Shown here in pieces: positions 1-64,000 of a stretch of 64,000 nucleotides of DNA. Each line of letters opens with the position of its first letter. Position 1 is the first letter of the stretch. The DNA is from Fidelibacterota bacterium. Lineage in GTDB: Bacteria > Fidelibacterota > UBA8477 > JABMPR01. The notes beneath the pieces are model-generated. The model worked only from the letters and a program-made list of their open reading frames with translations, made no database searches and had not been told where the DNA came from. The position numbers were made by a program, and so were the translations under genes. The stretch spans positions 1 to 64,000 of the forward strand of contig JABIFG010000104.1 in NCBI GenBank assembly GCA_018650795.1, written 5' to 3'.

Positions 1-2
1 AC

Positions 3-581
3 GGTGATGATTATGAGAGTTGGAAAAAGAGCAAGACCTTCGTTGAGTTGTTATCATATCCCATAGGAGCATACTACGGATATCAGCTGACACATGAAAA
101 ACAGTATACTTTTGGGGATGCCCTCATGTTGATACAGGGCTGGGGTTTTGGCTTTTACAATACTATGATGCTCCAATCCATTCTTTTTGATGATGGAGAT
201 GAAGATACCTTCATGATGGTAGCTGGACTGGGGGCTGTGGGAAGCGCCTTCGCCTATGAGCACTATATCCAGAGTGATGACTTCACCTTTGGACAATCTA
301 CCCTCATGTTATTGGGCTCTGCTTCAGGGACCTTATTTGGTTTTGGAACGGCTATTTTGATGGATGTTACTGATAAGGAACCCATGTTATCTATGGCTTT
401 GGCAGGCTATGGAGCGGGTACCTGGCTGACCAGGAAAATTCTGGATGTCAGAGCAGATGGTGCCCTTGCAGAGATTGAATCGACCAGGATGTCTTTGTCA
501 CCAACAGTGCTACCTGCCCTGGGATCAGATGAGAAAGTCACTCTCATTCCAGGAATTAACATGACTATCTCTTTCAAGTAG
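3..581 (+). CDS. Hypothetical multi-pass membrane protein, 5' end cut by window
   Basis: The reading frame is open from the first bases of the window to a TAG stop, so the true start lies upstream. A TTG at 48 is only an internal candidate. The visible 192 or so residues contain several glycine- and alanine-rich hydrophobic stretches separated by short charged loops (for example around DDGDEDTF), which suggests at least four membrane segments or an outer-membrane-type hydrophobic protein. The last third is less hydrophobic and ends in a short strand-like segment (MTISFK). I do not recognise a family. It is followed 43 bp later by dinB on the same strand. Confidence 0.6.
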   Translation, partial: GDDYESWKKSKTFVELLSYPIGAYYGYQLTHEKQYTFGDALMLIQGWGFGFYNTMMLQSILFDDGDEDTFMMVAGLGAVGSAFAYEHYIQSDDFTFGQSTLMLLGSASGTLFGFGTAILMDVTDKEPMLSMALAGYGAGTWLTRKILDVRADGALAEIESTRMSLSPTVLPALGSDEKVTLIPGINMTISFK

Positions 582-624
582 ATATTAGCATATATAGACA
601 CCAGAGATCATCCTAAATTGCAGG

Positions 625-1716
625 ATGCTTAAGCCACAACCCTATACCAATAAACCACGTGCAATCGTCCATCTTGATCTTGATGCATTCTTTTGTTCAG
701 TTGAGGTATTAAGAGATCCTTCTCTGAAGGGTAAGCCAGTCGTGGTTGGTGGGCGCAGTGAAAACCGAGGGGTTGTAGCAGCAGCATCCTATCCCGCCAG
801 GAAATTTGGTATCCACTCCGCCATGCCCATGATAGAGGCGAGTCGAAGATGCAAAGATCTTGTGGTGATCTCATCTCAGCATGGTCTATATCGAATGTAT
901 TCCAAAGTGATAATGGGCATCCTGAGAGCAGAATCTCCCATCATCCAACAAGTCAGTATTGATGAAGCCTATCTGGATCTCAGCGATGAAGTCAATCAAT
1001 GGATAGAAGCCACAGAAATAGCGCGCAAAATTCAGCTAAAAATATCCAGGGATATTGGTTTATCAGCATCAGTTGGCGTTGCAAGTAATAAGATGATTGC
1101 AAAAATTGCCTCTGATTTTCAAAAACCCAACGGACTCACAGTAGTGTTGCCTGGAACTGAAATTGATTTTCTAGGACCCCTGCCCGTTAAGAAGATTCCA
1201 GGGATTGGACCCAAAGCCAGTGAGCGCCTTGCCAAATATGGTATCTACACCGTGGCTGATATGTCAGTCATCCAGGCAGATGTTCTGAAGCAGAGATTTG
1301 GTAAGCTGGGCGAGGCCATGAGTCGGTGGTCCAAGGGTATCGATGATCGACCTGTTCATGAGGACCATGAAACCAAGTCCATCAGCACAGAGAGAACCTT
1401 CTCCAAAAATATTGAAGATCAAACGGAGCTTTTGGAAGTTGTAGAAAAGTTGAGTTTTAAAGTAGGAGACCAGCTCAAAAAGAAAAAATTTATGGCTGCC
1501 ACTATTTCCATCAAAATACGTTATGCTGACTTTACCACCTTTACCCGTCAACACACCGTACATGAGCCTCTGGATGATGGTCTTGAGATTTACAGGATTG
1601 CCAGAAAACTATTGGTCAAAAACTGGATGCCCGGCGAACCAGTTCGCCTCCTGGGAGTCGGTGGTTCTCACTTCAGTGAACCACATGGACAATTATCACT
1701 GGGGTTGGATGTTTAG
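625..1716 (+). CDS. dinB: DNA polymerase IV (Y-family translesion polymerase)
   Basis: This error-prone polymerase extends primers across damaged template bases. The 363-residue length is normal for the family. The N-terminal palm starts with HLDLDAFFCSVE, giving the first metal-binding aspartate. SIDEAYLDLS at about residue 110 supplies the second catalytic Asp-Glu pair. A helix-hairpin-helix, KKIPGIGPKASERLAKYGI, sits at about 190, and a little-finger domain follows. The C-terminus ends in SLGLDV with no obvious long tail. The ATG at 625 is preceded by AGG only 1-2 bases upstream, so the ribosome site is weak, but no better start is visible. It converges on the alkylation-repair gene tag, so two DNA-repair genes lie side by side. 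Confidence 0.95.
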   Translation: MLKPQPYTNKPRAIVHLDLDAFFCSVEVLRDPSLKGKPVVVGGRSENRGVVAAASYPARKFGIHSAMPMIEASRRCKDLVVISSQHGLYRMYSKVIMGILRAESPIIQQVSIDEAYLDLSDEVNQWIEATEIARKIQLKISRDIGLSASVGVASNKMIAKIASDFQKPNGLTVVLPGTEIDFLGPLPVKKIPGIGPKASERLAKYGIYTVADMSVIQADVLKQRFGKLGEAMSRWSKGIDDRPVHEDHETKSISTERTFSKNIEDQTELLEVVEKLSFKVGDQLKKKKFMAATISIKIRYADFTTFTRQHTVHEPLDDGLEIYRIARKLLVKNWMPGEPVRLLGVGGSHFSEPHGQLSLGLDV

Positions 1717-1806
1717 GACTGAACATTTGGGTTTGTCGGGACCAGGAGTAATTCTCTGTTGCGTCTCGCTGAGGGGACTCGAAGCGTAAAGTTGTGAGTA
1801 GTCTTT

Positions 1807-2376
1807 CTACACTTCGGAATACCTGAAACATTCCTCAAGGTGATCATTCACCATGCCCACAGCTTGCATGTGTGCATAAACCACGGTGGTCCCCATAAAT
1901 TTGAACCCACGCGCTTTTAAATCTGTGGCAATGGTACTTGACAGTTCAGTACTGGCGGGAATATCATCCAACACCTTAAAATGATTCGGTAAGGGTTTAC
2001 CTTTAGAAAATTCCCAAAAGTAGTTGCAGAAACTGCCAAACTCTTTAATGATTTCAAGATATCGCTGGGCGTTATTAATGGCTGCCCTGATTTTGAGTTG
2101 ATTCCTGACGATGCCCTTATCCTGGAGCAGCGACTGTACTTTTTCCTCATCAAAGAGAGCTACTTTGTGAAAATCAAATTCAGCAAAAGCTTTACGGAAA
2201 TTGCCTCGTTTATTAAGCACGATCTCCCAACTAAGACCAGCCTGGAATGATTCCAGAACGAGAAACTCAAACATTTTTTGATCATCGCGAACAGGCACAC
2301 CCCACTCCTCATCATGATATTTAACATAAGTTGGCTTATTGAGTGGCACCCAGCCACAGCGGATTTTATCTGTCAT
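1807..2376 (-). CDS. tag: DNA-3-methyladenine glycosylase I
   Basis: Removes 3-methyladenine from alkylated DNA, starting base excision repair. The protein aligns by eye over its length with E. coli Tag: RCGWV near the N-terminus, YHDEEWGVP, QAGLSW, RGFKFMGTT and NDHLEECF near the C-terminus. The Cys of RCGW, the His of YHDE, and the His and Cys of NDHLEEC match the four zinc ligands of the family. I chose the ATG at 2376 (MTDKIRCGW, 189 aa) rather than the longer frame to 2409. GAGGAG lies about 9 bases upstream of it and the extra 11 residues do not match the family. Transcribed toward dinB. Confidence 0.93.
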   Translation of the reverse strand: MTDKIRCGWVPLNKPTYVKYHDEEWGVPVRDDQKMFEFLVLESFQAGLSWEIVLNKRGNFRKAFAEFDFHKVALFDEEKVQSLLQDKGIVRNQLKIRAAINNAQRYLEIIKEFGSFCNYFWEFSKGKPLPNHFKVLDDIPASTELSSTIATDLKARGFKFMGTTVVYAHMQAVGMVNDHLEECFRYSEV

Positions 2377-2696
2377 AGTGTATAGCTCCTCAAGGTTTGA
2401 TCGAAACACAGGTTTCGGATTACCCCCAGAAAATCAACAATTAGGTCCACATGTACAGTTGTTAGAGCCTTGTATTTTAGCAATTAGCTCAACTGCTGGT
2501 TGAATTTGCTATATATTTGAAATTTATTTCAACGTCTTTTTAGAAAAGAGACCACGATCAGTCCAAAATTTGTGTCCTAAAGTAACAATTCATTATTTAT
2601 AGCTGATAATGTGAGTTTATGCCATCGTTAATACCGATTATCACTAATAATATGCTTCTCAGGTCTCATAATGTCTTGTTTTGCCTGTCCCTGTAA
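2377..2696. other. Intergenic region between tag and the purine block
   Basis: About 320 AT-rich bases. It must hold the tag promoter and the 3' end of the large minus-strand operon. I see no open frame of convincing length, no RNA gene and no strong GC-rich hairpin followed by a T-run, so no terminator for the operon can be named. Confidence 0.6.
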
Positions 2697-4976
2697 TCAT
2701 TTACCGTTCATGCCGGCCAATATTTGCTCCGGTTTGATGGGAAGATGTTTGATGCGAACCCCCACTGCATTATAAACGGCATTTGCTACAGCTGGAGCGG
2801 GGGCATTTATGGGAATTTCAGCTACTGCCTTTGCACCGTAAGGTCCCGTGGGTTCATGTGAGTCGGCAAAACGAACCACCATTTCAGGCATATCATTTGA
2901 TGTGTAAATATGATAGCTGTTAAAATCCAGATTTGTAAATCGGCCCTTATCATCGAAAGGCATGAATTCAGAAAGCGCCATACCCAGGGCTTGGGGGATG
3001 CCACCCTCCACTTGGCCTTCGGCCATTTTGGGATTGATAATCTGACCGGCATCGGTCACAGATACAATTTTGATAACACGTACTGTCCCGGTGAGAGTGT
3101 CCACTTCAACCTCAGCAAATGTTGCATTAAATGGCGGTGGCGAATCATAGCTTAAATGTGAGGCGGACCCCATGATTTGAGTTTGCTCCTCAGTATAAAA
3201 TGATTTGATACAGATATCTGAGAATGAGATGGTTTGACCATCCGAACCAACAACCCGTGTATCTATAATTTCAGCATTATCTATCTGAAGCAGTTTTCGG
3301 CCCTGCTCCAGGATCATCGCTTTACATGCTTCTGCCGCTTTCTTAACTGCAGTACCTGAAATATAGGTAGTGCTGGAGGCATAAGCTCCCGTGTCAAACG
3401 GGGTCATATCTGTATCAGATGAGTAAACGATGATTTTGTCCACAGAAACATTGAGAACTTCAGCAGCGATTTGAGCCAACGCAGTATCCGACCCTGTTCC
3501 CAAATCAGTGGCACCGATCTGGAGATTAAAACTGGCGTCCTCATTCATTTTAATAAAAGCGGCGCCCATATCGATACCAGGAATACCAGAGCCCTGCCCA
3601 GCAACGGCAACCCCGACACCCCTTCGAAAACGCCCGCTTTGTTCGGCTGACCTAAGTGCATCCCAGTTGCTGAGTGCCCGACCTTCATTCAGACAGGCAG
3701 CAATCTCAGTACTATAAAGAACCATAGGGAAACCTTCTCGGCCTTCACCCAGAATCTTAGCGATGGGGACATCATCGCCAACTTCGAAAACATTCTTTAG
3801 GCGTAAGTCGATGGGATCAATACCCATCTCCATAGCCGCTTCATCCATAAGGCTTTCCAGCGGAAAGAAAGCCTGGGGGGCACCGTAACCACGATAGGCA
3901 CCACCAATGGGTAAATTCGTATATACACCATCACCATTCACTCGAATGTTGGGTGCCTTATACATACTCAAGGCTTTTTGGGAAGTTACTGACATGACGG
4001 TTAACGCATGTGGTCCGTAAGCACCGCAGTCCTCAAGGATGTTGATATCGATGGCCGTAAGAAGATGACTCTCATCAAACCCAAGTTGAATAGTAAGCAA
4101 TTCAGGATGGCGCACACGAGCTGCAAAGAGCTCCTCTGCCCGTGTATATTCAATCCGGGCTGGTCGACCGGTTTTCAGAGTAACTGCACCGACTACTTCT
4201 TCATTGAGAATCTCTTGTTTACCACCAAACCCCCCGCCAATTCGAGGTTTAATTACACGGATACGACCAACAGGTATATCCAATACCTCGGCAACAATTC
4301 GCCTAACATGATGAGGAACCTGAGTCGATGTTCTGATCACCAGCCGATTATTATCATCCAGCCAGGAAAGAGAAATATGAGGTTCGATATGAGCCATTTG
4401 AACAAAGGGGGTGCTATAAGATCCCTCAAAAGTGTGGGCAGAGCCTGCCAAGGCTGCCTCCACATCCCCTATTTTTGCATCAAGATGGGCGGCAATATTT
4501 TTTTCAACATCATGGATTCCGCTGGTGCCTTCAGACGGATGTATGGCAAATCCCGCAGTCATGGATTGTTGAGAATCGAAAATACAGGGTAACTCCTCAT
4601 ACTCCACATCAATGAGACCAATTGCCTGCTCTGCAATGGTGATCGATTCTGCTGCTACAAAAGCGACCCGGTCTCCAACAAATCGGACGGTTTCATCCAG
4701 GATACGCATATCCCGAGGTCCGGGTTCAGGATACCCCTGTCCTGCAGTAGTATAATAGTGAGGTTTAAAATCTTTATGTGTGAAAACAGCGACGACGCCC
4801 TCAAGGGCTTCAGCCTTCGATACATCGATGCTGAGAATATTTGCATGAGCAATAGGGCTATGTAGAATCTTTACATAAAGGACGTCTTTCAGCTGCATGT
4901 CATCAGCAAAAACAGGTTTTCCCCTGACCAGGGCTTGACCATCTACGCGTTGGGTGTCTTTTCCAATCACTTTCAT
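2697..4976 (-). CDS. Molybdenum hydroxylase large subunit, xanthine dehydrogenase family (set A)
   Basis: This is the molybdopterin-binding catalytic subunit of a xanthine-dehydrogenase-type enzyme that hydroxylates purines or related N-heterocycles using water as oxygen donor. The 759 residues match the usual length for a separate large subunit. The N-terminal a/b-hammerhead domain (about 10-120) is followed by the Moco-binding region with GGGFGGKQE near residue 245, AYRGYGAPQA near 360 and GPYGAKAVAE near 715. The Glu of this last motif is the expected catalytic base. The gene overlaps the iron-sulfur subunit by 4 bp (ATGA), so the two are translationally coupled. Together with 4973-6198 it forms a full large/FeS/FAD set. 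It may act on a different substrate from the second large subunit at 20352-22616, from which it differs strongly. The substrate cannot be read from sequence. Confidence 0.88.
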   Translation of the reverse strand: MKVIGKDTQRVDGQALVRGKPVFADDMQLKDVLYVKILHSPIAHANILSIDVSKAEALEGVVAVFTHKDFKPHYYTTAGQGYPEPGPRDMRILDETVRFVGDRVAFVAAESITIAEQAIGLIDVEYEELPCIFDSQQSMTAGFAIHPSEGTSGIHDVEKNIAAHLDAKIGDVEAALAGSAHTFEGSYSTPFVQMAHIEPHISLSWLDDNNRLVIRTSTQVPHHVRRIVAEVLDIPVGRIRVIKPRIGGGFGGKQEILNEEVVGAVTLKTGRPARIEYTRAEELFAARVRHPELLTIQLGFDESHLLTAIDINILEDCGAYGPHALTVMSVTSQKALSMYKAPNIRVNGDGVYTNLPIGGAYRGYGAPQAFFPLESLMDEAAMEMGIDPIDLRLKNVFEVGDDVPIAKILGEGREGFPMVLYSTEIAACLNEGRALSNWDALRSAEQSGRFRRGVGVAVAGQGSGIPGIDMGAAFIKMNEDASFNLQIGATDLGTGSDTALAQIAAEVLNVSVDKIIVYSSDTDMTPFDTGAYASSTTYISGTAVKKAAEACKAMILEQGRKLLQIDNAEIIDTRVVGSDGQTISFSDICIKSFYTEEQTQIMGSASHLSYDSPPPFNATFAEVEVDTLTGTVRVIKIVSVTDAGQIINPKMAEGQVEGGIPQALGMALSEFMPFDDKGRFTNLDFNSYHIYTSNDMPEMVVRFADSHEPTGPYGAKAVAEIPINAPAPAVANAVYNAVGVRIKHLPIKPEQILAGMNGK

Positions 4977-5467
4977 GAATCACCCCCCTCATCTTCATGG
5001 TTCCCCGTTTTTCGAGAGGCTTTGAGCGTAGAGAGAGCCGCTTTTACCGGTTTTACATAGCCGGTACAGCGGCACAGGTTTCCATTTAAAGCATCTCTAA
5101 CTTGTACCTCATCGATCTCGCCACTCTCTCTGTCCAGGGCTTCAAGAGAGAGAATCATCCCTGGAGTACAGAAACCACATTGTGCTGCACCTTCTTTCAA
5201 AAAGTTCTCCTGGAGGGGATGCAGCCTTTCATGTGTGGAAAAACTCTCAAGCGTCTCAATTTTTCGTCCATTAACTGTATGCATGAGAATCAAACAGGCA
5301 TTCACACTCCGGCTATCCATTAGTACGGTGCAAGCTCCGCATTCACCATGGTCACAGCCATGTTTTACGCTATAAAATTCCTCACCACGCAAAAATTCCA
5401 TTAAGGTAGTTCCAGGTAAATGTGTAGCGCTGACCAGGCGGCCATTTAGCTCAAATTGAACTTTCAT
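4973..5467 (-). CDS. Molybdenum hydroxylase 2Fe-2S subunit (set A)
   Basis: Small electron-transfer subunit that carries two [2Fe-2S] clusters between the molybdenum site and FAD. At 164 residues it is the standard size. The plant-ferredoxin-type cluster is formed by CDHGECGACTV plus a later Cys (residues about 38-60). The second cluster uses CGFCTPGM and CRCTGY (about 98-135). The C-terminal tail beyond the CRCTGY domain is acidic and not conserved. The gene overlaps its upstream neighbour (FAD subunit) and its downstream neighbour (large subunit) by 4 bp each, typical of a stoichiometric complex. Confidence in the family is very high; the physiological substrate remains open. Confidence 0.92.
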   Translation of the reverse strand: MKVQFELNGRLVSATHLPGTTLMEFLRGEEFYSVKHGCDHGECGACTVLMDSRSVNACLILMHTVNGRKIETLESFSTHERLHPLQENFLKEGAAQCGFCTPGMILSLEALDRESGEIDEVQVRDALNGNLCRCTGYVKPVKAALSTLKASRKTGNHEDEGGDS

Positions 5468-6198
5468 CTAACCACCGCCATTTCTTGCAGGAGCTTACAA
5501 ACTAAATGACGTTTATATGTTGGACTCCCAAGATGATCGTCATCAAAGTTAGCCTCGACCTCATCCATAAATTTTCGAACTTCGGCTTCATCAGGTTCTG
5601 GTTTGGTTTGAAAGCATAAGATTTCGGAAGTTTTACCTCCGACACTTACAGAAATAGTGTCCTTTAGCTCGTTGATACCAACCAGGACATAGGCTGGTGC
5701 TGAATCAAGGAGGGCAACACGTTCCAGCTTGACTGCATGTTGAGGGATTATAATTTTTACTATAATGCCATTGCCATTCCAGTCACACAATTCTATGGGC
5801 GCATCAGATTCACCGATGAGTAATTTTGCCCTGGCTGAGAATAAGAAAATCAGGAGATCGGAATCTGTTCTCCTTCTGGCGATTTCACCGCCAATAGTGC
5901 GTTGATTGCGAATGTTTTTGGACGAACAGGCACCCAGAATAGCACTGTTTAGGGGCAGATTAGTAAAACCGATGATTTCCTGAAGCGTACAACCCGCATC
6001 GATATGGATGTCTGAACCGTGGGTCTCAATTTTATCATTAATCAAATGATTGATATCAATGAGAGTGTGCACCACCCTGTCTTTTTGCGCCACCAGATAG
6101 GTTCCCCCGGCAAACAGCACAGAGCCCTTTTCTTTGAGCAATACGGAAGCTTCATTCAGGTTATCTGGTTTGATTATTTGTTCAATTGAAGACCACAT
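5464..6198 (-). CDS. Molybdenum hydroxylase FAD-binding subunit (set A)
   Basis: FAD-binding medium subunit of the set A complex, which passes electrons to the final acceptor. FAGGTYL at about residue 30 is the phosphate-binding loop. NQRTIGGEIARRRTDSDLL at about 98-116 corresponds to the family's second FAD motif, but the usual TIGGN is TIGGE here, so the protein is diverged. At 244 residues it is shorter than the common 270-290; the C-terminal domain is trimmed but present (SPTYKRHLVCKLL). The start ATG lies 12 bp after the stop of the upstream deaminase gene. Compared with the set B homologue at 11901-12722 it is clearly a distant paralogue, not a recent copy. Confidence 0.85.
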   Translation of the reverse strand: MWSSIEQIIKPDNLNEASVLLKEKGSVLFAGGTYLVAQKDRVVHTLIDINHLINDKIETHGSDIHIDAGCTLQEIIGFTNLPLNSAILGACSSKNIRNQRTIGGEIARRRTDSDLLIFLFSARAKLLIGESDAPIELCDWNGNGIIVKIIIPQHAVKLERVALLDSAPAYVLVGINELKDTISVSVGGKTSEILCFQTKPEPDEAEVRKFMDEVEANFDDDHLGSPTYKRHLVCKLLQEMAVVR

Positions 6199-6210
6199 GA
6201 TTGGACCTAT

Positions 6211-7608
6211 TTATTGGTGGATTGAAAAATTTAGTTTGGTGCGTTGCTCTGCTCGATCAAGCATCTCTTTCGCGATATTGTTATGCTTTGCTATCAACAC
6301 TGATTCATCCAATTCGGAAAGTCCCCGTTTCATAACGATTTTGCCTTGTACAATAAGGTAATCTACGGGCTGTTGACGTGTAGTAAAAATAAGTGATGCC
6401 AGGGGATCTGATAGACTTCCTGCCTGGGCGAGATTTAGCATGTTGAATAGAGCCAAATCGGCTTGTTTCCCCACACTTAATTGTCCAATATCATCACGAC
6501 CCAGGGCAGCGGCTCCACCTCGGGTTGCCATCTGCAAAACATCTCTGGCGGTCAGCCAGAAATCCTGTTCCCTTAATCGGGAAATGAGCATAGCATTACG
6601 CATTTCTAACAACATATCGCTGGAATCATTGGAAGCACTGCCATCAACACCAAGACTGACCTTCACTTTTGCATCGAGGAGTTCACGGATTCGAGCAATA
6701 CCGGACCCTAGGCGCATGTTGGATGAAGGGCAGTGTGATATCCCCACTTGATTTTCACCCATCACCCTGATCTCGTCATCGTTTAAATGTACGGCATGGG
6801 CGTACCATGAATTGGAAGTAAGCCATTGCAACTTTTCCATAAGTGCAACGGGGCGTAACCCAAAGCTTTCAAGGCAATAAGCTTCCTCATCAAGTGTCTC
6901 AGCAAGGTGTGTATGAATTTGGAGACCGTTTGCTTGAGCATACTCAGCCGTTTGCTTCATTAATTCTGGTGTCACTGAGAAAGGCGAACAGGGAGCCAGA
7001 GATATGCGGGTCATGGAGCCTGTTGAATCGTCGTGATATTTTTTCAACAGACGCTTCGTGTCTTTTCGAATGAAATCTTCTGTCTGCACCACATCATCTG
7101 GAGGTAATCCACCTTTTGATTTGCCAAGAGACATGGATCCCCGTGTAGGCTGAAAGCGAAGACCCAGTGTTCTGGCAGCCTCAATTTCTGTATCAATTAA
7201 TTCCGGACTGGCTTGAGATGGAAATAGATATAGATGATCAGAGCTGGTGGTCACACCACTTTTCATCAATTCAAGCAAACCGGTTTGGGTGCTCACTTCA
7301 ACAGCTTCGGTGGTTAGCTCGCGCCAAACTTCATAATGGTTGCTTAACCACGAGAAGAGAGGTTGATCTTGCATCAGAGGAATATTACGAGTAAGCGTTT
7401 GATAGAGATGGTGATGAGTATTGATGAAGCCTGGTGTGATAACCATCCCGGTGGCATCAATGGTTTTTTCAGCTTGAATATCTAGCGATTCAGGACCAAT
7501 TGATGTAATGACACCATTCTCAATAAGGATATGACCACCAGAAAACTCTTCTTGAGAATCATTCATGGTGGCGACACGGAGTGGGTTTTTTATTAGGAGT
7601 GTTGACAT
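6211..7608 (-). CDS. Amidohydrolase, probable 8-oxoguanine deaminase
   Basis: Metal-dependent deaminase of the COG0402 amidohydrolase family. It resembles characterised 8-oxoguanine deaminases closely in many places: INTHHHLYQTLTR, TRGSMSLGKSKGGLPP, HTHLAETLDEEAYCL, SHCPSSNMRLGSGI and GVDGSASNDSSDMLLE. These contain the metal-binding HxH, the His of HTHLAE and the catalytic Asp of GVDGS. The product would be urate from 8-oxoguanine, which fits the purine operon; other aminohydrolase substrates are possible. I place the start at the ATG at 7608 (MSTLLIKN, 465 aa). The longer frame to 7632 would overlap the upstream mrr gene by 14 bp and adds residues with no counterpart in the family. Confidence 0.85.
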   Translation of the reverse strand: MSTLLIKNPLRVATMNDSQEEFSGGHILIENGVITSIGPESLDIQAEKTIDATGMVITPGFINTHHHLYQTLTRNIPLMQDQPLFSWLSNHYEVWRELTTEAVEVSTQTGLLELMKSGVTTSSDHLYLFPSQASPELIDTEIEAARTLGLRFQPTRGSMSLGKSKGGLPPDDVVQTEDFIRKDTKRLLKKYHDDSTGSMTRISLAPCSPFSVTPELMKQTAEYAQANGLQIHTHLAETLDEEAYCLESFGLRPVALMEKLQWLTSNSWYAHAVHLNDDEIRVMGENQVGISHCPSSNMRLGSGIARIRELLDAKVKVSLGVDGSASNDSSDMLLEMRNAMLISRLREQDFWLTARDVLQMATRGGAAALGRDDIGQLSVGKQADLALFNMLNLAQAGSLSDPLASLIFTTRQQPVDYLIVQGKIVMKRGLSELDESVLIAKHNNIAKEMLDRAEQRTKLNFSIHQ

Positions 7609-7618
7609 ATTAGATCTT

Positions 7619-8524
7619 TCAATCTTCAACAAAATAATCAGTATCTATTTTCTTTACTTCGTATGAAGCGGTCGTGGAGGTACCGAGATTAAAATCGATC
7701 ATGAATTCTGCTAGATTTCTTCCATCAATCAAAATTACCTTCGGGTCAATCGTTCTAACATATTCACGGGCATTCTCCGTGAACTTCCCTGTTGTAATAA
7801 ATACTCCCTTTTTTGCCCGCTGGCCATGTAAGGCTCCTACGAACTTTTGAATTTCTGGCCGACCAACAGAACCTTCCCATCTTTTGGCTTGTAAATAAAT
7901 TACATCTAAGCCGAGTCTATCTTCTTTGATAATCCCATCTATACCCTCATCGCCACTTTGCCCAACGGATTTACCTGCGTCAATTCTTGAACCTCCGTAT
8001 CCCATAGCGACCATCAAATCAACCACAAGGTTCTCAAAGAACTTTGGTGTATTTTCTTTAATCTTTAAGAGCATGCTTGCTGCAAGGTCATTTCTAATGG
8101 CAACGTAAGATTGTTGAAGAACTTCTTCGGGAGTTGAATCTTCTCCAGTATCCTTCTGATCATCATGGGGTTTTCCTGGTTTTGAGGTACTGAACTCTAC
8201 AAATTCAGGGTATTGACTCAGCACTTTTTTATCAATCCTTTTATGCCCTTGGTGGTGTAGCTCTTTACCCCTATCTGTGATTTCAAAATATCCTCTTTGT
8301 GGAGAGCTTAAAATCTTGGCTTGAATAAAGTAGCTTTTCGCCCAAGCAACTCTGTTGTCGAACCTCGTTTGGTTGCCACTTGGAAGAGCTTCTTTCATAT
8401 CTTCATCAGATAATTTGAAAACTCCATTTATATAGTCCCTAGCTTGTTGAATAGAATGTACTTTTCCATCAATAGCTAAATCTAATAATGGCTTAAAGAA
8501 AGACTGAAAATCTGGGACTGACAT
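7619..8524 (-). CDS. Mrr-type restriction endonuclease
   Basis: Predicted DNA-cleaving protein of the Mrr family, which in E. coli cuts methylated DNA. The first 90 or so residues form an Mrr_N-like winged-helix region (DFQSFFKPLLDLAIDGKVHS, KSYFIQAKIL, RGYFEITDRG). The C-terminal half holds the PD-(D/E)xK-type nuclease core: FFENLVVDLMVAMGYGG, then DEGIDGIIKEDRLGLD and YLQAKRWEGSVGRPEIQKF, followed by GVFITTGKF. The D and QxK residues match the Mrr variant of the motif. AAGGAG stands 6 bases before the ATG. It sits 3 bp after ygfK and just before the 8-oxoguanine deaminase gene, in the same orientation, so it is probably co-transcribed with metabolic genes. No methyltransferase or specificity gene is adjacent, which suits a methylation-dependent stand-alone enzyme. 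Confidence 0.9.
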   Translation of the reverse strand: MSVPDFQSFFKPLLDLAIDGKVHSIQQARDYINGVFKLSDEDMKEALPSGNQTRFDNRVAWAKSYFIQAKILSSPQRGYFEITDRGKELHHQGHKRIDKKVLSQYPEFVEFSTSKPGKPHDDQKDTGEDSTPEEVLQQSYVAIRNDLAASMLLKIKENTPKFFENLVVDLMVAMGYGGSRIDAGKSVGQSGDEGIDGIIKEDRLGLDVIYLQAKRWEGSVGRPEIQKFVGALHGQRAKKGVFITTGKFTENAREYVRTIDPKVILIDGRNLAEFMIDFNLGTSTTASYEVKKIDTDYFVED

Positions 8525-8527
8525 TTT

Positions 8528-11500
8528 CTACTCCTTTGTACTTGCTAACATGGGTGTATGCACCAAGCTTTCAAACAGCATAACCATTTTGAGCGCATCA
8601 CGAGTGTTAATTTTGTCCACTTCAGGTTCTAGAGTGACCGATACAACCATTTTCGATATACCGTTCAAGCGAATTTGGCCACGCTTTGATTTATATAGAT
8701 AATCACCGTCAATATGAACCAACTCATGTAGATGATTCTCATCCTTGAATTGTATGCTATCTCCACGAATCAGATATCCAAAACTGGCATCAATATAGCT
8801 CTGCTCAGAGAGATGGAGTCTGGGTTTGTCCTTATAAGGGTCACCTGCAGTGGGGCAGAAGGTTGTGCAATTTCCACACTCGTTACAGAAGTCGCCGATA
8901 TTGAGTACCTGCGGCTCCTGATTGAGCTCAAGGTACCCGGTGGCTTCGGTGATTTGCTTATCGTCCATTACGCTTATTTCATGGACATCATATTTCACAG
9001 GTTTCACCATGTAGGTAAGATTGGCCAGGTTGGGACAAACTCCTACACAGACACTACAATAGTCATCACACAACAAGCACCTTGATGCCTCCTCGATGGC
9101 TTCTTTCTGAGTCAGTGTACGATGAACTTCTGGAAACTCCTGGGACTCGTCTGGCTCAGCTAGAGGAGGATTAATTCCATACTCACGAATAGCAGCTTTT
9201 TGCTTTAAATCATCAATGGATATGAGACGAGGTGCATTTCTCGGGGGAATCGTCTGTAATTCTATACTACGGAGTATATTTCGGGCTGCGATCTGTCCAT
9301 CTCCAATAGCGTTAATGACACTGGAGGCACCCCGCACGGCATCGCCGCCGGCATATACATGGGGGATGGTTGTGGTGCAGGTCTCACTGTTTACCTTAAG
9401 ATCAGCCTCACTGATAAAATCCACACTAATGGCCTGCCCAATCGCAGGAATCACTGTGTCTATGGGGAAATCCAGGAATTCACCATCAAGCGGAACCGGT
9501 CGGCGGCGACCGCTGGCATCTGGCTCGCCCAACTCCATTTTCTGGCAATGGATCTGTTTGACCTTGCCATCACCTTGAAAACTTATTGGTGCTACGAGCT
9601 CATGAAAGGTGATGCCTTCTGCCAGCGCAGCTTCGACTTCATCAATATCAGCGGGCATTTCTGACATGGTTCTTCGATAGATTATACTGACTCTGGCAGA
9701 CTCACCTGCCAATCGAAGTGACGTGCGGGCTGCGTCCATAGCCGTGTTACCACCCCCGATGATCGCGATGTTCTGACCCAGGTCAGGCCGGGCACCCAAT
9801 CTGACTTCAGCAAGAAATTCTAATGGATTCAGTACCCCAGAAAGGGTTTCACCCTCAACTCCAAGCTCTAAAGCGCGTTGAGCACCAACGCCAATAAAGA
9901 TATCATCACTTGATTCTTGGATTTGCTGATAGAGTTGAGGACCTACGGAGTTCTCAAAATGGAAGTGGACTCCTAGATTTTTCAGAACATCAATATCAAG
10001 ATTGATAGTATCGTCACTTAATCTGAATTCTGGAATTGCACCCGAGACCATGCCTCCCACGAATGATTTGCTTTCATATACCTCTACACCCACACCCTGA
10101 CGAGCTAAAAAATAAGCACAGGATAGTCCGGCTGGCCCAGCACCAATAACTGTCACTTTGTGATCATTAGTTTTGATGTCAGGAGTCTTGACTGTGGCAA
10201 TTTCCTGCTCAGTCACAAAACGTTTGATCTCACGGATTAAAAGGGGAGAATCGTAATTGTTGCGCGTGCATTTCAACTGACACAAATGATCACAGACATG
10301 ACCGGTTACCCCAGGCAACGGATTGGTATCCTGAATGGCTTCAAAAGCCTTATCAAAATTACCCATTGACGTATGATAAAGGTATTCAGGGATATTTTGA
10401 TCAGCAGCACAGGCATCTACGCAGGGAGCTGATATACAATCGAAGGCTCCCAGCTGACGCTTGGTTTTAATAGAATCAAAATGGTGACTATGTTTGTGAT
10501 AGTGTGGATTGTGAATGACTTGTTCAGAATATTGCGTCAGCATGTTTAAGCCGGTCTTATCGATGTCCGGATAAGCATCACCAGTTCCCATAATAAATTG
10601 ATCCAGGCTCCTGGCTTCAGCTTCCTGCATGGCTTGCTTCAAATTGTCCAGGTATTGACCTAGGCGCGTATAACCGCCGGGCTTCAACACATCAGTACAA
10701 GTCGTGACGGGACGAAGATTACACTTCAGAATATCAGCCACATTAAAAGCATCTGCCCCGGCAGAAAAGGAGATATCTAATTTCCCATCAAAATCCTTTT
10801 GCAGTTTTGCAGCGAGGTTGATACTGATGGGATGAAGTGCCCGACCACTGAGATACATCATGGTTTCATTCTCAGGGAAAACGGGTCGATGGTTCTGTAC
10901 TTCCAGAGTATTAGTCAATTTCAGCCCAAATTCCACACCGGATTCATCAGCATGAGCCTGGAGGTTGTTAATCAGGTTCAGGGCATCCGGATATTTCAAG
11001 TCATGGGCAAAAGCCTCATCAGGTACAATTGATGCTTCATAACCCAGATCATGATTTAGAATTTGTCGAAGCTGCTCAGGACCCAACAAAGTGGGATTCA
11101 ACTTTACAGCAGTATGATATCTGCGTTCTTTGATGAGGTAGGTGGCGATACGCTCGATCTCATCAGGGGGACATCCGTGCATGGTCGACAGAGTGATATT
11201 ATCCGTCATACGTGCAGGAATACTCAGATGCTTGATATTAGGGTAAATGGATTCAATGAGATTGAGCTTCTCATTTAACAATTCCTGGCTGTTTTCCATA
11301 CGATCCATGAAATGTTGGACATTGGGTTTCATAATCCCATCAAGGTCGTACCCTACGCTCATGTTAAAAATCACACCAGTACCCTGATCAGAATTCCAGC
11401 CCAGATGATCTTTCAAAACATGAATGGCAATCCAGGCATTGAGATATTCATCCAGAGATTGCTTTAGCTTGAGCTCCTGCGACCATTCACAGTTATAACC

Positions 11501-11812
11501 CTCATCCTGCATGTCAATACAAGGCTTGCTGACCTCCAGTTCATCCAGAGTCTGAACTGTCTTTAATTCCATATAGCGGGCACCACACAGCCAGGCAGCA
11601 ATGATGTTCTGAGAAAGTTGAGTGTGTGGACCGGCTGCCACACCAATAGGCGTTTCTAACATCTGGCCATAACGCTGCATTCGGAATGGGTCGTTCGCAT
11701 CAGGCTTAAAAAATAAATCCCTCTGAATCCCAAAAAGCTGATTGCCTTTTAGTTCAGCTAACATCCACTGGATCAGATGTTGAATGGAAACCGGATAGAG
11801 TCTGTCGTTCAT
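8528..11812 (-). CDS. ygfK: YgfK-like flavo-iron-sulfur oxidoreductase (putative selenate reductase family)
   Basis: Large redox protein of the E. coli YgfK type, built like dihydropyrimidine dehydrogenase. An N-terminal TIM-barrel of dihydroorotate-dehydrogenase type (about 1-430) opens with TPIGVAAGPHTQLSQN and MELKTVQ. A linker with CISAPCVDACAADQNIPEYL near 457 and CDHLCQLKC supplies Fe-S clusters. GAGPAGLSCAYF near 552 binds FAD, IGGGNTAMDAART near 679 binds NAD(P)H, and the tail carries CLLCDDYCSVCVGVCP near 910 and CNECGNCTTFCP near 975. Although named selenate reductase, the family is tied to anaerobic purine breakdown. I prefer the ATG at 11812 (MNDRLYPVSI, 1094 aa), which matches the E. 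coli start. The frame stays open to an ATG at 11866 with AAGG 10 bases upstream, so the longer form cannot be excluded. Confidence 0.9.
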   Translation of the reverse strand: MNDRLYPVSIQHLIQWMLAELKGNQLFGIQRDLFFKPDANDPFRMQRYGQMLETPIGVAAGPHTQLSQNIIAAWLCGARYMELKTVQTLDELEVSKPCIDMQDEGYNCEWSQELKLKQSLDEYLNAWIAIHVLKDHLGWNSDQGTGVIFNMSVGYDLDGIMKPNVQHFMDRMENSQELLNEKLNLIESIYPNIKHLSIPARMTDNITLSTMHGCPPDEIERIATYLIKERRYHTAVKLNPTLLGPEQLRQILNHDLGYEASIVPDEAFAHDLKYPDALNLINNLQAHADESGVEFGLKLTNTLEVQNHRPVFPENETMMYLSGRALHPISINLAAKLQKDFDGKLDISFSAGADAFNVADILKCNLRPVTTCTDVLKPGGYTRLGQYLDNLKQAMQEAEARSLDQFIMGTGDAYPDIDKTGLNMLTQYSEQVIHNPHYHKHSHHFDSIKTKRQLGAFDCISAPCVDACAADQNIPEYLYHTSMGNFDKAFEAIQDTNPLPGVTGHVCDHLCQLKCTRNNYDSPLLIREIKRFVTEQEIATVKTPDIKTNDHKVTVIGAGPAGLSCAYFLARQGVGVEVYESKSFVGGMVSGAIPEFRLSDDTINLDIDVLKNLGVHFHFENSVGPQLYQQIQESSDDIFIGVGAQRALELGVEGETLSGVLNPLEFLAEVRLGARPDLGQNIAIIGGGNTAMDAARTSLRLAGESARVSIIYRRTMSEMPADIDEVEAALAEGITFHELVAPISFQGDGKVKQIHCQKMELGEPDASGRRRPVPLDGEFLDFPIDTVIPAIGQAISVDFISEADLKVNSETCTTTIPHVYAGGDAVRGASSVINAIGDGQIAARNILRSIELQTIPPRNAPRLISIDDLKQKAAIREYGINPPLAEPDESQEFPEVHRTLTQKEAIEEASRCLLCDDYCSVCVGVCPNLANLTYMVKPVKYDVHEISVMDDKQITEATGYLELNQEPQVLNIGDFCNECGNCTTFCPTAGDPYKDKPRLHLSEQSYIDASFGYLIRGDSIQFKDENHLHELVHIDGDYLYKSKRGQIRLNGISKMVVSVTLEPEVDKINTRDALKMVMLFESLVHTPMLASTKE

Positions 11813-11858
11813 AAGGGATTTTACCTGAGACTTTGCAGTAAGTTTGTTGATGAGGTGG

Positions 11859-11878
11859 GGTCGCATTGCAATGCGACC
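11859..11878. repeat. Perfect 20-bp palindrome at the ygfK leader
   Basis: Half-site GGTCGCATTG is followed directly by its exact reverse complement. It lies between ygfM and ygfK and overlaps the upstream candidate ATG of ygfK at 11866. In RNA it would form a 10-bp hairpin with little loop; in DNA it could bind a dimeric protein. It also resembles dispersed palindromic repeats of many genomes. No second copy was seen in the window. Confidence 0.7.
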
Positions 11879-11900
11879 TTACATGTTTCTGTCTGGATCA

Positions 11901-12722
11901 TCATTTCTCTAAAAAATCCTTTATGAGATTTTTCAATACAGTGCGTCGATATTTTGCTGTGGCTCTGATATCATCTATGGGTGAAATATCCGCTTCTATC
12001 AGTAGAGGCCAATCTTCTGGTTTGCTGGTTTTATCCAGAATGGTACTCGTCAATTTATCCAATGTCACGATTGTTGGCGCTACTGCTCCACAGGCTATTT
12101 TCAAATATTGAAATACGCCACCCTTTTCAGAAAAAACAAAGGCCAGATTTACCACTGAAATAGCCATGGACTGACGTAGACCAACTTTTTGAAATGTGGA
12201 TTGGAACCCCTGGCGTTTAAAAGTAATGGATACCAGTATTTCGCTGGACTTTAAGTCTGTTTTACCGGGTCCCAGAATAAAATCCTGGATAGATAACTGT
12301 CTTTCACCATCTGGTCCAATCAGCGTGAGTGTGGCATCGAAGGCGTAGAGTGCTGGTAATAAGTCACCTGCCGGAGAGGCGTTGACAATATTACCTCCCA
12401 TGGTTCCTCGATGACGGATTTGAGCTCCTGCAAAATCATGGGCAGCCATTTGAAGCGCTGTGAACTCATCCTGGATCACCTGATTCTCTTGAATAGTCTG
12501 GATACTGGTTAAAGCTCCAATCTGGATAGACTCATCATTGATGTTGATATGGTAGAGATCAGACAGTTTTTTAAGATCGATAAGATGATCTGGCAGGGGT
12601 TGACCACGTTCATAACGGGGCATCAAATCTGTTCCGCCGGCCAACAGTGTCGAGGACTGGCCTGAAAGGTTTGAACTCAATTCAATAAACTCACGAATTG
12701 AATTTGGACTATAGTATCGCAT
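11901..12722 (-). CDS. ygfM: Molybdenum hydroxylase FAD-binding subunit (set B), YgfM-like
   Basis: FAD-binding subunit of the second hydroxylase set. LLAGGTDLMPRYERGQ near residue 27 is the first FAD loop. GAQIRHRGTMGGNIVNASPAGDL near 95-117 is the second, here with the standard TMGGN. The 273-residue length is normal, and the C-terminal domain is complete. E. coli YgfM is encoded next to ygfK and ssnA in the same way, so the symbol is used by homology and context. It starts 2 bp after the stop of the GxxExxY gene, which separates it from the 2Fe-2S subunit. Without that insertion the FeS and FAD genes would be adjacent, as they are in set A. Confidence 0.87.
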   Translation of the reverse strand: MRYYSPNSIREFIELSSNLSGQSSTLLAGGTDLMPRYERGQPLPDHLIDLKKLSDLYHININDESIQIGALTSIQTIQENQVIQDEFTALQMAAHDFAGAQIRHRGTMGGNIVNASPAGDLLPALYAFDATLTLIGPDGERQLSIQDFILGPGKTDLKSSEILVSITFKRQGFQSTFQKVGLRQSMAISVVNLAFVFSEKGGVFQYLKIACGAVAPTIVTLDKLTSTILDKTSKPEDWPLLIEADISPIDDIRATAKYRRTVLKNLIKDFLEK

Positions 12723-12724
12723 AA

Positions 12725-13141
12725 TTAACTGGCCGCCGATTCACGCGGTTCAACGCGGATCTTTTTTCTGGAATTTCCGAACACAAATCGCTTAAAATTT
12801 GGCTTTTGACCAAAATTGATCAATAAGCCAATCTCAATATCCGTAGCTTTCAAATAGTTTAGTAGCTGTGCTTCATGTTCTGGAGCCAAGGCTTTCACGG
12901 CTTTGAGTTCTACAATCACTTTACTATCAACAACCAAATCAGCTCTATACAATCCAAGGTTTTGTCCCCGGAAGTAAACGGGGATGTCCTTTTGTCTCTC
13001 AACATGTAATCCAGAATCCTTTAACACGATTGCCATAGCTGATTCATAGACTGATTCTAAGAACCCAAAGCCAAGCTCGTTATAAACCTCATAATAAGCT
13101 TTGATGATTTTATCTGTTATTTCGCTATGCATTAATTTCAT
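12725..13141 (-). CDS. GxxExxY family protein, copy 1
   Basis: A 138-residue member of the GxxExxY family, whose function is unknown. The signature is LGFGFLESVYESAM near residue 22. The later segment YRADLVVDSKVIVELKAVKAL has the spacing of a D...ExK nuclease-like core, and EAQLLNYLKATDIEIGLLINFG closes the fold. A PD-(D/E)xK relationship is inference from this pattern. It shares the whole architecture with the copy at 22705-23100. The last 11 or so codons (IRVEPRESAAS) are encoded by the repeat arm that flanks the gene, and the opposite arm also supplies the stop codon of the upstream 2Fe-2S gene. The insertion splits two genes of one enzyme complex without breaking either frame. Confidence 0.88.
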   Translation of the reverse strand: MKLMHSEITDKIIKAYYEVYNELGFGFLESVYESAMAIVLKDSGLHVERQKDIPVYFRGQNLGLYRADLVVDSKVIVELKAVKALAPEHEAQLLNYLKATDIEIGLLINFGQKPNFKRFVFGNSRKKIRVEPRESAAS

Positions 13142-13171
13142 TTATCCGTGCCTATCCGCGATCATCTGTGG
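12733..13171 (-). mobile_element. Candidate GxxExxY element 1 with inverted triple-unit arms
   Basis: The GxxExxY gene is bracketed by imperfect inverted repeats at 12733-12760 and 13144-13171. Read inward, one arm has CCGAT-TCA-CGCGGTT-CAA-CGCGGAT and the other has CAGAT-GAT-CGCGGAT-AGG-CACGGAT: three related units at a 10-bp period, about 16 of 25 positions identical. The arms overlap coding sequence on both sides. There is no transposase and no clear target duplication, so mobility is inference. Confidence 0.5.
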
Positions 13172-13640
13172 CTCCTTCTATGGCATCCACAATTTTGTGA
13201 TAACCCGTGCAGCGACAGATATTGCCGGATAACTCGTACTTAATTTCATCTCGGCTGGGGTGAGGATTACGTTCCAGTAGTTTTTCACCGGTGAGAACCA
13301 TGCCAGGAATACAATAACCACACTGGACAGCATGATGGTCTTCAAAAGATTTTTGCATTGCTGTGAGTTCCTGGGTATCAGCCAACCCCTCAATCGTTAC
13401 GATAAAAGCTCCGTGGACTTCCACCGCCAGAATGAGGCAAGAATTTACAGTTTGTCCGTTTAGAATGACTGTACACGCACCACATTCACCCTCACCACAA
13501 ACCTCTTTGCTGCCGGTGAGTCTCAGATCCTCTCTCAGGAAATCCAACAGCCTTAGATGAGTTGGAATCTCTCGCTTAACTAGCTCACCATTGATGGTGA
13601 CTTCGAGTTGAAAGAGATGGGGATTTGGATGATGTAACAT
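13152..13640 (-). CDS. Molybdenum hydroxylase 2Fe-2S subunit (set B)
   Basis: Two-cluster electron-transfer subunit of the second hydroxylase set, 162 residues. Cluster ligands are CGEGECGACTVI with a following Cys (about 48-70), and CGYCIPGM plus CRCTGY near the end. The last residues after YHKIVDAIEGA (TDDRG and the TAG stop) are written by the repeat arm of GxxExxY element 1, so the original C-terminus has been replaced or extended by a few residues without touching the cluster domains. The catalytic partner is most likely the large subunit at 20352-22616, since no other large subunit lies nearby. Its FAD partner is 11901-12722. The gene begins 2 bp after the threonine-synthase-like stop, so the two are probably co-translated. 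Confidence 0.9.
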   Translation of the reverse strand: MLHHPNPHLFQLEVTINGELVKREIPTHLRLLDFLREDLRLTGSKEVCGEGECGACTVILNGQTVNSCLILAVEVHGAFIVTIEGLADTQELTAMQKSFEDHHAVQCGYCIPGMVLTGEKLLERNPHPSRDEIKYELSGNICRCTGYHKIVDAIEGATDDRG

Positions 13641-13642
13641 GC

Positions 13643-14884
13643 TTAGCCCTGGGAGCTATCCAGAAAGTTTTCTACATCGGCAAGGTTTGCATTAACTGCC
13701 CCGACTGGTATTAAAAGTTTTTGTGCGCTCGCCGTATCCTTGAGACCAGAACCTGTAATCAGCACAACGACATGGTCACCCCGCTTAAAAACACCAGCCT
13801 CGGATGCCTGCAAAAATCCTGCATAGGCAGCCGCTGCTGCAGGTTCAGCAAAAATTCCCGTGGTTTCAGAAAGCAGCTTTTGGGCTGCCAGAATATCATC
13901 ATCACTTACCCGGAATCCTCTGCCACCACTTTCAATGATGGCCCGTCTAGCTTTACTACCATCACGGGGGTGGTCCACACTAATACTATCCGCAATTGTG
14001 TTAGCTGAAACAGCCTGAATTTCACCTCTGTGTGAAAGACTATCGATGATAGCAGCTGAGCCATCTGCCTGAACCCCGTGCAGGGCCGGTATAAAATCAA
14101 TCCATTTGAGTGCGAGAAGATCGAAGAATCCCTTATATACACCTGAAATGATGCATCCATCACCTACAGGAACAAAGATATGATCCGGAACCTTCCATTC
14201 ATTTTGCTCGGCTATTTCCAGGGCAACCGTCTTCTTACCTTCAGCAAGAATAGGATTTACACCAGTATTTCGACAATAGCTCTGATGTTTCTTAGCCCAG
14301 TCAAATGCCAGATCGAAAGCAGTATCATAATTCGCATTCACAGGAACCAGTTGAGCCCCATGTTGGAGAATTTGGGTCAACTTTGCCGGAGGTGCTGTTG
14401 CCGGAACAAGGATGATGCTCTTCATTCCATGGAAGGCTGACAGCGCGGCCAGGGAAGAACCAGCATTACCGGTTGACGCGGCGATCATGGTACTCTGACC
14501 CTGTTCCCGGGCATGTTGAATGGCCAGTTCGCTGGCACGATCCTTTAAAGAGCCAGAGGGGTTACGTGTATCATCCTTAATTTGTAGTCTTGCAATCCCA
14601 GTCTTCTTTGCAATGTGTGGGAAATCCACCAATGGGGTACCACCAACGCGCAATGATCTATTCTCAGGGGCTTCCTTCACCGGGAGGAGCGGGAGATAAC
14701 GCCACATAGAGGCATCATGATCCTTATTCAGCGAAAGGCGAGGACAGGACGCTGCGATTTTATCATAATCATATACAACATCCAGATTCTCACCACATTT
14801 GGGACAAGTATAAACAAAGGGTTCAGCTGGAGCCATCCACTTACACTTGGAACACTGCAAACCTGTAATCGCTTGAGGAATCAA
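13643..14884 (-). CDS. Threonine synthase-like PLP enzyme with N-terminal zinc ribbon
   Basis: Fold-type II pyridoxal-phosphate enzyme of the threonine synthase family, 413 residues. The N-terminus has two CxxC pairs (CSKC, CPKC), a zinc ribbon seen in many archaeal and bacterial threonine synthases. GSLKDRAS near residue 112 carries the PLP lysine, STGNAGSS binds the phosphate of the substrate or cofactor, and PVGDGCIISG is the glycine-rich PLP phosphate loop. The start is TTG at 14884, with AAGGGGG just upstream. In a purine operon its job is unlikely to be threonine synthesis. It may act on a 2,3-diaminopropionate-like or other amino acid fragment, a role played by YgeX in E. coli. That substrate is inference. 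Confidence 0.82.
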   Translation of the reverse strand: MIPQAITGLQCSKCKWMAPAEPFVYTCPKCGENLDVVYDYDKIAASCPRLSLNKDHDASMWRYLPLLPVKEAPENRSLRVGGTPLVDFPHIAKKTGIARLQIKDDTRNPSGSLKDRASELAIQHAREQGQSTMIAASTGNAGSSLAALSAFHGMKSIILVPATAPPAKLTQILQHGAQLVPVNANYDTAFDLAFDWAKKHQSYCRNTGVNPILAEGKKTVALEIAEQNEWKVPDHIFVPVGDGCIISGVYKGFFDLLALKWIDFIPALHGVQADGSAAIIDSLSHRGEIQAVSANTIADSISVDHPRDGSKARRAIIESGGRGFRVSDDDILAAQKLLSETTGIFAEPAAAAAYAGFLQASEAGVFKRGDHVVVLITGSGLKDTASAQKLLIPVGAVNANLADVENFLDSSQG

Positions 14885-14911
14885 TATTTCCCCCTTCTTC
14901 CAGTCCTGGGG

Positions 14912-16375
14912 CTAAACATATTTTTTCAGAAGTCCTGTCTCAGCATTAAAAGCCTCAATTCTCTCATCCCATTCATCAGCCAGATGAAACTTTGACGTCC
15001 AGTAGGTTTCATCATACCATTGGGCATCCAATTCTTCAACGGTTTTACCCTGTTGTTCAACCCAGGTAAAATATTTCAAGTTGTGCATGCGCTTTTTGTC
15101 CCGATAACTGAGCTCGAGAACACCCTCATCATCCAATCCCTGTAAATAACGTTCGAAATCAACATGGGCTCGAATTTCACTATAACTGCCATGCTCTTGA
15201 TGGAGCTCTGCGAGTCGAGATTGATACATTTCCATCGAATCTGTGGCGACAGTGAAGACCACATCATGTTCATTGTATTCGTAGTATTTGGCCATCTTGA
15301 TAGCACCGGCAATATTGGCTATACTCGAAATACCCAGATAATCCAATTTCCCAATTAGTTCAGGATCAATACCCTGGTTTTTTAGCATATCATGACCAAC
15401 AGGTTCATTAAAAAGGCGGATCAAATTCATGGAAATATTATCATCAATACCGATCACCATATCCATGTTTTTCATATTGTGAATCCATGGGACATGCTTG
15501 TCGCCAATACCCTCAATGCGGTGAGCGCCATACCCATTTTGAAGCAGTGTAGGCACTTGAAGCGCCTCGCCAGCACCAACCTTTATCTTTGGAAATCTGG
15601 TTCTGAGATAGTCTGCTGATCCCAGAGTTCCAGCAGAACCCTGGGTAAGAAACATCCCGCTAAAACGTTGCTCACCGGAGTCTAGATTGTTAAACACCTT
15701 TTCCATGGCTCTACCGGTGACAGCATAGTGCCACAAGGCATTGCCAATTTCATCAAACTGGTTCAAGGTGACAATCTCATCACCTCTTTCGGCCTCAAGT
15801 TTTTTTACCATATCATAAATTTCTTTTACGTTGGCTTCACCACCCTCGGTGCGGATGATCTCGGCGCCAACTTGCTCAAGCCAGTCATAGCGTTCCCGAG
15901 ACATTTCTTCTGGGAGTACAGCAATCGATGGACAGCCCAACAAGTAACCATCGTAGGCACCGCCACGGCAATAATTTCCTGTGGAGGGCCACAGGGCTTT
16001 TTGATGTGTGGGATCGAATTGACCTGAAATCAATTTCTCAACAAGGGGACCAAAGGTGGCGCCAACTTTATGGGCACCAGTAGGAAAGAATTTACCAATC
16101 AGCACAACGATCCGAGCCTTTACTCCAGTCAGTTCCGGAGGGAGTTCGATATAATTGACATCACCAAAACCACCACCAGTGTGAACCGGTTCGTTTTGCC
16201 AGGTTAGTCGAAAAAGATTACGGGGATTGAGATCCCATAAACCAATATTAGAAAGTTCTGCCTTTATGCCCTCAGGAATCAAATCAGGATCTGCCATCTG
16301 TTTGTAGGTTGGTAGGATGATGTTCTTTTCTTTACAGCGTTGAATCGTGTTTTTGAGAATCTGTTCCGTATTCAT
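14912..16375 (-). CDS. PLP-dependent fold-type II enzyme (cysteine synthase-like), purine-cluster type
   Basis: A 487-residue pyridoxal-phosphate enzyme. FFPTGAHKVGATFGPLVEKL near residue 105 contains the likely PLP lysine (HKVGAT), and WPSTGNYCRGGAYDGYLLG supplies the Ser-Thr-Gly-Asn cofactor contact. TQGSAGTLGSADYLRTRFP near 245 is the glycine-rich loop. It is longer than ordinary cysteine synthases at both ends. It stands directly upstream of the threonine-synthase-like gene and next to ygeW, where E. coli has ygeX (diaminopropionate ammonia-lyase). It could be a lyase for an amino acid released from the purine ring, but its primary sequence is not YgeX. The pair of PLP genes is discussed as a finding. 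Family assignment is firm, reaction unknown. Confidence 0.8.
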   Translation of the reverse strand: MNTEQILKNTIQRCKEKNIILPTYKQMADPDLIPEGIKAELSNIGLWDLNPRNLFRLTWQNEPVHTGGGFGDVNYIELPPELTGVKARIVVLIGKFFPTGAHKVGATFGPLVEKLISGQFDPTHQKALWPSTGNYCRGGAYDGYLLGCPSIAVLPEEMSRERYDWLEQVGAEIIRTEGGEANVKEIYDMVKKLEAERGDEIVTLNQFDEIGNALWHYAVTGRAMEKVFNNLDSGEQRFSGMFLTQGSAGTLGSADYLRTRFPKIKVGAGEALQVPTLLQNGYGAHRIEGIGDKHVPWIHNMKNMDMVIGIDDNISMNLIRLFNEPVGHDMLKNQGIDPELIGKLDYLGISSIANIAGAIKMAKYYEYNEHDVVFTVATDSMEMYQSRLAELHQEHGSYSEIRAHVDFERYLQGLDDEGVLELSYRDKKRMHNLKYFTWVEQQGKTVEELDAQWYDETYWTSKFHLADEWDERIEAFNAETGLLKKYV

Positions 16376-16394
16376 AATTTACTTTCTTTTTGTA

Positions 16395-16431
16395 ACCGCG
16401 AATTTCGCGAATTGAACTAATTGATTCGAAC
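16395..16431. repeat. Degenerate arm of the CGAA-type repeat
   Basis: Upstream of the PLP gene at 16375, the sequence CCGCGAA-TTTC-GCGAA-TTGA-ACTAA keeps the 9-bp unit spacing of the CAACGAA-type arms at 22663, 23125 and 34779, but only the first two units match. It may be a worn single end of such an element. It sits in the 5' leader of the gene. Confidence 0.4.
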
Positions 16432-16511
16432 TTTTTGCTCGGTTTATCCTAATAATATTTCAGTGGAAGTGTCCTACTGCCTACCAAGTCGAAGCATCAG
16501 ACACCTTCACT

Positions 16512-17666
16512 TTATGCCAATTTGTCCATTGCTGCTATTGGATCTTTTTGACCCGTCAAAAACATCATTGCAGCAATGATAAATGGTTTATAGCTGGCCT
16601 CCAGATAGGTGTCCTTTCGGTAGCGATCAAATACAGATGCACTCACCTCACCCTGCTCACAGCTTACTCCGGTGATATCAGCTGGCAGGCAATGCATGTA
16701 TAACGCTTTTCCATCTCTGGTAAGCTGCATTTTATCTTCTGTACATTCCCAGTCGGTAAATTTTGCGTTGTTGGCCAGGCAGCTTTTTTCTAATTCTTTT
16801 AGTCCAGCTTGATCACCTTGTTTTAATAATGATGTTCTATCTTCCATGACATGGAATGGTGCCCAGGATTTGGGATAAACGATGTCAGCGTCTGTGAATG
16901 CTTCATCCATACTATTGGTTGTTCGGAAGGACCCACCTGAGACTTGTGCTTGTTTATCTGCTAATCCCACTACTTCAGGAATTAAGCCGTAACCCTCCGG
17001 ATGGGCTAAAGTGACCTCCATCCCATAACGAGTGAGTAATCCAATAATACCCTGGGGGACGGAAAGGGGTTTGCCATAACTAGGTGAGTATGCCCAGGAC
17101 ATGGCGATTTTCTTGCCTTTTAAATTATCAAGGGATCCAAAATAGTTTTTCAGCATGGCCAGGTCTGACATGCTCTGGGTGGGATGGTCTATATCACACT
17201 GTAGATTGATTAAACCGGGGCGATTGTGTAAAACCCCTTCCTCGAAACCTGTCTGGACAGCAGAGGAAACTTCCTTCATATAGCTGTGGCCTTCTCCGAG
17301 ATACATATCATCTCGGATGCCGATCACCCGAGTCATAAATGAAATCATGTTGGCAGTCTCACGTACAGTTTCGCCATGGGAAACCTGAGATTTTTCCTCA
17401 TCCATATCTGATACAGCCAGACCAAGCGCATTGGCTGCCGATGCGAAGCTAAAACGTGTCCGGGTGGAGTTGTCCCTGAAAATTGAAACGGCCAAGCCAG
17501 AATCAAAAACCAGATTTGGTTTTCCAAGACGATGTCTTTCTCTCAAAAGCTCTGCCATAAGCAGGGTTGCCTCTAACTCTACCTGAGTTTTACCCCAGGT
17601 CAGTAGAAAATCGCTACCGTAGTTTCCCAGATTTAGGGATTTTATTTTTTCTATTAAGTTTTCCAT
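16512..17666 (-). CDS. ygeW: YgeW-like carbamoyltransferase
   Basis: Member of the aspartate/ornithine carbamoyltransferase superfamily, 384 residues, very like E. coli YgeW. FRDNSTRTRFSFASA near residue 65 is the carbamoyl-phosphate loop, and HGETVRETANMIS follows. QCDIDHPTQSMSDLAML and GKKIAMSWAYSPSYGKPLSVPQG are shared nearly word for word with YgeW, as is YMHCLPADITGVSC near the end. In the cluster it probably splits a carbamoylated intermediate to give carbamoyl phosphate, allowing ATP gain through a carbamate kinase. No carbamate kinase gene is in the window. Intergenic DNA on both sides (136 and 126 bp) carries repeat-like sequences. Confidence 0.93.
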   Translation of the reverse strand: MENLIEKIKSLNLGNYGSDFLLTWGKTQVELEATLLMAELLRERHRLGKPNLVFDSGLAVSIFRDNSTRTRFSFASAANALGLAVSDMDEEKSQVSHGETVRETANMISFMTRVIGIRDDMYLGEGHSYMKEVSSAVQTGFEEGVLHNRPGLINLQCDIDHPTQSMSDLAMLKNYFGSLDNLKGKKIAMSWAYSPSYGKPLSVPQGIIGLLTRYGMEVTLAHPEGYGLIPEVVGLADKQAQVSGGSFRTTNSMDEAFTDADIVYPKSWAPFHVMEDRTSLLKQGDQAGLKELEKSCLANNAKFTDWECTEDKMQLTRDGKALYMHCLPADITGVSCEQGEVSASVFDRYRKDTYLEASYKPFIIAAMMFLTGQKDPIAAMDKLA

Positions 17667-17698
17667 AATATTTCAGCTTCACTCAATTAATTTTGTTC

Positions 17699-17763
17699 GT
17701 CACATCGAGCGGAGTCGAGATGCAATAAGTTAAATTAAATCCCTCGACTCCGCTCGGGATGAC
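17699..17763. repeat. Inverted repeat with GAGCGGAGTCGAG arms
   Basis: Left arm 17699-17720 and right arm 17741-17763 share GTCA at the tip and a 13-bp perfect core, GAGCGGAGTCGAG, separated by an AT-rich loop of about 20 bases. It fills most of the ygeY-ygeW gap. Sequences of this style occur as dispersed hairpins in many bacterial genomes. It may be a REP-like element or may affect mRNA stability inside the operon. Confidence 0.75.
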
Positions 17764-17792
17764 AAACTGGAAATTTGTGTTATTCACCTTCT

Positions 17793-19004
17793 TCATTTCT
17801 CAATATTCTCAAGATATGTCAGTGGTATCGCCACATACATAGCAGCCGCTTTAACCAGGTGATCTTTCCAGGTCTTCTCATTTGGGGCATGCGCTTCTTC
17901 TTCTGCTCCAGGGCCAAAGCCAATACAGGGCACACCGTATTTTCCCATGATAGCTACACCATTGGTAGAAAAGGTCCATTTATCTACAACAGGCTCCTCA
18001 TTAAACAATCCTTTATAGGCATCAACCAAGGAGGTAGTGGCCACATGATCTTCTTCAATTAACCAGGTTGGGAAATACGCCTGGGTGGGATAACTGAGCC
18101 CCGTATAACTCGGTCGCTCATAATCATACATTTCTACAAAAGCGTCTCCGGCTTTCACCGAAGGGAGATTCCTGATTTCATTTAGGGCTGAATCAGCGGT
18201 TTCACCCACGGTGAGGCGACGATCCACAGAAATGGAGCATCCATCTGCTACAGCACATCGAGATGGTGAGGTGAAAAAGACCTCAGACACTGTCAGGGAA
18301 CCCTTCCCTAGAAACTCATGGTCAGCCAGACGCGTATTCAATTCTTGAAGTTCCAGGAGAATAGGTGCCATTTTATATATGGCATTGTCTCCTCGTTCAG
18401 GTGCTGAGCCATGTGCACTGATTCCAGATGTGGTGACCTTGATTTCCATGCGTCCGCGTTGTCCTCGATAAATTCTGCATGAAGTGGGCTCTGTACTCAC
18501 CACAAACTCGGGCTGAATTTTCTTATTATCCATGATGTACTGCCAGCATAAGCCATCACAATCTTCTTCCTGGACCGTTCCGGTAACCACCAGCGTGTAG
18601 TCAGCTTCCAGGCCAAGGTCTTTGATGATTTTACCGGCATAAACCATGCTGGCCATACCACCTTCCTGATCGGAGGCTCCCCGTCCAATAATGATTTCAT
18701 CATCTTCAAAACCCTGGTAGGGATCCACATCCCAGTTATCAAGATTGCCAACACCCACCGTGTCGATGTGAGCATCCATTGCGATGACATGGGAACCATG
18801 ACCTATGGTTCCATAGATATTGCCCATCTCATCAATCTCAATTTTATCGAAGCCAACTTTTTCCATTTCCTGTTTGATGCGCTGGATGACCAGCTCTTCC
18901 TGACAACTTTCACTGGGGATGGCAATCATATCCCGTAAGAATCTGGAAATCTCAGGTCGATATCGTTCTGCTTGGTTAAGTATTTGCTGAAAATCTATAT
19001 TCAT
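17793..19004 (-). CDS. ygeY: YgeY-like M20 family metallohydrolase
   Basis: Zinc-dependent hydrolase of the M20/ArgE/DapE family, 403 residues. [52 protein letters not shown] and [16 protein letters not shown] are near-identical to E. coli YgeY. The His of DAHID, the Asp of SDQEGG, the Glu-Glu of VQEED and the His of the C-terminal APNEKTW region fit the metal site. Its role in the purine pathway would be hydrolysis of an amide bond in a ring-opened intermediate. It starts 35 bp after the ssnA stop and is followed by ygeW, the same functional neighbours as in E. coli. Confidence 0.94.
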
Positions 19005-19039
19005 ATTGTGTCTTTCTTATCAGTATTTTCTATATGCGT

Positions 19040-20350
19040 CTAGAGCGCTTTCATTGCTGACCAAAGTCGCTTGCTTTGTTTGCGGGCTGTTTCACGAATT
19101 CGGGTTTCATCTTTACCCACCAATTGTTTATTTCTCATTCGAAAAGTTCCCCGGGTCATGACATCAGTGGGTTGTCCCAAGCCAAAGAGAAGGTGTCCAC
19201 TGAAATTGTCGGCGGTCAGTTCTGTACGAGGATCATAATCATAAAAGACCAGATCAGCCTGCGCCTCCTCCTCAATATGCCCCACTAATTTTCCGAATAT
19301 TTTTAAGGCAATATCAGGATTATTCTGGAAAAGGAGCTCCAGATAATCTACCGGAAGGCTTTCGGTGGCAGCTCGGACGAGCGTGCCTTCCTTGGCCTCC
19401 TTGAGCAGGTTGTTTTGCATTCCATCCGTACCAAGTCCAGGGTTCAGGGATTCAATAATCTCTGTTTCCAGCACACCGACTTGATTGTTGGCATTGGATG
19501 TGGGGTTGTGAACCAGTTTACAGCCATGTTTTAATAAAATATGACGATCTTCACGGGTCATAAATATGCCATGAATGATCAGGGATTGATTGGACAGGAG
19601 TTTATAATCATCCAGCCGCTGAATCACAGATCGATACCCTCTGGTCTGAGCATCTTTTTCGTCAGCCAGATCCTCAGCAACATGTATGTGAATACCGCAA
19701 TCAGGGAAATCTTTTAACTGTGTGCTCACCATCTCCAAAGACTTGTCTGATAGTGTGAATGAAGCGTGTAGACCCAGACGAGGGGAGATGTATGGATTGG
19801 AGGCGTATTTTTTGATAGCACGGATATTTTCCATTAACTCATCTTTAAAATTCGCTTCTCCGTTTCTATCCGAACATTCAAAACAGAGACTTATATTAAC
19901 GCCAAATGATTCCGCAACAGTTCCCAGAAGATCTAAAGATCCATCAACGAAAAGTGGGCTTGCATGATGATCAATAATGGTTGTGGTGCCATTCTGTATG
20001 CAATCCATGAGTCCTGCTTCAAAGGAAGCCCGTGTGGAAGCCTTGTCCAATCCACGGTCCAATTTCCACCAGACCTCTTCCAGGTGTTCAACAAAGTTTT
20101 TTGGTGATTTCTGGGGAGGATGCATTCCCATGGCCAATGTGGAGTAAAGGTGAGTATGGGCATTAATAATACCAGGTAAAACAGTCTTACCTTGCATATC
20201 CAGAATCTGTCCATCGAAGCCAACGTGTGAAAATCCACGCCCCACAAATTTGATGGTTTCATTTTCAATGAGAATGGAAGCGTGCTCCAGAAATTCTCGT
20301 TCACCAAAGGGATCAATAATGCGTAAATTGTGTAATAAGAGCTGTTCCAT
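19040..20350 (-). CDS. ssnA: SsnA-like amidohydrolase
   Basis: Amidohydrolase of the SsnA type, about 436 residues. Key features are GIINAHTHLYSTLAMG (HxH metal site), EEVWWKLDRGLDKAST, TTIIDHHASPLFVDGSL, CGIHIHVAEDLADE and GLGTDGMQNNLLKEAKEG. The phrases WWKLDRGLD and IDHHASP are particular to SsnA within the COG0402 family. The gene overlaps or abuts the stop of the large hydroxylase subunit. An ATG at 20350 with AGGTGA upstream is the preferred start, while a GTG at 20359 would add three residues. SsnA is a constant member of anaerobic purine clusters. A ring-deaminating or ring-opening hydrolysis is likely, the exact substrate uncertain. Confidence 0.92.
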   Translation of the reverse strand: MEQLLLHNLRIIDPFGEREFLEHASILIENETIKFVGRGFSHVGFDGQILDMQGKTVLPGIINAHTHLYSTLAMGMHPPQKSPKNFVEHLEEVWWKLDRGLDKASTRASFEAGLMDCIQNGTTTIIDHHASPLFVDGSLDLLGTVAESFGVNISLCFECSDRNGEANFKDELMENIRAIKKYASNPYISPRLGLHASFTLSDKSLEMVSTQLKDFPDCGIHIHVAEDLADEKDAQTRGYRSVIQRLDDYKLLSNQSLIIHGIFMTREDRHILLKHGCKLVHNPTSNANNQVGVLETEIIESLNPGLGTDGMQNNLLKEAKEGTLVRAATESLPVDYLELLFQNNPDIALKIFGKLVGHIEEEAQADLVFYDYDPRTELTADNFSGHLLFGLGQPTDVMTRGTFRMRNKQLVGKDETRIRETARKQSKRLWSAMKAL

Positions 20351-20351
20351 C

Positions 20352-22616
20352 TCACTCACCTACCATATCTAAAATGTGTTCAGGCTTTATGGGGATATGA
20401 GCAACTGATTTCCCCAGTGCGTTACTTACAGCATTGGCTATAGCTGCGGCTGTTGGAATGATGGCTGGTTCCCCGATACCTTTCGCTCCCCAGGGACCTT
20501 CAGGCTCCGGATCTTCCACCAGAATTGATTCGATATCACCCACATCCATGGCCGTTGGCAAAAGATATGTAGTGAGATTGTCGCTTAAAACTTTACCTCC
20601 GCTAACTTTGAAATCTTCCGTCAGTGCCCAGCCGATTCCCTGAGCAGCACCACCTTCTATCTGAGCTTCCAGTCCAGCTGGATTGATGGCTCGTCCCACA
20701 TCATGTGAGGCCCAGATTTTAGCTACCTTCACTTGACCAGTGAGGGTGTCAACTTTGACCCTGGCGATGTGAGTCGCATAAGAATAAGTGAAATAGGCTT
20801 CACCGACTCCGTTGATGGGATCATAATCAAGTTCAGGAACATGCCACCAGCCCAGTACATCCATTGGGCGGTTGGATAAATAGAGGTAATTGCAGAGCTC
20901 TGCGAACCCCAGCTTCTCGGTATTCCTGATATTGCTTACTTCATCTTGCTCAATTCTTATTTCTTTCAGGTCGCATTGCATGAGTTCAGCTGCAGATTCT
21001 TTTAGAATAGGCAACAGTTTACCGGCTGCATCCCTGATGGCGTTTCCCGTCATGACTACATTCCGGCTGGCCACCGAAGGACCACTATCCGGCACTTTAT
21101 CCGTGTCAGTAGGCAATACGGTAATTCTGGAGGGCTCAACACCCAGAGCTTCTGCAGTCATCTGCTGTACAACGGTGAGAGCGCCCTGACCCATTTCAAT
21201 GAGACCAAAGGCAACTGAAATCGAACCATCACGATGGAGTTTGATCCTGGCTCCACTCCCATCCATAAACCAACCGGCCGCACCGAGACAATTGCCATAG
21301 TGAATCAAGGAGACTCCGTACCCGGTTTTCCAACGGGAGTCTTCTTCTACCTGACGATTTGTCCAATCACAAGCAATCGCAGCGGTATTCAGTGTCTCTT
21401 CAGCACCGACACTGCTGGTTAAATGGTGGCCAGTAAGGGTTTTGGTATCAACCTTTACAATATTGCTTAAGCGCAATTCTATGGGATCCATATCTAATTC
21501 TGTAGCAATGACATCCATCATCCGTTCATGGCCAAAGGCTGCCTGGGGAGATCCAAAACCTCGAAAGGCACCAGTGGGAGGCAGATTGGTATAGTATGAT
21601 TTGGATTCCACCGAGATGTTCTCGATAACGTAGGGACCCATGGCCTGCATGGCTGAGCGGTATGAGACTACTGAAGACAGAGTCGCATAAGCTCCGGCAT
21701 TTTCTTCAAGCTTGATTTCTGCGGCCAATAACTTGCCAGACTTTGACACCCCCACCTTGTAATGCATCTGAAAGGGATGGCGTTTGCTGGTGAGTTGAAC
21801 ATCCGTAGAACGATCGTAGACCATTTTGACAGGTCGTTTCAGAAGTACTGCTGCCAGAGCGGCCCGAGTGCATGTTTCTGAGGGAATATCTTCTTTTCCA
21901 CCAAATGCCCCACCAGTGGGTGATTGTTCTACACGAATTTTCGAGAAGGGGATTGCCAGAGCCTTCGAAACGGCTTTTTGAACATAGAATGGGCACTGAA
22001 TGGACCCAAGGATATCAACACCCCCATCAGAAGTCACTTGTGCAATACAAGCTTGTGGTTCGAGATAATAATGTTCTTGAAAAGGTGTTTCAAAACGAGC
22101 CTCAATAATGTGATCAGCTTCCTGAAAAGCACTTTCTGGATCACCTCGCTTGACCTGATGTTGACAGGCCAGATTGGTCTCGTGTAGGAAATTATCCTGG
22201 GCATCTCGACTCTCATCAATACTTAGTATAGGTGCAAATGACTCAGTTTTTACCTCAACCAGTTTTGAGAGTCGTTGGGCCGATTCAGGGGTTTTTGCGA
22301 TGAGTATGCCCACACTATCACCTATATAGCGAACTACTTGATCTGCTAGGAGTGGTTGATCTTCTAGAATTACTCCGACCTGATTTTCTCCAGGAATATC
22401 ACTCGCAGCAAAGAAGGCAACAAATTCGCTATCTGATTCCACCATAGTGGTATCAATGCCAAGTAATCGGCCATAAGGAATGGATGAATAAACGGGAGCT
22501 CCATGGACCATGTTGGCGACCTGGATATCAGTAAGAAACCTGGTCTCGCCCGTGGTTTTACCCCGAGCATCCACACGTTTAAGTCTGGTACCGATTATTT
22601 GGGAAGATTGTGACAT
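20352..22616 (-). CDS. Molybdenum hydroxylase large subunit, XdhD-like (set B)
   Basis: The second Moco-binding subunit, 754 residues. The N-terminal hammerhead is followed by GGAFGGKEDIPSET near residue 233, AFRGFGSPQAAFGH near 350, and GPWGAKGIGEPAIIPT near 715 with the catalytic Glu. It keeps the RGFG arginine that purine-oxidising enzymes use. It resembles E. coli XdhD in context: next to ssnA and in the ygfK/ygfM block. Its FeS and FAD partners are displaced to 13152-13640 and 11901-12722. The downstream ssnA start touches its stop, so these two are coupled. Compared with set A it has the more typical xanthine dehydrogenase motifs, which suggests this set handles xanthine or hypoxanthine. 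That is inference. Confidence 0.88.
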   Translation of the reverse strand: MSQSSQIIGTRLKRVDARGKTTGETRFLTDIQVANMVHGAPVYSSIPYGRLLGIDTTMVESDSEFVAFFAASDIPGENQVGVILEDQPLLADQVVRYIGDSVGILIAKTPESAQRLSKLVEVKTESFAPILSIDESRDAQDNFLHETNLACQHQVKRGDPESAFQEADHIIEARFETPFQEHYYLEPQACIAQVTSDGGVDILGSIQCPFYVQKAVSKALAIPFSKIRVEQSPTGGAFGGKEDIPSETCTRAALAAVLLKRPVKMVYDRSTDVQLTSKRHPFQMHYKVGVSKSGKLLAAEIKLEENAGAYATLSSVVSYRSAMQAMGPYVIENISVESKSYYTNLPPTGAFRGFGSPQAAFGHERMMDVIATELDMDPIELRLSNIVKVDTKTLTGHHLTSSVGAEETLNTAAIACDWTNRQVEEDSRWKTGYGVSLIHYGNCLGAAGWFMDGSGARIKLHRDGSISVAFGLIEMGQGALTVVQQMTAEALGVEPSRITVLPTDTDKVPDSGPSVASRNVVMTGNAIRDAAGKLLPILKESAAELMQCDLKEIRIEQDEVSNIRNTEKLGFAELCNYLYLSNRPMDVLGWWHVPELDYDPINGVGEAYFTYSYATHIARVKVDTLTGQVKVAKIWASHDVGRAINPAGLEAQIEGGAAQGIGWALTEDFKVSGGKVLSDNLTTYLLPTAMDVGDIESILVEDPEPEGPWGAKGIGEPAIIPTAAAIANAVSNALGKSVAHIPIKPEHILDMVGE

Positions 22617-22662
22617 ATTACTTAACGTTCATTGGCTATATGAGCCTGGATAGCGCCTTTTC

Positions 22663-23161
22663 TTTTACAACGAAATTAACGAAAATGACGAATTGCATAG
22701 TTGATCAGGTCTTTTCAGTTGATTGGTTAGATTTTGCATGGCGTTTGAATTGGAGAGGAATACGACCAAAATTAATAACGTACCCAACTTCCATACCTGA
22801 TGCTTTTAAATAGTTGATTAACTGTGCATAATGAGGTCTGGAAATATTTTCAACCGCCTTAATTTCAAGAATAATTTTCTCTTCTACGACCATATCTGCT
22901 ACATAAATACCGACGTTGTGCCCCCGAAAATAAACATCAAGTTGTTTTTGTTGATCAACAACCAAATCCTCTTCCTGAAGTGCAATAATTAGAGCATTTT
23001 CATAAACACGCTCTAAAAAGCCAAGTCCAAGCTCCTTTTGAACCTCAATGGCAAGTTTGATGATATTATCAGTCAGCTCTTTATATAAAATGGATTTCAT
23101 ATTACTCGTTTTGGAATCAATAAAATTAGTTCGTTTCGTTCGTAAATTTCGTTGTTAAAAA
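22663..23161 (-). mobile_element. Candidate GxxExxY element 2 with inverted triple-unit arms
   Basis: Arms at 22663-22698 and 23125-23161 are inverted. Read inward, the left arm is CAACGAA-ATTA-ACGAA-AATG-ACGAA and the right arm is CAACGAA-ATTT-ACGAA-CGAA-ACGAA, each preceded by a T-rich tip. The 9-bp unit spacing is exact in both. The arms enclose one gene and nothing else. There is no transposase, and no target duplication is clear. Confidence 0.55.
22705..23100 (-). CDS. GxxExxY family protein, copy 2
   Basis: A 131-residue GxxExxY protein: LGLGFLERVYENALIIAL near residue 24, YVADMVVEEKIILEIKAVENI near 85 and AQLINYLKASGMEVGYVINFG near 100. The D...E-x-K pattern again suggests a nuclease-like fold. 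It is clearly homologous to the copy at 12725-13141 but only moderately similar, so this is not a recent duplication. It lies between the adenine deaminase gene and the XdhD-like gene, in operon orientation, and is enclosed by inverted repeat arms of a different sequence type from those of copy 1. The function is unknown. It could be a passenger or the acting protein of a small element. Confidence 0.88.
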   Translation of the reverse strand: MKSILYKELTDNIIKLAIEVQKELGLGFLERVYENALIIALQEEDLVVDQQKQLDVYFRGHNVGIYVADMVVEEKIILEIKAVENISRPHYAQLINYLKASGMEVGYVINFGRIPLQFKRHAKSNQSTEKT

Positions 23162-23172
23162 CATTTAAAACC

Positions 23173-24822
23173 TCACCCTTCACTCGATTCAAAGGCATCT
23201 ATGAATTGGAATGTTTTGCCATCAAAGAGACCCTTGTCACTCAGTTTGATGTCTGGAATCACCAGGAGTGCCATAAAGGATAGTGTCATGTAGGGAGCAC
23301 CCAATTGGGATCCCATCTCCTTGGCAAGGTCATCCATTTCACCATAGCTTACACCTACCTTGAAAGCATCATCATCTGACATAATACCTGCAACAGGCAG
23401 GGGGAGGACACGTTCAGTCTTTTTGGCTACCGCTGCGATACCACCCTGGTTCTGAATGATAAGATTCATAGCTTTCGCCAAATCCTCATCCGAAGTACCA
23501 ACGGCGACAATATTATGGGAATCATGGGCCACTGACGAAGCAATTGCTCCTTCCTTTAGACCAAAGTTACGGATGAGAGCCACAGCTGGCTTAGAAAACG
23601 CATAGCGATTCAAAACGGCGATTTTAAGGATATCTTCGTCAGTATTTGGCTTAATAAAGCCATCAGAGTCTAATGTTGGGTGCCATGAATATTTCTTAGT
23701 GACCAATTGTCCATCAATAACATCTATAACCGGTACCCGATCTTGGCTTGATTTAATTCCAAAGAGTTGGGGTGTCTGGAGTTTTGCTTCAAATTTATTT
23801 ATTGGCGCTACAGCCTGAGAACCAAGTTTTGGTGTGCCATTTTCAGCCAGTAGCTCTCCATTGATATAAGTCGCTCTGACCTGAAAATTATCAAAATTGT
23901 CAACAAGAATCAGGTCGGCAGGATCACCCGTTTGCAGGAGACCAATATCCAGTTTATATGTTTTAATTGGTGTAACCGATGCGCTCCATAAAACCTTGAG
24001 TGGATCAACTCCTGCGGCGATGGCTCGTTTAACCATCTCATTGATATGCCCTTCAGCTAGATCGTCGGGATGTTTATCATCACTACAAAGCATACAATTC
24101 TCATAATGTTCATCAAGCAGGGGAATGAGATCATCAAGATTACGAGCTGCGGATCCTTCCCGAATCTGCACCTGCATACCCAAGGACAGTTTTTCCAGCG
24201 CTTCATCCAGACTAAAACATTCATGATCTGTCGTGATACCAGCCTCGACATACTTTTTAACAGCTTCACCACGCAATCCTGGAGCATGACCATCGACGAC
24301 TTTTCCAGCGGTTTTCGCTAGCTCTAATTTTTCTTTGACATCAGTAGCATCATTCAAAACGCCAGGTACATTCATCATTTCTGATAGACTGACGATATCC
24401 TCTCGCTGCAACAGGGCTTCAATTTCAGACGCAGTCAGCTCTGCTCCAGCTGTTTCGAAAGGCGTGGCCGGGACGCAGGAAGGCGCACTGAAATGGAACT
24501 TAAAGGGTGTTTGACTTGCATTATCCAACATGAACTCTACACCGTGAATTCCCAGTACATTGGCTATTTCATGTGGATCAGAGACCGTGGCGACTGTGCC
24601 GTGAATAACAGCAGCTCGGGCGAATTCAGTGGGAACCAACATGGAACTTTCAATGTGAATATGGGCATCGATGAGTCCGGGAAGAATGAGATGTGTTTCA
24701 GGAATAGTTTCTTCAACTACAGACTTAATTTTGCCGTTTTCAATATGTACGGTTCCAGAAAAAATGCGTTGATTTAGCACATCAACAATGTTGCCAGAGA
24801 GGGAAAAGGAGTTATATGTCAT
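23173..24822 (-). CDS. ade: Adenine deaminase
   Basis: Converts adenine to hypoxanthine and ammonia, feeding the purine pathway. The 549-residue protein has the Ade family features: LPGLIDAHIHIESSMLVPTEF near residue 48 (HxH metal site), TVSDPHEIANVLG near 80, HAPGLRGEAVKKYVEAG near 175, DHECFSLDEALEKLSLGM near 205 and CSDDKHPDDLAEGH near 250. The C-terminal Ade-specific domain is present (NRYAFSKPAVALIRNFGLKEGAIASSVAHDSHN). It is the first gene of the minus-strand block, so the main operon promoter is expected in the 246-bp divergent gap to the radical SAM gene. Only a weak GAGAA stands upstream of the ATG. Confidence 0.95.
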   Translation of the reverse strand: MTYNSFSLSGNIVDVLNQRIFSGTVHIENGKIKSVVEETIPETHLILPGLIDAHIHIESSMLVPTEFARAAVIHGTVATVSDPHEIANVLGIHGVEFMLDNASQTPFKFHFSAPSCVPATPFETAGAELTASEIEALLQREDIVSLSEMMNVPGVLNDATDVKEKLELAKTAGKVVDGHAPGLRGEAVKKYVEAGITTDHECFSLDEALEKLSLGMQVQIREGSAARNLDDLIPLLDEHYENCMLCSDDKHPDDLAEGHINEMVKRAIAAGVDPLKVLWSASVTPIKTYKLDIGLLQTGDPADLILVDNFDNFQVRATYINGELLAENGTPKLGSQAVAPINKFEAKLQTPQLFGIKSSQDRVPVIDVIDGQLVTKKYSWHPTLDSDGFIKPNTDEDILKIAVLNRYAFSKPAVALIRNFGLKEGAIASSVAHDSHNIVAVGTSDEDLAKAMNLIIQNQGGIAAVAKKTERVLPLPVAGIMSDDDAFKVGVSYGEMDDLAKEMGSQLGAPYMTLSFMALLVIPDIKLSDKGLFDGKTFQFIDAFESSEG

Positions 24823-25068
24823 GGTCTTATTCTCAAGTACATGGATAGGGTCAATTCTAGTCGCTTTCTTTTTGAGCCGGTCTGTAATCTAGTATTATTC
24901 AGGGAAAATCAGTAAGAAATCTTGGCATATACTGCATATCATCAATTACAGAACTTATCTTGAATCAAGAAAAAAAAAGTGAAACTCCTACTCTGTTTTT
25001 TTGAGTTCAGGTCTAATATAGGAAGCACCATTCGAGAGTTGAAACAGTTATAGTCGAGGAATTACTCT

Positions 25069-26238
25069 ATGTTAAGTCGTTTACCTGTTGGCATGTTTGC
25101 AAAAGCACTTGCCCCCAGACTAAAATATTTACCCGTTGTTACCCGTGCTGCCTGGCGCAAGCACCTCCACGTTAATAGCGATTTAAAGCAGGGCAAAGGC
25201 ATTGCCAGTCGTCCCCCTTATCAAATCAGTCTGCGAATAACCAATCGCTGCAATCAACGTTGTGCCATTTGTGGTCAGTTTGGTGATAAAGGCTATATGA
25301 ATGAGGGAGCCGGTGATCACCTGCTTTCAGAATTGACTTTTGAGGATTATAAAAAAATAGTAGACGAGACTGCTCACTATAAACCCATCTTCTATATAAC
25401 TGGTGGCGAAGCCCTACTTTACAAGGACCTGTTTAAACTAACAGCCTATATCAAAGAAAAGGGCTGCTATGTGTACGTTATCACCAACGGAGCGGCACTG
25501 GAGCGCAATGCCAAACAGATTGTCGACCAGAAATGGGATATGCTGACCTGTTCTCTGGATGGTCCTGAGGAAATTCATGATCAAGCCCGAGGTGTTCCAG
25601 GTACGTTCAAAAGAACCTCAAGGGGCATCAAATTGTTGCTTGAAGAGCGAGGGAAAAAACCTGATCCCTATTTCTTGATCTCTGCCACAGTTTCCGAAAC
25701 CAATCAGGATCACCTGGAGAGTATGTTTGATACTGTTGCTGAATTGGGACCTGATGGCCTCATTCTGTATCTATCCTGGTTCACTACCCAGGAGATCGGT
25801 GAAAAACACGCCGATATTCTAAAGAGAGAAATGGGGGTTGATGCAGAAACCTGGAAATCCTATATCGGTCAAAATACTACCATCAAAGCCAAGCAAGTAA
25901 AGGAAACCCTTGAGAAGATATCCAAACAGAAATATCCATTTGGTTGGTTTCCAGTACCCTTTATCGATACTGAAAAGATCGTTCCCTACTATGAAGAGCC
26001 AGAAGATTTTCTGGGGTTTGGTCCCTGTGTGGCCACCTATATGATGATTGATATCATGCCCAATGGTGATGTTGTGACCTGCCGTGATTATATCGATGTC
26101 AAAGTGGGTAATATTCAGGAAACACCTCTCCTGGAACTCTGGAATAATGACAGATTCCGTGAATTTCGAACCTTACTGAATAGGGAGGGTGGAGTCCTGC
26201 CACAGTGTAGTCGTTGTTGCGGCTTAATGGGATTCTAA
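25069..26238 (+). CDS. Radical SAM/SPASM domain protein
   Basis: A 389-residue radical S-adenosylmethionine enzyme. The CxxxCxxC motif is CNQRCAIC near residue 60, inside SLRITNRCNQRCAICGQFG. ITGGEALLYKDLF supplies the SAM-binding GGE. The C-terminal part (CVATYMMIDIMPNGDVVTCRDY, then GNIQETPLLELWNND and CSRCCGLMGF) is a SPASM-type auxiliary Fe-S region. Such enzymes modify peptides, build cofactors or mature sulfatases. The motif context does not look like the sulfatase maturase CxxxCxYCY type. GAGGAA lies about 9 bases before the ATG. It is divergent from adenine deaminase. No precursor peptide gene was seen nearby, so the substrate is unknown. Confidence 0.85.
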   Translation: MLSRLPVGMFAKALAPRLKYLPVVTRAAWRKHLHVNSDLKQGKGIASRPPYQISLRITNRCNQRCAICGQFGDKGYMNEGAGDHLLSELTFEDYKKIVDETAHYKPIFYITGGEALLYKDLFKLTAYIKEKGCYVYVITNGAALERNAKQIVDQKWDMLTCSLDGPEEIHDQARGVPGTFKRTSRGIKLLLEERGKKPDPYFLISATVSETNQDHLESMFDTVAELGPDGLILYLSWFTTQEIGEKHADILKREMGVDAETWKSYIGQNTTIKAKQVKETLEKISKQKYPFGWFPVPFIDTEKIVPYYEEPEDFLGFGPCVATYMMIDIMPNGDVVTCRDYIDVKVGNIQETPLLELWNNDRFREFRTLLNREGGVLPQCSRCCGLMGF

Positions 26239-26378
26239 ATTATTCTACCTTCCTGCTTTCTGTAAGCTTCAAGACATAAACAGTCAAAAAATATATTATT
26301 GTTTAAGCTGAAAGAATGTCTTAGCGTCAATATCAATTAGACAGGTGTTCAGGGATTTATATAAGGTGCTAAGTATTA

Positions 26379-26888
26379 ATGATTAGTCTTAAAAAATTTG
26401 AAGCAGGCGATATCCAAAGACTGATTGACTGGGTTCCTGATGCTGACTTTTTATTACAATGGTCAGGTCCACAATATGTGTATCCCCTGGATGTAGAACA
26501 ACTCACGGCTACCCTTGAAAAGACAAAAGGGGCTCACCCACCTCATTTTATGTTTAAAGCGATGCAGGGTGGGGATGTTGTTGGTCATATAGAGCTCATG
26601 AGGGTAGACTATGTTGAGAAAAAGGGCGTACTCGCTAGAGTTCTCATAGGTGCCAGACAATATCGAGGGCAGGGCTGGGGTAAAATGATGATTCAACTGG
26701 CTCTTGATTTTGCTTTTCAAGATTTAACACTTAAAAATATTGACCTCGGTGTATTCAAATTTAATAATGCTGCCATTCAGTGCTATGAGCAGCTTGGTTT
26801 CAAAACGTATAAAATTACTCCCAGCCTGAAAGATGAGAACTGGTCACTTCTTAGGATGAAATTGGATCGTAATGACTGGAAAAAATAA
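26379..26888 (+). CDS. GNAT family N-acetyltransferase
   Basis: A 169-residue GNAT protein. Early strands read MISLKKFEAGDIQRLIDWVPD. The acetyl-CoA loop is ARVLIGARQYRGQGWGKMMIQLALDFAF near residue 90 (R/Q-x-x-G-x-G/A type), followed by LGVFKFNNAAIQCYEQLGFKTYK, a RimJ/RimL-like end. These enzymes acetylate protein N-termini, amines or antibiotics; the substrate is not predictable. It stands alone, with 140 bp upstream and 145 bp downstream. Confidence 0.85.
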   Translation: MISLKKFEAGDIQRLIDWVPDADFLLQWSGPQYVYPLDVEQLTATLEKTKGAHPPHFMFKAMQGGDVVGHIELMRVDYVEKKGVLARVLIGARQYRGQGWGKMMIQLALDFAFQDLTLKNIDLGVFKFNNAAIQCYEQLGFKTYKITPSLKDENWSLLRMKLDRNDWKK

Positions 26889-27033
26889 TTTTGTCCCAAA
26901 TGATCAGAATTGTAGAAGGTAGAACTTCACTATTTTGAGATTCGTGTCTCAAATCTGAACACATCGAGAATCTGCGGGTCGCTTCCGATTGATTCGCCAG
27001 AGTTCTTAAACTTTTAAAGGAAAGAGTCCTATT

Positions 27034-28659
27034 ATGAATAAAGTAGACATCGCAGCATGGAATGATCTTGAACCCCTGGTACCAGTCTATGCCATGCTTG
27101 CCAATGTTGATCTGGTCGTCACTCGATTTAAAGATAAAGATAAAGATAAAGTTTCAGTTCTCTATGGGAGGTGTCACCACAGGGGCGCTTTGCTGGCAGA
27201 TGGACATATTCAAGGAGATGACCTTTTCTGTGGCTTGCATAATTGGGATTACAACTACAAGTCAGGTGTTAGTGCCTATAATAATGAAGAAAAACTTCAT
27301 AAGTTTTCAGCTTGGATTGAAGATGATAAGGTTTGGGTTGATGAAGACGAAATAAAAGCCTGGGAAGATCAAAATCCTCAGCCCTATAATCGAGATGCAT
27401 ATCAAGGTCTTTATCAAGATGTTCACGGTGCTCCAGAAGAACCACATGCTCAGTATATTCAACATTTAGCAGAAAAAGGCTTGAGTGAAACCGGTCATCA
27501 TGGCAGAGTCGATGCCATGGGAGTACCCCGACAGGACTTGCCCAGTTGGGATGATATTCAATTGCTGACGGCTCAATTGCATAGAGTACCCCTACTGGAT
27601 GATGCAAGGGTTGGGACAGAGGTAGTTATTGGTCCCAATGCCAAAAAACCTTTAATACTGGAGCGTCCTCTCTTTGTTTCAGATATGAGTTTTGGTGCTC
27701 TCTCAGAGGAAGCCAAAGTTTCACTGGCTAAGGGGGCAGAACTGGCCGGAACGGGAATCTGTTCAGGTGAGGGCGGTATGCTCCCTGATGAGCAGGCTGC
27801 CAACAGTCGCTATCTCTATGAATTAGCCTCTGCTCGGTTTGGTTACACTATGGACAAGGTTCAAAAGTGTCAGGCCTTTCATTTTAAATGTGGACAGGGA
27901 GCGAAAACAGGGACAGGCGGACACCTTCCAGGCAACAAAGTGATGGGTAAAATTGCTAAAGTCCGTGGTTTGGCTGAAGGAGAACCGGCCATCTCACCAT
28001 CCCGTTTCCCGGACTGGGAAAACATAGAGGATTATAAACGGTTTGCCGAGGAGGTCAGGGAGGCGACGGGTGGAATACCAATCGGTGTAAAGCTATCTGC
28101 TCAGCATATCGAAAAGGATATTCAGGCGGCCCTGGATATTGGTGTGGATTACATCATTCTGGATGGCCGTGGTGGAGGAACTGGTGCAGCACCCTTGATT
28201 TTCAGGGATAATATTTCCGTGCCAACCATACCCGCCCTGGCTCGCGCGCGTCGTTATTTGGATCAGCAGGGGCGTCAGGATATTTCACTGGTGATTACGG
28301 GCGGATTGCGTCTTCCAGCAGATTTTATCAAAGCCCTGGCTCTTGGTGCCGATGCCATTGCAGTTTCGAATTCAGCCCTTCAGGCTATTGGATGTTTGGG
28401 TATGCGAGCCTGTCACACCAACAATTGCCCGGTGGGCATAGCCACTCAAAAATCTGAGTTGAGAGCACGTATCAAAATTGAAAAAGGTGCACAGCAACTG
28501 AATAATTTTTTCAGAGCTTCTACAGAACTCATGCAGGTTATGGCACGAGCCTGCGGACATACCCACTTGAATCAGTTCAATCATAGTGATCTTACCACCT
28601 GGAAGCGCGACATGGCAGACCTCAGTGGTATTACCTATGGTGGCATCTCCCATGAGTAA
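27034..28659 (+). CDS. Rieske domain fused to glutamate-synthase-like FMN domain
   Basis: A 541-residue fusion. Residues about 5-105 form a Rieske [2Fe-2S] domain with CHHRG near 47 and CGLHNW near 67. From about 185 to the end is the FMN-binding central domain of glutamate synthase (GltB2/GltS-like): FVSDMSFGALSEEAKVSLAKGAE, GEGGMLPDEQ, KCGQGAKTGTGGHLPG, DGRGGGTGAAPL, GLRLPADFIKALALGADA and CHTNNCPVGIATQ, with cysteines that could hold a 3Fe-4S cluster. There is no glutaminase domain. The Rieske domain holds four lysine-aspartate pairs (positions 27129-27151) from a 6-bp tandem repeat. It is probably an FMN oxidoreductase fed electrons by the Rieske centre; the substrate is unknown. GGAAAG upstream supports the ATG at 27034. 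Confidence 0.85.
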   Translation: MNKVDIAAWNDLEPLVPVYAMLANVDLVVTRFKDKDKDKVSVLYGRCHHRGALLADGHIQGDDLFCGLHNWDYNYKSGVSAYNNEEKLHKFSAWIEDDKVWVDEDEIKAWEDQNPQPYNRDAYQGLYQDVHGAPEEPHAQYIQHLAEKGLSETGHHGRVDAMGVPRQDLPSWDDIQLLTAQLHRVPLLDDARVGTEVVIGPNAKKPLILERPLFVSDMSFGALSEEAKVSLAKGAELAGTGICSGEGGMLPDEQAANSRYLYELASARFGYTMDKVQKCQAFHFKCGQGAKTGTGGHLPGNKVMGKIAKVRGLAEGEPAISPSRFPDWENIEDYKRFAEEVREATGGIPIGVKLSAQHIEKDIQAALDIGVDYIILDGRGGGTGAAPLIFRDNISVPTIPALARARRYLDQQGRQDISLVITGGLRLPADFIKALALGADAIAVSNSALQAIGCLGMRACHTNNCPVGIATQKSELRARIKIEKGAQQLNNFFRASTELMQVMARACGHTHLNQFNHSDLTTWKRDMADLSGITYGGISHE

Positions 28660-29017
28660 GCATGAGAAGATCAATTACCTGGAATTTCCAGCCAGGGAGA
28701 TGGAACTGACCAAAGCATTTTTTGGGGAAGTCTTTGACTGGTCATTTGTTGATTATGGACCTGACTATGTAGCCTGCACCAATGCTGGAATTGATATTGG
28801 TTTTTTTAAATCAGACCTGACAGCTCTAACAAGTTCTGGAAGTGTCCTTATTGTCTTTTATAGTGATGCACTTGAAGAGACTCTCGCGAAAATTGAAAAG
28901 ACCAAAGGTACAATCACGAAACCCATTTTTTCATTTCCCGGAGGGAGACGTTTCCATTTTTCAGATCCTAACGGAAATGAATTTGCAGTCTGGGCTGAAC
29001 TATTAGATTCCGAATGA
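28652..29017 (+). CDS. VOC superfamily protein (glyoxalase-like)
   Basis: A small metal-binding-fold protein of 121 residues. INYLEFPAREMELTKAFFGEVFDWSF is the typical opening of one-domain VOC proteins, and FPGGRRFHFSDPNGNEFAVWAEL the typical end. The ATG at 28652 overlaps the end of the Rieske fusion by 8 bp; a longer frame starting at 28586 would run deep inside that gene and is not family-like. Such proteins range from glyoxalases to antibiotic-binding proteins, so no reaction is assigned. It overlaps the transporter gene by 4 bp. Confidence 0.85.
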   Translation: MSKHEKINYLEFPAREMELTKAFFGEVFDWSFVDYGPDYVACTNAGIDIGFFKSDLTALTSSGSVLIVFYSDALEETLAKIEKTKGTITKPIFSFPGGRRFHFSDPNGNEFAVWAELLDSE

Positions 29018-29898
29018 GTATCCAACCGCAAAACGTTATCTTAAAAACAGCTGTTTTCACTGGCTTGGCCTTGATTGCCTTTGCGGCAAATTCCGTACTT
29101 TGTAGGCTGGCGCTGGGAACAGGAGCTATTGATGCAGCTAGCTTTACTGCGATCCGATTGTTGTCGGGAGCTGTCACTTTGCTATTGATCTTGATTGTCC
29201 GTCGTGAAAAATCACTACTACCCCGCAAGGGTAGCTGGATCTCCAGCATCATGTTGTTTTTATATGCCATCACCTTCTCGTACGCCTATATAACTCTGGA
29301 TACAGGAACTGGTGCCTTGATCCTATTTGGAGCAGTGCAGATAAGCATGATCCTCATATCAGTTTTCTCTGGCAACCGCTTGCACACAAGCGAGTGGCTG
29401 GGGATGGCGCTAGCCTTTGCAGGTTTTGTTTATCTGGTTTTGCCTGGGGTTTCAACACCGTCACCGCTTGGTTTTTCGCTTATGATGGTTTCGGGTATTG
29501 CCTGGGGTATTTATACTCTCAGGGGGCGTGGCTCGGAAAATCCCCTCAGGGATACTGCTCACAATTTCTTGAGAACGATTCCGCTGATTGCTATTCTCGT
29601 CACCCTGGCAATAAAACAGACACAATTTTCATTTGAGGGTATTATGTATGCGGCAATATCTGGCGGGTTGGCCTCTGGTGTAGGGTATAGTATCTGGTAT
29701 GCTGCTTTGCGGGGACTTTCAGCGACACAGGCTGCCGTTATTCAGTTACTGGTTCCTGTCATTGCTGCCCTGGGGGGAATTCTGTTTGTTTCTGAAGTGA
29801 TTACCTCAAGGCTTGCTGTTTCAGCTCTCATGATCCTTGGTGGCATCCTCCTCGTTATTTTGGGGAGATATGTCTTCATCTATCGCAAGGCGCAGTGA
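29014..29898 (+). CDS. EamA/DMT family transporter
   Basis: Integral membrane permease of 294 residues with ten predicted hydrophobic segments arranged as two EamA halves. The first half begins AVFTGLALIAFAANSVLCRLAL, and the second half begins GFSLMMVSGIAWGIYTLRGRG. GYSIWYAALRGLSATQAAVIQLLVPVIAALGG is the characteristic late motif. Family members export or import metabolites such as amino acids; the cargo cannot be told. The start ATG overlaps the VOC stop codon (ATGA), which points to co-translation. Confidence 0.9.
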   Translation: MSIQPQNVILKTAVFTGLALIAFAANSVLCRLALGTGAIDAASFTAIRLLSGAVTLLLILIVRREKSLLPRKGSWISSIMLFLYAITFSYAYITLDTGTGALILFGAVQISMILISVFSGNRLHTSEWLGMALAFAGFVYLVLPGVSTPSPLGFSLMMVSGIAWGIYTLRGRGSENPLRDTAHNFLRTIPLIAILVTLAIKQTQFSFEGIMYAAISGGLASGVGYSIWYAALRGLSATQAAVIQLLVPVIAALGGILFVSEVITSRLAVSALMILGGILLVILGRYVFIYRKAQ

Positions 29899-30031
29899 TT
29901 CCAGCCATCCTGCAAAATAGAACCTGCTTGTATCGGCGGGGTTAAGGTCTAGTTTTCTGAACAATATTCAATGATGACAATTGAATTGTTGTCGTGCTCA
30001 TATCTCGGGGGATATAAGGACAAAAAATCCA

Positions 30032-31054
30032 ATGATAAAAAATATAAAACCACTAGGGTTCACGTGGGAGACTCGAGACCCTTTCCTTTTCTGTGTGCAC
30101 CACAGAGATGCCTATCCTCAAGGGGACGGTAAAATGGGTCCTGCCGTGTCTCTAGCTGGACGTAATATTGGTCAGGATTTCGACCAAAAAGACGGTTGGA
30201 ATATGTATCACGGTCATCAAGTGCCAGGATTTCCGGCTCACCCTCATCGTGGCTTTGAAACGGTGACAGTTGTACTCGATGGACTTGTAGACCACCATGA
30301 TTCGGCTGGTTCTTCCGGGCGCTACGGGAATGGCGATGTCCAGTGGATGACGGCAGGAAGCGGACTTCAACATTCTGAGATGTTCCCCCTGATACATAAA
30401 GACCAAGCTAATCCCCTGGAACTCTTTCAAATCTGGTTAAATCTTCCCAGCAGTTCAAAAATGGCAAGTCCCGCCTATAAAATGCTTTGGTCAGAATCTA
30501 TCCCGATTCTCCGGTCTCAGGATGAACAGGGCAGGAAAATCGAAACTCGCATTATTGCAGGAACTTTTGGCGGTAAATCAGCTCCGGAGCCAGCACCAGA
30601 CTCATGGGCTGCTCAATCAACTAACCAGGTAGCTATCTGTGTAATTACTCTGGATGCAGAAGCTGAATTTGTCCTGCCATCCTGCAAAGCCGGGGTCAAT
30701 CGCGACCTCTACTTTTATGAAGGCAGTTCGGTTACAATTGCTAATCAGGAAATCTCAGAATACCATGCTATAGAACTGGTTTCTTCTGAGGAAATCAAGC
30801 TTAAAAACGGACCGAAACAATCACGAATCCTCCTTTTACAGGGGATGCCTATTGGAGAACCCGTTGTTCAATATGGTCCCTTTGTTATGAATACTCAGGC
30901 TGAAATCCAACAAGCCTTTGATGATTTTAGAGCAACTCAATTCGGCGGTTGGCCCTGGGACAGAAATGATCCTGTAAATCCCGAGGATCAGGACAGATAT
31001 GCCAGGCATTCCGATGGAACTGAAGAAGTTATAGATGTCCGGGACGAGAATTGA
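30032..31054 (+). CDS. Pirin family protein
   Basis: Cupin-fold protein of about 340 residues. The N-terminal cupin has FPAHPHRGFETVTVVLDG with the iron-binding HPHRG, and GDVQWMTAGSGLQHSEM with the HSE motif. A Pirin_C domain follows. Bacterial pirins have been linked to quercetin oxidation or to control of enzymes, but most have no known function. The ATG at 30032 (MIKNIKPLGF) is preferred because AAGGA lies upstream. The frame extends to 29981 but the extra residues have no family match. The C-terminal tail GGWPWDRNDPVNPEDQDRYA is usual for long pirins. Overlaps the next gene by 4 bp. Confidence 0.88.
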   Translation: MIKNIKPLGFTWETRDPFLFCVHHRDAYPQGDGKMGPAVSLAGRNIGQDFDQKDGWNMYHGHQVPGFPAHPHRGFETVTVVLDGLVDHHDSAGSSGRYGNGDVQWMTAGSGLQHSEMFPLIHKDQANPLELFQIWLNLPSSSKMASPAYKMLWSESIPILRSQDEQGRKIETRIIAGTFGGKSAPEPAPDSWAAQSTNQVAICVITLDAEAEFVLPSCKAGVNRDLYFYEGSSVTIANQEISEYHAIELVSSEEIKLKNGPKQSRILLLQGMPIGEPVVQYGPFVMNTQAEIQQAFDDFRATQFGGWPWDRNDPVNPEDQDRYARHSDGTEEVIDVRDEN

Positions 31055-31653
31055 ATAAGGATTGGTTAGTTGATATAGAATTGGAGGGAGAATCAGTTAT
31101 CTTGATCCCCCTTCACGCTGCACATAGTGGCACGCTTGTAGAGGCAGCCATGGATGGGGAATTGTGGAAGCTATGGTACACCAGCGTTCCCTCAGAAAAA
31201 TCTATTCACGACTACATTGCATTTGCTCTAAATCAAAAAGCATTGAAGCGAAGTTTGCCCTTTGTTGCTTTGGATAGTTCTACACGAAGGGTGATCGGCT
31301 CGACCCGCTTTTGTAACGTGGAACCTGAACACAGGCGTGTGGAGATTGGCTATACCTGGTACGCTAAGAGATTTCAAAGGACATCAGTAAATACTGAATG
31401 CAAATATCTCCTACTGAGACATGCCTTTGAAAGTTTAAATGTCATAGCTGTTGAATTCAGGACACATTGGCAGAATCTGAGTTCCAGAAATGCAATAGCC
31501 AGATTGGGTGCGAAACAGGATGGCGTTTTAAGAAATCATCGCAAAGACAAACATGGAAGCTATCGTGACACTGTGATTTTTTCCATTCTCGATAATGAGT
31601 GGCCCACTGTCAAAAAGGATTTAAGCTTTAAGCTGACCGATACTTCTAAATGA
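31051..31653 (+). CDS. GNAT family N-acetyltransferase
   Basis: A 200-residue acetyltransferase of the RimJ/RimL style. VEIGYTWYAKRFQRTSVNTECKYLLLRHAFE near residue 108 is the acyl-CoA region, with the usual xRxTxVNTECK pattern seen in this subgroup, and WQNLSSRNAIARLGAKQDGVLRNHRK follows. The start is TTG at 31051, overlapping the pirin stop TGA, so translation is probably coupled. It overlaps the following lipoprotein gene by 4 bp as well. Substrate unknown. Confidence 0.85.
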   Translation: MNKDWLVDIELEGESVILIPLHAAHSGTLVEAAMDGELWKLWYTSVPSEKSIHDYIAFALNQKALKRSLPFVALDSSTRRVIGSTRFCNVEPEHRRVEIGYTWYAKRFQRTSVNTECKYLLLRHAFESLNVIAVEFRTHWQNLSSRNAIARLGAKQDGVLRNHRKDKHGSYRDTVIFSILDNEWPTVKKDLSFKLTDTSK

Positions 31654-32129
31654 GTCGAGTAAATGAAGACAGACAGTCCTTGAAGGGGACAAAAGCTGTA
31701 ATCACAATGTGGTTGACTGGTATTTTGATCCTCTCTTGTTCTGTTATGGATGATACCACCATCCCCAAGGATCAATTTACCCAGGTTGAGATTAGTGACT
31801 TTGACGTCAATATGCAGAAGGATTATATCAGAGGCAAAATTCAGAATAATGGCGAACATAATATCACCACATCCATCTTCAAGTTTGAAATATACGTGGG
31901 TAGTCAAGAGGTTTCCAGAAGAACGAATCTGATGAATGAAAGCTCAGCAAATAAATACACCGGAAAAGATTCTCTGAATCCTTTAAATTTGCTTCTCTCA
32001 CAGAATTTTGTGGTTCGTGAAACCCTCAAACCTGGCTATTCAACGGAATTTTACTATGAACTGAGAATGGATTACGAATTTCATGATTTTCTCTATACAT
32101 ACGAAATCGTTCAGTTAAAAGGACGTTAA
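31650..32129 (+). CDS. Predicted lipoprotein, unknown function
   Basis: A 159-residue protein with a lipoprotein signal: basic N-terminus, hydrophobic WLTGILIL, then a lipobox LILSC near residue 30. The mature part is polar with beta-strand-like segments (QVEISDFDVNMQKDYIRGKIQNNG), like a small immunoglobulin-type domain that compares a bound and an unbound state (FxxP of DUF3426 or LEA-type is possible). I cannot assign a family. The first ATG at 31650 lies within the previous gene's end. A start at the Met just before the hydrophobic stretch (MWLTG) is an alternative that gives a more typical signal length. Confidence 0.7.
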   Translation: MSRVNEDRQSLKGTKAVITMWLTGILILSCSVMDDTTIPKDQFTQVEISDFDVNMQKDYIRGKIQNNGEHNITTSIFKFEIYVGSQEVSRRTNLMNESSANKYTGKDSLNPLNLLLSQNFVVRETLKPGYSTEFYYELRMDYEFHDFLYTYEIVQLKGR

Positions 32130-32222
32130 AAACTAAAAATTATTTCCTTTCTACGGGCAAGCTTCATAGAGGAATACGGCGTAATTAATATTATACTCTG
32201 ACCAAATCATGAGGTGTGCTGA

Positions 32223-32789
32223 ATGAAATGTCCTTACTGTGCTGAAAAAATCCAGGATGATGCAATTTTTTGTCGCTACTGTTCGGCTATGAAAGAAGAT
32301 GAACTATGGATACCACCCTCTTCGTCTAAAGAATCAACAGCTAGCGGTGTCAAAAGTCCTCGTTTTACCATGCGATTCGCAGGTTTCTTTTTCTTCGTTT
32401 CCGCTCTGGCAGAGCTCGTATCTATTGTCTCTCCAGTTGCCTTGTTTGGTGCTGAGCGCAGTGGAATTGTTGCTGTGATATACCATCTCTTATATATAGG
32501 TATATATGGGGGCATGGGATTAGGCCTATGGACAGCAAAACCCTGGGGGTTTCAGATGATATTTACAGGAACCCTGGTATATTCGGTTGACAGGTTGCTT
32601 TTTATCATGTATGGTCAAGCTACATCCAGCCTCTTAAGTGACTATGGCGAGATGATTGGAGCCGGGGGACAAGAGCTTGTGGCGCAAGCATCTGCATTAA
32701 CTGTCGTTGCCACCCTGATCGCTTGGTGGGGTTTTGTTGGATATGTGTATTTCAAACGAGATTATTTTCAAGAACCTTCAGATTCATAA
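32223..32789 (+). CDS. Zinc-ribbon membrane protein, unknown function
   Basis: A 188-residue protein. The first 22 residues are a zinc ribbon of two CxxC pairs (CPYCAEKIQDDAIFCRYC), followed by a polar linker and about four hydrophobic segments (FFFFVSALAELVSIVSPVA, VIYHLLYIGIYGGMGLGLW and two more). Proteins with this layout are common in bacteria and mostly uncharacterised. The ATG is preceded by GAGGTG at a normal spacing. It is followed 27 bp later by the pseudouridine synthase gene. Confidence 0.75.
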   Translation: MKCPYCAEKIQDDAIFCRYCSAMKEDELWIPPSSSKESTASGVKSPRFTMRFAGFFFFVSALAELVSIVSPVALFGAERSGIVAVIYHLLYIGIYGGMGLGLWTAKPWGFQMIFTGTLVYSVDRLLFIMYGQATSSLLSDYGEMIGAGGQELVAQASALTVVATLIAWWGFVGYVYFKRDYFQEPSDS

Positions 32790-32816
32790 AGCATAGTTGA
32801 GGTAGATTAAAAAGCC

Positions 32817-33527
32817 ATGGATCCTTTCGAGACAAAGAAAACTAAAAAACCTTCCAAGCGTCATCAACCGCGTGGGCTCACCATTTTATTTGAAGACAAC
32901 GATATTCTGGTTGTTGATAAGATGAGTGGTCTCCTGTCAATGAGTAATGCCAAGACCCGTGACAGAACCGCCTATTTTGCCTTGAATAATTATGTTCGCA
33001 AAGGGAATCCAAAATCTCGAAAACGAATCTATATCGTTCATCGATTGGACAGGGATACTTCAGGCGTTTTGGTCTTTGCAAAAAGTGAAAAAAATAAACG
33101 CTATTTGCAGGACGAGTGGAAAAACTTCAGCAAAAAATACTACGCCGTCATCCATGGAAACCTTTCTGAAAAGGAGGGCATCCTATCTTCGTACCTGGCT
33201 GAAAATGTGGTTCATAAAATGTATTCCACCGAGGATCAAAAAATTGGAAAGTTAGCCAAAACCGGCTACAAAGTTCTCCAAGAGTCAAAAAGATACAGCC
33301 TGGTTGAAATTGACTTGATCACAGGTCGGAAAAATCAAATTCGTGTTCAGTTTGCTGATATTGACTGTCCCGTAGCCGGAGATAAAGTCTATGGCGATAG
33401 TGCTAAAGGCATCAAGAGATTGACCCTGCATGCTGGTACGATCAATATCAAACATCCCGGTACAAAAGCAAAAATGACTTTTGAAGCCAAGATTCCCAGC
33501 TATTTCCAACATCTTCTGAACAAATAA
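32817..33527 (+). CDS. RluA-type RNA pseudouridine synthase
   Basis: Isomerises uridine to pseudouridine in rRNA or tRNA. The 236-residue protein lacks an S4 domain and has the catalytic motif HRLDRDTSGVLVFAKS near residue 76, where the Asp after HRLDR is the nucleophile. LLTG-like loops appear as EIDLITGRKNQIRVQFAD and the late motif as DKVYGDSAKG. A lysine-rich N-terminal extension (DPFETKKTKKPSKRHQPRG) precedes the fold. The exact RNA target is not predictable. Next gene starts 16 bp downstream. Confidence 0.9.
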   Translation: MDPFETKKTKKPSKRHQPRGLTILFEDNDILVVDKMSGLLSMSNAKTRDRTAYFALNNYVRKGNPKSRKRIYIVHRLDRDTSGVLVFAKSEKNKRYLQDEWKNFSKKYYAVIHGNLSEKEGILSSYLAENVVHKMYSTEDQKIGKLAKTGYKVLQESKRYSLVEIDLITGRKNQIRVQFADIDCPVAGDKVYGDSAKGIKRLTLHAGTINIKHPGTKAKMTFEAKIPSYFQHLLNK

Positions 33528-33543
33528 TTGCAGGGTAGCTGAC

Positions 33544-34758
33544 GTGGATGTTGCCATCATCGGGGGGGGAGCAGCAGGCTATTTTTCAGCCATTTCTATT
33601 AAAGAGAATTTTCCCGATGCCACGGTAGTTATTTTTGAAAAGACTCGTCACCCTCTAGCCAAAGTCAGGATTTCCGGTGGGGGCCGCTGTAATGTTACCA
33701 ATGGCAATACATCTATCAGTGAACTTGCCAAGGCTTATCCCCGTGGTAAAGCCCTCATGAAACAAGCACTGAGAGTATTTAACACCAAGCACACCATGGA
33801 ATGGTTTGAATCCAGAGGTGTGCCCCTCTTTACCCAGGATGACATGCGCGTTTTTCCCGTATCCCAGGATTCAAGTAGCATTGTTGATTGTCTACTGGAC
33901 CAGGCGGAAGACCTGGGTATTGTATGTGAGTTCTGGTCAGGGATTGAGAGGATCTCAAAAATTAGTAATCAGCTAGAGCTACATTTTACCAGACAGGATT
34001 TACCCCCCAGAAATTTTGACAAGGTGATTATAGCAAGTGGTGGGTCACCCCGACCTGAGGGGCTGAAATGGTTGGAAAAGTTAGGTCATGAGACCGTTGA
34101 GCCCGTGCCTTCCCTGTTTACATTTAATATGCCCAATGAATCCATTGTTGAGCTAACAGGTGTTGCAGTAAATCCTGTGTTGGTCAGTATTCCTGGAACC
34201 ACCTTAAAAACCAGAGGGCCACTGCTCATCACACATTGGGGCTTGAGTGGTCCTGTCATTCTGAAGCTTTCGGCTTTCGGAGCCAGAATCTTTAATGAAA
34301 AGGACTATAATTTCGAGCTACTGGTAAACTGGGTGGATCAAACAAATCATGAACTGGTTTTGGATCAACTAAATGCTACTATCACTGGACACTCACGTAA
34401 ACTTTTACCCAATATTCGACCGTTTGGATTACCTGACAGACTGTGGCGTTATCTGATACAAAAAAGCGAGTTATCGTTAACCAAGCAGTGGGGAGAACTT
34501 GGGAATCGAGGAATGAACAAGCTAGCAAGTGTCTTAACTAATGATATGTACTCTGTTTCTGGAAAAACAGGCTTTAAAGATGAATTTGTGACCTGTGGGG
34601 GTGTGAACCTCGAGAGTATTGATGCTAAAACCATGCAAAGCAAGGTCTGTAAAAATCTATATTTTGCCGGGGAAATTCTGGATATAGATGGCATTACGGG
34701 CGGCTATAATTTCCAGGCAGCCTGGACGACTGCATATATTGCAGGAAAGCTTAATTAG
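33544..34758 (+). CDS. HI0933/BaiN family flavoprotein, copy 1
   Basis: FAD-dependent oxidoreductase of the HI0933 family, 404 residues. DVAIIGGGAAGYFSAI at the start is the FAD dinucleotide-binding loop. KVRISGGGRCNVTNGN near residue 42 is the family signature, and FAGEILDIDGITGGYNFQAAWTTAYIAGK closes it. The start is GTG at 33544. Members include bile-acid-related BaiN, but most have no known substrate. A second member lies at 54241-55509 with clear but moderate similarity. This copy follows the pseudouridine synthase gene closely, so they may share a transcript. Confidence 0.9.
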   Translation: MDVAIIGGGAAGYFSAISIKENFPDATVVIFEKTRHPLAKVRISGGGRCNVTNGNTSISELAKAYPRGKALMKQALRVFNTKHTMEWFESRGVPLFTQDDMRVFPVSQDSSSIVDCLLDQAEDLGIVCEFWSGIERISKISNQLELHFTRQDLPPRNFDKVIIASGGSPRPEGLKWLEKLGHETVEPVPSLFTFNMPNESIVELTGVAVNPVLVSIPGTTLKTRGPLLITHWGLSGPVILKLSAFGARIFNEKDYNFELLVNWVDQTNHELVLDQLNATITGHSRKLLPNIRPFGLPDRLWRYLIQKSELSLTKQWGELGNRGMNKLASVLTNDMYSVSGKTGFKDEFVTCGGVNLESIDAKTMQSKVCKNLYFAGEILDIDGITGGYNFQAAWTTAYIAGKLN

Positions 34759-34778
34759 AGTACTACTTTAAGCTCTTC

Positions 34779-34854
34779 TTTCACAACGAACCAAACGAAA
34801 TTCACGAAGACATTTAATGCTATTTCGTAATATTCGTCAAATTCGTTGTAAAAA
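34779..34854. repeat. Gene-free palindromic element with CAACGAA-type arms
   Basis: Left arm 34779-34809 reads inward CAACGAA-CCAA-ACGAA-ATTC-ACGAA. Right arm 34821-34854, on the other strand, reads CAACGAA-TTTG-ACGAA-TATT-ACGAA. The 9-bp spacing of three units is the same as in the arms around the GxxExxY gene at 22705. The arms are separated by about 11 bases and could form a long hairpin. It lies between the flavoprotein and the sulfatase. Confidence 0.75.
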
Positions 34855-34978
34855 TTGTAATAGCACCAGTAAAAAACTAACTTTATTGATAGACACTAAT
34901 TAAGCTGGATCGAAATCTAAGAAGAATCCAAGAATTGGAATAACTGCCAGTTCGGGCAGTATGGTAAAAGGGGTGTCC

Positions 34979-36571
34979 ATGAAAACAACACGCAGAGAAT
35001 TTCTCAAATCCGTTGGGCTGGGTACTACCGCTTTAATGGCACCGAATTTATTCTTGAATTCATGCATGAAAAAAAATCGCCCCAACATCATTTTTATTAT
35101 GAGCGATGATCATGCAGAACGAGCTATTAGTTGTTATGGTAGCAATTTAATTGATACTCCCAATATTGATCGCCTGGCGAACGAGGGAGTTCGCTTTCAA
35201 AACAGCTTTGTGACCAATTCCATCTGTGGTCCCAGTCGAGCCACTCTGCTTACCGGTAAGTATTCACACCTTAATGGAATGTTGGATCATAGCTGCACCT
35301 TTGATGGATCTCAGCCGACCTTTCCGAAAATGCTTCAAAAAGTGGGCTACCACACATCGATTGTAGGAAAGTGGCATCTGAAGACCGAGCCAACCGGGTT
35401 TGACTATTGGAACATTCTCAAAGGTCAGGGTCAATACTACAACCCGGATTTTACTGAGAATGGTGAAAAGAAAAGGTATATCGGCTATACCACTGATATC
35501 ATCACTGACCAGGCCATTGATACACTGAATAATCTAGATAAATCCAAGCCTTTTTGCATGCTCATCCATCATAAGGCACCCCATCGCAACTGGATGCCTA
35601 ACATCAAACATTTAGACGCCTATAATGATGTCGAGATTCCGCTGCCAGACAATTTCCATGATGAATACATCGGCCGTCTAGCGGCAGGTAAAGCTGATAT
35701 GCGGATCGATGATATGTATCTCACTTTTGATATGAAACTACACGGTGAATCAATTGAAGAAGAGACGGGATCCGGTGGCAAAAGATCGTTTGCAGAGAAG
35801 GTCACTGAAACATGGAAAAACACTTATAACCGTCTGACCGAAGAACAAAAAGCCGGTTGGGATACCCATTATGACAAGGTGAATGAGGAATTCAAAACGC
35901 TCAAACTCACTGGCGATGAGCTATTAAATTGGAAATATCAACACTATCTCAAAGATTATTTGCGCTGTATTATGTCTGTGGATGAAAATGTGGGTCGTGT
36001 CCTGGACTATTTGGATCAAGCAGGATTAGCAGAAAATACTATCGTCGTCTACACTTCGGATCAAGGCTTTTATCTCGGTGAGCATGGGTGGTACGACAAG
36101 CGCTTTATGTATGAGGAGTCATTGAGCATGCCGCTGGTGATGCGCTATCCTCAAGAGATTCAGCCTGGGCAGGTTGCAGAGGGTTTGGTTATGAATCTGG
36201 ACTTTGCTTCTACGTTTCTGGATTTTGCTGGTGCCACTATTCCTGATGATATGCAGGGACAATCATTACGGGGTATTGTTAAGGGCCACACACCTGACGA
36301 CTGGCGTGAATCCATTTATTATCATTACTATGAACATCCCCATGGATGGCATAATGTCAGACGACATTATGGTGTTCGGACTGAACGCTATAAGCTGATT
36401 CACTTCTATGAAGAGGAAGACTTCTGGGAACTATTTGATCTGGAGAAAGACCCTTCTGAGATGAACAATGTTTATTCAGATCCTGCTTACAAAAAAATTG
36501 TGCAGGAAACCAAACGAGAATTAATCAGACTACAAAAACTATATGGTGATACGAATATAGACAAAACCTAA
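34979..36571 (+). CDS. Tat-exported sulfatase, type I Cys-class
   Basis: Hydrolyses a sulfate ester outside the cytoplasm. The N-terminus TTRREFLKSVGLG is a twin-arginine signal, and the following LFLNSC could be a lipobox, so it may be a Tat lipoprotein. CGPSRATLLTGK near residue 80 is the sulfatase signature, whose Cys is converted to formylglycine. IIFIMSDDHAERA carries the metal aspartates, and KWHLK and GEHGWYDKR add active-site residues. The ATG at 34979 is chosen because AGGGG sits 6 bases before it; an ATG at 34961 is possible. A hairpin (ACTGCC/GGCAGT) lies at 34943-34960. No sulfatase-maturing enzyme is adjacent. The substrate is unknown, perhaps a marine sulfated glycan. Confidence 0.9.
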   Translation: MKTTRREFLKSVGLGTTALMAPNLFLNSCMKKNRPNIIFIMSDDHAERAISCYGSNLIDTPNIDRLANEGVRFQNSFVTNSICGPSRATLLTGKYSHLNGMLDHSCTFDGSQPTFPKMLQKVGYHTSIVGKWHLKTEPTGFDYWNILKGQGQYYNPDFTENGEKKRYIGYTTDIITDQAIDTLNNLDKSKPFCMLIHHKAPHRNWMPNIKHLDAYNDVEIPLPDNFHDEYIGRLAAGKADMRIDDMYLTFDMKLHGESIEEETGSGGKRSFAEKVTETWKNTYNRLTEEQKAGWDTHYDKVNEEFKTLKLTGDELLNWKYQHYLKDYLRCIMSVDENVGRVLDYLDQAGLAENTIVVYTSDQGFYLGEHGWYDKRFMYEESLSMPLVMRYPQEIQPGQVAEGLVMNLDFASTFLDFAGATIPDDMQGQSLRGIVKGHTPDDWRESIYYHYYEHPHGWHNVRRHYGVRTERYKLIHFYEEEDFWELFDLEKDPSEMNNVYSDPAYKKIVQETKRELIRLQKLYGDTNIDKT

Positions 36572-36585
36572 GTGGGACGTTCCCT

Positions 36586-37527
36586 TTAGAATCGTTTGGT
36601 ATAGGCATGGCAATAGGGTGTACCGCCTGACTTGATATAATAGTCCTGATGATATTCTTCACCATTGTAAAACTCCACGGCAGGTGTGAGAGCCGTAGCG
36701 ATATCTAGCCCCTTATCCTCAAGCAGTTTAATCAGTTTTTTAGCAGTGGCTTTCTGATCCTCAGATAGATAAAAAATCTCTGATCTGTATTGGTTGCCGA
36801 GATCTGGTCCCTGACCATCTACCTGCGTGGGGTCATGAGTCTCAAAAAATATTCTGGTAAGGGTTTCGTAGCTGACTTTTGCAGGGTCAAATACGACTTC
36901 CACCGCCTCTGCGTGACCGGTGGTTCCGGTACAGACCTGCTTGTAGGTGGGATTGGGGAGGAAGCCTCCAGTATAACCAACACTGGTGGAAATAACGCCA
37001 TCCACTTGTTGAATATGATATTCTACGCCCCAAAAACAACCAGAAGCAAAAACAGCTTTTTCCATATTTATCTCCACGGGTTCAAAATTTAAGGAAATTG
37101 AATTTACACAATGGCGAGTATTCTTTGAGGTAAAGCCTTCTCCCAAAAAGACATGTCCGAGATGACCATCACAATTGGCACATAGAATTTCTGTTCTGCT
37201 CCCATCGGCATCAGTGACCCGCTTTACTGCACCAGGAATTTCATCATCAAAGCTGGGCCAGCCACACTGGGCATCAAATTTATCGTTTGATCGATAGAGA
37301 GGCGCGTCACACTGTTTGCACGTATAGGTTCCCCTGGCATCGTGGTGCTCGAATTTTCCACTATAGGGTCTTTCTGTGCCCTTCTTGAGAATCACCTGCT
37401 GTTCTTCAGGGGATAATTTATTGTATTTCATAGGCTCCTGCGCTTGATTGCAATTAAAGAACACCAAAGTTAAACTAAGGATGGAAATAGATTTTGAAAT
37501 CTGTTTTGGAAACCATTTTTGTCTCAT
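36586..37527 (-). CDS. msrBA: Exported methionine sulfoxide reductase MsrB-MsrA fusion lipoprotein
   Basis: Repairs oxidised methionine of both stereochemistries. From the ATG at 37527 (AAAGGAG 5 bases upstream) the protein has 313 residues. It begins with a signal and lipobox ending VFFNC, so it is probably anchored in the envelope. MsrB comes first: zinc pairs CKQC and CANC, then the catalytic Cys in RHCVNS near 140. MsrA follows with GCFWGVEYH near 160 and GYTGG. Order B-A is the reverse of the common PilB-type A-B. The longer frame to 37641 adds residues without signal character. It converges on the sulfatase, with stops 14 bp apart. Confidence 0.93.
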   Translation of the reverse strand: MRQKWFPKQISKSISILSLTLVFFNCNQAQEPMKYNKLSPEEQQVILKKGTERPYSGKFEHHDARGTYTCKQCDAPLYRSNDKFDAQCGWPSFDDEIPGAVKRVTDADGSRTEILCANCDGHLGHVFLGEGFTSKNTRHCVNSISLNFEPVEINMEKAVFASGCFWGVEYHIQQVDGVISTSVGYTGGFLPNPTYKQVCTGTTGHAEAVEVVFDPAKVSYETLTRIFFETHDPTQVDGQGPDLGNQYRSEIFYLSEDQKATAKKLIKLLEDKGLDIATALTPAVEFYNGEEYHQDYYIKSGGTPYCHAYTKRF

Positions 37528-37674
37528 CAATACTCCTTTAGACCTTAGATTAGTGAATATACTATATGACCAACGAATTATGACAATATTTGTTCCATAT
37601 GGTTTATCTTCTCGACGGAAGAATTCGATTCTTACTACCAACTATTTAGACATTGTGATTGAGGAAGAGACGTT

Positions 37675-38295
37675 ATGAATCTCGATAAATTAAAGCAGGC
37701 AGAAGCAAAATTTTTCAATATGTATCCTGGGGGTTTTGAGCACCCTGAGATGGTCGCTATTGGCAAAAAGCATAAGATGAATAAGATGATTACCGCTGTT
37801 CAAGAGGAATTTTCAGAGGATCAATTTGAAAACCCCAGATCCATAGTTCAGACTATGAGCAAAATGATAAGCCGCTCATCCATGGTGAGCCTCTTCGAAA
37901 AACCGAAATTCAGAGATTTTATAAATAGCCTTCATAATCAACATGAGACTATTTTGGCCCACGGATTGAAAGAGATGTTGCACGGAAATCAGGAGCAGGG
38001 ATTCAATATGATGCTGGATGTGCTTATCACTGGGAAAATGGCAAAGTGGTCACTCATCTCAGCGTTGCCCGTCTATCATAAACCATTTGAGGAAGTTTTT
38101 GTTAAGCCTACCACGGCTAAAGGTGTGATCCAACAGTTTGAATTGGAATCCCTGGTTTATAAGCCGCGTCCGAGCTGGGAATTTTACAAGGAATTTCGCT
38201 CAATAATCAATGAGATGAAGTCTAAAGTAGATAGTAGGTTGGCACCTAATAATGCTGCTTTTACTGGGTTTTTAATGATGAGTCTGAATCAATAG
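37675..38295 (+). CDS. Conserved-looking hypothetical protein, helical
   Basis: A 206-residue soluble protein of unknown family. It is rich in predicted helices, Met and Lys, with segments such as MYPGGFEHPEMVAIGKKHKM near the start and KPRPSWEFYKEFRSIINEMKSK near the end. It has no signal peptide or membrane segment. GAGGAAGAG precedes the ATG, so expression is well supported. The following small gene starts 12 bp downstream and probably belongs with it. Nothing in the neighbourhood reveals a role. Confidence 0.75.
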   Translation: MNLDKLKQAEAKFFNMYPGGFEHPEMVAIGKKHKMNKMITAVQEEFSEDQFENPRSIVQTMSKMISRSSMVSLFEKPKFRDFINSLHNQHETILAHGLKEMLHGNQEQGFNMMLDVLITGKMAKWSLISALPVYHKPFEEVFVKPTTAKGVIQQFELESLVYKPRPSWEFYKEFRSIINEMKSKVDSRLAPNNAAFTGFLMMSLNQ

Positions 38296-38306
38296 TATGT
38301 GGAACT

Positions 38307-38534
38307 ATGCCCGATAATGAATCTCTAGCCAAGCATCCCTTTTCGTATCAGAGGAGCAAGGATGGTGTGGTCAGAATATTTAGGTCCAACCATCTTGCCA
38401 CCACTTTGCGGGAGAAGTCGGCCCTGCGTTTTCTTTCAAAGATTAGTTTTGCCAACGAGGAGAACTCCCAACTGATCATGGCCAAAGCTACAGGTCAGTA
38501 CAAGTTTGGGAATGAGAACGATCGGCGAGAGTGA
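38307..38534 (+). CDS. Small hypothetical protein
   Basis: A 75-residue frame beginning MPDNESLAKHPF, basic in the middle (YQRSKDGVVRIFRSNHLATT) with REKSALRFLSKI after it. It follows the previous gene by 12 bp in the same orientation and ends before a strong terminator, and its composition is protein-like. It could be a small nucleic-acid-binding protein, given the Arg/Lys/His content, but no family is recognised. Confidence 0.6.
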   Translation: MPDNESLAKHPFSYQRSKDGVVRIFRSNHLATTLREKSALRFLSKISFANEENSQLIMAKATGQYKFGNENDRRE

Positions 38535-38609
38535 ACGAAAAAAAACCACACGGAAGCAGCGGTTTTCTCTCGTCACGTGAAAGTGACCATCACCAAATTT
38601 TGAAGCATT

Positions 38610-38638
38610 AAAAAACCGCTCGGATAGAGCGGTTTTTT
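38610..38638. terminator. Bidirectional intrinsic terminator
   Basis: Arms AAAAAACCGCTC and GAGCGGTTTTTT with a 5-base loop. It has A-run and T-run on either side, so it can stop transcription from both the 38307 gene (+) and the 38688 gene (-). A weaker similar hairpin (AACCAC...GCGGTT) lies at about 38545-38567. Confidence 0.9.
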
Positions 38639-38687
38639 CTAGCGCGACCCCGAAATGGTCTTGCGTTAGTGGAAGCCTTTACCTGTA

Positions 38688-39548
38688 TTAGTCAAATTTA
38701 ATTTCAATACTTATCTCTTCGCCTTTTTTGTGTATGTCTTCAGGACTGAGATTGGAGTGACCCATATAGGCCTGGAGACATTTTTCCCCAACATCTCCTT
38801 TTATCTCATCACCATTGACAAAAAATTTGCCCTCTTTTATAGAGATAGATTCAATTTTTTGAGGAGGTGTAACACCAGCATCTTCTAAAATATCCTGGAA
38901 AACTTCCTCGAGATTTTCAAGCTCAATGACTTTTATTAATGAAGAGTAATGCTCTCTTTTGAAAAGTGCCCGATCCGACTCCAGGGCCTCCAGATCGATA
39001 AGAATAGCCTCCAAACCAGCTAGTTTTTCAGAATCAGCCAGCTCAAATGATTGCATTTTAAATTCCAGTTCCTCCATGCGTGGGTGTAGTGCCTCAAGTT
39101 CAGCGAATTCCGTAGCATCTTCTAAATAGTTCTGATACTTGTGAAATTTATTAGGTGAAACATCCTTATCATTGTCAACGACCTTGATGATGGCCTGAGT
39201 CATGGGATCAAAATCAATGACAATTTTATTTTTCCTGAAGAATCCAGATTTTTTAATTACGATTCGAGCAGCTTTTCTTTCATGCCGTGGCATTTTGTGG
39301 ACAAATACTTTTTTTAGGGCTGAATCTCCGAGAACCTCAAAATTCCCCTCATGTGACCAGAGAAAATGGTCCTGAAGAGAATCTCCTAGAAACTCAATAT
39401 TTATTTTATGATCCACCAGGATTTCCTTTTTTAAGGAATCTCCATCATGGCCCATTTTGTGGACGATGACCTGTTTGGTCTGTGCTAGTACAAGGGAAGC
39501 GCTAAATGTTAAAATCAGTAGAGTGACGAATTTGCTTTTTGAAAACAT
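38688..39548 (-). CDS. Secreted hypothetical protein, longer tandem paralogue
   Basis: A 286-residue protein with a signal peptide (KFVTLLILTFSASLVLAQ). The mature N-terminal half has repeats of the type VHKMGHDGDSL and VHKMPRHERKAARIVIKKSGFFRKNKIVID. The C-terminal half is acidic and helical (LEALHPRMEELEFKMQSF), ending in a sheet-like domain IKEGKFFVNGDEIKG. The first 110 or so residues are paralogous to the 39598-39993 product, and the region upstream of the gene is duplicated as well. Function unknown. The neighbouring LytS/LytTR genes suggest it is a regulated envelope protein. Confidence 0.8.
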   Translation of the reverse strand: MFSKSKFVTLLILTFSASLVLAQTKQVIVHKMGHDGDSLKKEILVDHKINIEFLGDSLQDHFLWSHEGNFEVLGDSALKKVFVHKMPRHERKAARIVIKKSGFFRKNKIVIDFDPMTQAIIKVVDNDKDVSPNKFHKYQNYLEDATEFAELEALHPRMEELEFKMQSFELADSEKLAGLEAILIDLEALESDRALFKREHYSSLIKVIELENLEEVFQDILEDAGVTPPQKIESISIKEGKFFVNGDEIKGDVGEKCLQAYMGHSNLSPEDIHKKGEEISIEIKFD

Positions 39549-39597
39549 GTTGATGATGCTCCTTATTTATTTCTGGCTCAAATCTAATACAGCCAGT

Positions 39598-39993
39598 TCA
39601 TACAATTAGATTTTGGCACGAGTGAACCATTTTTGGTTGCGAATGGGGGATATGGGGTAAATCAGGCTTTGCGATATCAATTTGTAAATTCATGACCTCG
39701 AGTGGATATTTGAAAGCCTTGACAATTCTAGCTTCCTTTAAAAGACCAGATTTTTCCAGCAGAACTCGAGCCACTTTTTTACCTTGTAAACGTGCTTTAT
39801 GGATAAGAATTTCAGGAAACGTTGATTCTTTGAGAATCTCAATGTGACCTCCATTGGAACAGATGAAACGGTCATGCTGAGAATCTTCATCAAGAATTAC
39901 CTGATGGATATTAACCCTTTTGGGCTGTGCCAGCGTCCAGGAGGCGCCGAGTGTTAATAATAGAAGAAAAATTACTTTGTTTTTTGAATACAT
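39598..39993 (-). CDS. Secreted hypothetical protein, truncated tandem paralogue
   Basis: A 131-residue protein with a signal peptide (VIFLLLLTLGASWTLAQ). It matches the longer neighbour through QPKRVNIHQVI, HDRFICSNGGHIEILKES, EILIHKARLQGKKVARVLLEKSGLLKEARIVKAF, then loses homology. The last 20 or so codons run into a copy of the upstream box of the next gene, so the 3' part seems to have been lost in the tandem duplication and the C-terminus is an accident of the repeat. It may be a decaying gene or a short functional variant. Confidence 0.7.
   Translation of the reverse strand: MYSKNKVIFLLLLTLGASWTLAQPKRVNIHQVILDEDSQHDRFICSNGGHIEILKESTFPEILIHKARLQGKKVARVLLEKSGLLKEARIVKAFKYPLEVMNLQIDIAKPDLPHIPHSQPKMVHSCQNLIV
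39611..39640. promoter_or_regulatory. Candidate operator, copy 2 of the 20-bp-period box
   Basis: TTTTGGCACGAGTG then TTTTGGTTGC repeats TTTTGG exactly 20 bp apart, about two DNA turns. It lies about 60 bases before the start of the 38688-39548 gene (read on the minus strand), inside the end of the 39598 gene. A LytTR-type regulator binding as a dimer to direct repeats is a plausible reader. Confidence 0.5.
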
Positions 39994-40050
39994 CTGATGA
40001 TTCTCCTCTTTTCTGGCTCAATACTAACACTTTGTATCCCAAGAATTAAA

Positions 40051-40080
40051 ATTTGGCATGAGTGGACAAAATTTGGGTGC
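40051..40080. promoter_or_regulatory. Candidate operator, copy 1 of the 20-bp-period box
   Basis: ATTTGGCATGAGTG followed by ATTTGGGTGC: direct repeats of ATTTGG 20 bp apart, matching copy 2 in most positions. It sits between the divergent 39598 gene and the LytS gene, so it could control both. Confidence 0.5.
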
Positions 40081-40202
40081 AAACGGAAGATGAGCAGTAA
40101 TAAAGGGTTTGTGACAGCTTATCATGGATTCATGCCATGGAGTCTGCACATTAGAGCCTTTATAGTCGAAGATGTGATGAAAAAATATATATTCCTTCCA
40201 CG

Positions 40203-41273
40203 ATGAATCGAAAATGGATAGAACCACTGCTCCTTTTAATCCTGTTTGGGTTAATTTATTTCACTCCCATTGGGATGGCAAAACTACCAGTTTTTTCAGG
40301 GCAGTTTAATAATCTTGATGGCAGCCTCTATTCTGTACGTTTGATGGATGTGGTCATCTCAGCCTTTTTAATCCTTTTTGCTTCCAGGTACTTGATCCCT
40401 AACCAGCTCGACAGAAGATCAATTTTGAAGATTGTGATTGCCTTCGGAACTGTTCTTCTAGCATGTTCAGTCATTGAATATGGTTGGGATGCGCTTACAC
40501 TTCGGGTATTCAATCTTCCAACAGCTGCTGGAGAAGTCTCAGATAAAATGCTACTGTATACCCGCAGAGAGACGTTGAATCTTACTATTCTCTCTGGGAA
40601 CTTAATTGTTTTGACGGCTGGTATATTTTATGGTCTGGCGCGGGATCGTAATTCCCAAATTCGAAGACACGAGAGACTGGAACTTAAGAATCTAGAAGCA
40701 GAGGTCAAATATCTGAGATCCCAACTCAACCCGCATTTCCTTTTTAATTCTCTGAATAACATTTACGCCATAACGCAAAGAAATGATGATCAGGAGGGGA
40801 GTGATGCTCTTTTAAGACTCTCCGGTCTGATGCGGTATATGCTCTATGATAGTGCTGGAGACAGCATCGGTTTACATCAGGAAATTGAGCATCTCCAAAA
40901 TTTTAAGGATCTCATGTTGCTAAAATACAAACGGGATGATCCCCCTTTTGTTGATATTCAAATTGAGGGGGAACCTGAGAATTTTCGTGTGGCACCACTA
41001 ATCCTTTTACCCTTTGTGGAAAATGCATTTAAACATGGAATTGATAATCATGGTAAGGGATATATCAAGATGAAGCTGGTTGCTGCTCGTGATGTGATTG
41101 AATTTTCGATTAATAATTCACGATTTCCGGATCGAGTCGCATCTCAAGAGCACAAAGGAATAGGCCTGGAAAATGTGACGCGACGGTTAGAACACCTATA
41201 TCCTGAGAAACACACCTTAGAGATTAGTATGACTGAGGAGGAGTATCAGGTACTTATGAGGATATCATTGTGA
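40203..41273 (+). CDS. LytS-family sensor histidine kinase
   Basis: Membrane sensor kinase of 356 residues. About four hydrophobic segments fill the first 150 residues (for example LLLILFGLIYFTPIGMAKL). The His_kinase domain has YLRSQLNPHFLFNSLNNIYAI, where the His of NPHF is the phosphorylation site. The ATPase part has LPFVENAFKHGID and KGIGLENVTRRLEHLYP. The family often senses envelope or small-molecule signals. It overlaps the regulator gene by 4 bp, so they form a two-gene unit. Confidence 0.92.
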   Translation: MNRKWIEPLLLLILFGLIYFTPIGMAKLPVFSGQFNNLDGSLYSVRLMDVVISAFLILFASRYLIPNQLDRRSILKIVIAFGTVLLACSVIEYGWDALTLRVFNLPTAAGEVSDKMLLYTRRETLNLTILSGNLIVLTAGIFYGLARDRNSQIRRHERLELKNLEAEVKYLRSQLNPHFLFNSLNNIYAITQRNDDQEGSDALLRLSGLMRYMLYDSAGDSIGLHQEIEHLQNFKDLMLLKYKRDDPPFVDIQIEGEPENFRVAPLILLPFVENAFKHGIDNHGKGYIKMKLVAARDVIEFSINNSRFPDRVASQEHKGIGLENVTRRLEHLYPEKHTLEISMTEEEYQVLMRISL

Positions 41274-41995
41274 CGAATACTCTGTGTTGTGTTATTGTTG
41301 ATGATGAGCAGGGAGCCATTGAGGTTCTCAGTTCATTTGTAAACAAAGTGAGCTGGCTGGAATTGGGTGCCTCCTTTACGGATCCGCTTGAAGCACTGAA
41401 TTATCTGTCAAATGAGCAGGTCGATCTAGTTTTCATGGATATAAATATGCCGGATCTGGACGGCATGCAGCTCGCAAAATTGGTCCAGAAGATGGGAGTG
41501 GAAATTGTTTTTTGCACAGCCTATCCTGAACATGCTGTCGAGAGCTATGAAGTTCAGGCTTTGGATTACTTATTAAAACCGATTCCATTTGAACGGTTTT
41601 TAGCTGCCGCGAATCGAGCTCAAAGCCAAAGGTATCCTGCGGAAACCAACCAGTCCCCAGAATCTATAGAGCAGGGGCATTCACAAATATTTATTAAGAG
41701 TGGTGCCCAGATACATCAGGTCGATTCAGATAAGATCAGTTTTATTAAGAAGGATGGGCACTACATCATCTTCAAGATTAATGGCAAGGAGCTTTTATCT
41801 CGTATGACCTTCAGTCAGCTGCTAGAGCTTCTCCCCACCAAAGATTTCGTTCAGGTTCATCGTTCGTATGTGGTTGCCGTGAAAAAAATTGAAGTCATTC
41901 AAAAACAATTCATTCAAATCGAAAGCAAAGAAATTCCAATTGGAGATTCTTTTAAAAAAGAATTCTTCCAGCGAGTCAATTTTATTGGGAATTGA
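41270..41995 (+). CDS. LytTR-family response regulator
   Basis: Response regulator of 241 residues, starting with GTG at 41270. The receiver domain has acidic IVDDEQGA near residue 9, the phospho-acceptor Asp in VDLVFMDINMPDLDG near 55, and CTAYPEHAVESYEVQALDYLLKP near 85-110. The C-terminal half is a LytTR DNA-binding domain: KISFIKKDGHYIIFKING, FVQVHRSYVVAVKKIE. LytTR proteins bind direct repeats about two turns apart, which matches the box found upstream of this unit. The terminator follows 25 bp later. Confidence 0.93.
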   Translation: MTNTLCCVIVDDEQGAIEVLSSFVNKVSWLELGASFTDPLEALNYLSNEQVDLVFMDINMPDLDGMQLAKLVQKMGVEIVFCTAYPEHAVESYEVQALDYLLKPIPFERFLAAANRAQSQRYPAETNQSPESIEQGHSQIFIKSGAQIHQVDSDKISFIKKDGHYIIFKINGKELLSRMTFSQLLELLPTKDFVQVHRSYVVAVKKIEVIQKQFIQIESKEIPIGDSFKKEFFQRVNFIGN

Positions 41996-42020
41996 GGATA
42001 GCTCAAAAGCTTGATAAACA

Positions 42021-42047
42021 AAAAAGGCTCCCAGAAGGAGCCTTTTT
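42021..42047. terminator. Bidirectional intrinsic terminator
   Basis: Perfect arms AAAAAGGCTCC and GGAGCCTTTTT around CAGAA. It serves the LytTR gene (+) and, from the other side, the LPP20-like gene (-). Confidence 0.92.
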
Positions 42048-42065
42048 AATTAGATGTTTAAGAAT

Positions 42066-42644
42066 CTATTTTGCATTACCAACAGCTGCTTCCAATTCTT
42101 TGAAAGCCTGGGAGGCTTTGAACTCAGCATAAAGAGCCTCTTCATTTTTGATGACATTCACCACAGCTGTGCTAACAGCATCTTTTTTCAAGCCAAGCTG
42201 CACATATGCGATCCAGGTGCCACCAGTTTTTTCGTAGGGGTAGCGTTTCAGGACCGTGACACCATTCAAGGTGTTATCTGTAACCGTCTTTGATGTGGAT
42301 TGATAAAACTCAACGATTTGAGTGTTTTCTGTCATGCCAGCTTCTTGAGTAAAGCTTTTTACCTGACTCTTCACATTGGCGGAGATGCGCTCTGAAAGCT
42401 CTACTTTGCCAGCCTGTTTAGCTTTGTCGATGGCTAAATCCATTTTGCGGGACTCACCCATACCAACGGCATAGATATACATATCATCTTCCTCAGGAGG
42501 ATTGGTAAACCAATCCGGCAAATCAGTGGGTCCCTTGGGATTATTTGCATCTTTTGGCATGTCGATGACTTCTTTCCCACTCGAGCAGTTAATCATGACC
42601 AAAGCGGTCAGTACAATTAAAAAACTTAATTTCACTATCTTCAT
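42066..42644 (-). CDS. LPP20-like lipoprotein
   Basis: A 192-residue lipoprotein with signal SFLIVLTALVMINC, the Cys being the lipid site. The mature part has DLPDWFTNPPEEDDMYIYAVGMGESRKMDLAIDKAKQAGKVELSERISANVKS, which is the LPP20/FlgO-like pattern of outer-membrane lipoproteins. The C-terminal half ends with YVQLGLKKDAVSTAVVNVIK. Such proteins have been linked to flagella or outer-membrane function in other groups, and no flagellar genes are visible here. GGAG sits upstream of the ATG. Confidence 0.8.
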   Translation of the reverse strand: MKIVKLSFLIVLTALVMINCSSGKEVIDMPKDANNPKGPTDLPDWFTNPPEEDDMYIYAVGMGESRKMDLAIDKAKQAGKVELSERISANVKSQVKSFTQEAGMTENTQIVEFYQSTSKTVTDNTLNGVTVLKRYPYEKTGGTWIAYVQLGLKKDAVSTAVVNVIKNEEALYAEFKASQAFKELEAAVGNAK

Positions 42645-42794
42645 GTTACCTCCTAATTATTCAAACTCACTTTGGCGAAGCGATTTGAATATAAGTTAAT
42701 TATTCCTGATATCATGAAAAAGTTGGTAATACCAATTGTCCATAACTACTTTCCTTTCATCGAGTAAACCTCAAATCAAACAGATCGGATTATT

Positions 42795-45700
42795 ATGCAC
42801 AGGATATGTCTTGTGTTGTTGGCTATATGCTTACAGGCCAATGACATACGTATCTCTGAGGTGATGTCAAATCCTCAGGGATCGGAGTATGAAAATGAAT
42901 TTATCGAGATCTTTAATGCTGGTGACCATGTGATGCAAATCAATGGCTGGATTTTGAGCGATGGAAATGGGGTAGATACGATTTCCCATTTATCGGGTCC
43001 AATTGGGGTTCAAGCTGATCGCTATGCCCTTATCGTAGATCCTGGATATGATTTTCTTTCTGGACCATACCCAGGCGTCCTCAATGATTCGCTTTCGATT
43101 TATACTATTTCAACAGATGCCAGCTTTGGAAGTGGCGGACTCTCAAACGCAGGCGAGTCAGTTATCATTCGAAGTCCAGACTCGACAATCTCAAGTGTTA
43201 TGTCCTGGTCTTCGTCTACTACGAATGGTTACTCTTGGGAAAGAGTCTCTGTGGCCACGGTTGATTCACTCAGCTCCTGGGAGCAGTCTTTAGATATAAA
43301 TGGAACTCCAGGTTATCGTAATTCAGTTACACCACCCCTCATTAATCTGAGTTTGTTGGGAATTGAAATCGAACCTGGAGTGGTCGATGAATTGGTGAAT
43401 ATCATAATCACTTTAAAAAATGAGGGTGAGCATGAGATTCCGAATTTTTCAATTTCCATTTATCGCGATGAAGATCAAAATGGTGAAAAAGGAGCAGGCG
43501 AGTGGGAAACATCCATTCAGGAAAATTCGGTGTTGAGTTCGCAGGAGGTCATGGAATTCCACATCTCCCTTTTCCCCCTCGTTCCAGGGGTGCATCAGCT
43601 TGAGGTGAGAGTATTCACAGAAAATGATGAAGTTTCAGTAGATGATTCCCTGCGCTTTGAGGTAATGGGATCATATCCCACAAATATCATCAGCATTACT
43701 GAAGTCATGTATAGTCCCTTTTCAGATCAACAGGGTGAATGGGTGGAAATCCAAAATAGAAGTGGGGAAGCCGTTTCATTGCAGGGGTGGACATTCTCAG
43801 ATGCTAATCAAACACGCCATCTCATTGCCGATAGCCTGTTATATATGGATTCATTTGAGTATTTAACCCTGTGTGCTTCATCAAATATCACGAATTATTT
43901 TGGTCTTGAACTTGATCAGGTTCTTGAACTCAGTTCATGGCCAGCCTTAAATAGTTCATCTGATTCGGTCCGTTTGTTTGATGCAACAGGCCATAGGGTG
44001 GCTTCGATATATTATAGGGGAAGTTGGGGTGAATCTGCAACAACACTGGAACGTCGACATCCAGACAGCCATCCCCACGAGGAAATCAACTGGGCAGCCA
44101 GCGCACATACCGATGGGGGCACCCCATCACGGATGAATACGCGACATCTGCTCCCAGTGGACATTCAAATTGATCAAATAGTCGTAGAAACTTCAAGTAC
44201 AATTGGACCGGCGCAGGCACAGGTGTGTGTCGGCTTTCAAAACCTGGGTATCGACACATTGTATTTATTGGAACTTGAATCTGATGCTGACATCTACTGG
44301 TCTGGAGCTTTACCAAGCTATGAACTGGATTCACTAATTTTCACCAGCTCAATGTTATGGCCGGGATACAACGAAATTCCAATCCGCATAATTCATGATG
44401 ACGAGATCTTGGCAGACACCTCTGTACAGGTAGTGTTGGGTTTTCAGCCTGATCAAATTGCCATAAATGAAATCCACTATCTTCCTCACGAAGATCAGGT
44501 CGAATTCCTTGAATTTATAAATACAAGTTCAAACGAAATTGATCTGAAGGGGTGGAGTTATATGGATCGCAGTGGTGCTGAAGGCGAAGTGATGTCATCG
44601 TTTCTCATTCAGCCTGATAGCTTGTTTTTATGGACTGGTGATGCGAACAGGCTGGGGGATTGGGCACCATCCTCTGCCAGTATCAGTGAGCTTTCATCCT
44701 GGCCAAGCCTAAATAACAGCTCGGATTCAATTATTGTCAGGGACCCACTGGGACATAGGATGCTCGCGATAGATTATCTCACTCCAGCGAATAGCGAAAT
44801 TGGCAAAAGTCTGGAGCGGTTGGCGCTTTGGAAGGCTCAAGAATTGGAGTCCAGCTGGTCTATCTGTCATGATCCGATTGGTATCACTCCCGGCAGGCAA
44901 AATTCGGTACTCATACCGCCACAGAACCTGGCTGTACAAGATTTGGTATTGTTGGATTCAATTCTCTGGAAAAACACAGTGTTTTCAATCAAGCTTCCTG
45001 TTGCAAATGCAGGGATATCTCAGGCAGTAGGAGCTCAGCTCAATATCAGGCTACACCACAATGATACTCAGATCGAAGACTGGACAGAGATATTACCTCC
45101 CATTGAGGCCGGGGACACTTTAATCTCGGAAATTGATCTCATTTCAGAGTCTTCAGGCTGGATAATCATTGAAGCTGAGGTTCAATATAATGGCGATGAA
45201 TTATATGATGATAATATCATAGTTCAGCGGGTATACATATCTGGGGATGCATCACCTCTGGTCATAAATGAAATTATGCCTTTGCCTGTTATAGATCAGA
45301 ATGAGTGGATCGAAATTTACAACAGGAGTGCCGAGACTGTGAATATGTTGGGATGGTTTATTGCAGACAATTCCGGATCAGCAATTAGTATTTCTGATAC
45401 CAGTATCCGGCTGGAACGCAACAGCTATCTGGTGATTGGTAATGATCTAGGTCTGGCACCAAATCTACATGGTGGTGATTATCTGGGAATCCCGCATTTT
45501 CCAACGCTGAACAATTCTGACGAGAGCCTCACTCTATCTGATCCACAACGTATTTCCATGGATGAGATGTCTTATAGTGCAGATGCAGCTTTGGTGCAGG
45601 GACGTTCCTTAGAGAGAATTCGTCCGCAGGTCTCAGGTCAGGATACCAGGAATTGGAGCGTTTGCATTGATGGTTTTGGCTCAACTCCAGGAGTGGAGAA

Positions 45701-46040
45701 CAGTCTCTATCTGGATGTCCTAACATCAGAACTGTTTGTTGAACTGGAGCCTAACCCTTTCTCGCCCAATGGTGATGGACATGCCGATCAAGTGGTCATA
45801 CAATATGAGTTGCCGTTTGAGCACGGACTCATGTCTGTGATGGTTTTTGATATGGCAGGTCGAAAAATTGCAGAGCCAGTACAGATAAATCCTGTGAGTC
45901 ACCGCGGACACGTGTTTTGGGATGGAGAGGCAAATTATGGTGGTAAGGCTGTGACAGGCCTTTATATCATGAAATTGCTATTCGATGATCAGGCAGGAAA
46001 AGTGTGGAGTGATTTGCAGAAAGTATATTTGATTCGTTAA
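42795..46040 (+). CDS. Large exported protein with four lamin-tail domains and FlgD-like C-terminus
   Basis: A 1081-residue exported protein with signal MHRICLVLLAICLQA. Four lamin-tail domains begin near residues 18 (ISEVMSNP), 298 (ITEVMYSP), 554 (INEIHYLP) and 821 (INEIMPLP), each with an EWIEI/EFIEI strand and a GW.F/L.D turn. Between them are CARDB-like beta domains (LLGIEIEPGVVDELVNIIITLKN). The C-terminal 100 residues have LEPNPFSPNGDGHADQVVIQYELP and KAVTGLYIMKL, the FlgD-Ig-like sorting or stalk domain of exported proteins in FCB-type bacteria. Likely a cell-surface adhesive or structural protein. Only a weak ribosome site is visible before the ATG. Confidence 0.85.
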   Translation: MHRICLVLLAICLQANDIRISEVMSNPQGSEYENEFIEIFNAGDHVMQINGWILSDGNGVDTISHLSGPIGVQADRYALIVDPGYDFLSGPYPGVLNDSLSIYTISTDASFGSGGLSNAGESVIIRSPDSTISSVMSWSSSTTNGYSWERVSVATVDSLSSWEQSLDINGTPGYRNSVTPPLINLSLLGIEIEPGVVDELVNIIITLKNEGEHEIPNFSISIYRDEDQNGEKGAGEWETSIQENSVLSSQEVMEFHISLFPLVPGVHQLEVRVFTENDEVSVDDSLRFEVMGSYPTNIISITEVMYSPFSDQQGEWVEIQNRSGEAVSLQGWTFSDANQTRHLIADSLLYMDSFEYLTLCASSNITNYFGLELDQVLELSSWPALNSSSDSVRLFDATGHRVASIYYRGSWGESATTLERRHPDSHPHEEINWAASAHTDGGTPSRMNTRHLLPVDIQIDQIVVETSSTIGPAQAQVCVGFQNLGIDTLYLLELESDADIYWSGALPSYELDSLIFTSSMLWPGYNEIPIRIIHDDEILADTSVQVVLGFQPDQIAINEIHYLPHEDQVEFLEFINTSSNEIDLKGWSYMDRSGAEGEVMSSFLIQPDSLFLWTGDANRLGDWAPSSASISELSSWPSLNNSSDSIIVRDPLGHRMLAIDYLTPANSEIGKSLERLALWKAQELESSWSICHDPIGITPGRQNSVLIPPQNLAVQDLVLLDSILWKNTVFSIKLPVANAGISQAVGAQLNIRLHHNDTQIEDWTEILPPIEAGDTLISEIDLISESSGWIIIEAEVQYNGDELYDDNIIVQRVYISGDASPLVINEIMPLPVIDQNEWIEIYNRSAETVNMLGWFIADNSGSAISISDTSIRLERNSYLVIGNDLGLAPNLHGGDYLGIPHFPTLNNSDESLTLSDPQRISMDEMSYSADAALVQGRSLERIRPQVSGQDTRNWSVCIDGFGSTPGVENSLYLDVLTSELFVELEPNPFSPNGDGHADQVVIQYELPFEHGLMSVMVFDMAGRKIAEPVQINPVSHRGHVFWDGEANYGGKAVTGLYIMKLLFDDQAGKVWSDLQKVYLIR

Positions 46041-46115
46041 TAATTGTGTTTGGTGATAGTTCTTATAAGGCATATTATATATCTATTAGACTAATTGGCA
46101 TTGGGGGGGTGAACA

Positions 46116-46637
46116 ATCATATCTGAAAACTCAAAGGGTCATTCAATCTGGCTCATTCCAGCACAACCTGAATTTGATTATCTTCAAAACTTGATCACAC
46201 AACTCTCTGGGCGGGGAGAGACACCAGAATTCTCACCACATATCACTTTGCTTGGTCAATTACCGCAAAGCGTAAAATGGATTAAGGCAAAGATGATTGA
46301 ATGTTTTCATGAGGTAGATCCTATTCATCTGAGCTTCAGTCATGTCGGGATGACAGATCAATATTTCAGGAGTATCATCATACATGCACACCCCAATCCG
46401 GTACTTGAGCAACTACATACAAGTGCCAGGCAGCATTTTGAGATAGTGACCAATCACACTTTCGTGCCACACCTGAGTTTACTGTACAGTCATCTCGAGC
46501 CACACAACAAGAAGTTATTAATGGAAAGCATTGCCATTGGATCGCCTCTCTCCGTAACAATAAAAGAGGCTGTATTGGTTGAAACAAATGGGGGGCTAGA
46601 TCAATGGCAGGAAGTCTTCAGAATTCCACTTAGTTGA
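46116..46637 (+). CDS. 2H phosphoesterase (2'-5' RNA ligase-like), start codon unusual
   Basis: A 2H-superfamily protein with the two His motifs SPHITLLG and VPHLSLLY. The frame is complete upstream of the first ordinary start (TTG at 46191): it encodes SKGHSIWLIPAQPEFDYLQ, which is the expected first strand of the fold. Reading back, the only codons before the in-frame stop TGA (46110-46112) are ACA, ATC and ATA, and a GGGGGGGTG run stands before them. The true start is therefore probably ATC (46116) or ATA (46119), or the sequence has a one-base shift from the GTG at 46109. About 173 residues. The activity could be hydrolysis of 2',3'-cyclic ends. Confidence 0.7.
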   Translation: MISENSKGHSIWLIPAQPEFDYLQNLITQLSGRGETPEFSPHITLLGQLPQSVKWIKAKMIECFHEVDPIHLSFSHVGMTDQYFRSIIIHAHPNPVLEQLHTSARQHFEIVTNHTFVPHLSLLYSHLEPHNKKLLMESIAIGSPLSVTIKEAVLVETNGGLDQWQEVFRIPLS

Positions 46638-46640
46638 CAT

Positions 46641-46670
46641 AAAAAAGTCCCGGATTCCCGGGACTTTTTT
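46641..46670. terminator. Bidirectional intrinsic terminator
   Basis: Perfect 13-bp arms (AAAAAAGTCCCGG and CCGGGACTTTTTT) around a 4-base loop. It ends the 2H gene (+) and pntB (-). Confidence 0.95.
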
Positions 46671-46703
46671 AGTTACTATTTCTTTCTTATCCTTCGATGG
46701 AGA

Positions 46704-48092
46704 CTATTCTTCTTTGAGGGATTTTACAAGACCAGTAACCACGGCCTTGGCATCTCCAAATACCATCATGGTTTTATCATCAAAGAACAGTGGGTTGGCT
46801 TCACCGGCGAAACCGGCACCCATTGAGCGTTTAACAAACATGACGGTTCGGGCATAATCAACATTCAAAATAGGCATGCCATAAAGCGGACTATCTTTCT
46901 TGGTCCGGGCAGCTGGATTTACCACATCATTCGCACCGATAATCAAAGCAACATCTGTGTTTTGGAATTCATCATTGATATCATCCATTTCATACAACAC
47001 GTCATAAGGTACGTTGGCTTCAGCCAGCAAGACATTCATGTGTCCGGGCATTCTCCCTGCCACAGGGTGAATAGCATATTTGACATCGATTCCTCGAGCT
47101 GTGAGCATCTCAGCCATTTCATGTAAAACATGCTGAGCCTGGGCAACAGCAAGACCGTAGCCAGGTACAATGATAACTGATTGAACCGTATCCATAATCA
47201 TGGCCGCGTCTTCTGCAGTATAACGGGTTACCGTCTTTTGCTCGCCACCACCTGTACCGGCATCACCTGTGCTGTCATCTGTACCTACAGCACCAAAGAG
47301 TACATTAAAGAGACTGCGGTTCATGGCATCACACATGAGCTGTGTGAGGATCAATCCGGAAGCACCAACCAGAGCACCTGCTATGATTAACACATTATTT
47401 GATAGCACAAAACCCGTTGCTGAAGCTGCCAGGCCTGAATAGGAATTAAGTAGCGCAATAACTACGGGCATGTCTGCTCCACCAATAGGAATCACAAAGG
47501 TGATTCCAAAAATAGCGGCAGCTGCAATGATCAGGAGTGGCCACATCGGTACATCGGGAGCCATGACGTACATAACACCAAAAATTACGACACCGATCAT
47601 TAAAAGAAAGTTAAGTATCTGATGCATGGGCAGAACGATGGGACGACCGGGCATAATGCCCTGCAATTTTGCAAAAGCGATCAATGAACCCGTCAAGGTA
47701 ACTGTACCGATAAATAAACTCAGAATGAGGGTAATGTTCACATCCAGGGTTATGGGAAGCGTGGTTGGTTCAAGATATTCTGAATAAGCTACCAGAGTTG
47801 AAGCGATACCACCAAATCCATTGAATAGAGCCACCATTTGTGGCATGGACGTCATTTCAATCCGCTTAGCTATTATGCCACCGATAAGACCACCTGCTAC
47901 CATACCAACAATGATCTGTACAGGACCGGCTATGCCAGAGATCACCAATGTGATCACAATGGCGATGGCCATAGCCATCATAGCATATTGGTTACCCCTG
48001 CGGGCAGTTTTTGCTGAACCAAGATACTTCAATCCAATAATAAAAAGTGCTGAAGCCAGGAGATAGGTGAACTGTTCTAAATAGATCATCAT
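46704..48092 (-). CDS. pntB: NAD(P) transhydrogenase subunit beta
   Basis: Couples hydride transfer between NADH and NADP+ to proton movement across the inner membrane. The 462-residue protein has an N-terminal membrane domain of about eight helices (YLLASALFIIGLKYLGSAKTARRGNQ) and a C-terminal NADP(H) domain: VIIVPGYGLAVAQAQHVLHEMAEML, HPVAGRMPGHMNVLLAEANVPYD, ALIIGANDVVNPAARTK and FVKRSMGAGFAG. All motifs are intact. The start overlaps the stop of the preceding small subunit by one base. Together with 48092-49533 it forms the three-gene split form of the enzyme. Confidence 0.96.
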   Translation of the reverse strand: MMIYLEQFTYLLASALFIIGLKYLGSAKTARRGNQYAMMAMAIAIVITLVISGIAGPVQIIVGMVAGGLIGGIIAKRIEMTSMPQMVALFNGFGGIASTLVAYSEYLEPTTLPITLDVNITLILSLFIGTVTLTGSLIAFAKLQGIMPGRPIVLPMHQILNFLLMIGVVIFGVMYVMAPDVPMWPLLIIAAAAIFGITFVIPIGGADMPVVIALLNSYSGLAASATGFVLSNNVLIIAGALVGASGLILTQLMCDAMNRSLFNVLFGAVGTDDSTGDAGTGGGEQKTVTRYTAEDAAMIMDTVQSVIIVPGYGLAVAQAQHVLHEMAEMLTARGIDVKYAIHPVAGRMPGHMNVLLAEANVPYDVLYEMDDINDEFQNTDVALIIGANDVVNPAARTKKDSPLYGMPILNVDYARTVMFVKRSMGAGFAGEANPLFFDDKTMMVFGDAKAVVTGLVKSLKEE

Positions 48093-48391
48093 CAGGCTCC
48101 TTTCTCAGTCTTTTTATCTTTTTTAAACATGCCCAACATACGGTCTGTTACCATAAATCCACCAATCACATTGATCATGGCGAACATGATAGCCAGAACT
48201 CCGAGGACGGTACTGAGTTTCCAATTGTTGGCATTAGCTGCCAACAAAGCACCAACTACCGTAATACCTGAGATGGCATTTGACCCAGACATCAGTGGGG
48301 TATGTAATAATGGTGGAACCTTTGTAATCAACTCAAAGCCGATAAACACGGCGAGAGTGAAGACATAGATGGATACAATTAGACTTTCCAT
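48092..48391 (-). CDS. pntAB: NAD(P) transhydrogenase subunit alpha, part 2 (membrane)
   Basis: A 99-residue membrane subunit corresponding to the C-terminal membrane part of E. coli PntA. IYVFTLAVFIGFELITKVPPLLHTPLMSGSNAISGITVVGALL has the conserved PLLHTPLMSGSNAISG. Three hydrophobic segments are visible. One-base overlaps on both sides place it firmly in the pntAA-pntAB-pntB operon. Confidence 0.95.
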   Translation of the reverse strand: MESLIVSIYVFTLAVFIGFELITKVPPLLHTPLMSGSNAISGITVVGALLAANANNWKLSTVLGVLAIMFAMINVIGGFMVTDRMLGMFKKDKKTEKGA

Positions 48392-49533
48392 TACGCATTC
48401 CCTCCTGATATAGACTTTTTAACAAGATCATTCTGAATTTCTCCAGCATGGGTGATACATGCACCAGCAGTGACTTCTTCCTCGAAATCAAGGGAGTTGT
48501 CTTCATTCTGGAAGAGGTTTTTAAATAGGTTGAGGAGGTTTTTTGAAAACATCGCACTACCATTGATTGATAATGTGGCTGGAAGATTAAGTGTTCCAAC
48601 AATTGTAACGCCATGTTTGACTACCGTCTTGCCAGCTTCTGATAGCTCACAATTTCCGCCACCTTCAATGGCCAGATCAATAATGACAGATCCGGGTCGC
48701 ATCATTTTTACCATATCTTCAGTAATGAGGATAGGTGCTGCTTTTCCAAAAATCTGGGCTGTGGTAATAATAACATCAACCTTTGGCAAGCGTGCACCAA
48801 TGGCCTCCTGCTCAGCAATCAGAAAAGCATCGGACTGTTGCTTCGCGTATCCACCGGTGGTCTCGACATTTTCTTCTGGAACTTCCATATGTACAAAAGT
48901 AGCACCGAGACTTTTAACTTGTTCTTCTACTGCAGGTCGTGGATCAAAGGCTTCAACTTTGGAACCCAGACGTTTTGCTGTGGCAATAGCCTGAAGACCA
49001 GCGACGCCAGCACCAAGCACAAATGTAGTTGCCGGTGGGATAGATCCTGCAGCTGTCATAAGCAGAGGAAAGATTTTAGCGAGATGGTTGGCTGAAATAA
49101 GCACAGCCTTGTACCCTGCCAACGTGGCCATTGAGCTCAAAGTGTCCATGCTTTGTGCGCGGGAAATTCTTGGAATAAACTCTGTGGCAAAACTGGTAAT
49201 CTTTTTTGCATTCATTGCGTTCAGGGTTGCATGATTGCTCAAAGGAGCGAGATAGCCCATATAGATGGCTCCATCCTGCATCATTTTGACTTCATCAGAA
49301 CTGGGTGGTTGAACTTTAAAGATGACATCTGCTCCGGCAAAAAGCGAGTTGGCATCATCAACAATACTGGCTCCGGCTTTTTCAAACTCTTGATCTGAAA
49401 TGAATGAGCCAGCTCCCGCATTTTTCTGGACAATGACTTCATGCTCCAAGCGAGTAAATGCAGTAACCATTCCGGGGACCATCGCAACGCGGGTCTCTCC
49501 AGAAGTTGTCTCAAGGGGTATACCGATCTTCAC
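48391..49533 (-). CDS. pntAA: NAD(P) transhydrogenase subunit alpha, part 1 (NAD-binding)
   Basis: The 380-residue NAD(H)-binding subunit. MKIGIPLETTSGETRVAMVPG is the typical opening, FATEFIPRISRAQSMDTLSSMATLAGYKAV follows, and VLGAGVAGLQAIATAKRLGSKVEAFDPRP binds NAD. GGYAKQQSDAFLIAEQEAI is present too. The alanine-dehydrogenase-like fold is complete, and the membrane segments are in the next gene, as in the split type of Rhodospirillum. A 144-bp gap separates it from the CBS gene and should carry the operon promoter. Confidence 0.95.
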   Translation of the reverse strand: MKIGIPLETTSGETRVAMVPGMVTAFTRLEHEVIVQKNAGAGSFISDQEFEKAGASIVDDANSLFAGADVIFKVQPPSSDEVKMMQDGAIYMGYLAPLSNHATLNAMNAKKITSFATEFIPRISRAQSMDTLSSMATLAGYKAVLISANHLAKIFPLLMTAAGSIPPATTFVLGAGVAGLQAIATAKRLGSKVEAFDPRPAVEEQVKSLGATFVHMEVPEENVETTGGYAKQQSDAFLIAEQEAIGARLPKVDVIITTAQIFGKAAPILITEDMVKMMRPGSVIIDLAIEGGGNCELSEAGKTVVKHGVTIVGTLNLPATLSINGSAMFSKNLLNLFKNLFQNEDNSLDFEEEVTAGACITHAGEIQNDLVKKSISGGNA

Positions 49534-49677
49534 TGGGTCTCTCCTGTGTTGGTTAATATAACAAATTTAGTATTATTTTCATGGCGCCAAGATATCTGAA
49601 CACATGTCGCTGGCAAGAGGAGTTTTTTTAACTATTTGTTGCTGTTGTGCCTACAGCTCCAAAAGTGGGCGGGTAAA

Positions 49678-50082
49678 TTAAGCTTTGATACCGATCATAT
49701 GTTGTATCGCGCGTAAAATATCACGGCGACTGATCTGGCCTATAACTACACCATCCTCAACAACAGGAATCCTGCGATACACATTGTTCAAAAAGAGGTC
49801 AGCTACAGTGAAAATATCCATATCTGGACCTATACTCATAACCGCCTCTGTCATGTATTCACTAACTGGACCTGCAGGTGCATCATGGAAGGCTCCATTT
49901 GCCAGAGTTCGCAGACAATCCTTTTGTGAGATAATGCCAACCAGTCGACCCTCTTCATCCACAATGGGAGCACCTGATATTTCAGATTTCACCAATGCAT
50001 CTATAGCTGCGTAGATATCCATTTCAGGAGTAAAGACAACCAGCTCTTTTGTCATAAAATCACGAACGCTTATCTTATCCAT
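49678..50082 (-). CDS. CBS-domain pair protein
   Basis: A 134-residue protein made of two CBS domains and little else: VRDFMTKELVVFTPEMDIYAAIDALVKSEISGAPIVDEEGRLVGIISQKDCL and VSEYMTEAVMSIGPDMDIFTVADLFLNNVYRRIPVVEDGVVIGQISRRDIL. Such proteins bind adenine nucleotides and regulate partners. The partner is unknown. Upstream are a palindrome GTCAGCTGAC (50107-50116) and 220 bp of non-coding DNA shared with the divergent glycosyltransferase. Confidence 0.88.
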   Translation of the reverse strand: MDKISVRDFMTKELVVFTPEMDIYAAIDALVKSEISGAPIVDEEGRLVGIISQKDCLRTLANGAFHDAPAGPVSEYMTEAVMSIGPDMDIFTVADLFLNNVYRRIPVVEDGVVIGQISRRDILRAIQHMIGIKA

Positions 50083-50302
50083 TGATACCTCTTGCCTCTT
50101 TTTTAAGTCAGCTGACCTGTTCTCTGTTAGGACCTCTTATTTACAAAACATTTCAACAGTATCAAATACTTGTCTTAGAAAGTAAGACCTTACAGGGCGT
50201 GCTTGATTGTAAGATTGATCAATAATCAATATCGACCCATAATTGGTTTTTTTAAATCCTCAATGATTTGAATCACCATCCCTACCGTGTATCTTTTAGG
50301 CT

Positions 50303-51355
50303 ATGACAACGCAACAAAATAAGCGCCCTAAAGTAGCAGTTATTATTCCCCATTGGAATGGGATTGAGGTCCTTGAACCATGTTTGCGTTCACTGGAAGC
50401 CTCTGAATATGATCAACTGGAAATTGTGGTAGTGGATAATGCTTCATCAGATGAAAGTGTCGCTTTTGTTAAACGAGAATTTCCTCGCGTTAAAGTTTTA
50501 CAAAATTCAGAAAATCTGGGATTCGCAGGTGGATGCAATGTTGGCTTGAGGGAAATTGACTCAGACTTTTACCTTGTACTAAATAATGATACTACTCATG
50601 ACTCGAATTGGATCGGTCCCCTGGTTGAACAGATGGAATCAGATCCAAACATTGCAGCAGTTCAGCCCAAAATTATGTCCGCCCAAAATCCGGAGGTTTT
50701 TGATTATGCTGGTGGAGTTGGTGGGCTTATGGATATTTTGGCTTTCCCCTATGCCTTGGGGCGGATATTTACAACTACTGAGCAGGATGACGGCTTCTAC
50801 GATACACCTCAAGATATTTTCTGGGCCAGTGGGACGGCCCTTTTAATGCGAGGAACTGCCCTCCAGGATGTAGGATTATTTGACGAAGATTTTTTTGCAC
50901 ACATGGAAGAGATCGATCTATGTTGGCGATTCCATAACGCTGGTTGGCGGGTTGTGAATGCACCGGAATCCAGAATACTTCATCATTCAGGATGGACCCT
51001 ACCTCCAGATCGCTATCAGAAAAAATATTTGAACCATCGCAACAATCTGATGATGATTGTTAAAAATTATCCATTTGCCTATCTCGCAGCCATTTTACCT
51101 GCACGTATTGCCCTTGAAGGTGTCGCCTTTGTCTTTTCAGCATTGATTCGTGATTGGAAACGGATGGCCGCAATTACCATGGCCATAGGCTGGAACTTCA
51201 CCCACCCCTTTCTCCTGTACAAAAAACATCAAGAAGCAGGAAAGAAAAGGAAGCCGCAAGCTGTTGCAGCAACCCTGCGGAAGATGTATGGAGGCTCCAT
51301 TTTCTTCCAATATTTTTTACGCGGCCATAAACGAGCGAGGGATATAGAAGCATGA
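50303..51355 (+). CDS. Family 2 glycosyltransferase, rhamnosyltransferase-like
   Basis: A 350-residue GT2 enzyme. VAVIIPHWNGIEVLEPCLRSLE and IVVVDNASSDESVAF are the nucleotide-sugar motifs, ENLGFAGGCNVGL and LVLNNDT supply the acceptor/metal region, and FFAHMEEIDLCWRFHNAGW is the typical later ED motif. The C-terminal half has hydrophobic stretches (YLAAILPARIALEGVAFVFSALI), suggesting membrane association. It may build a cell-surface glycan, but no other polysaccharide genes are adjacent. Overlaps the next gene by 4 bp. Confidence 0.9.
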   Translation: MTTQQNKRPKVAVIIPHWNGIEVLEPCLRSLEASEYDQLEIVVVDNASSDESVAFVKREFPRVKVLQNSENLGFAGGCNVGLREIDSDFYLVLNNDTTHDSNWIGPLVEQMESDPNIAAVQPKIMSAQNPEVFDYAGGVGGLMDILAFPYALGRIFTTTEQDDGFYDTPQDIFWASGTALLMRGTALQDVGLFDEDFFAHMEEIDLCWRFHNAGWRVVNAPESRILHHSGWTLPPDRYQKKYLNHRNNLMMIVKNYPFAYLAAILPARIALEGVAFVFSALIRDWKRMAAITMAIGWNFTHPFLLYKKHQEAGKKRKPQAVAATLRKMYGGSIFFQYFLRGHKRARDIEA

Positions 51356-51738
51356 TGCCAGCAACATTTTTTGCCCTTATGGGTGCTATATTTGGAATCC
51401 TTACTGTCGCCTTAGGAGCTTTTGGAGCACATGCTTTGAAAACTATTCTGGACAGCTATGGGCAAAGCATCTGGGAGAAGGCAGTTTTCTATCAAGCGAT
51501 CCACGCCCTCCTGCTTCTGATATTACCAGGTCTCTCAAACTACATGACACCTAAAGATCTGAACATTTCTGGATATATGATTATTATCGGTATTTTTCTG
51601 TTTTCTGGAAGTCTTTATATTCTGGCACTCAGCGGAAAGAAATATTTTGGAGCAATCACCCCCATTGGTGGCGTTGCCTTGATCGCAGGTTGGTCATGGT
51701 TAGCCTACGCACTCTTTAAGGCGACATCTCGATCATGA
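51352..51738 (+). CDS. DUF423 family membrane protein
   Basis: A 128-residue membrane protein with four hydrophobic segments. ALMGAIFGILTVALGAFGAHALK at the start and YQAIHALLLLILPG, with a late GITPIGG-like segment (FGAITPIGGVALIAGWSWLAY), are the DUF423/TMEM256 pattern. Function unknown. The ATG overlaps the glycosyltransferase stop, and the next gene's ATG overlaps its own stop. Confidence 0.9.
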   Translation: MMPATFFALMGAIFGILTVALGAFGAHALKTILDSYGQSIWEKAVFYQAIHALLLLILPGLSNYMTPKDLNISGYMIIIGIFLFSGSLYILALSGKKYFGAITPIGGVALIAGWSWLAYALFKATSRS

Positions 51739-52232
51739 ATGAAGTACGTCCCTGGCGTCGTTCTGATTTACCCTCTATTCAACGTGTTGCCTGGGATACC
51801 TGGGCTGATACATACGGAGCGTTTGTACCTGAAGAGGATCGGAAAGAATTCCATGATTCCTACTATGCTTTGAAAAAACTTCAAAATTTGTTCGATTCAA
51901 AAATAGTGGATGGCTGTGTCGCACTTGTTGATCAATTCATTGTAGGGTATAGCAAAACCTATTGGAATGAACAGGACCTCCAGTTCTTTATTACATCGCT
52001 CTATGTATTGCCAGCTTATCAAAAGTTAAAACTCGGCAAGCGCATGCTGGAATACGGAATCAAGAGTGCCCAAAAAAATTATAATATTGATCGTGTATGG
52101 CTGGGTGTGATGGTTGAAAACCTACCCGCAATTGACTGGTATAACCGTCAGGGATTTATCTTTGAGGACAGTAAACCATTCACAATTGGAAAAACGACGA
52201 TTGAACATTTATACGGGTATAAACTGATCTAA
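51735..52232 (+). CDS. GNAT family N-acetyltransferase
   Basis: A 165-residue GNAT protein with VRPWRRSDLPSIQRVAWDTWADTYGAFVP at the N-terminus, LYVLPAYQKLKLGKRMLEYGIKSAQ as the acetyl-CoA loop near residue 92, and GVMVENLPAIDWYNRQGF near the end. The loop keeps only part of the usual R/Q-x-x-G-x-G/A (QKLKLGKRM). It overlaps the DUF423 gene by 4 bp. Substrate unknown. Confidence 0.85.
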   Translation: MNEVRPWRRSDLPSIQRVAWDTWADTYGAFVPEEDRKEFHDSYYALKKLQNLFDSKIVDGCVALVDQFIVGYSKTYWNEQDLQFFITSLYVLPAYQKLKLGKRMLEYGIKSAQKNYNIDRVWLGVMVENLPAIDWYNRQGFIFEDSKPFTIGKTTIEHLYGYKLI

Positions 52233-52259
52233 ATCAGCTGTATCCCTCAGGGAGGAAAA

Positions 52260-53627
52260 ATGCCAATTTTAATTTCAGGAATCTCAGGAGTCAGAGGAAT
52301 CATTAATGATGGTTTTGACGAAGAGGTCGTTGAAGTTTATACCAGAGCTTTTGCTCAACTCATGGATAAAGGTCGTATCGTTATTGCTCAGGATAGTCGA
52401 CCCTCTGGGGCAATGTTTAAGGGCATCGTTGAAAAAACTTTAAACCAACTTGGCTGTGAAATCATTGATTGTGGAATTTGTCCTACGCCCACAGCACAAC
52501 TCATGGTGAAAGACCTGAATGCCAGGGGTGGAATAATTGTGACTGCCAGCCACAACCCCATCGAATGGAATGCACTTAAATTTGTTGGCGATGAGGGGCT
52601 GTTCCTGGATTCAGAGGAACACAAACAACTTCAAGCCGAATTGCTTGAAGTAAAAGAAGCTGGACCATTAGAGGCTGAGCCAAGTGGTTCAGTTACCAAA
52701 CTGGATGACCGAATTGAGCGACATATTGAGAACGTAATGGCTCTGGATCTAATAAATGCGGATGCTATCCGAGAATTGCGTCCTAAGGTTGTCATTGATG
52801 CCATCAATGGTGCTGGGTCAGAAGCACTACCGTCCTTTCTGGAGCGCCTGGGCTGTGAAGTTTTCCCCATTAACTGTGACAATGATGGAAATTTTGTTCA
52901 TACTCCTGAGCCGCTCCCCGAAAATCTTATGGAACTAAGAAGTACCGTAAGTCGTGTGGGGGCTGATATTGGAATTGCTACCGATCCAGATGCTGACCGG
53001 CTGGCAGTTATCGATGCTTTTGGAAATCCCTTGGTAGAGGAATACACACTAGTGTTGGCGGCGTATCATGCATTGCGTCATGCAAAAGAGGATGATCGGC
53101 GACCCCTGGTAACCAATTTAAGTTCAACCAAAGCTCTGGATGATCTAGCAGAGCGTTATGGGCGCCGGGTTTTAAGAACACCAGTAGGTGAAATTCATGT
53201 TGCCCGAAAAATGCAACAACAAGACACTCTCATTGGAGGCGAAGGTAATGGTGGTGTGATTTTAGCAGAATCTCACCTCGGCCGTGATTCACTGGTTGCC
53301 TCTGGTCTTATCCTTTCTTTAATGGCTGAAACAAAACAATCTATACGTGAGATTGCAGATGATCTTCCCCGTTATGAAATGGTGAAAGACAAAATTAATG
53401 TTCAGGGATATGAGCCTGCAGATATTCTCAAGTCCCTGGCTGAAAAATATGCCAGCTTGGTTCCAAATCTTGAGGATGGGGTTAAAATTAGCTGGAAAGA
53501 TCGTTGGGTTCATTTCCGAGCTTCAAATACAGAACCCATCGTCCGTATTTTTGCAGAGGGATCAAGCCGAACCGTTGCAGCATCTCTGGTGAACGAATTC
53601 AAAACAGAGATTCAGGATTTGTTGTAG
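52260..53627 (+). CDS. glmM: Phosphoglucosamine mutase/phosphohexomutase
   Basis: Interconverts hexose or hexosamine 1- and 6-phosphates, probably glucosamine phosphates for cell-wall precursors. The 455-residue protein has ISGVRGIINDGF at the start, VTASHNPIEWNALKF near residue 97 with the phosphoserine, DPDADRLAVID near 240 as the metal loop, GEGNGGVIL near 325 as the sugar-binding loop, and RASNTEPIVRIFAEG near 425 as the phosphate loop. A phosphomannomutase role cannot be ruled out, since the family is close. GGGAGGAAAA precedes the ATG. Confidence 0.88.
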   Translation: MPILISGISGVRGIINDGFDEEVVEVYTRAFAQLMDKGRIVIAQDSRPSGAMFKGIVEKTLNQLGCEIIDCGICPTPTAQLMVKDLNARGGIIVTASHNPIEWNALKFVGDEGLFLDSEEHKQLQAELLEVKEAGPLEAEPSGSVTKLDDRIERHIENVMALDLINADAIRELRPKVVIDAINGAGSEALPSFLERLGCEVFPINCDNDGNFVHTPEPLPENLMELRSTVSRVGADIGIATDPDADRLAVIDAFGNPLVEEYTLVLAAYHALRHAKEDDRRPLVTNLSSTKALDDLAERYGRRVLRTPVGEIHVARKMQQQDTLIGGEGNGGVILAESHLGRDSLVASGLILSLMAETKQSIREIADDLPRYEMVKDKINVQGYEPADILKSLAEKYASLVPNLEDGVKISWKDRWVHFRASNTEPIVRIFAEGSSRTVAASLVNEFKTEIQDLL

Positions 53628-53676
53628 TAACTTGCCGCCTCATATAGGTTAAAACCTGTATTGGGGTAATAATTCC

Positions 53677-54234
53677 ATGGGAAATTATCCAGAAATAAAA
53701 ACAGAACGCCTCATGCTAAGGGGTTTCCAGCCATCTGATGCTCCGGAGGTTCAAGAGTTAGCGGGAGCATTTGAGCTTGCTGAAATGACCCTCAACATCC
53801 CTCATCCTTATCGGGATGGTATGGCAGAGGATTGGATAAACGGCCACCAAAAAGTTTTTGATGAAGGAGCTGGTGTTGTCTTTGCTTTGATTGATTTCCA
53901 ATCAGAAAAATTAGTCGGGGCTGTTGGTCTTACGATTACCAAACGATTTAGCCGGGCTGAGCTGGGCTATTGGGTTGGCAAGCCCTTTTGGGGAAAAGGT
54001 TTTGCCACAGAAGCATCCAGAGCAGTACTCAAATATGGATTTGAGGGGTTACAGTTGAATAAAATTTATGCGACTCATATGACTCGGAATCCAGCCTCGG
54101 GAAAAGTCATGCAGAAAATCGGCATGGATCAAGAGGGTCTTCTCAAACAGCATGCACTTAAGTGGGATCAATATCTTGATCTGGCGGCTTACGGGATACT
54201 ATCGACGACATGGCGGCAGCAACATGCGAAATAA
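53677..54234 (+). CDS. GNAT family N-acetyltransferase, RimJ/RimL-like
   Basis: A 185-residue protein. IKTERLMLRGFQPSDAPEVQELAG and LGYWVGKPFWGKGFATEASRAVLKYGFE are the RimJ/L family motifs; the second is the acyl-CoA loop. NKIYATHMTRNPASGKVMQKIGM follows. It may acetylate a ribosomal protein N-terminus or a small amine. It sits 6 bp before the HI0933 flavoprotein gene, so the two may be co-transcribed. Confidence 0.9.
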   Translation: MGNYPEIKTERLMLRGFQPSDAPEVQELAGAFELAEMTLNIPHPYRDGMAEDWINGHQKVFDEGAGVVFALIDFQSEKLVGAVGLTITKRFSRAELGYWVGKPFWGKGFATEASRAVLKYGFEGLQLNKIYATHMTRNPASGKVMQKIGMDQEGLLKQHALKWDQYLDLAAYGILSTTWRQQHAK

Positions 54235-54240
54235 TTTGCC

Positions 54241-55509
54241 ATGTTAGAGCCTCACTACAACACCGTCATTATTGGCGCGGGACCAGCTGGGCTTATTGCA
54301 GCAGTTGAGGCATTCAATCCTAATCATAGAATTGTCATTCTGGAAAAGATGCACAAAACCGGTCTCAAATTGCGTATCTCAGGTAAGGGTCGCTGCAATA
54401 TCACCAATGAGGAGAGCATGCAGAGCTTCCTGAATCGGTTTGGGAAAAAAGGTAGGTTTCTCAAGTACGCGTTTTCGCAATTTTTTAATCATGATTTGCT
54501 CAAATACATAAATGATTTAGGGGTTCCTACAAAGCTGGAGCGTGGAGGGAGATACTTCTGCGAGAGTGATCGAGCGACAGATATTGTCGTAGCGTTTGAA
54601 AAGAAACTACGTGAATTAAATATCCCTATCGCCATGAAAACACATGTGACTGGAATTCAAAAAACTGATGAAGGTCAATACGTTTTACAAGTAAAACAGG
54701 GAGGTCACCTGACTCAGGTGCTAGCGGATCAATTGTGCATTTGCTCTGGAGGATTGGGATACCCGGCAACTGGGTCAACTGGTGAAGGATACGTCATGGC
54801 TAAGGCCTTTGGCCATACTATTGTAGATACGGCTCCATCTCTCGTACCTGTCTTAACTGCTGGTGACATTGCAAAACGAGTGATGGGTGTTAGCCTGCGA
54901 AATATTTCACTCTCAATCTGGGATGAAGGTAAAAAAGTCACTGAAATGTTTGGGGAAATGATGTTCACACGAAAAGGTGTGACGGGTCCCATTATTTTGA
55001 CGTTAAGTGAAACCCTGGTGGCCATGCTTAACTCCCGGAAGGAAGTTCAAATCAAAATTGACCTCAAACCAGCTCTGGATCATAAAAAATTGGATCAACG
55101 CCTGCTTCGAGAGTTATCAAATAGCAGTATGCAGAATTTTAGAAGTTTACTGAAATCGCTTTTGCCACTTAAAATGATCGACCTTTTCGTGGATATACTA
55201 GAAATAGATCCGACTAAAAAATTGCATCAAGTCACTGGAGAAGAGCGTAAACGCTTGAGAATGCTCTTGAAAGAATTTCCCATGCAGGTCATTGGTCACG
55301 ACTCCTATGATCGTGCTATTGTAACGTCTGGCGGTATTTCACTAAAAGAGATAGATCCAACAACTATGGAATCAAAGTTGGCCTCAAACCTGTATTTTGC
55401 AGGTGAAGTTATTGATGTGAATGGTGAAACCGGTGGCTATAATTTGACCTCGAGTTGGTCCACAGGATTTTTAGCGGGCCGATCAATGCGAAATAAGGAT
55501 CTGGGGTGA
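54241..55509 (+). CDS. HI0933/BaiN family flavoprotein, copy 2
   Basis: FAD-dependent oxidoreductase, 422 residues. YNTVIIGAGPAGLIAAVEAF at the start is the FAD loop, KLRISGKGRCNITNEE near residue 43 the family signature, and FAGEVIDVNGETGGYNLTSSWSTGFLAGR the end. It has the same layout as 33544-34758, with GKGRCN where the first has GGGRCN. Both are full length. Substrate unknown. It ends 6 bp before the acyltransferase gene. Confidence 0.92.
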   Translation: MLEPHYNTVIIGAGPAGLIAAVEAFNPNHRIVILEKMHKTGLKLRISGKGRCNITNEESMQSFLNRFGKKGRFLKYAFSQFFNHDLLKYINDLGVPTKLERGGRYFCESDRATDIVVAFEKKLRELNIPIAMKTHVTGIQKTDEGQYVLQVKQGGHLTQVLADQLCICSGGLGYPATGSTGEGYVMAKAFGHTIVDTAPSLVPVLTAGDIAKRVMGVSLRNISLSIWDEGKKVTEMFGEMMFTRKGVTGPIILTLSETLVAMLNSRKEVQIKIDLKPALDHKKLDQRLLRELSNSSMQNFRSLLKSLLPLKMIDLFVDILEIDPTKKLHQVTGEERKRLRMLLKEFPMQVIGHDSYDRAIVTSGGISLKEIDPTTMESKLASNLYFAGEVIDVNGETGGYNLTSSWSTGFLAGRSMRNKDLG

Positions 55510-55515
55510 TAAATC

Positions 55516-56106
55516 ATGATGAAAAATAAACGATCTGGTTTGTTCAAATTGATGCTGGGTAAAGCCTGGTTTCGACTGTCAGGGTGGAAGTTTAAAGGTG
55601 AGCTGTCTCCGCAGGGGAAATTTATCCTGATTTGTGAACCCCATACTAGTAATTGGGATTTTATTCATCTCCTGGGAGTGATGTTTATCATGCGTATAAA
55701 AATTTCCTGGTTGGGTAAGCACACTTTGTTTAAAAAACCCTTTGGTGGATTTATGAAATGGTTGGGGGGCATTCCCATTGATCGAAGGAGCACCCATGGT
55801 GTGGTTGATCAAATTGCAGATCATTTTGCGGCCAATGAGAATTTAATTATCGCTCTGGCTCCATCAGGGACTCGCGCTAAAAGGGATCATTGGAAGTCCG
55901 GCTTTTATCATATGGGGTATAAAGCCCAGGTGCCACTTTTACTTGGTTATGTAGATTTTGCCAATAAAACAGCTGGGACAGGTCCAGCATTCATCCCATC
56001 AGGGGATTTCAAGAAGGATATGGATATTATCCGTGAGTTTTACGCAGATATTCGGGGTGATCATCCCGAAATGGAATCAGATATCATCCTGAGAGAAGAG
56101 CAGTAA
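55516..56106 (+). CDS. 1-acylglycerol-3-phosphate acyltransferase-like protein
   Basis: A 196-residue member of the PlsC-type acyltransferase superfamily. EPHTSNWDFIHLLG near residue 41 carries the HxxxxD catalytic pair, GGIPIDRRSTHGV is the glycerolipid-binding block, and ALAPSGTRAKRDHWKSGFYHMGYKAQVPLLLGYVD resembles the PEGTR block (here PSGTR). It lacks a long N-terminal helix. A role in membrane phospholipid or lipid A-like acylation is likely. The ATG at 55516 is followed by a second Met codon that would serve equally. Confidence 0.85.
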   Translation: MMKNKRSGLFKLMLGKAWFRLSGWKFKGELSPQGKFILICEPHTSNWDFIHLLGVMFIMRIKISWLGKHTLFKKPFGGFMKWLGGIPIDRRSTHGVVDQIADHFAANENLIIALAPSGTRAKRDHWKSGFYHMGYKAQVPLLLGYVDFANKTAGTGPAFIPSGDFKKDMDIIREFYADIRGDHPEMESDIILREEQ

Positions 56107-56110
56107 AACT

Positions 56111-56248
56111 TCAATCTGGTAGAATATCTTCACTTAGATCTAACCACTCTGAATTGACCGATTCAATGAGCTGGATTTTCTTTTTCCGAAGCCATCCCTT
56201 AATTTGCGCTGCCCTGAATGATTTTGTGAGATTTGGGTTCCTCGGTAT
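56111..56248 (-). pseudogene. 3' remnant of a GIY-YIG endonuclease gene
   Basis: On the minus strand, directly after the radC stop and in the same frame, 45 sense codons end in TGA. They encode FRAAQIKGWLRKKKIQLIE and then SVNSEWLDLSEDILPD. This is the typical C-terminus of small GIY-YIG nucleases (QIKGW..KKI.LIE..N..W.DL). The GIY-YIG half is absent, so only the tail is left. Family recognition is from memory of the motif. Confidence 0.6.
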
Positions 56249-56932
56249 TTATAAGAGTCGATGGTCTGCAAAGGAGAAAAATTCATTTCCTCCCACAATC
56301 AGATGATCCAGGATTTCCACATCTATAGAGGCTAGAGCAATTTGCAGTTTTTTGGTGACAGCCCGGTCGCTCCCAGAAGGCGTGAGTGATCCAGAGGGAT
56401 GGTTATGTACCAGAATGACACTAGCTGCATCATAGCTCAACACCTTCTGAATGACTTCCCTAGGGTAAATAGCTGAAGTAGTTAGTGATCCTGTAAAGAG
56501 CTCTTCCATTCTGATAATTTGGTTTTGACCATCCAAAAATATAACCATAAAAACCTCACGATTTCTCTCACGTAGGTTGTGGGTGAGATAATCCTTTACC
56601 GTCTTGCTGGATCTGAGATAATCTTTCCCCTGGGTTTGCTCAAATAAGTACCGCCGGCCCACAGCATGGGGAAGTTTAAGTGCAAAAACATTGGCTTGAC
56701 CCATTCCTTTTACATCCAGGAGAACTGAGGTTGGAGCTTCCAGCACGCCAGCCAGACTTCCAAACCGACGGATCAATTCTTTAGCTTCAGGCTTCATATC
56801 TTTTCGAGGTGTTGCCAGGGTGAGTAGGATTTCCAGGACTTCATAATCGTGGAAGGATTCAATCCCATTTTGGAAAAACCGATCTCTTAATCTCTGTCGA
56901 TGGCCCGAACTTGAAACAGTTTTAGTATGCAT
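56249..56932 (-). CDS. radC: RadC/JAB-domain DNA repair-associated protein
   Basis: A 227-residue RadC protein. The N-terminus has HRQRLRDRFFQNGIESFHDYEVLEILLTLATPRKDMKP, a helix-hairpin-helix region. The JAB1/MPN-like metalloprotease domain has VILVHNHPSGSLTPSGSDRAVTKKL near residue 175, the HNHPSG...SD zinc motif. RadC proteins are common in genomes with mobile elements, and the precise role is unsettled. A GIY-YIG gene remnant lies just downstream. Confidence 0.92.
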   Translation of the reverse strand: MHTKTVSSSGHRQRLRDRFFQNGIESFHDYEVLEILLTLATPRKDMKPEAKELIRRFGSLAGVLEAPTSVLLDVKGMGQANVFALKLPHAVGRRYLFEQTQGKDYLRSSKTVKDYLTHNLRERNREVFMVIFLDGQNQIIRMEELFTGSLTTSAIYPREVIQKVLSYDAASVILVHNHPSGSLTPSGSDRAVTKKLQIALASIDVEILDHLIVGGNEFFSFADHRLL

Positions 56933-57135
56933 GCTAAACTCCCAATATTGATATGTGAATTTTGGTGTTCATTATCACCGGATGATTTAATCGACTGAGA
57001 GTGGGTTAGCTGTTCAGGCTATAAATTTAAAACAAATTGTACCAGGAAAAGCACTTTTTTAATTAATAAGTACCAACCCTTACGGGCATCAAGATTACTT
57101 GGCTGGATTAATAAATGATGAATCTAAGCAGAAGT

Positions 57136-58758
57136 CTACTGGTTTTTATATGCCAGTGCAGCTTCCACAAAATATTTAAATAGAGGATGCGTCTTGGCTA
57201 CCCTGGATTTGAATTCGGGGTGGGCTTGAGTAGCCACAAACCAGGGATGATTGGCAATCTCAACCATTTCAACCAGCTCATTGTCTGGTGAAACTCCTGA
57301 AATTATCATGCCCTCATTTTCCAGCTGATCCCGATAGGCATTGTTTACCTCAAAGCGATGACGGTGACGTTCAGAAATATTCCCTTCGCCATAAGCCATA
57401 AATGATTTCGTCCCTTCCCTCAGGATACAGTCATAAGCACCTAATCTCATGCTGGCACCTTTGTGGGTTACATGATGCTGAGAGAGCATAAGATGAATCA
57501 CTGGATGAGGAGTATCTTCAACAAATTCTTCAGAGTCTGCATCCTTGAGACCCAAAACATTCCGGGCATATTCAATCACGGCCACTTGTAAACCGAGGCA
57601 TAATCCCAGAAATGGAATCTGTTTTTCCCGGGCATATTGAGCTGCACGAATCTTGCCTTCGATGCCCCGTGAACCAAATCCGCCAGGAATTAATATGCCA
57701 TGGACATGTCCCATCACCTTCTCGAGCGCGGAATCAGATTCCAGATCTTCTGCCTCGATAAACTCAATATTCACTTTGCAACGATTGTCAACACCCGCAT
57801 GGATAAAGGATTCTATGATGCTCTTGTAGGCATCCACCATAGCAGTGTACTTGCCTGCAACGGCAATGGTGATTTCATCTTCAGGATTTAAAATGTGATG
57901 AACAAATTGCTCCCATTGGGAGGTATCTGACTCAACATTTTCCAACTGAAGTTTTTCCATGACGATACCGGCAAGATGTTCTTTTTGGAGCAGGAGAGGG
58001 ACTTCATAAATTGACTTGGCATCTAGACCCTGGATGACCGCATTGGGCTTAACATTTGTGAATAAGGCCAGCTTTTGTCTCACATCATCAGACAATTCAT
58101 GTTGTGTACGACATAAGAGGATATCCGGCTGTAAACCTATTTCTCTCAAACGCATGACTGAATGTTGACTTGGTTTAGTTTTTAATTCCTCACTGGCTTC
58201 GATATATGGAATGAGTGTGACATGCAAAATAATGACATTCTCACGACCACGGGCCTGTTGAAATTGACGAACTGCCTCCAGAAAGGAAAGGCTCTCAATG
58301 TCTCCCACGGTTCCGCCGATCTCTGTGATAACTACATCCAGATTAGGATCAATTCTCTCTGGCTTTTCAATCCTCTTAATAATTTCATCAGTTACATGAG
58401 GAATGATTTGTACAGTACCGCCGAGATAATCTCCACGGCGCTCTCTTTCCAAAACTTCATAATAGATGCTGCCAGCTGTACTGTTGTTGGCTTTACTCAT
58501 CTCAGCATTGATAAATCTCTCATAATGACCTAAGTCCAAATCGGTTTCAGTGCCATCGTCAAGCACATACACTTCACCGTGTTGAAATGGGTTCATCGTT
58601 CCCGGGTCTACATTGAGGTATGGGTCAAGTTTCTGTATGGTGACTTTCTTATTCTTTAACTCGAGCAACATCCCTAAAGAAGCTGCAGCAATACCTTTTC
58701 CAAGACCGGAGATGACGCCCCCTGTTACAATGATGTGTTTGGCTTGATGAGCTTCCAT
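57136..58758 (-). CDS. pyrG: CTP synthase
   Basis: Makes CTP from UTP, ATP and glutamine. The 540 residues match the family. ITGGVISGLGKGIAAASLGMLL is the first block (here VTGGVISGLGKG), DPGTMNPFQHGEVYVLDDGTETDLDLGHYERF and TEIGGTVGDIESLSFLEA follow, and the glutaminase domain has GGFGSRGIEGKI, the nucleophile in FLGLCLGLQ near residue 378, and AHPEFKSR with the catalytic His and Glu near the end. No neighbouring pyrimidine genes are visible. GGAC is the only ribosome-site trace before the ATG. Confidence 0.97.
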   Translation of the reverse strand: MEAHQAKHIIVTGGVISGLGKGIAAASLGMLLELKNKKVTIQKLDPYLNVDPGTMNPFQHGEVYVLDDGTETDLDLGHYERFINAEMSKANNSTAGSIYYEVLERERRGDYLGGTVQIIPHVTDEIIKRIEKPERIDPNLDVVITEIGGTVGDIESLSFLEAVRQFQQARGRENVIILHVTLIPYIEASEELKTKPSQHSVMRLREIGLQPDILLCRTQHELSDDVRQKLALFTNVKPNAVIQGLDAKSIYEVPLLLQKEHLAGIVMEKLQLENVESDTSQWEQFVHHILNPEDEITIAVAGKYTAMVDAYKSIIESFIHAGVDNRCKVNIEFIEAEDLESDSALEKVMGHVHGILIPGGFGSRGIEGKIRAAQYAREKQIPFLGLCLGLQVAVIEYARNVLGLKDADSEEFVEDTPHPVIHLMLSQHHVTHKGASMRLGAYDCILREGTKSFMAYGEGNISERHRHRFEVNNAYRDQLENEGMIISGVSPDNELVEMVEIANHPWFVATQAHPEFKSRVAKTHPLFKYFVEAALAYKNQ

Positions 58759-59099
58759 AATGTCCTTAAATAAATCTTTTTATTAGTTGTAAGCTGGGTG
58801 GTGCCGGTTGTGCTGATGGTGGCAGTGCCAGAGTGAAAGCGTTGGGACTGATATTTTCCACCTTGAGATTCATCACTTAACGCTTGCGAATATTCCAACG
58901 GTTTAAGAAAAAACTTTGTTTAGATCGTGCATTTGAGAGGTCGGAAATGAGAGAGGAATTTTGGGTCACATGAATGCCGGTTCTCATGTGAAGCAATATA
59001 GCAAAAGGTCTCCCTAGGCCAAGCTCTTTCAATCAAAAACAGGGCATAAATTGTTGCCCTTCGCACCTATATTACCTGCTCATTCAAATTGAGGGAAAT
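58759..59099. other. Intergenic region with two inverted repeats
   Basis: The 341-bp divergent gap between pyrG and the iron-sulfur protein gene. It has no convincing open frame. Inverted repeats: TCACATGA / TCATGTGA at 58966-58991 (10-base spacer) and AGGGCA / TGCCCT at 59041-59060 (8-base spacer), the latter 40 bp before the ATG at 59100. Both are possible operators. Confidence 0.5.
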
Positions 59100-60374
59100 A
59101 TGGGACATATTGTTAGTGAACATCGTGACTATCGCTTACTTCAACAACGTTTTGATCGTCATATAACGGGTGCCCCTGCGTCTCCAACCTTCACTAAAAT
59201 TTTAGAGCTTTTATTTACACCCGATGAAGCCAGGCTAGTTCGTCGCTTTCCTACGATTCCCACTCGAACCTCAAAATTGGCAAAAAAACTCAACCTGGAC
59301 GAAGCCAAGCTGAATGACCAGATTCAGGACTTGGCCCATCGTGGTTTGGTTGTCGATATCGAGCGCAAAGGGCGTCGCTATGTCGCATTGCCTCCCGTAG
59401 TTATTGGCTTTTTTGAATACACGTTTATGCGTTCAAGACCCGATGCGCCCATGGTAGAAATTGCTCAATTGTTTGAGACCTATATGTTGGAGAATGATCG
59501 CTTCAGTCGTGCTGTATTTCAAAATCAGACACAACTGGGTCGTTCGCTACCTCGTGAAGAATCTTTGCCACGGGGTGATCATATTGAAATTCTGGATTAT
59601 GACCGGGCCTCTCATGTAGTTGAAAATGCCAGTTCTCATGCGGTCTCGCTGTGTGCTTGCCGACACAAAGCAGAGCATCTCGGAAAAGCCTGCGACCATG
59701 AACAAAACAATTGCCTCTCATTCGGGGGAGCTGCCGATGTTCTGGTCCACAATGGCCTGGCTCAACACATCTCTGTCTCTGAGTCCATGAGGCTTTTAGA
59801 TATGAGCAAGGAAGCCGGATTAGCTCAAACCGGAGATAATGTTCAAAATGATCTGAGTTACATCTGCAACTGTTGCGGATGTTGTTGCGGCATGATGGAA
59901 GCCATCAAAACATTTGACATGAATAACGCCATCGTGTCTTCAAGCTGGATTCTGGATATCAATGAGGACACCTGTACGGGATGCGCAAAATGTGAATCAG
60001 CCTGTCCTGTGGATGCTATTGAAATGGTGAAATACGAAAAGGATGGTCGCAAAAAGCAGAAAGCAATTCGCGATGAGGAAGTTTGTCTCGGTTGTGGTGT
60101 CTGTCCTACCTACTGCACAACGGGTTCAGCTACTATGAAGGCTCGTCCACAAAGAATCTATACTCCTGAAACCAGTTTTGATAAATATGCCGCCATGGCC
60201 ATCGAGCGAGGCAAGCTGTCCGACTTGATTTTTTATGATTATGATGGGTTTAGCCATCGCACCCTGGGAAGGGTGTTAAGTGTTCTTGAAAAAACATCCC
60301 CAGTGAAAGCCCTTATGGCTATCGAACCTTTAAAATCAACTTTTTTAAATAAGCTGGTAAATCGTCGCCATTAA
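59100..60374 (+). CDS. Cysteine-rich iron-sulfur protein with N-terminal winged-helix-like region
   Basis: A 424-residue protein. Residues about 20-110 look like a winged helix (TPDEARLVRRFPTIPTRTSKLAKKLNLDEAKLNDQIQDLAHRGLV, then KGRRYVALPP). A central region has CACRHKAEHLGKACDHEQNNCLSFG, then CNCCGCCCGMM near residue 260, a dense cysteine patch. The end holds two ferredoxin clusters: CTGCAKCESACPVDAI and CLGCGVCPTYCTTG. It could be a redox-sensing protein or an electron carrier. GAGGGAAAT is upstream of the ATG, and inverted repeats lie 40-130 bp upstream. The family of such 4Fe-4S proteins is known, the function is not. Confidence 0.8.
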   Translation: MGHIVSEHRDYRLLQQRFDRHITGAPASPTFTKILELLFTPDEARLVRRFPTIPTRTSKLAKKLNLDEAKLNDQIQDLAHRGLVVDIERKGRRYVALPPVVIGFFEYTFMRSRPDAPMVEIAQLFETYMLENDRFSRAVFQNQTQLGRSLPREESLPRGDHIEILDYDRASHVVENASSHAVSLCACRHKAEHLGKACDHEQNNCLSFGGAADVLVHNGLAQHISVSESMRLLDMSKEAGLAQTGDNVQNDLSYICNCCGCCCGMMEAIKTFDMNNAIVSSSWILDINEDTCTGCAKCESACPVDAIEMVKYEKDGRKKQKAIRDEEVCLGCGVCPTYCTTGSATMKARPQRIYTPETSFDKYAAMAIERGKLSDLIFYDYDGFSHRTLGRVLSVLEKTSPVKALMAIEPLKSTFLNKLVNRRH

Positions 60375-60555
60375 CTAGCACAAAATTACATAGATCAAAT
60401 GAATTACACCATGATCCTTGGTGGTATGGGTCTCTCTGATAAATACCACAGCTGAAAATCTGAGACTTTAATCGAGCTTGTATTTTATCTGGATGTAATG
60501 GATATTAAAAGGTGACCATTGACGTCATGTATTCAATTAACTTAAGGAGCCATAT

Positions 60556-60933
60556 ATGAATCAAGCAAACGTAGTTGGCTGGTTCGAAATTTATGTCAAT
60601 GATATGAATCGAGCCGTTAATTTTTATAAAGCTATTCTACAATGTGGTGAGTTCACCGACTTTAGTTTTGGAGATGAACAGCTCATGGGTTTCCCATGGG
60701 TTGAGGATGGTGCCTACGCATCTGGCGCTCTGGTAAAGAGTAAGGATGCAGCACCAGGTAGAGGCGGCACCATGGTATATTTCAATTCAGCAGATTGCGG
60801 TGTTGAAGAAGATCGCGTTGTTGAAAATGGTGGTAAAGTCATTCAGGCCAAACATGCTATTGGTGAACATGGATATATCTCCCATATCGAAGACACTGAG
60901 GGAAATGTCATGGGAATCCATTCAAAACAATAA
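60556..60933 (+). CDS. VOC superfamily protein (glyoxalase-like)
   Basis: A 125-residue one-domain VOC protein: VGWFEIYVNDMNRAVNFYKAILQCGEFTDF at the start, then GRGGTMVYFNSADCGVEEDRVVENGGKVIQAKHAIGEHGYISHIEDTEGNVMGIHS at the end. AAGGAG stands 7 bases before the ATG. It precedes a DUF4199 gene by 15 bp. No substrate is assigned. Confidence 0.9.
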   Translation: MNQANVVGWFEIYVNDMNRAVNFYKAILQCGEFTDFSFGDEQLMGFPWVEDGAYASGALVKSKDAAPGRGGTMVYFNSADCGVEEDRVVENGGKVIQAKHAIGEHGYISHIEDTEGNVMGIHSKQ

Positions 60934-60948
60934 GAAAGAAAGTTTGAT

Positions 60949-61443
60949 ATGATCAAATTCAAAACCGAATTAAAATGGGCCCTCATTTTTATGGGTGTAA
61001 CCCTGGCCTGGATGCTGCTGGAGCGCCTCACAGGTCTACATAGTACTCACATAGACAAACATGCGACCTATACAAACTTTTTCGCGATTGTTGCAATTGC
61101 AGTTTATGTGGTTGCCCTGAGGGATAAACGAGCCACAGATTTTAACGGAAGCATGACATATAAGGAAGGATTCATAAGTGGTGTAGTTATTTCAGTTATA
61201 GTCGGTGTGCTAACCCCAATTGGTCAACTGATTACAGCATATGTCATCAGCCCAAATTATTTTGAGAACGCCATAGCCTATGGTGTGGCAAATGATTTGA
61301 CTACTCAGGCCGATGCAGAGGCATATTTTAGCCTCAAAAATTACATTATTCAGAGTACGATCTTTGCCCCGGTTGTGGGTGTATTGACAAGTGCAGTCGT
61401 GGCCTTTTTTGTAAAATCAAAACCGGAAGTTATTGCTGATTAA
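60949..61443 (+). CDS. DUF4199 family membrane protein
   Basis: A 164-residue protein with four hydrophobic segments (LKWALIFMGVTLAWMLLERLTG, FFAIVAIAVYVVALRDKRATDFNGSMTYKEGFISGVVISVIVGVLTPIGQLI, and two later). YKEGFISGVVIS is typical of DUF4199, a family found mostly in Bacteroidota. Function unknown. AAGAAAG is upstream of the ATG. A 142-bp non-coding gap follows. Confidence 0.85.
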   Translation: MIKFKTELKWALIFMGVTLAWMLLERLTGLHSTHIDKHATYTNFFAIVAIAVYVVALRDKRATDFNGSMTYKEGFISGVVISVIVGVLTPIGQLITAYVISPNYFENAIAYGVANDLTTQADAEAYFSLKNYIIQSTIFAPVVGVLTSAVVAFFVKSKPEVIAD

Positions 61444-61585
61444 TTAACAGTTCCCATTCTCGATATACAATTCTTACCTGGCTACTCGAGGAGACTACTG
61501 CGAGAGTTTCTGAGACAGCATAACTCTTTGTCTTTCCAGCTGGAAGTTTAATTTGGTGTCAAATTAATAACTGAGGGGAGGCATT

Positions 61586-62221
61586 ATGCCCAGCGATTTT
61601 TCACAACAGGCAATGTCCATTTTGCGTGATGGTTCACAGTTTCAATGGTACGTCATCCCACTACTGTCTTTTGTCTTTTATGTCTATGTCAGTGAGATGG
61701 AGAAGAAAAATTATGCCTTGATATTGGCTGGACTGGCTTTCTGGGGCATGGACTGGTTCAATGAGATCATGAATTCAGTGATTTTTGAACTCACAGGATG
61801 GGCACCCCTCTGGTGTGCCCCTGGAGATACCGCATTTTTGATTCTTATTGGATTGAATATTGAGATCATGTTTATGTTTGCTGTAGCAGGGATCATCTGG
61901 ACCAAAATGCTTTTACCCAACAAGGAGGATAAGATTCTGGGGATTCCGAATCGTTGGTTTATCGCTGTAGCAGGATCAGTTTTTAGTGTATTTGTGGAAT
62001 TTCTGCTTAACAGCGTAGATGCCCTGACCTGGGACTGGGCATTCTGGGATATGAACACTCCCTGGCTCATATTCCTGCTTGGTTATCTGACATTTTTTGT
62101 GGCAGCTTTTTGGGTTTTCGATATGCCTGATATGAAGAAAAAACTAATCGCGGTTGGTACCATCTGGGGTATTGATATACTTGCTGTCCTGGTTTTTGGT
62201 TTGGGTTTAGGCTGGCTCTAA
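61586..62221 (+). CDS. Hypothetical multi-pass membrane protein
   Basis: A 211-residue protein with about six hydrophobic segments, rich in Trp and Phe (WYVIPLLSFVFYVYVSEME, ALILAGLAFWGMDWFNEIMNSVIFELTGWAPLWC, FLILIGLNIEIMFMFAVAGIIW and later ones). The GWAPLWC and WDWAFWDMNTPW stretches are distinctive. GAGGGGAGG sits before the ATG. No family is recognised. The following gene is an unrelated amidase. Confidence 0.7.
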   Translation: MPSDFSQQAMSILRDGSQFQWYVIPLLSFVFYVYVSEMEKKNYALILAGLAFWGMDWFNEIMNSVIFELTGWAPLWCAPGDTAFLILIGLNIEIMFMFAVAGIIWTKMLLPNKEDKILGIPNRWFIAVAGSVFSVFVEFLLNSVDALTWDWAFWDMNTPWLIFLLGYLTFFVAAFWVFDMPDMKKKLIAVGTIWGIDILAVLVFGLGLGWL

Positions 62222-62310
62222 ATAAGTGTTAATTACCCAGGACCACAAGACCATAACGTACAGCTGTGCTAGTCTCTTAAGCAGTGAAAAAAGGAAAGAG
62301 GGTTGAATAA

Positions 62311-63909
62311 ATGAACTATATGCTGACAAACCATATCAAATTTCGGATGCGAGGAATACTGTTGATATTCATGAGCATGATAATTGCCTGTAACTCTCAA
62401 ACTGATGAGGTTCAACCTATGACAGCATTCGAATTCAATGAAATCGACATCGTTCAAATTCAGGCTGATTATAAATCTGGAAAGTATAGTATCCAGAATC
62501 TGGTACAAGCTTACCTTCAAAGAATTGAAAGCATTGATCGGTCAGGACCCACGCTAAACTCAGTGATTCAAATAAATCCAGATGCCTTGCAAATTGCTGG
62601 TGTTCTAGATGCTGAGATGAAGGTGGGTCAGACGAGGGGTCCGCTACACGGTATTCCTATCCTTTTAAAGGACAATATCGATACCCATGATAAAATGCCA
62701 ACCACTGCAGGATCCAGAGCGCTAAAAGATTCATATCCACTCCAGGACAGTTTTGTTGCTAAGAAATTGCGGGCGGCCGGCGCTATCATTCTCGGAAAGA
62801 CGAACCTCAGTGAATGGGCCAATTTCCGTGGTGAACTCTCCTCTAGTGGATGGAGTGGTGTCGGTGGACAAACCCATAATCCCTATATGCTAAGTCGCAA
62901 CCCCTGCGGGTCCAGTTCAGGGTCAGGCGTGGCTGTTTCTGCCAACTTGACCGTGTTGGCCATTGGGACTGAGACCAATGGCTCAATCGTTTGTCCGTCG
63001 ACCAGCAATGGAATCGTGGGGGTAAAACCAACGGTTGGGCTAGTAAGTCGTTCAGGAATAATTCCTATTTCCTATACCCAGGATACTGCAGGTCCCATGG
63101 CGCGTACAGTACGCGATGCCGCGCTATGTCTGGGAGTTTTGGTCGGGATCGACAAAGCAGATGGAAAAACCCTGGCCAGTCAGGGAAAATCCTATTCAGA
63201 TTACACCCAGTTTCTGAAAGCTGATGGGCTGAAGGGCAAACGGATTGGCCATTTTACAGGACCGCGTGGAGCAAATTACAAAGTTGATGTTCTCATGGAT
63301 GAAACGCTGGCATATTTGAAAAGTCAAGGCGCCGAAATCATTGAAGTTGATCGAATTACAGAATCTGCAGTTGGGAGCGCATCTTTCAATATTATGCTCT
63401 TTGAGTATAAAGATGGATTGAACAAATATTTTGAATCCCTGGGTTCAGAGGCATCAATTAAAAGCTTGGAAGACTTAATCGCGTTTAACAATTCAGACGA
63501 AATTGAGATGACCTTTTATAATCAAAAGTATCTGGAGATGGCCCAGGAGAAAGAGGATCTCAACTCTGATGACTATAAAGAATCCTTAGCTACCATGCTC
63601 AAGGGCGCTCGTGATGAGGGTATCGATCGTGTCATGGATGAGCACAGGTTAGACGCGATCATGGCGCCGACGGGAAGTCCTGCCTGGGAGACAGATCATA
63701 TTAACGGAGATAGTTTTCAATTGGGTAGTTCCTCACCAGCTGCTCGATCGGGTTATCCAAATATTACAGTTCCCATGGGTTTTGTGGATGAACTACCCGT
63801 TGGTGTATCCATATTTGGCAGAGCCTGGAGTGAACCCGTTCTCCTGGAAATTGCCTACGCTTATGAGCAGGGGACTAAACATCGGAAAGCACCCAGATTT
63901 TTGGATTAA
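62311..63909 (+). CDS. Amidase-signature family lipoprotein
   Basis: An exported amidase of 532 residues. The N-terminus RMRGILLIFMSMIIAC is a lipoprotein signal with Cys near residue 27. The amidase signature core is complete: LKDNIDTHDKMPTTAGS (catalytic Lys near 124), NPCGSSSGSGVAVSANL and TETNGSIVCPS (the two Ser of the Ser-cis-Ser-Lys triad). MAPTGSPAW and GYPNITVPMGF are late family blocks. It hydrolyses an amide outside the cytoplasm, not the GatA tRNA reaction. GGAAAGAGGG stands before the ATG. Confidence 0.92.
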   Translation: MNYMLTNHIKFRMRGILLIFMSMIIACNSQTDEVQPMTAFEFNEIDIVQIQADYKSGKYSIQNLVQAYLQRIESIDRSGPTLNSVIQINPDALQIAGVLDAEMKVGQTRGPLHGIPILLKDNIDTHDKMPTTAGSRALKDSYPLQDSFVAKKLRAAGAIILGKTNLSEWANFRGELSSSGWSGVGGQTHNPYMLSRNPCGSSSGSGVAVSANLTVLAIGTETNGSIVCPSTSNGIVGVKPTVGLVSRSGIIPISYTQDTAGPMARTVRDAALCLGVLVGIDKADGKTLASQGKSYSDYTQFLKADGLKGKRIGHFTGPRGANYKVDVLMDETLAYLKSQGAEIIEVDRITESAVGSASFNIMLFEYKDGLNKYFESLGSEASIKSLEDLIAFNNSDEIEMTFYNQKYLEMAQEKEDLNSDDYKESLATMLKGARDEGIDRVMDEHRLDAIMAPTGSPAWETDHINGDSFQLGSSSPAARSGYPNITVPMGFVDELPVGVSIFGRAWSEPVLLEIAYAYEQGTKHRKAPRFLD

Positions 63910-63931
63910 TTATTTTAATTGAGGTGAATCA

Positions 63932-64000
63932 ATGAAGTTTTCAGCCAAAACTATATTGTCAGGCCTGATAGCGATAATGATCGTTTTTAGTGTGAGTTAT
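63932..64000 (+). CDS. Start of an exported protein, cut by window end
   Basis: GAGGTG lies 6 bases before the ATG at 63932. The 23 codons read a basic start followed by a hydrophobic helix (LSGLIAIMIVFSV), so a signal peptide or membrane anchor begins here. Nothing more can be said. It is 22 bp downstream of the amidase and in the same orientation. Confidence 0.6.
   Translation, partial: MKFSAKTILSGLIAIMIVFSVSY

Follow-up and report, generated by a model that had tools for sequence, protein, structure and literature searches.

Arm sequences that follow the protein tree suggest an overlooked class of tiny mobile element at GxxExxY genes

In the genome of a Fidelibacterota bacterium, one small gene of the GxxExxY family lies between the adenine deaminase gene (ade) and a xanthine-dehydrogenase-like gene (xdh), and is enclosed by two inverted arms in which a short unit is iterated. 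This raises the question whether gene and arms form a small autonomous element in which the protein acts on its own arms, as was originally predicted from the letters of the sequence. We followed this up from the locus itself to its counterparts in relatives and in other phyla. In the following, the window is the whole stretch of DNA that was analysed (64,000 nucleotides, contig JABIFG010000104.1); its features are collected in Table 1.

The locus and its protein

Read inward, both arms follow the predicted pattern CAACGAA-N4-ACGAA-N4-ACGAA with exact 9-bp spacing, the 3'-side arm as CAACGAA-ATTA-ACGAA-AATG-ACGAA and the 5'-side arm as CAACGAA-ATTT-ACGAA-CGAA-ACGAA. The arms are 30 nt each and 80% complementary. 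The sequence CAACGAANNNNACGAANNNNACGAA occurred 19 times in the window's genome and its backwards-read version not once, so the arms of the window are far above chance. The neighbouring ORFs are those for adenine deaminase (23173-24822) and the xanthine-dehydrogenase-like protein (20352-22616), and the GxxExxY ORF is the only one inside the arms, as had been claimed: no second ORF was found there, and the profile matches were confined to TIGR04256 and PDDEXK_3. This single ORF encodes a protein with a predicted nuclease fold, and no transposase gene is present between the arms; ORF and profile searches of the element for an HUH tyrosine transposase (IS200/IS605 type) were negative. An Rfam search of positions 22000-24000 gave no match with E up to 1.

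Table 1 Features of the window
Feature	Position	Strand	Basis
Second GxxExxY gene of the window, 138 aa	12728..13141	-	
3' arm of the 138-aa gene, units CGCGG(AT), overlapping the coding end	12731..12761	+	direct reading
5' arm of the 138-aa gene, TATCCGTGCCTATCCGCGATCATCTGTGGC	13143..13172	-	
Whole insert at the ade-xdh junction	22620..23170	.	comparison of relatives
3'-side arm of the 131-aa GxxExxY gene, three ACGAA units	22663..22692	+	direct reading
GxxExxY gene, 131 aa, predicted RecB/Cas4-type PD-(D/E)XK nuclease fold	22705..23100	-	profiles, model
5'-side arm of the 131-aa gene, inverted copy, same three ACGAA units	23130..23159	-	direct reading
MITE-like unit around the solo pair, ends AGAGT.../...GACACT, AATT on both sides	34757..34897	.	
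Solo ACGAA arm pair, 65 nt, gene-less; missing at the homologous place in seven relatives	34784..34848	.	

The 131-aa protein matched TIGR04256 (GxxExxY; E=1.3e-38, 132 bits, curated cut-off 35) and PF13366 (PDDEXK_3; E=4e-38, 130.8 bits, curated cut-off 22) over its full length. An AlphaFold2 model (pLDDT 91, pTM 0.83) had as its best PDB matches LHK-Exo, the Cas4 protein SSO0001, MGME1 and lambda exonuclease (3syy, 4ic1, 5zyu, 6m9k), with TM-scores of about 0.5 and only one E-value below 0.001; searches by sequence gave no convincing relative among solved structures (best E=0.018). In the family alignment E30, D69, K81, Q93 and Y97 are invariant, and E79 is present in at least 90% of the sequences. 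The pattern E..D..ExK..QxxxY is that of the RecB/Cas4/lambda-exonuclease branch, and the invariant residues of GxxExxY fit it, while the aligned family has no Fe-S cysteines. The protein can be confidently modelled as a PD-(D/E)XK nuclease of this branch, in agreement with the nuclease suggested earlier from a D...ExK pattern, and its fold implies that it may cut DNA. With the PADLOC defence-system models only a 38-residue match to PDC-M36A was obtained (E=0.0036), and membership of a defence system was rejected on this weak partial match. In one publication (PMC8934634) two pipelines named a gene differently, one as cas4 and the other as GxxExxY, which is in line with a Cas4-like fold.

The window's genome, a 4.42-Mb draft in 355 contigs, was searched for further GxxExxY genes. 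Six genes or remnants were found, one with an in-frame stop and one truncated, and all six have iterated inverted arms; armless copies, named beforehand as evidence against the original prediction, did not occur. The units differ between the copies: ACGAA; CGCGGAT/ATCCGNG; CACGGATTACACTGATT; AACCGCNNAG-NNCGC (twice); and GCGCAGAGTCGCAGAG. These copies belong to different clades of the protein, each with the arm type of its own clade. Relatives contain up to 11 copies per genome, a number of them broken. The arm on the stop side may fall inside the reading frame, giving C-terminal tails such as TPRSQRTPR or VEPRESAAS (L009, L013, L032; window 12728-12761); these tails are repetitive because the 9-nt unit equals three codons.

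Arms across phyla and along the protein tree

A scan of GTDB species genomes yielded 80 GxxExxY loci from over a dozen phyla, judged by record titles. Arms were scored blindly: any 7-mer was chained, with at most 1 mismatch and a spacing of 8-10, in the 250-nt upstream flank and, reverse-complemented, in the downstream flank, and a locus passed with at least two units on both sides. Control sets consisted of 68 to 120 genes. Two-sided arms were detected in 67 of 82 GxxExxY loci and remained undetected in about one fifth, compared to 5 of 119 other genes from these loci and 5 of 68 controls chosen for intergenic space on both sides. The Fisher test against the latter gave P=1.5e-21, and a stricter 9-nt score was concordant (Mann-Whitney P=1.9e-11), P-values that correct for relatedness only incompletely. 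The arms are thus linked systematically to the family and do not occur at random beside it.

Measured from outer edge to outer edge, the elements have a median size of about 500 bp. An arm consists of 2-4 units, mostly three, of 5-7 bp at a spacing of 8-10 bp. The sequence of the units is not fixed, and most lineages have units other than ACGAA (CRCRRAG, CRCRRAT, ACAGGAT and so on). In Sphingomonas parapaucimobilis (L310) the gene is located between fabD and fabG and has CACGCGAAG arms, of which the upstream one stops at the ATG. Bacteroides finegoldii carries the family at a radA site. Carriage by phages or plasmids was rejected, with matches in none of 50,697 phage records, in 8 of 72,556 plasmid records and in 3 viral contigs.

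To relate arm type to protein phylogeny, 85 loci were labelled by arm type and mapped on the GxxExxY protein tree, and label changes were compared to those obtained with shuffled labels. The tree required 13 changes, against a shuffled mean of 33 (0 of 200 shuffles as low). A tree built from the first 106 residues of each matched stretch also gave 13 changes, a value reached in none of 300 shuffles, of which the minimum was 29. Within the window's own phylum alone there were 3 changes versus 10 after shuffling (0 of 300 as low), so host phylogeny does not account for the distribution. Since arm type tracks the protein tree, also within one phylum, arms and protein evolve as a unit. At the A/G-variable positions of CRCRRAG-type units, agreement was 0.72 between the arms of one element and 0.48 between elements.

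Such a pattern would be expected if each GxxExxY lineage reads its own DNA word. Because arm type follows the protein phylogeny, its own arms are most likely what the protein acts on, and we infer recognition of the arms from this co-evolution.

Occupied, empty and gene-less sites

The ade-xdh junction was compared in 16 genomes of the genus; most relatives share about 70-80% DNA identity, at which loss is not always separable from gain. The GxxExxY gene with ACGAA arms is present in G000, G009 and G004 and as a decayed copy in G001. The junction has no insert in G012, G010 and G018, and it holds a gene for a four-helix-bundle-like protein in G013, G007, G015 and G003. The other GxxExxY element of the window (the 12.7-kb element) is carried by G000, G012 and G013; part of it is deleted in G004, a single arm is left in G007, and G009, G010 and G018 lack it. 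Each of the two GxxExxY elements in the window therefore has empty sites in relatives. An ade-xdh junction identical in all relatives had been named as a result against the original prediction, and this is not what was seen. The empty alleles of gene-bearing copies also lack the arms, except for the single arm in G007. It thus seems that gene and arms are gained and lost jointly, and presence and absence suggest that the element moves. Other solo pairs or clusters (G000:C120, G000:C213, G010:C148) have no counterpart in G018 or G009. The site at L279 was discarded as an example of an empty site; it contains too many nested repeats to be read.

The junction protein of G013 matched PF05635 (23S_rRNA_IVP; E=9e-28). 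PF05635 genes (L042, L043, L045 and L051 at ade-xdh, and L187-L215) likewise have iterated inverted arms, with a 7-8-nt period and units GTTTGGAA, AATTGTG, GGGTATAA and others. At a spacing of 6-8, two-sided arms were found in 20 of 28 PF05635 loci versus 8 of 120 controls. A period of exactly 7 nt was found in 13/28 PF05635 and 3/82 GxxExxY loci, and one of exactly 9 nt in 1/28 and 38/82, respectively. As both families sit in iterated arms, two small proteins that are unrelated to each other share one arm plan, each family with a unit length of its own. The S23 ORF of rRNA intervening sequences belongs to the same protein family as PF05635.

Arms also occur without a gene. The three-unit pattern CRCRRAKNNCRCRRAKNNCRCRRAK matched well over 100 times in 41 genomes, and its reversed control never. 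It was found in 28 of the 30 genomes that have GxxExxY and in 2 of the 11 that lack it (Fisher P=8e-6), and the latter two genomes are 63-65% complete. The ACGAA arms in the window's genome, 19 of them exact, are mostly paired, and several gene-less pairs span exactly 65 nt. Within the genus, ACGAA solo pairs were not found to co-occur strictly with genes of the ACGAA type; in some genomes with ACGAA solo arms no ACGAA-type gene was found. In 14 independent solo pairs the 4-nt spacers agreed at 12 of 112 positions, where 35 were expected. The ends of solo pairs are thus unlike, and the units are kept rather than a continuous stem, possibly through avoidance of perfect palindromes or because left and right ends are distinct. 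These spacers make it less likely that the arms form a perfect RNA or DNA stem; the ACGAA units would still permit a hairpin.

The solo pair of the window is contained in a MITE-like unit that has ends of its own (AGAGTCTGTCTTTAAA / AACTTTATAGACAGACACT) and occurs in four related copies in the window's genome (the window copy, L265, L269 and L270), and it probably moved as part of this MITE. It was therefore not counted as arm-driven movement, and its use as proof of arm-driven insertion was withdrawn. A candidate target-site duplication (AATT) is seen only at this unit, the gene-bearing copies being too diverged among relatives. Further arrangements were noted. At L267 (about 690-770, G000:C120) an (ACTTCTA)n heptamer array follows a solo ACGAA pair, and G018 lacks both. 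In G012 a different solo pair occupies the same junction, so intergenic sites take several element types. At L179 (1-480, G021:C252) single ATTCGTG-type arms form a tandem array of four, in which the unit measures about 97 nt.

Candidate readings and known systems

Arm spelling that matches the protein tree points to a class of very small mobile elements that may have been overlooked. The best reading, which we put at about an even chance, is that the GxxExxY locus is one copy of a widespread mobile element of ~500 bp, with a nuclease gene between inverted arrays of its own recognition units. It would be a nuclease-armed, REPtron-like element that recognises its own arms and has gene-less derivatives. 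Several GxxExxY protomers would bind side by side to the direct units of one arm, the two inverted arms would be brought together, and the nuclease would cut or trim DNA at the ends of the element or at arms elsewhere, after which host repair would copy or insert the element. Gene-less pairs and single arms would be by-products that are not autonomous and that the protein recognises in trans. Remnants in the form of decayed, truncated and single-arm copies speak for this reading. Against it count the lack of a recombinase or transposase signature in the element, the loci in which two-sided arms were not detected, the ACGAA solo arms in genomes in which no ACGAA-type gene was found, and the solo pair of the window, which probably moved with a MITE.

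A selfish nuclease of the homing type, which cuts a gene-less arm pair so that repair copies the gene in, the arms themselves spreading by other means, would explain why the arm pair around the gene matches it in type, why gene-less pairs are numerous and why the only protein is, by fold, a nuclease and not a recombinase. The empty sites of gene-bearing copies, however, lack arms too, save for the single arm in G007, and we consider this explanation unlikely. It is decidedly unlikely that the arms are immobile operators or RNA-binding sites through which the gene controls itself, with solo arms as decayed remnants: the arms do abut the start and stop codons, and the same co-evolution with the protein would appear, but self-control has no need of an inverted site after the stop codon, nor does it fit the many dispersed arms or the empty sites in relatives.

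The unrelated PF05635 family in arms of similar architecture, and the ACGAA pair inside a MITE with distinct ends, could mean that the arms are ends moved by another protein and that GxxExxY is their cargo, for instance a defence nuclease. Yet cargo should not dictate the ends of its carrier, whereas arm type follows the GxxExxY tree within one host phylum and the unit periods of the two families differ, which makes this reading very improbable. Intergenic DNA often contains short iterated repeats, but that chance or ordinary repeats beside GxxExxY genes explain the arms is hardly credible given 67/82 versus 5/119 and 5/68 and a reversed pattern that never occurred, and a one-off chance repeat was rejected on the same counts.

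If the mobile-element reading holds, a nuclease family of many bacterial phyla that lacks an assigned function would be given both its role and its substrate, we would know what probably makes common intergenic repeats (for example AACCACAGATTACACAGATT and AACCGCAAAGACGCAAAG), and a type of mobile element with a Cas4-like nuclease as its enzyme would be added. The pairing of protein clade and DNA word would be a natural specificity code, directly testable in vitro. The combination would be new provided that the nuclease is the acting protein; were it cargo, the element would be a variant of a MITE-like element. More tentatively, and at somewhat less than even chance, there may be an unrecognised superclass of mobile elements with iterated 7-10-nt ends, whose movers lie outside the known transposases and include at least two unrelated proteins (a Cas4/RecB-like nuclease at 8-10 nt and 23S_rRNA_IVP at 7-8 nt), and whose gene-less arms account for a large share of the short repeats dispersed in many bacterial genomes.

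We found no earlier description of GxxExxY-arm elements in the open-licence literature, and one may exist elsewhere. Searches of that literature for the arm words by exact sequence gave no relevant paper, and the passages of two papers that name GxxExxY do not deal with arms or a mobile element. The multicopy nucleotide sequences of Geobacter (PMC2996986) and heptameric repeats (PMC4692102) sound similar; the passages that describe them link no protein to them.

A close likeness is to REPtrons, in which the gene for a RAYT protein is flanked by inverted short repeats (REP elements) that are also dispersed without a gene and whose type is lineage-specific (PMC3733652); the GxxExxY gene, too, has repeats on both sides that also occur dispersed without it. 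However, RAYT is an HUH tyrosine transposase and REP a GTAG-tagged hairpin, whereas GxxExxY is by predicted fold a PD-(D/E)XK nuclease and its element ends in iterated units, the spacers of which are non-complementary in solo pairs. Identity with a REPtron was ruled out, as there is no HUH transposase. MITEs and their parent insertion sequences likewise have short inverted ends, gene-less copies, intergenic positions and occupied as well as empty sites, but the GxxExxY element has no DDE or other transposase and its ends consist of 2-4 direct units that change with the protein clade; an insertion sequence was ruled out by the lack of a recombinase. A homing endonuclease gene is likewise a lone nuclease gene, able in principle to spread via gene-less alleles. 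GxxExxY differs in having no intron or intein and in being a nuclease by predicted fold, and it is probably not a classical homing gene: gene-less arm pairs exist elsewhere, but the empty alleles at gene-bearing sites carry no arms. The intervening sequence in the 23S rRNA of Coxiella, which with its S23 ORF has been called a selfish element (PMC4990558), also has a small ORF between inverted arms, but its protein is unrelated, and the GxxExxY element is intergenic with an arm period of 9 instead of 7-8. Finally, with the RecB/Cas4/lambda-exonuclease branch GxxExxY shares the predicted fold and E..D..ExK..QxxxY, and it is set apart from that branch as a stand-alone protein of 131 aa, free of Fe-S cysteines and tied to its own DNA arms.
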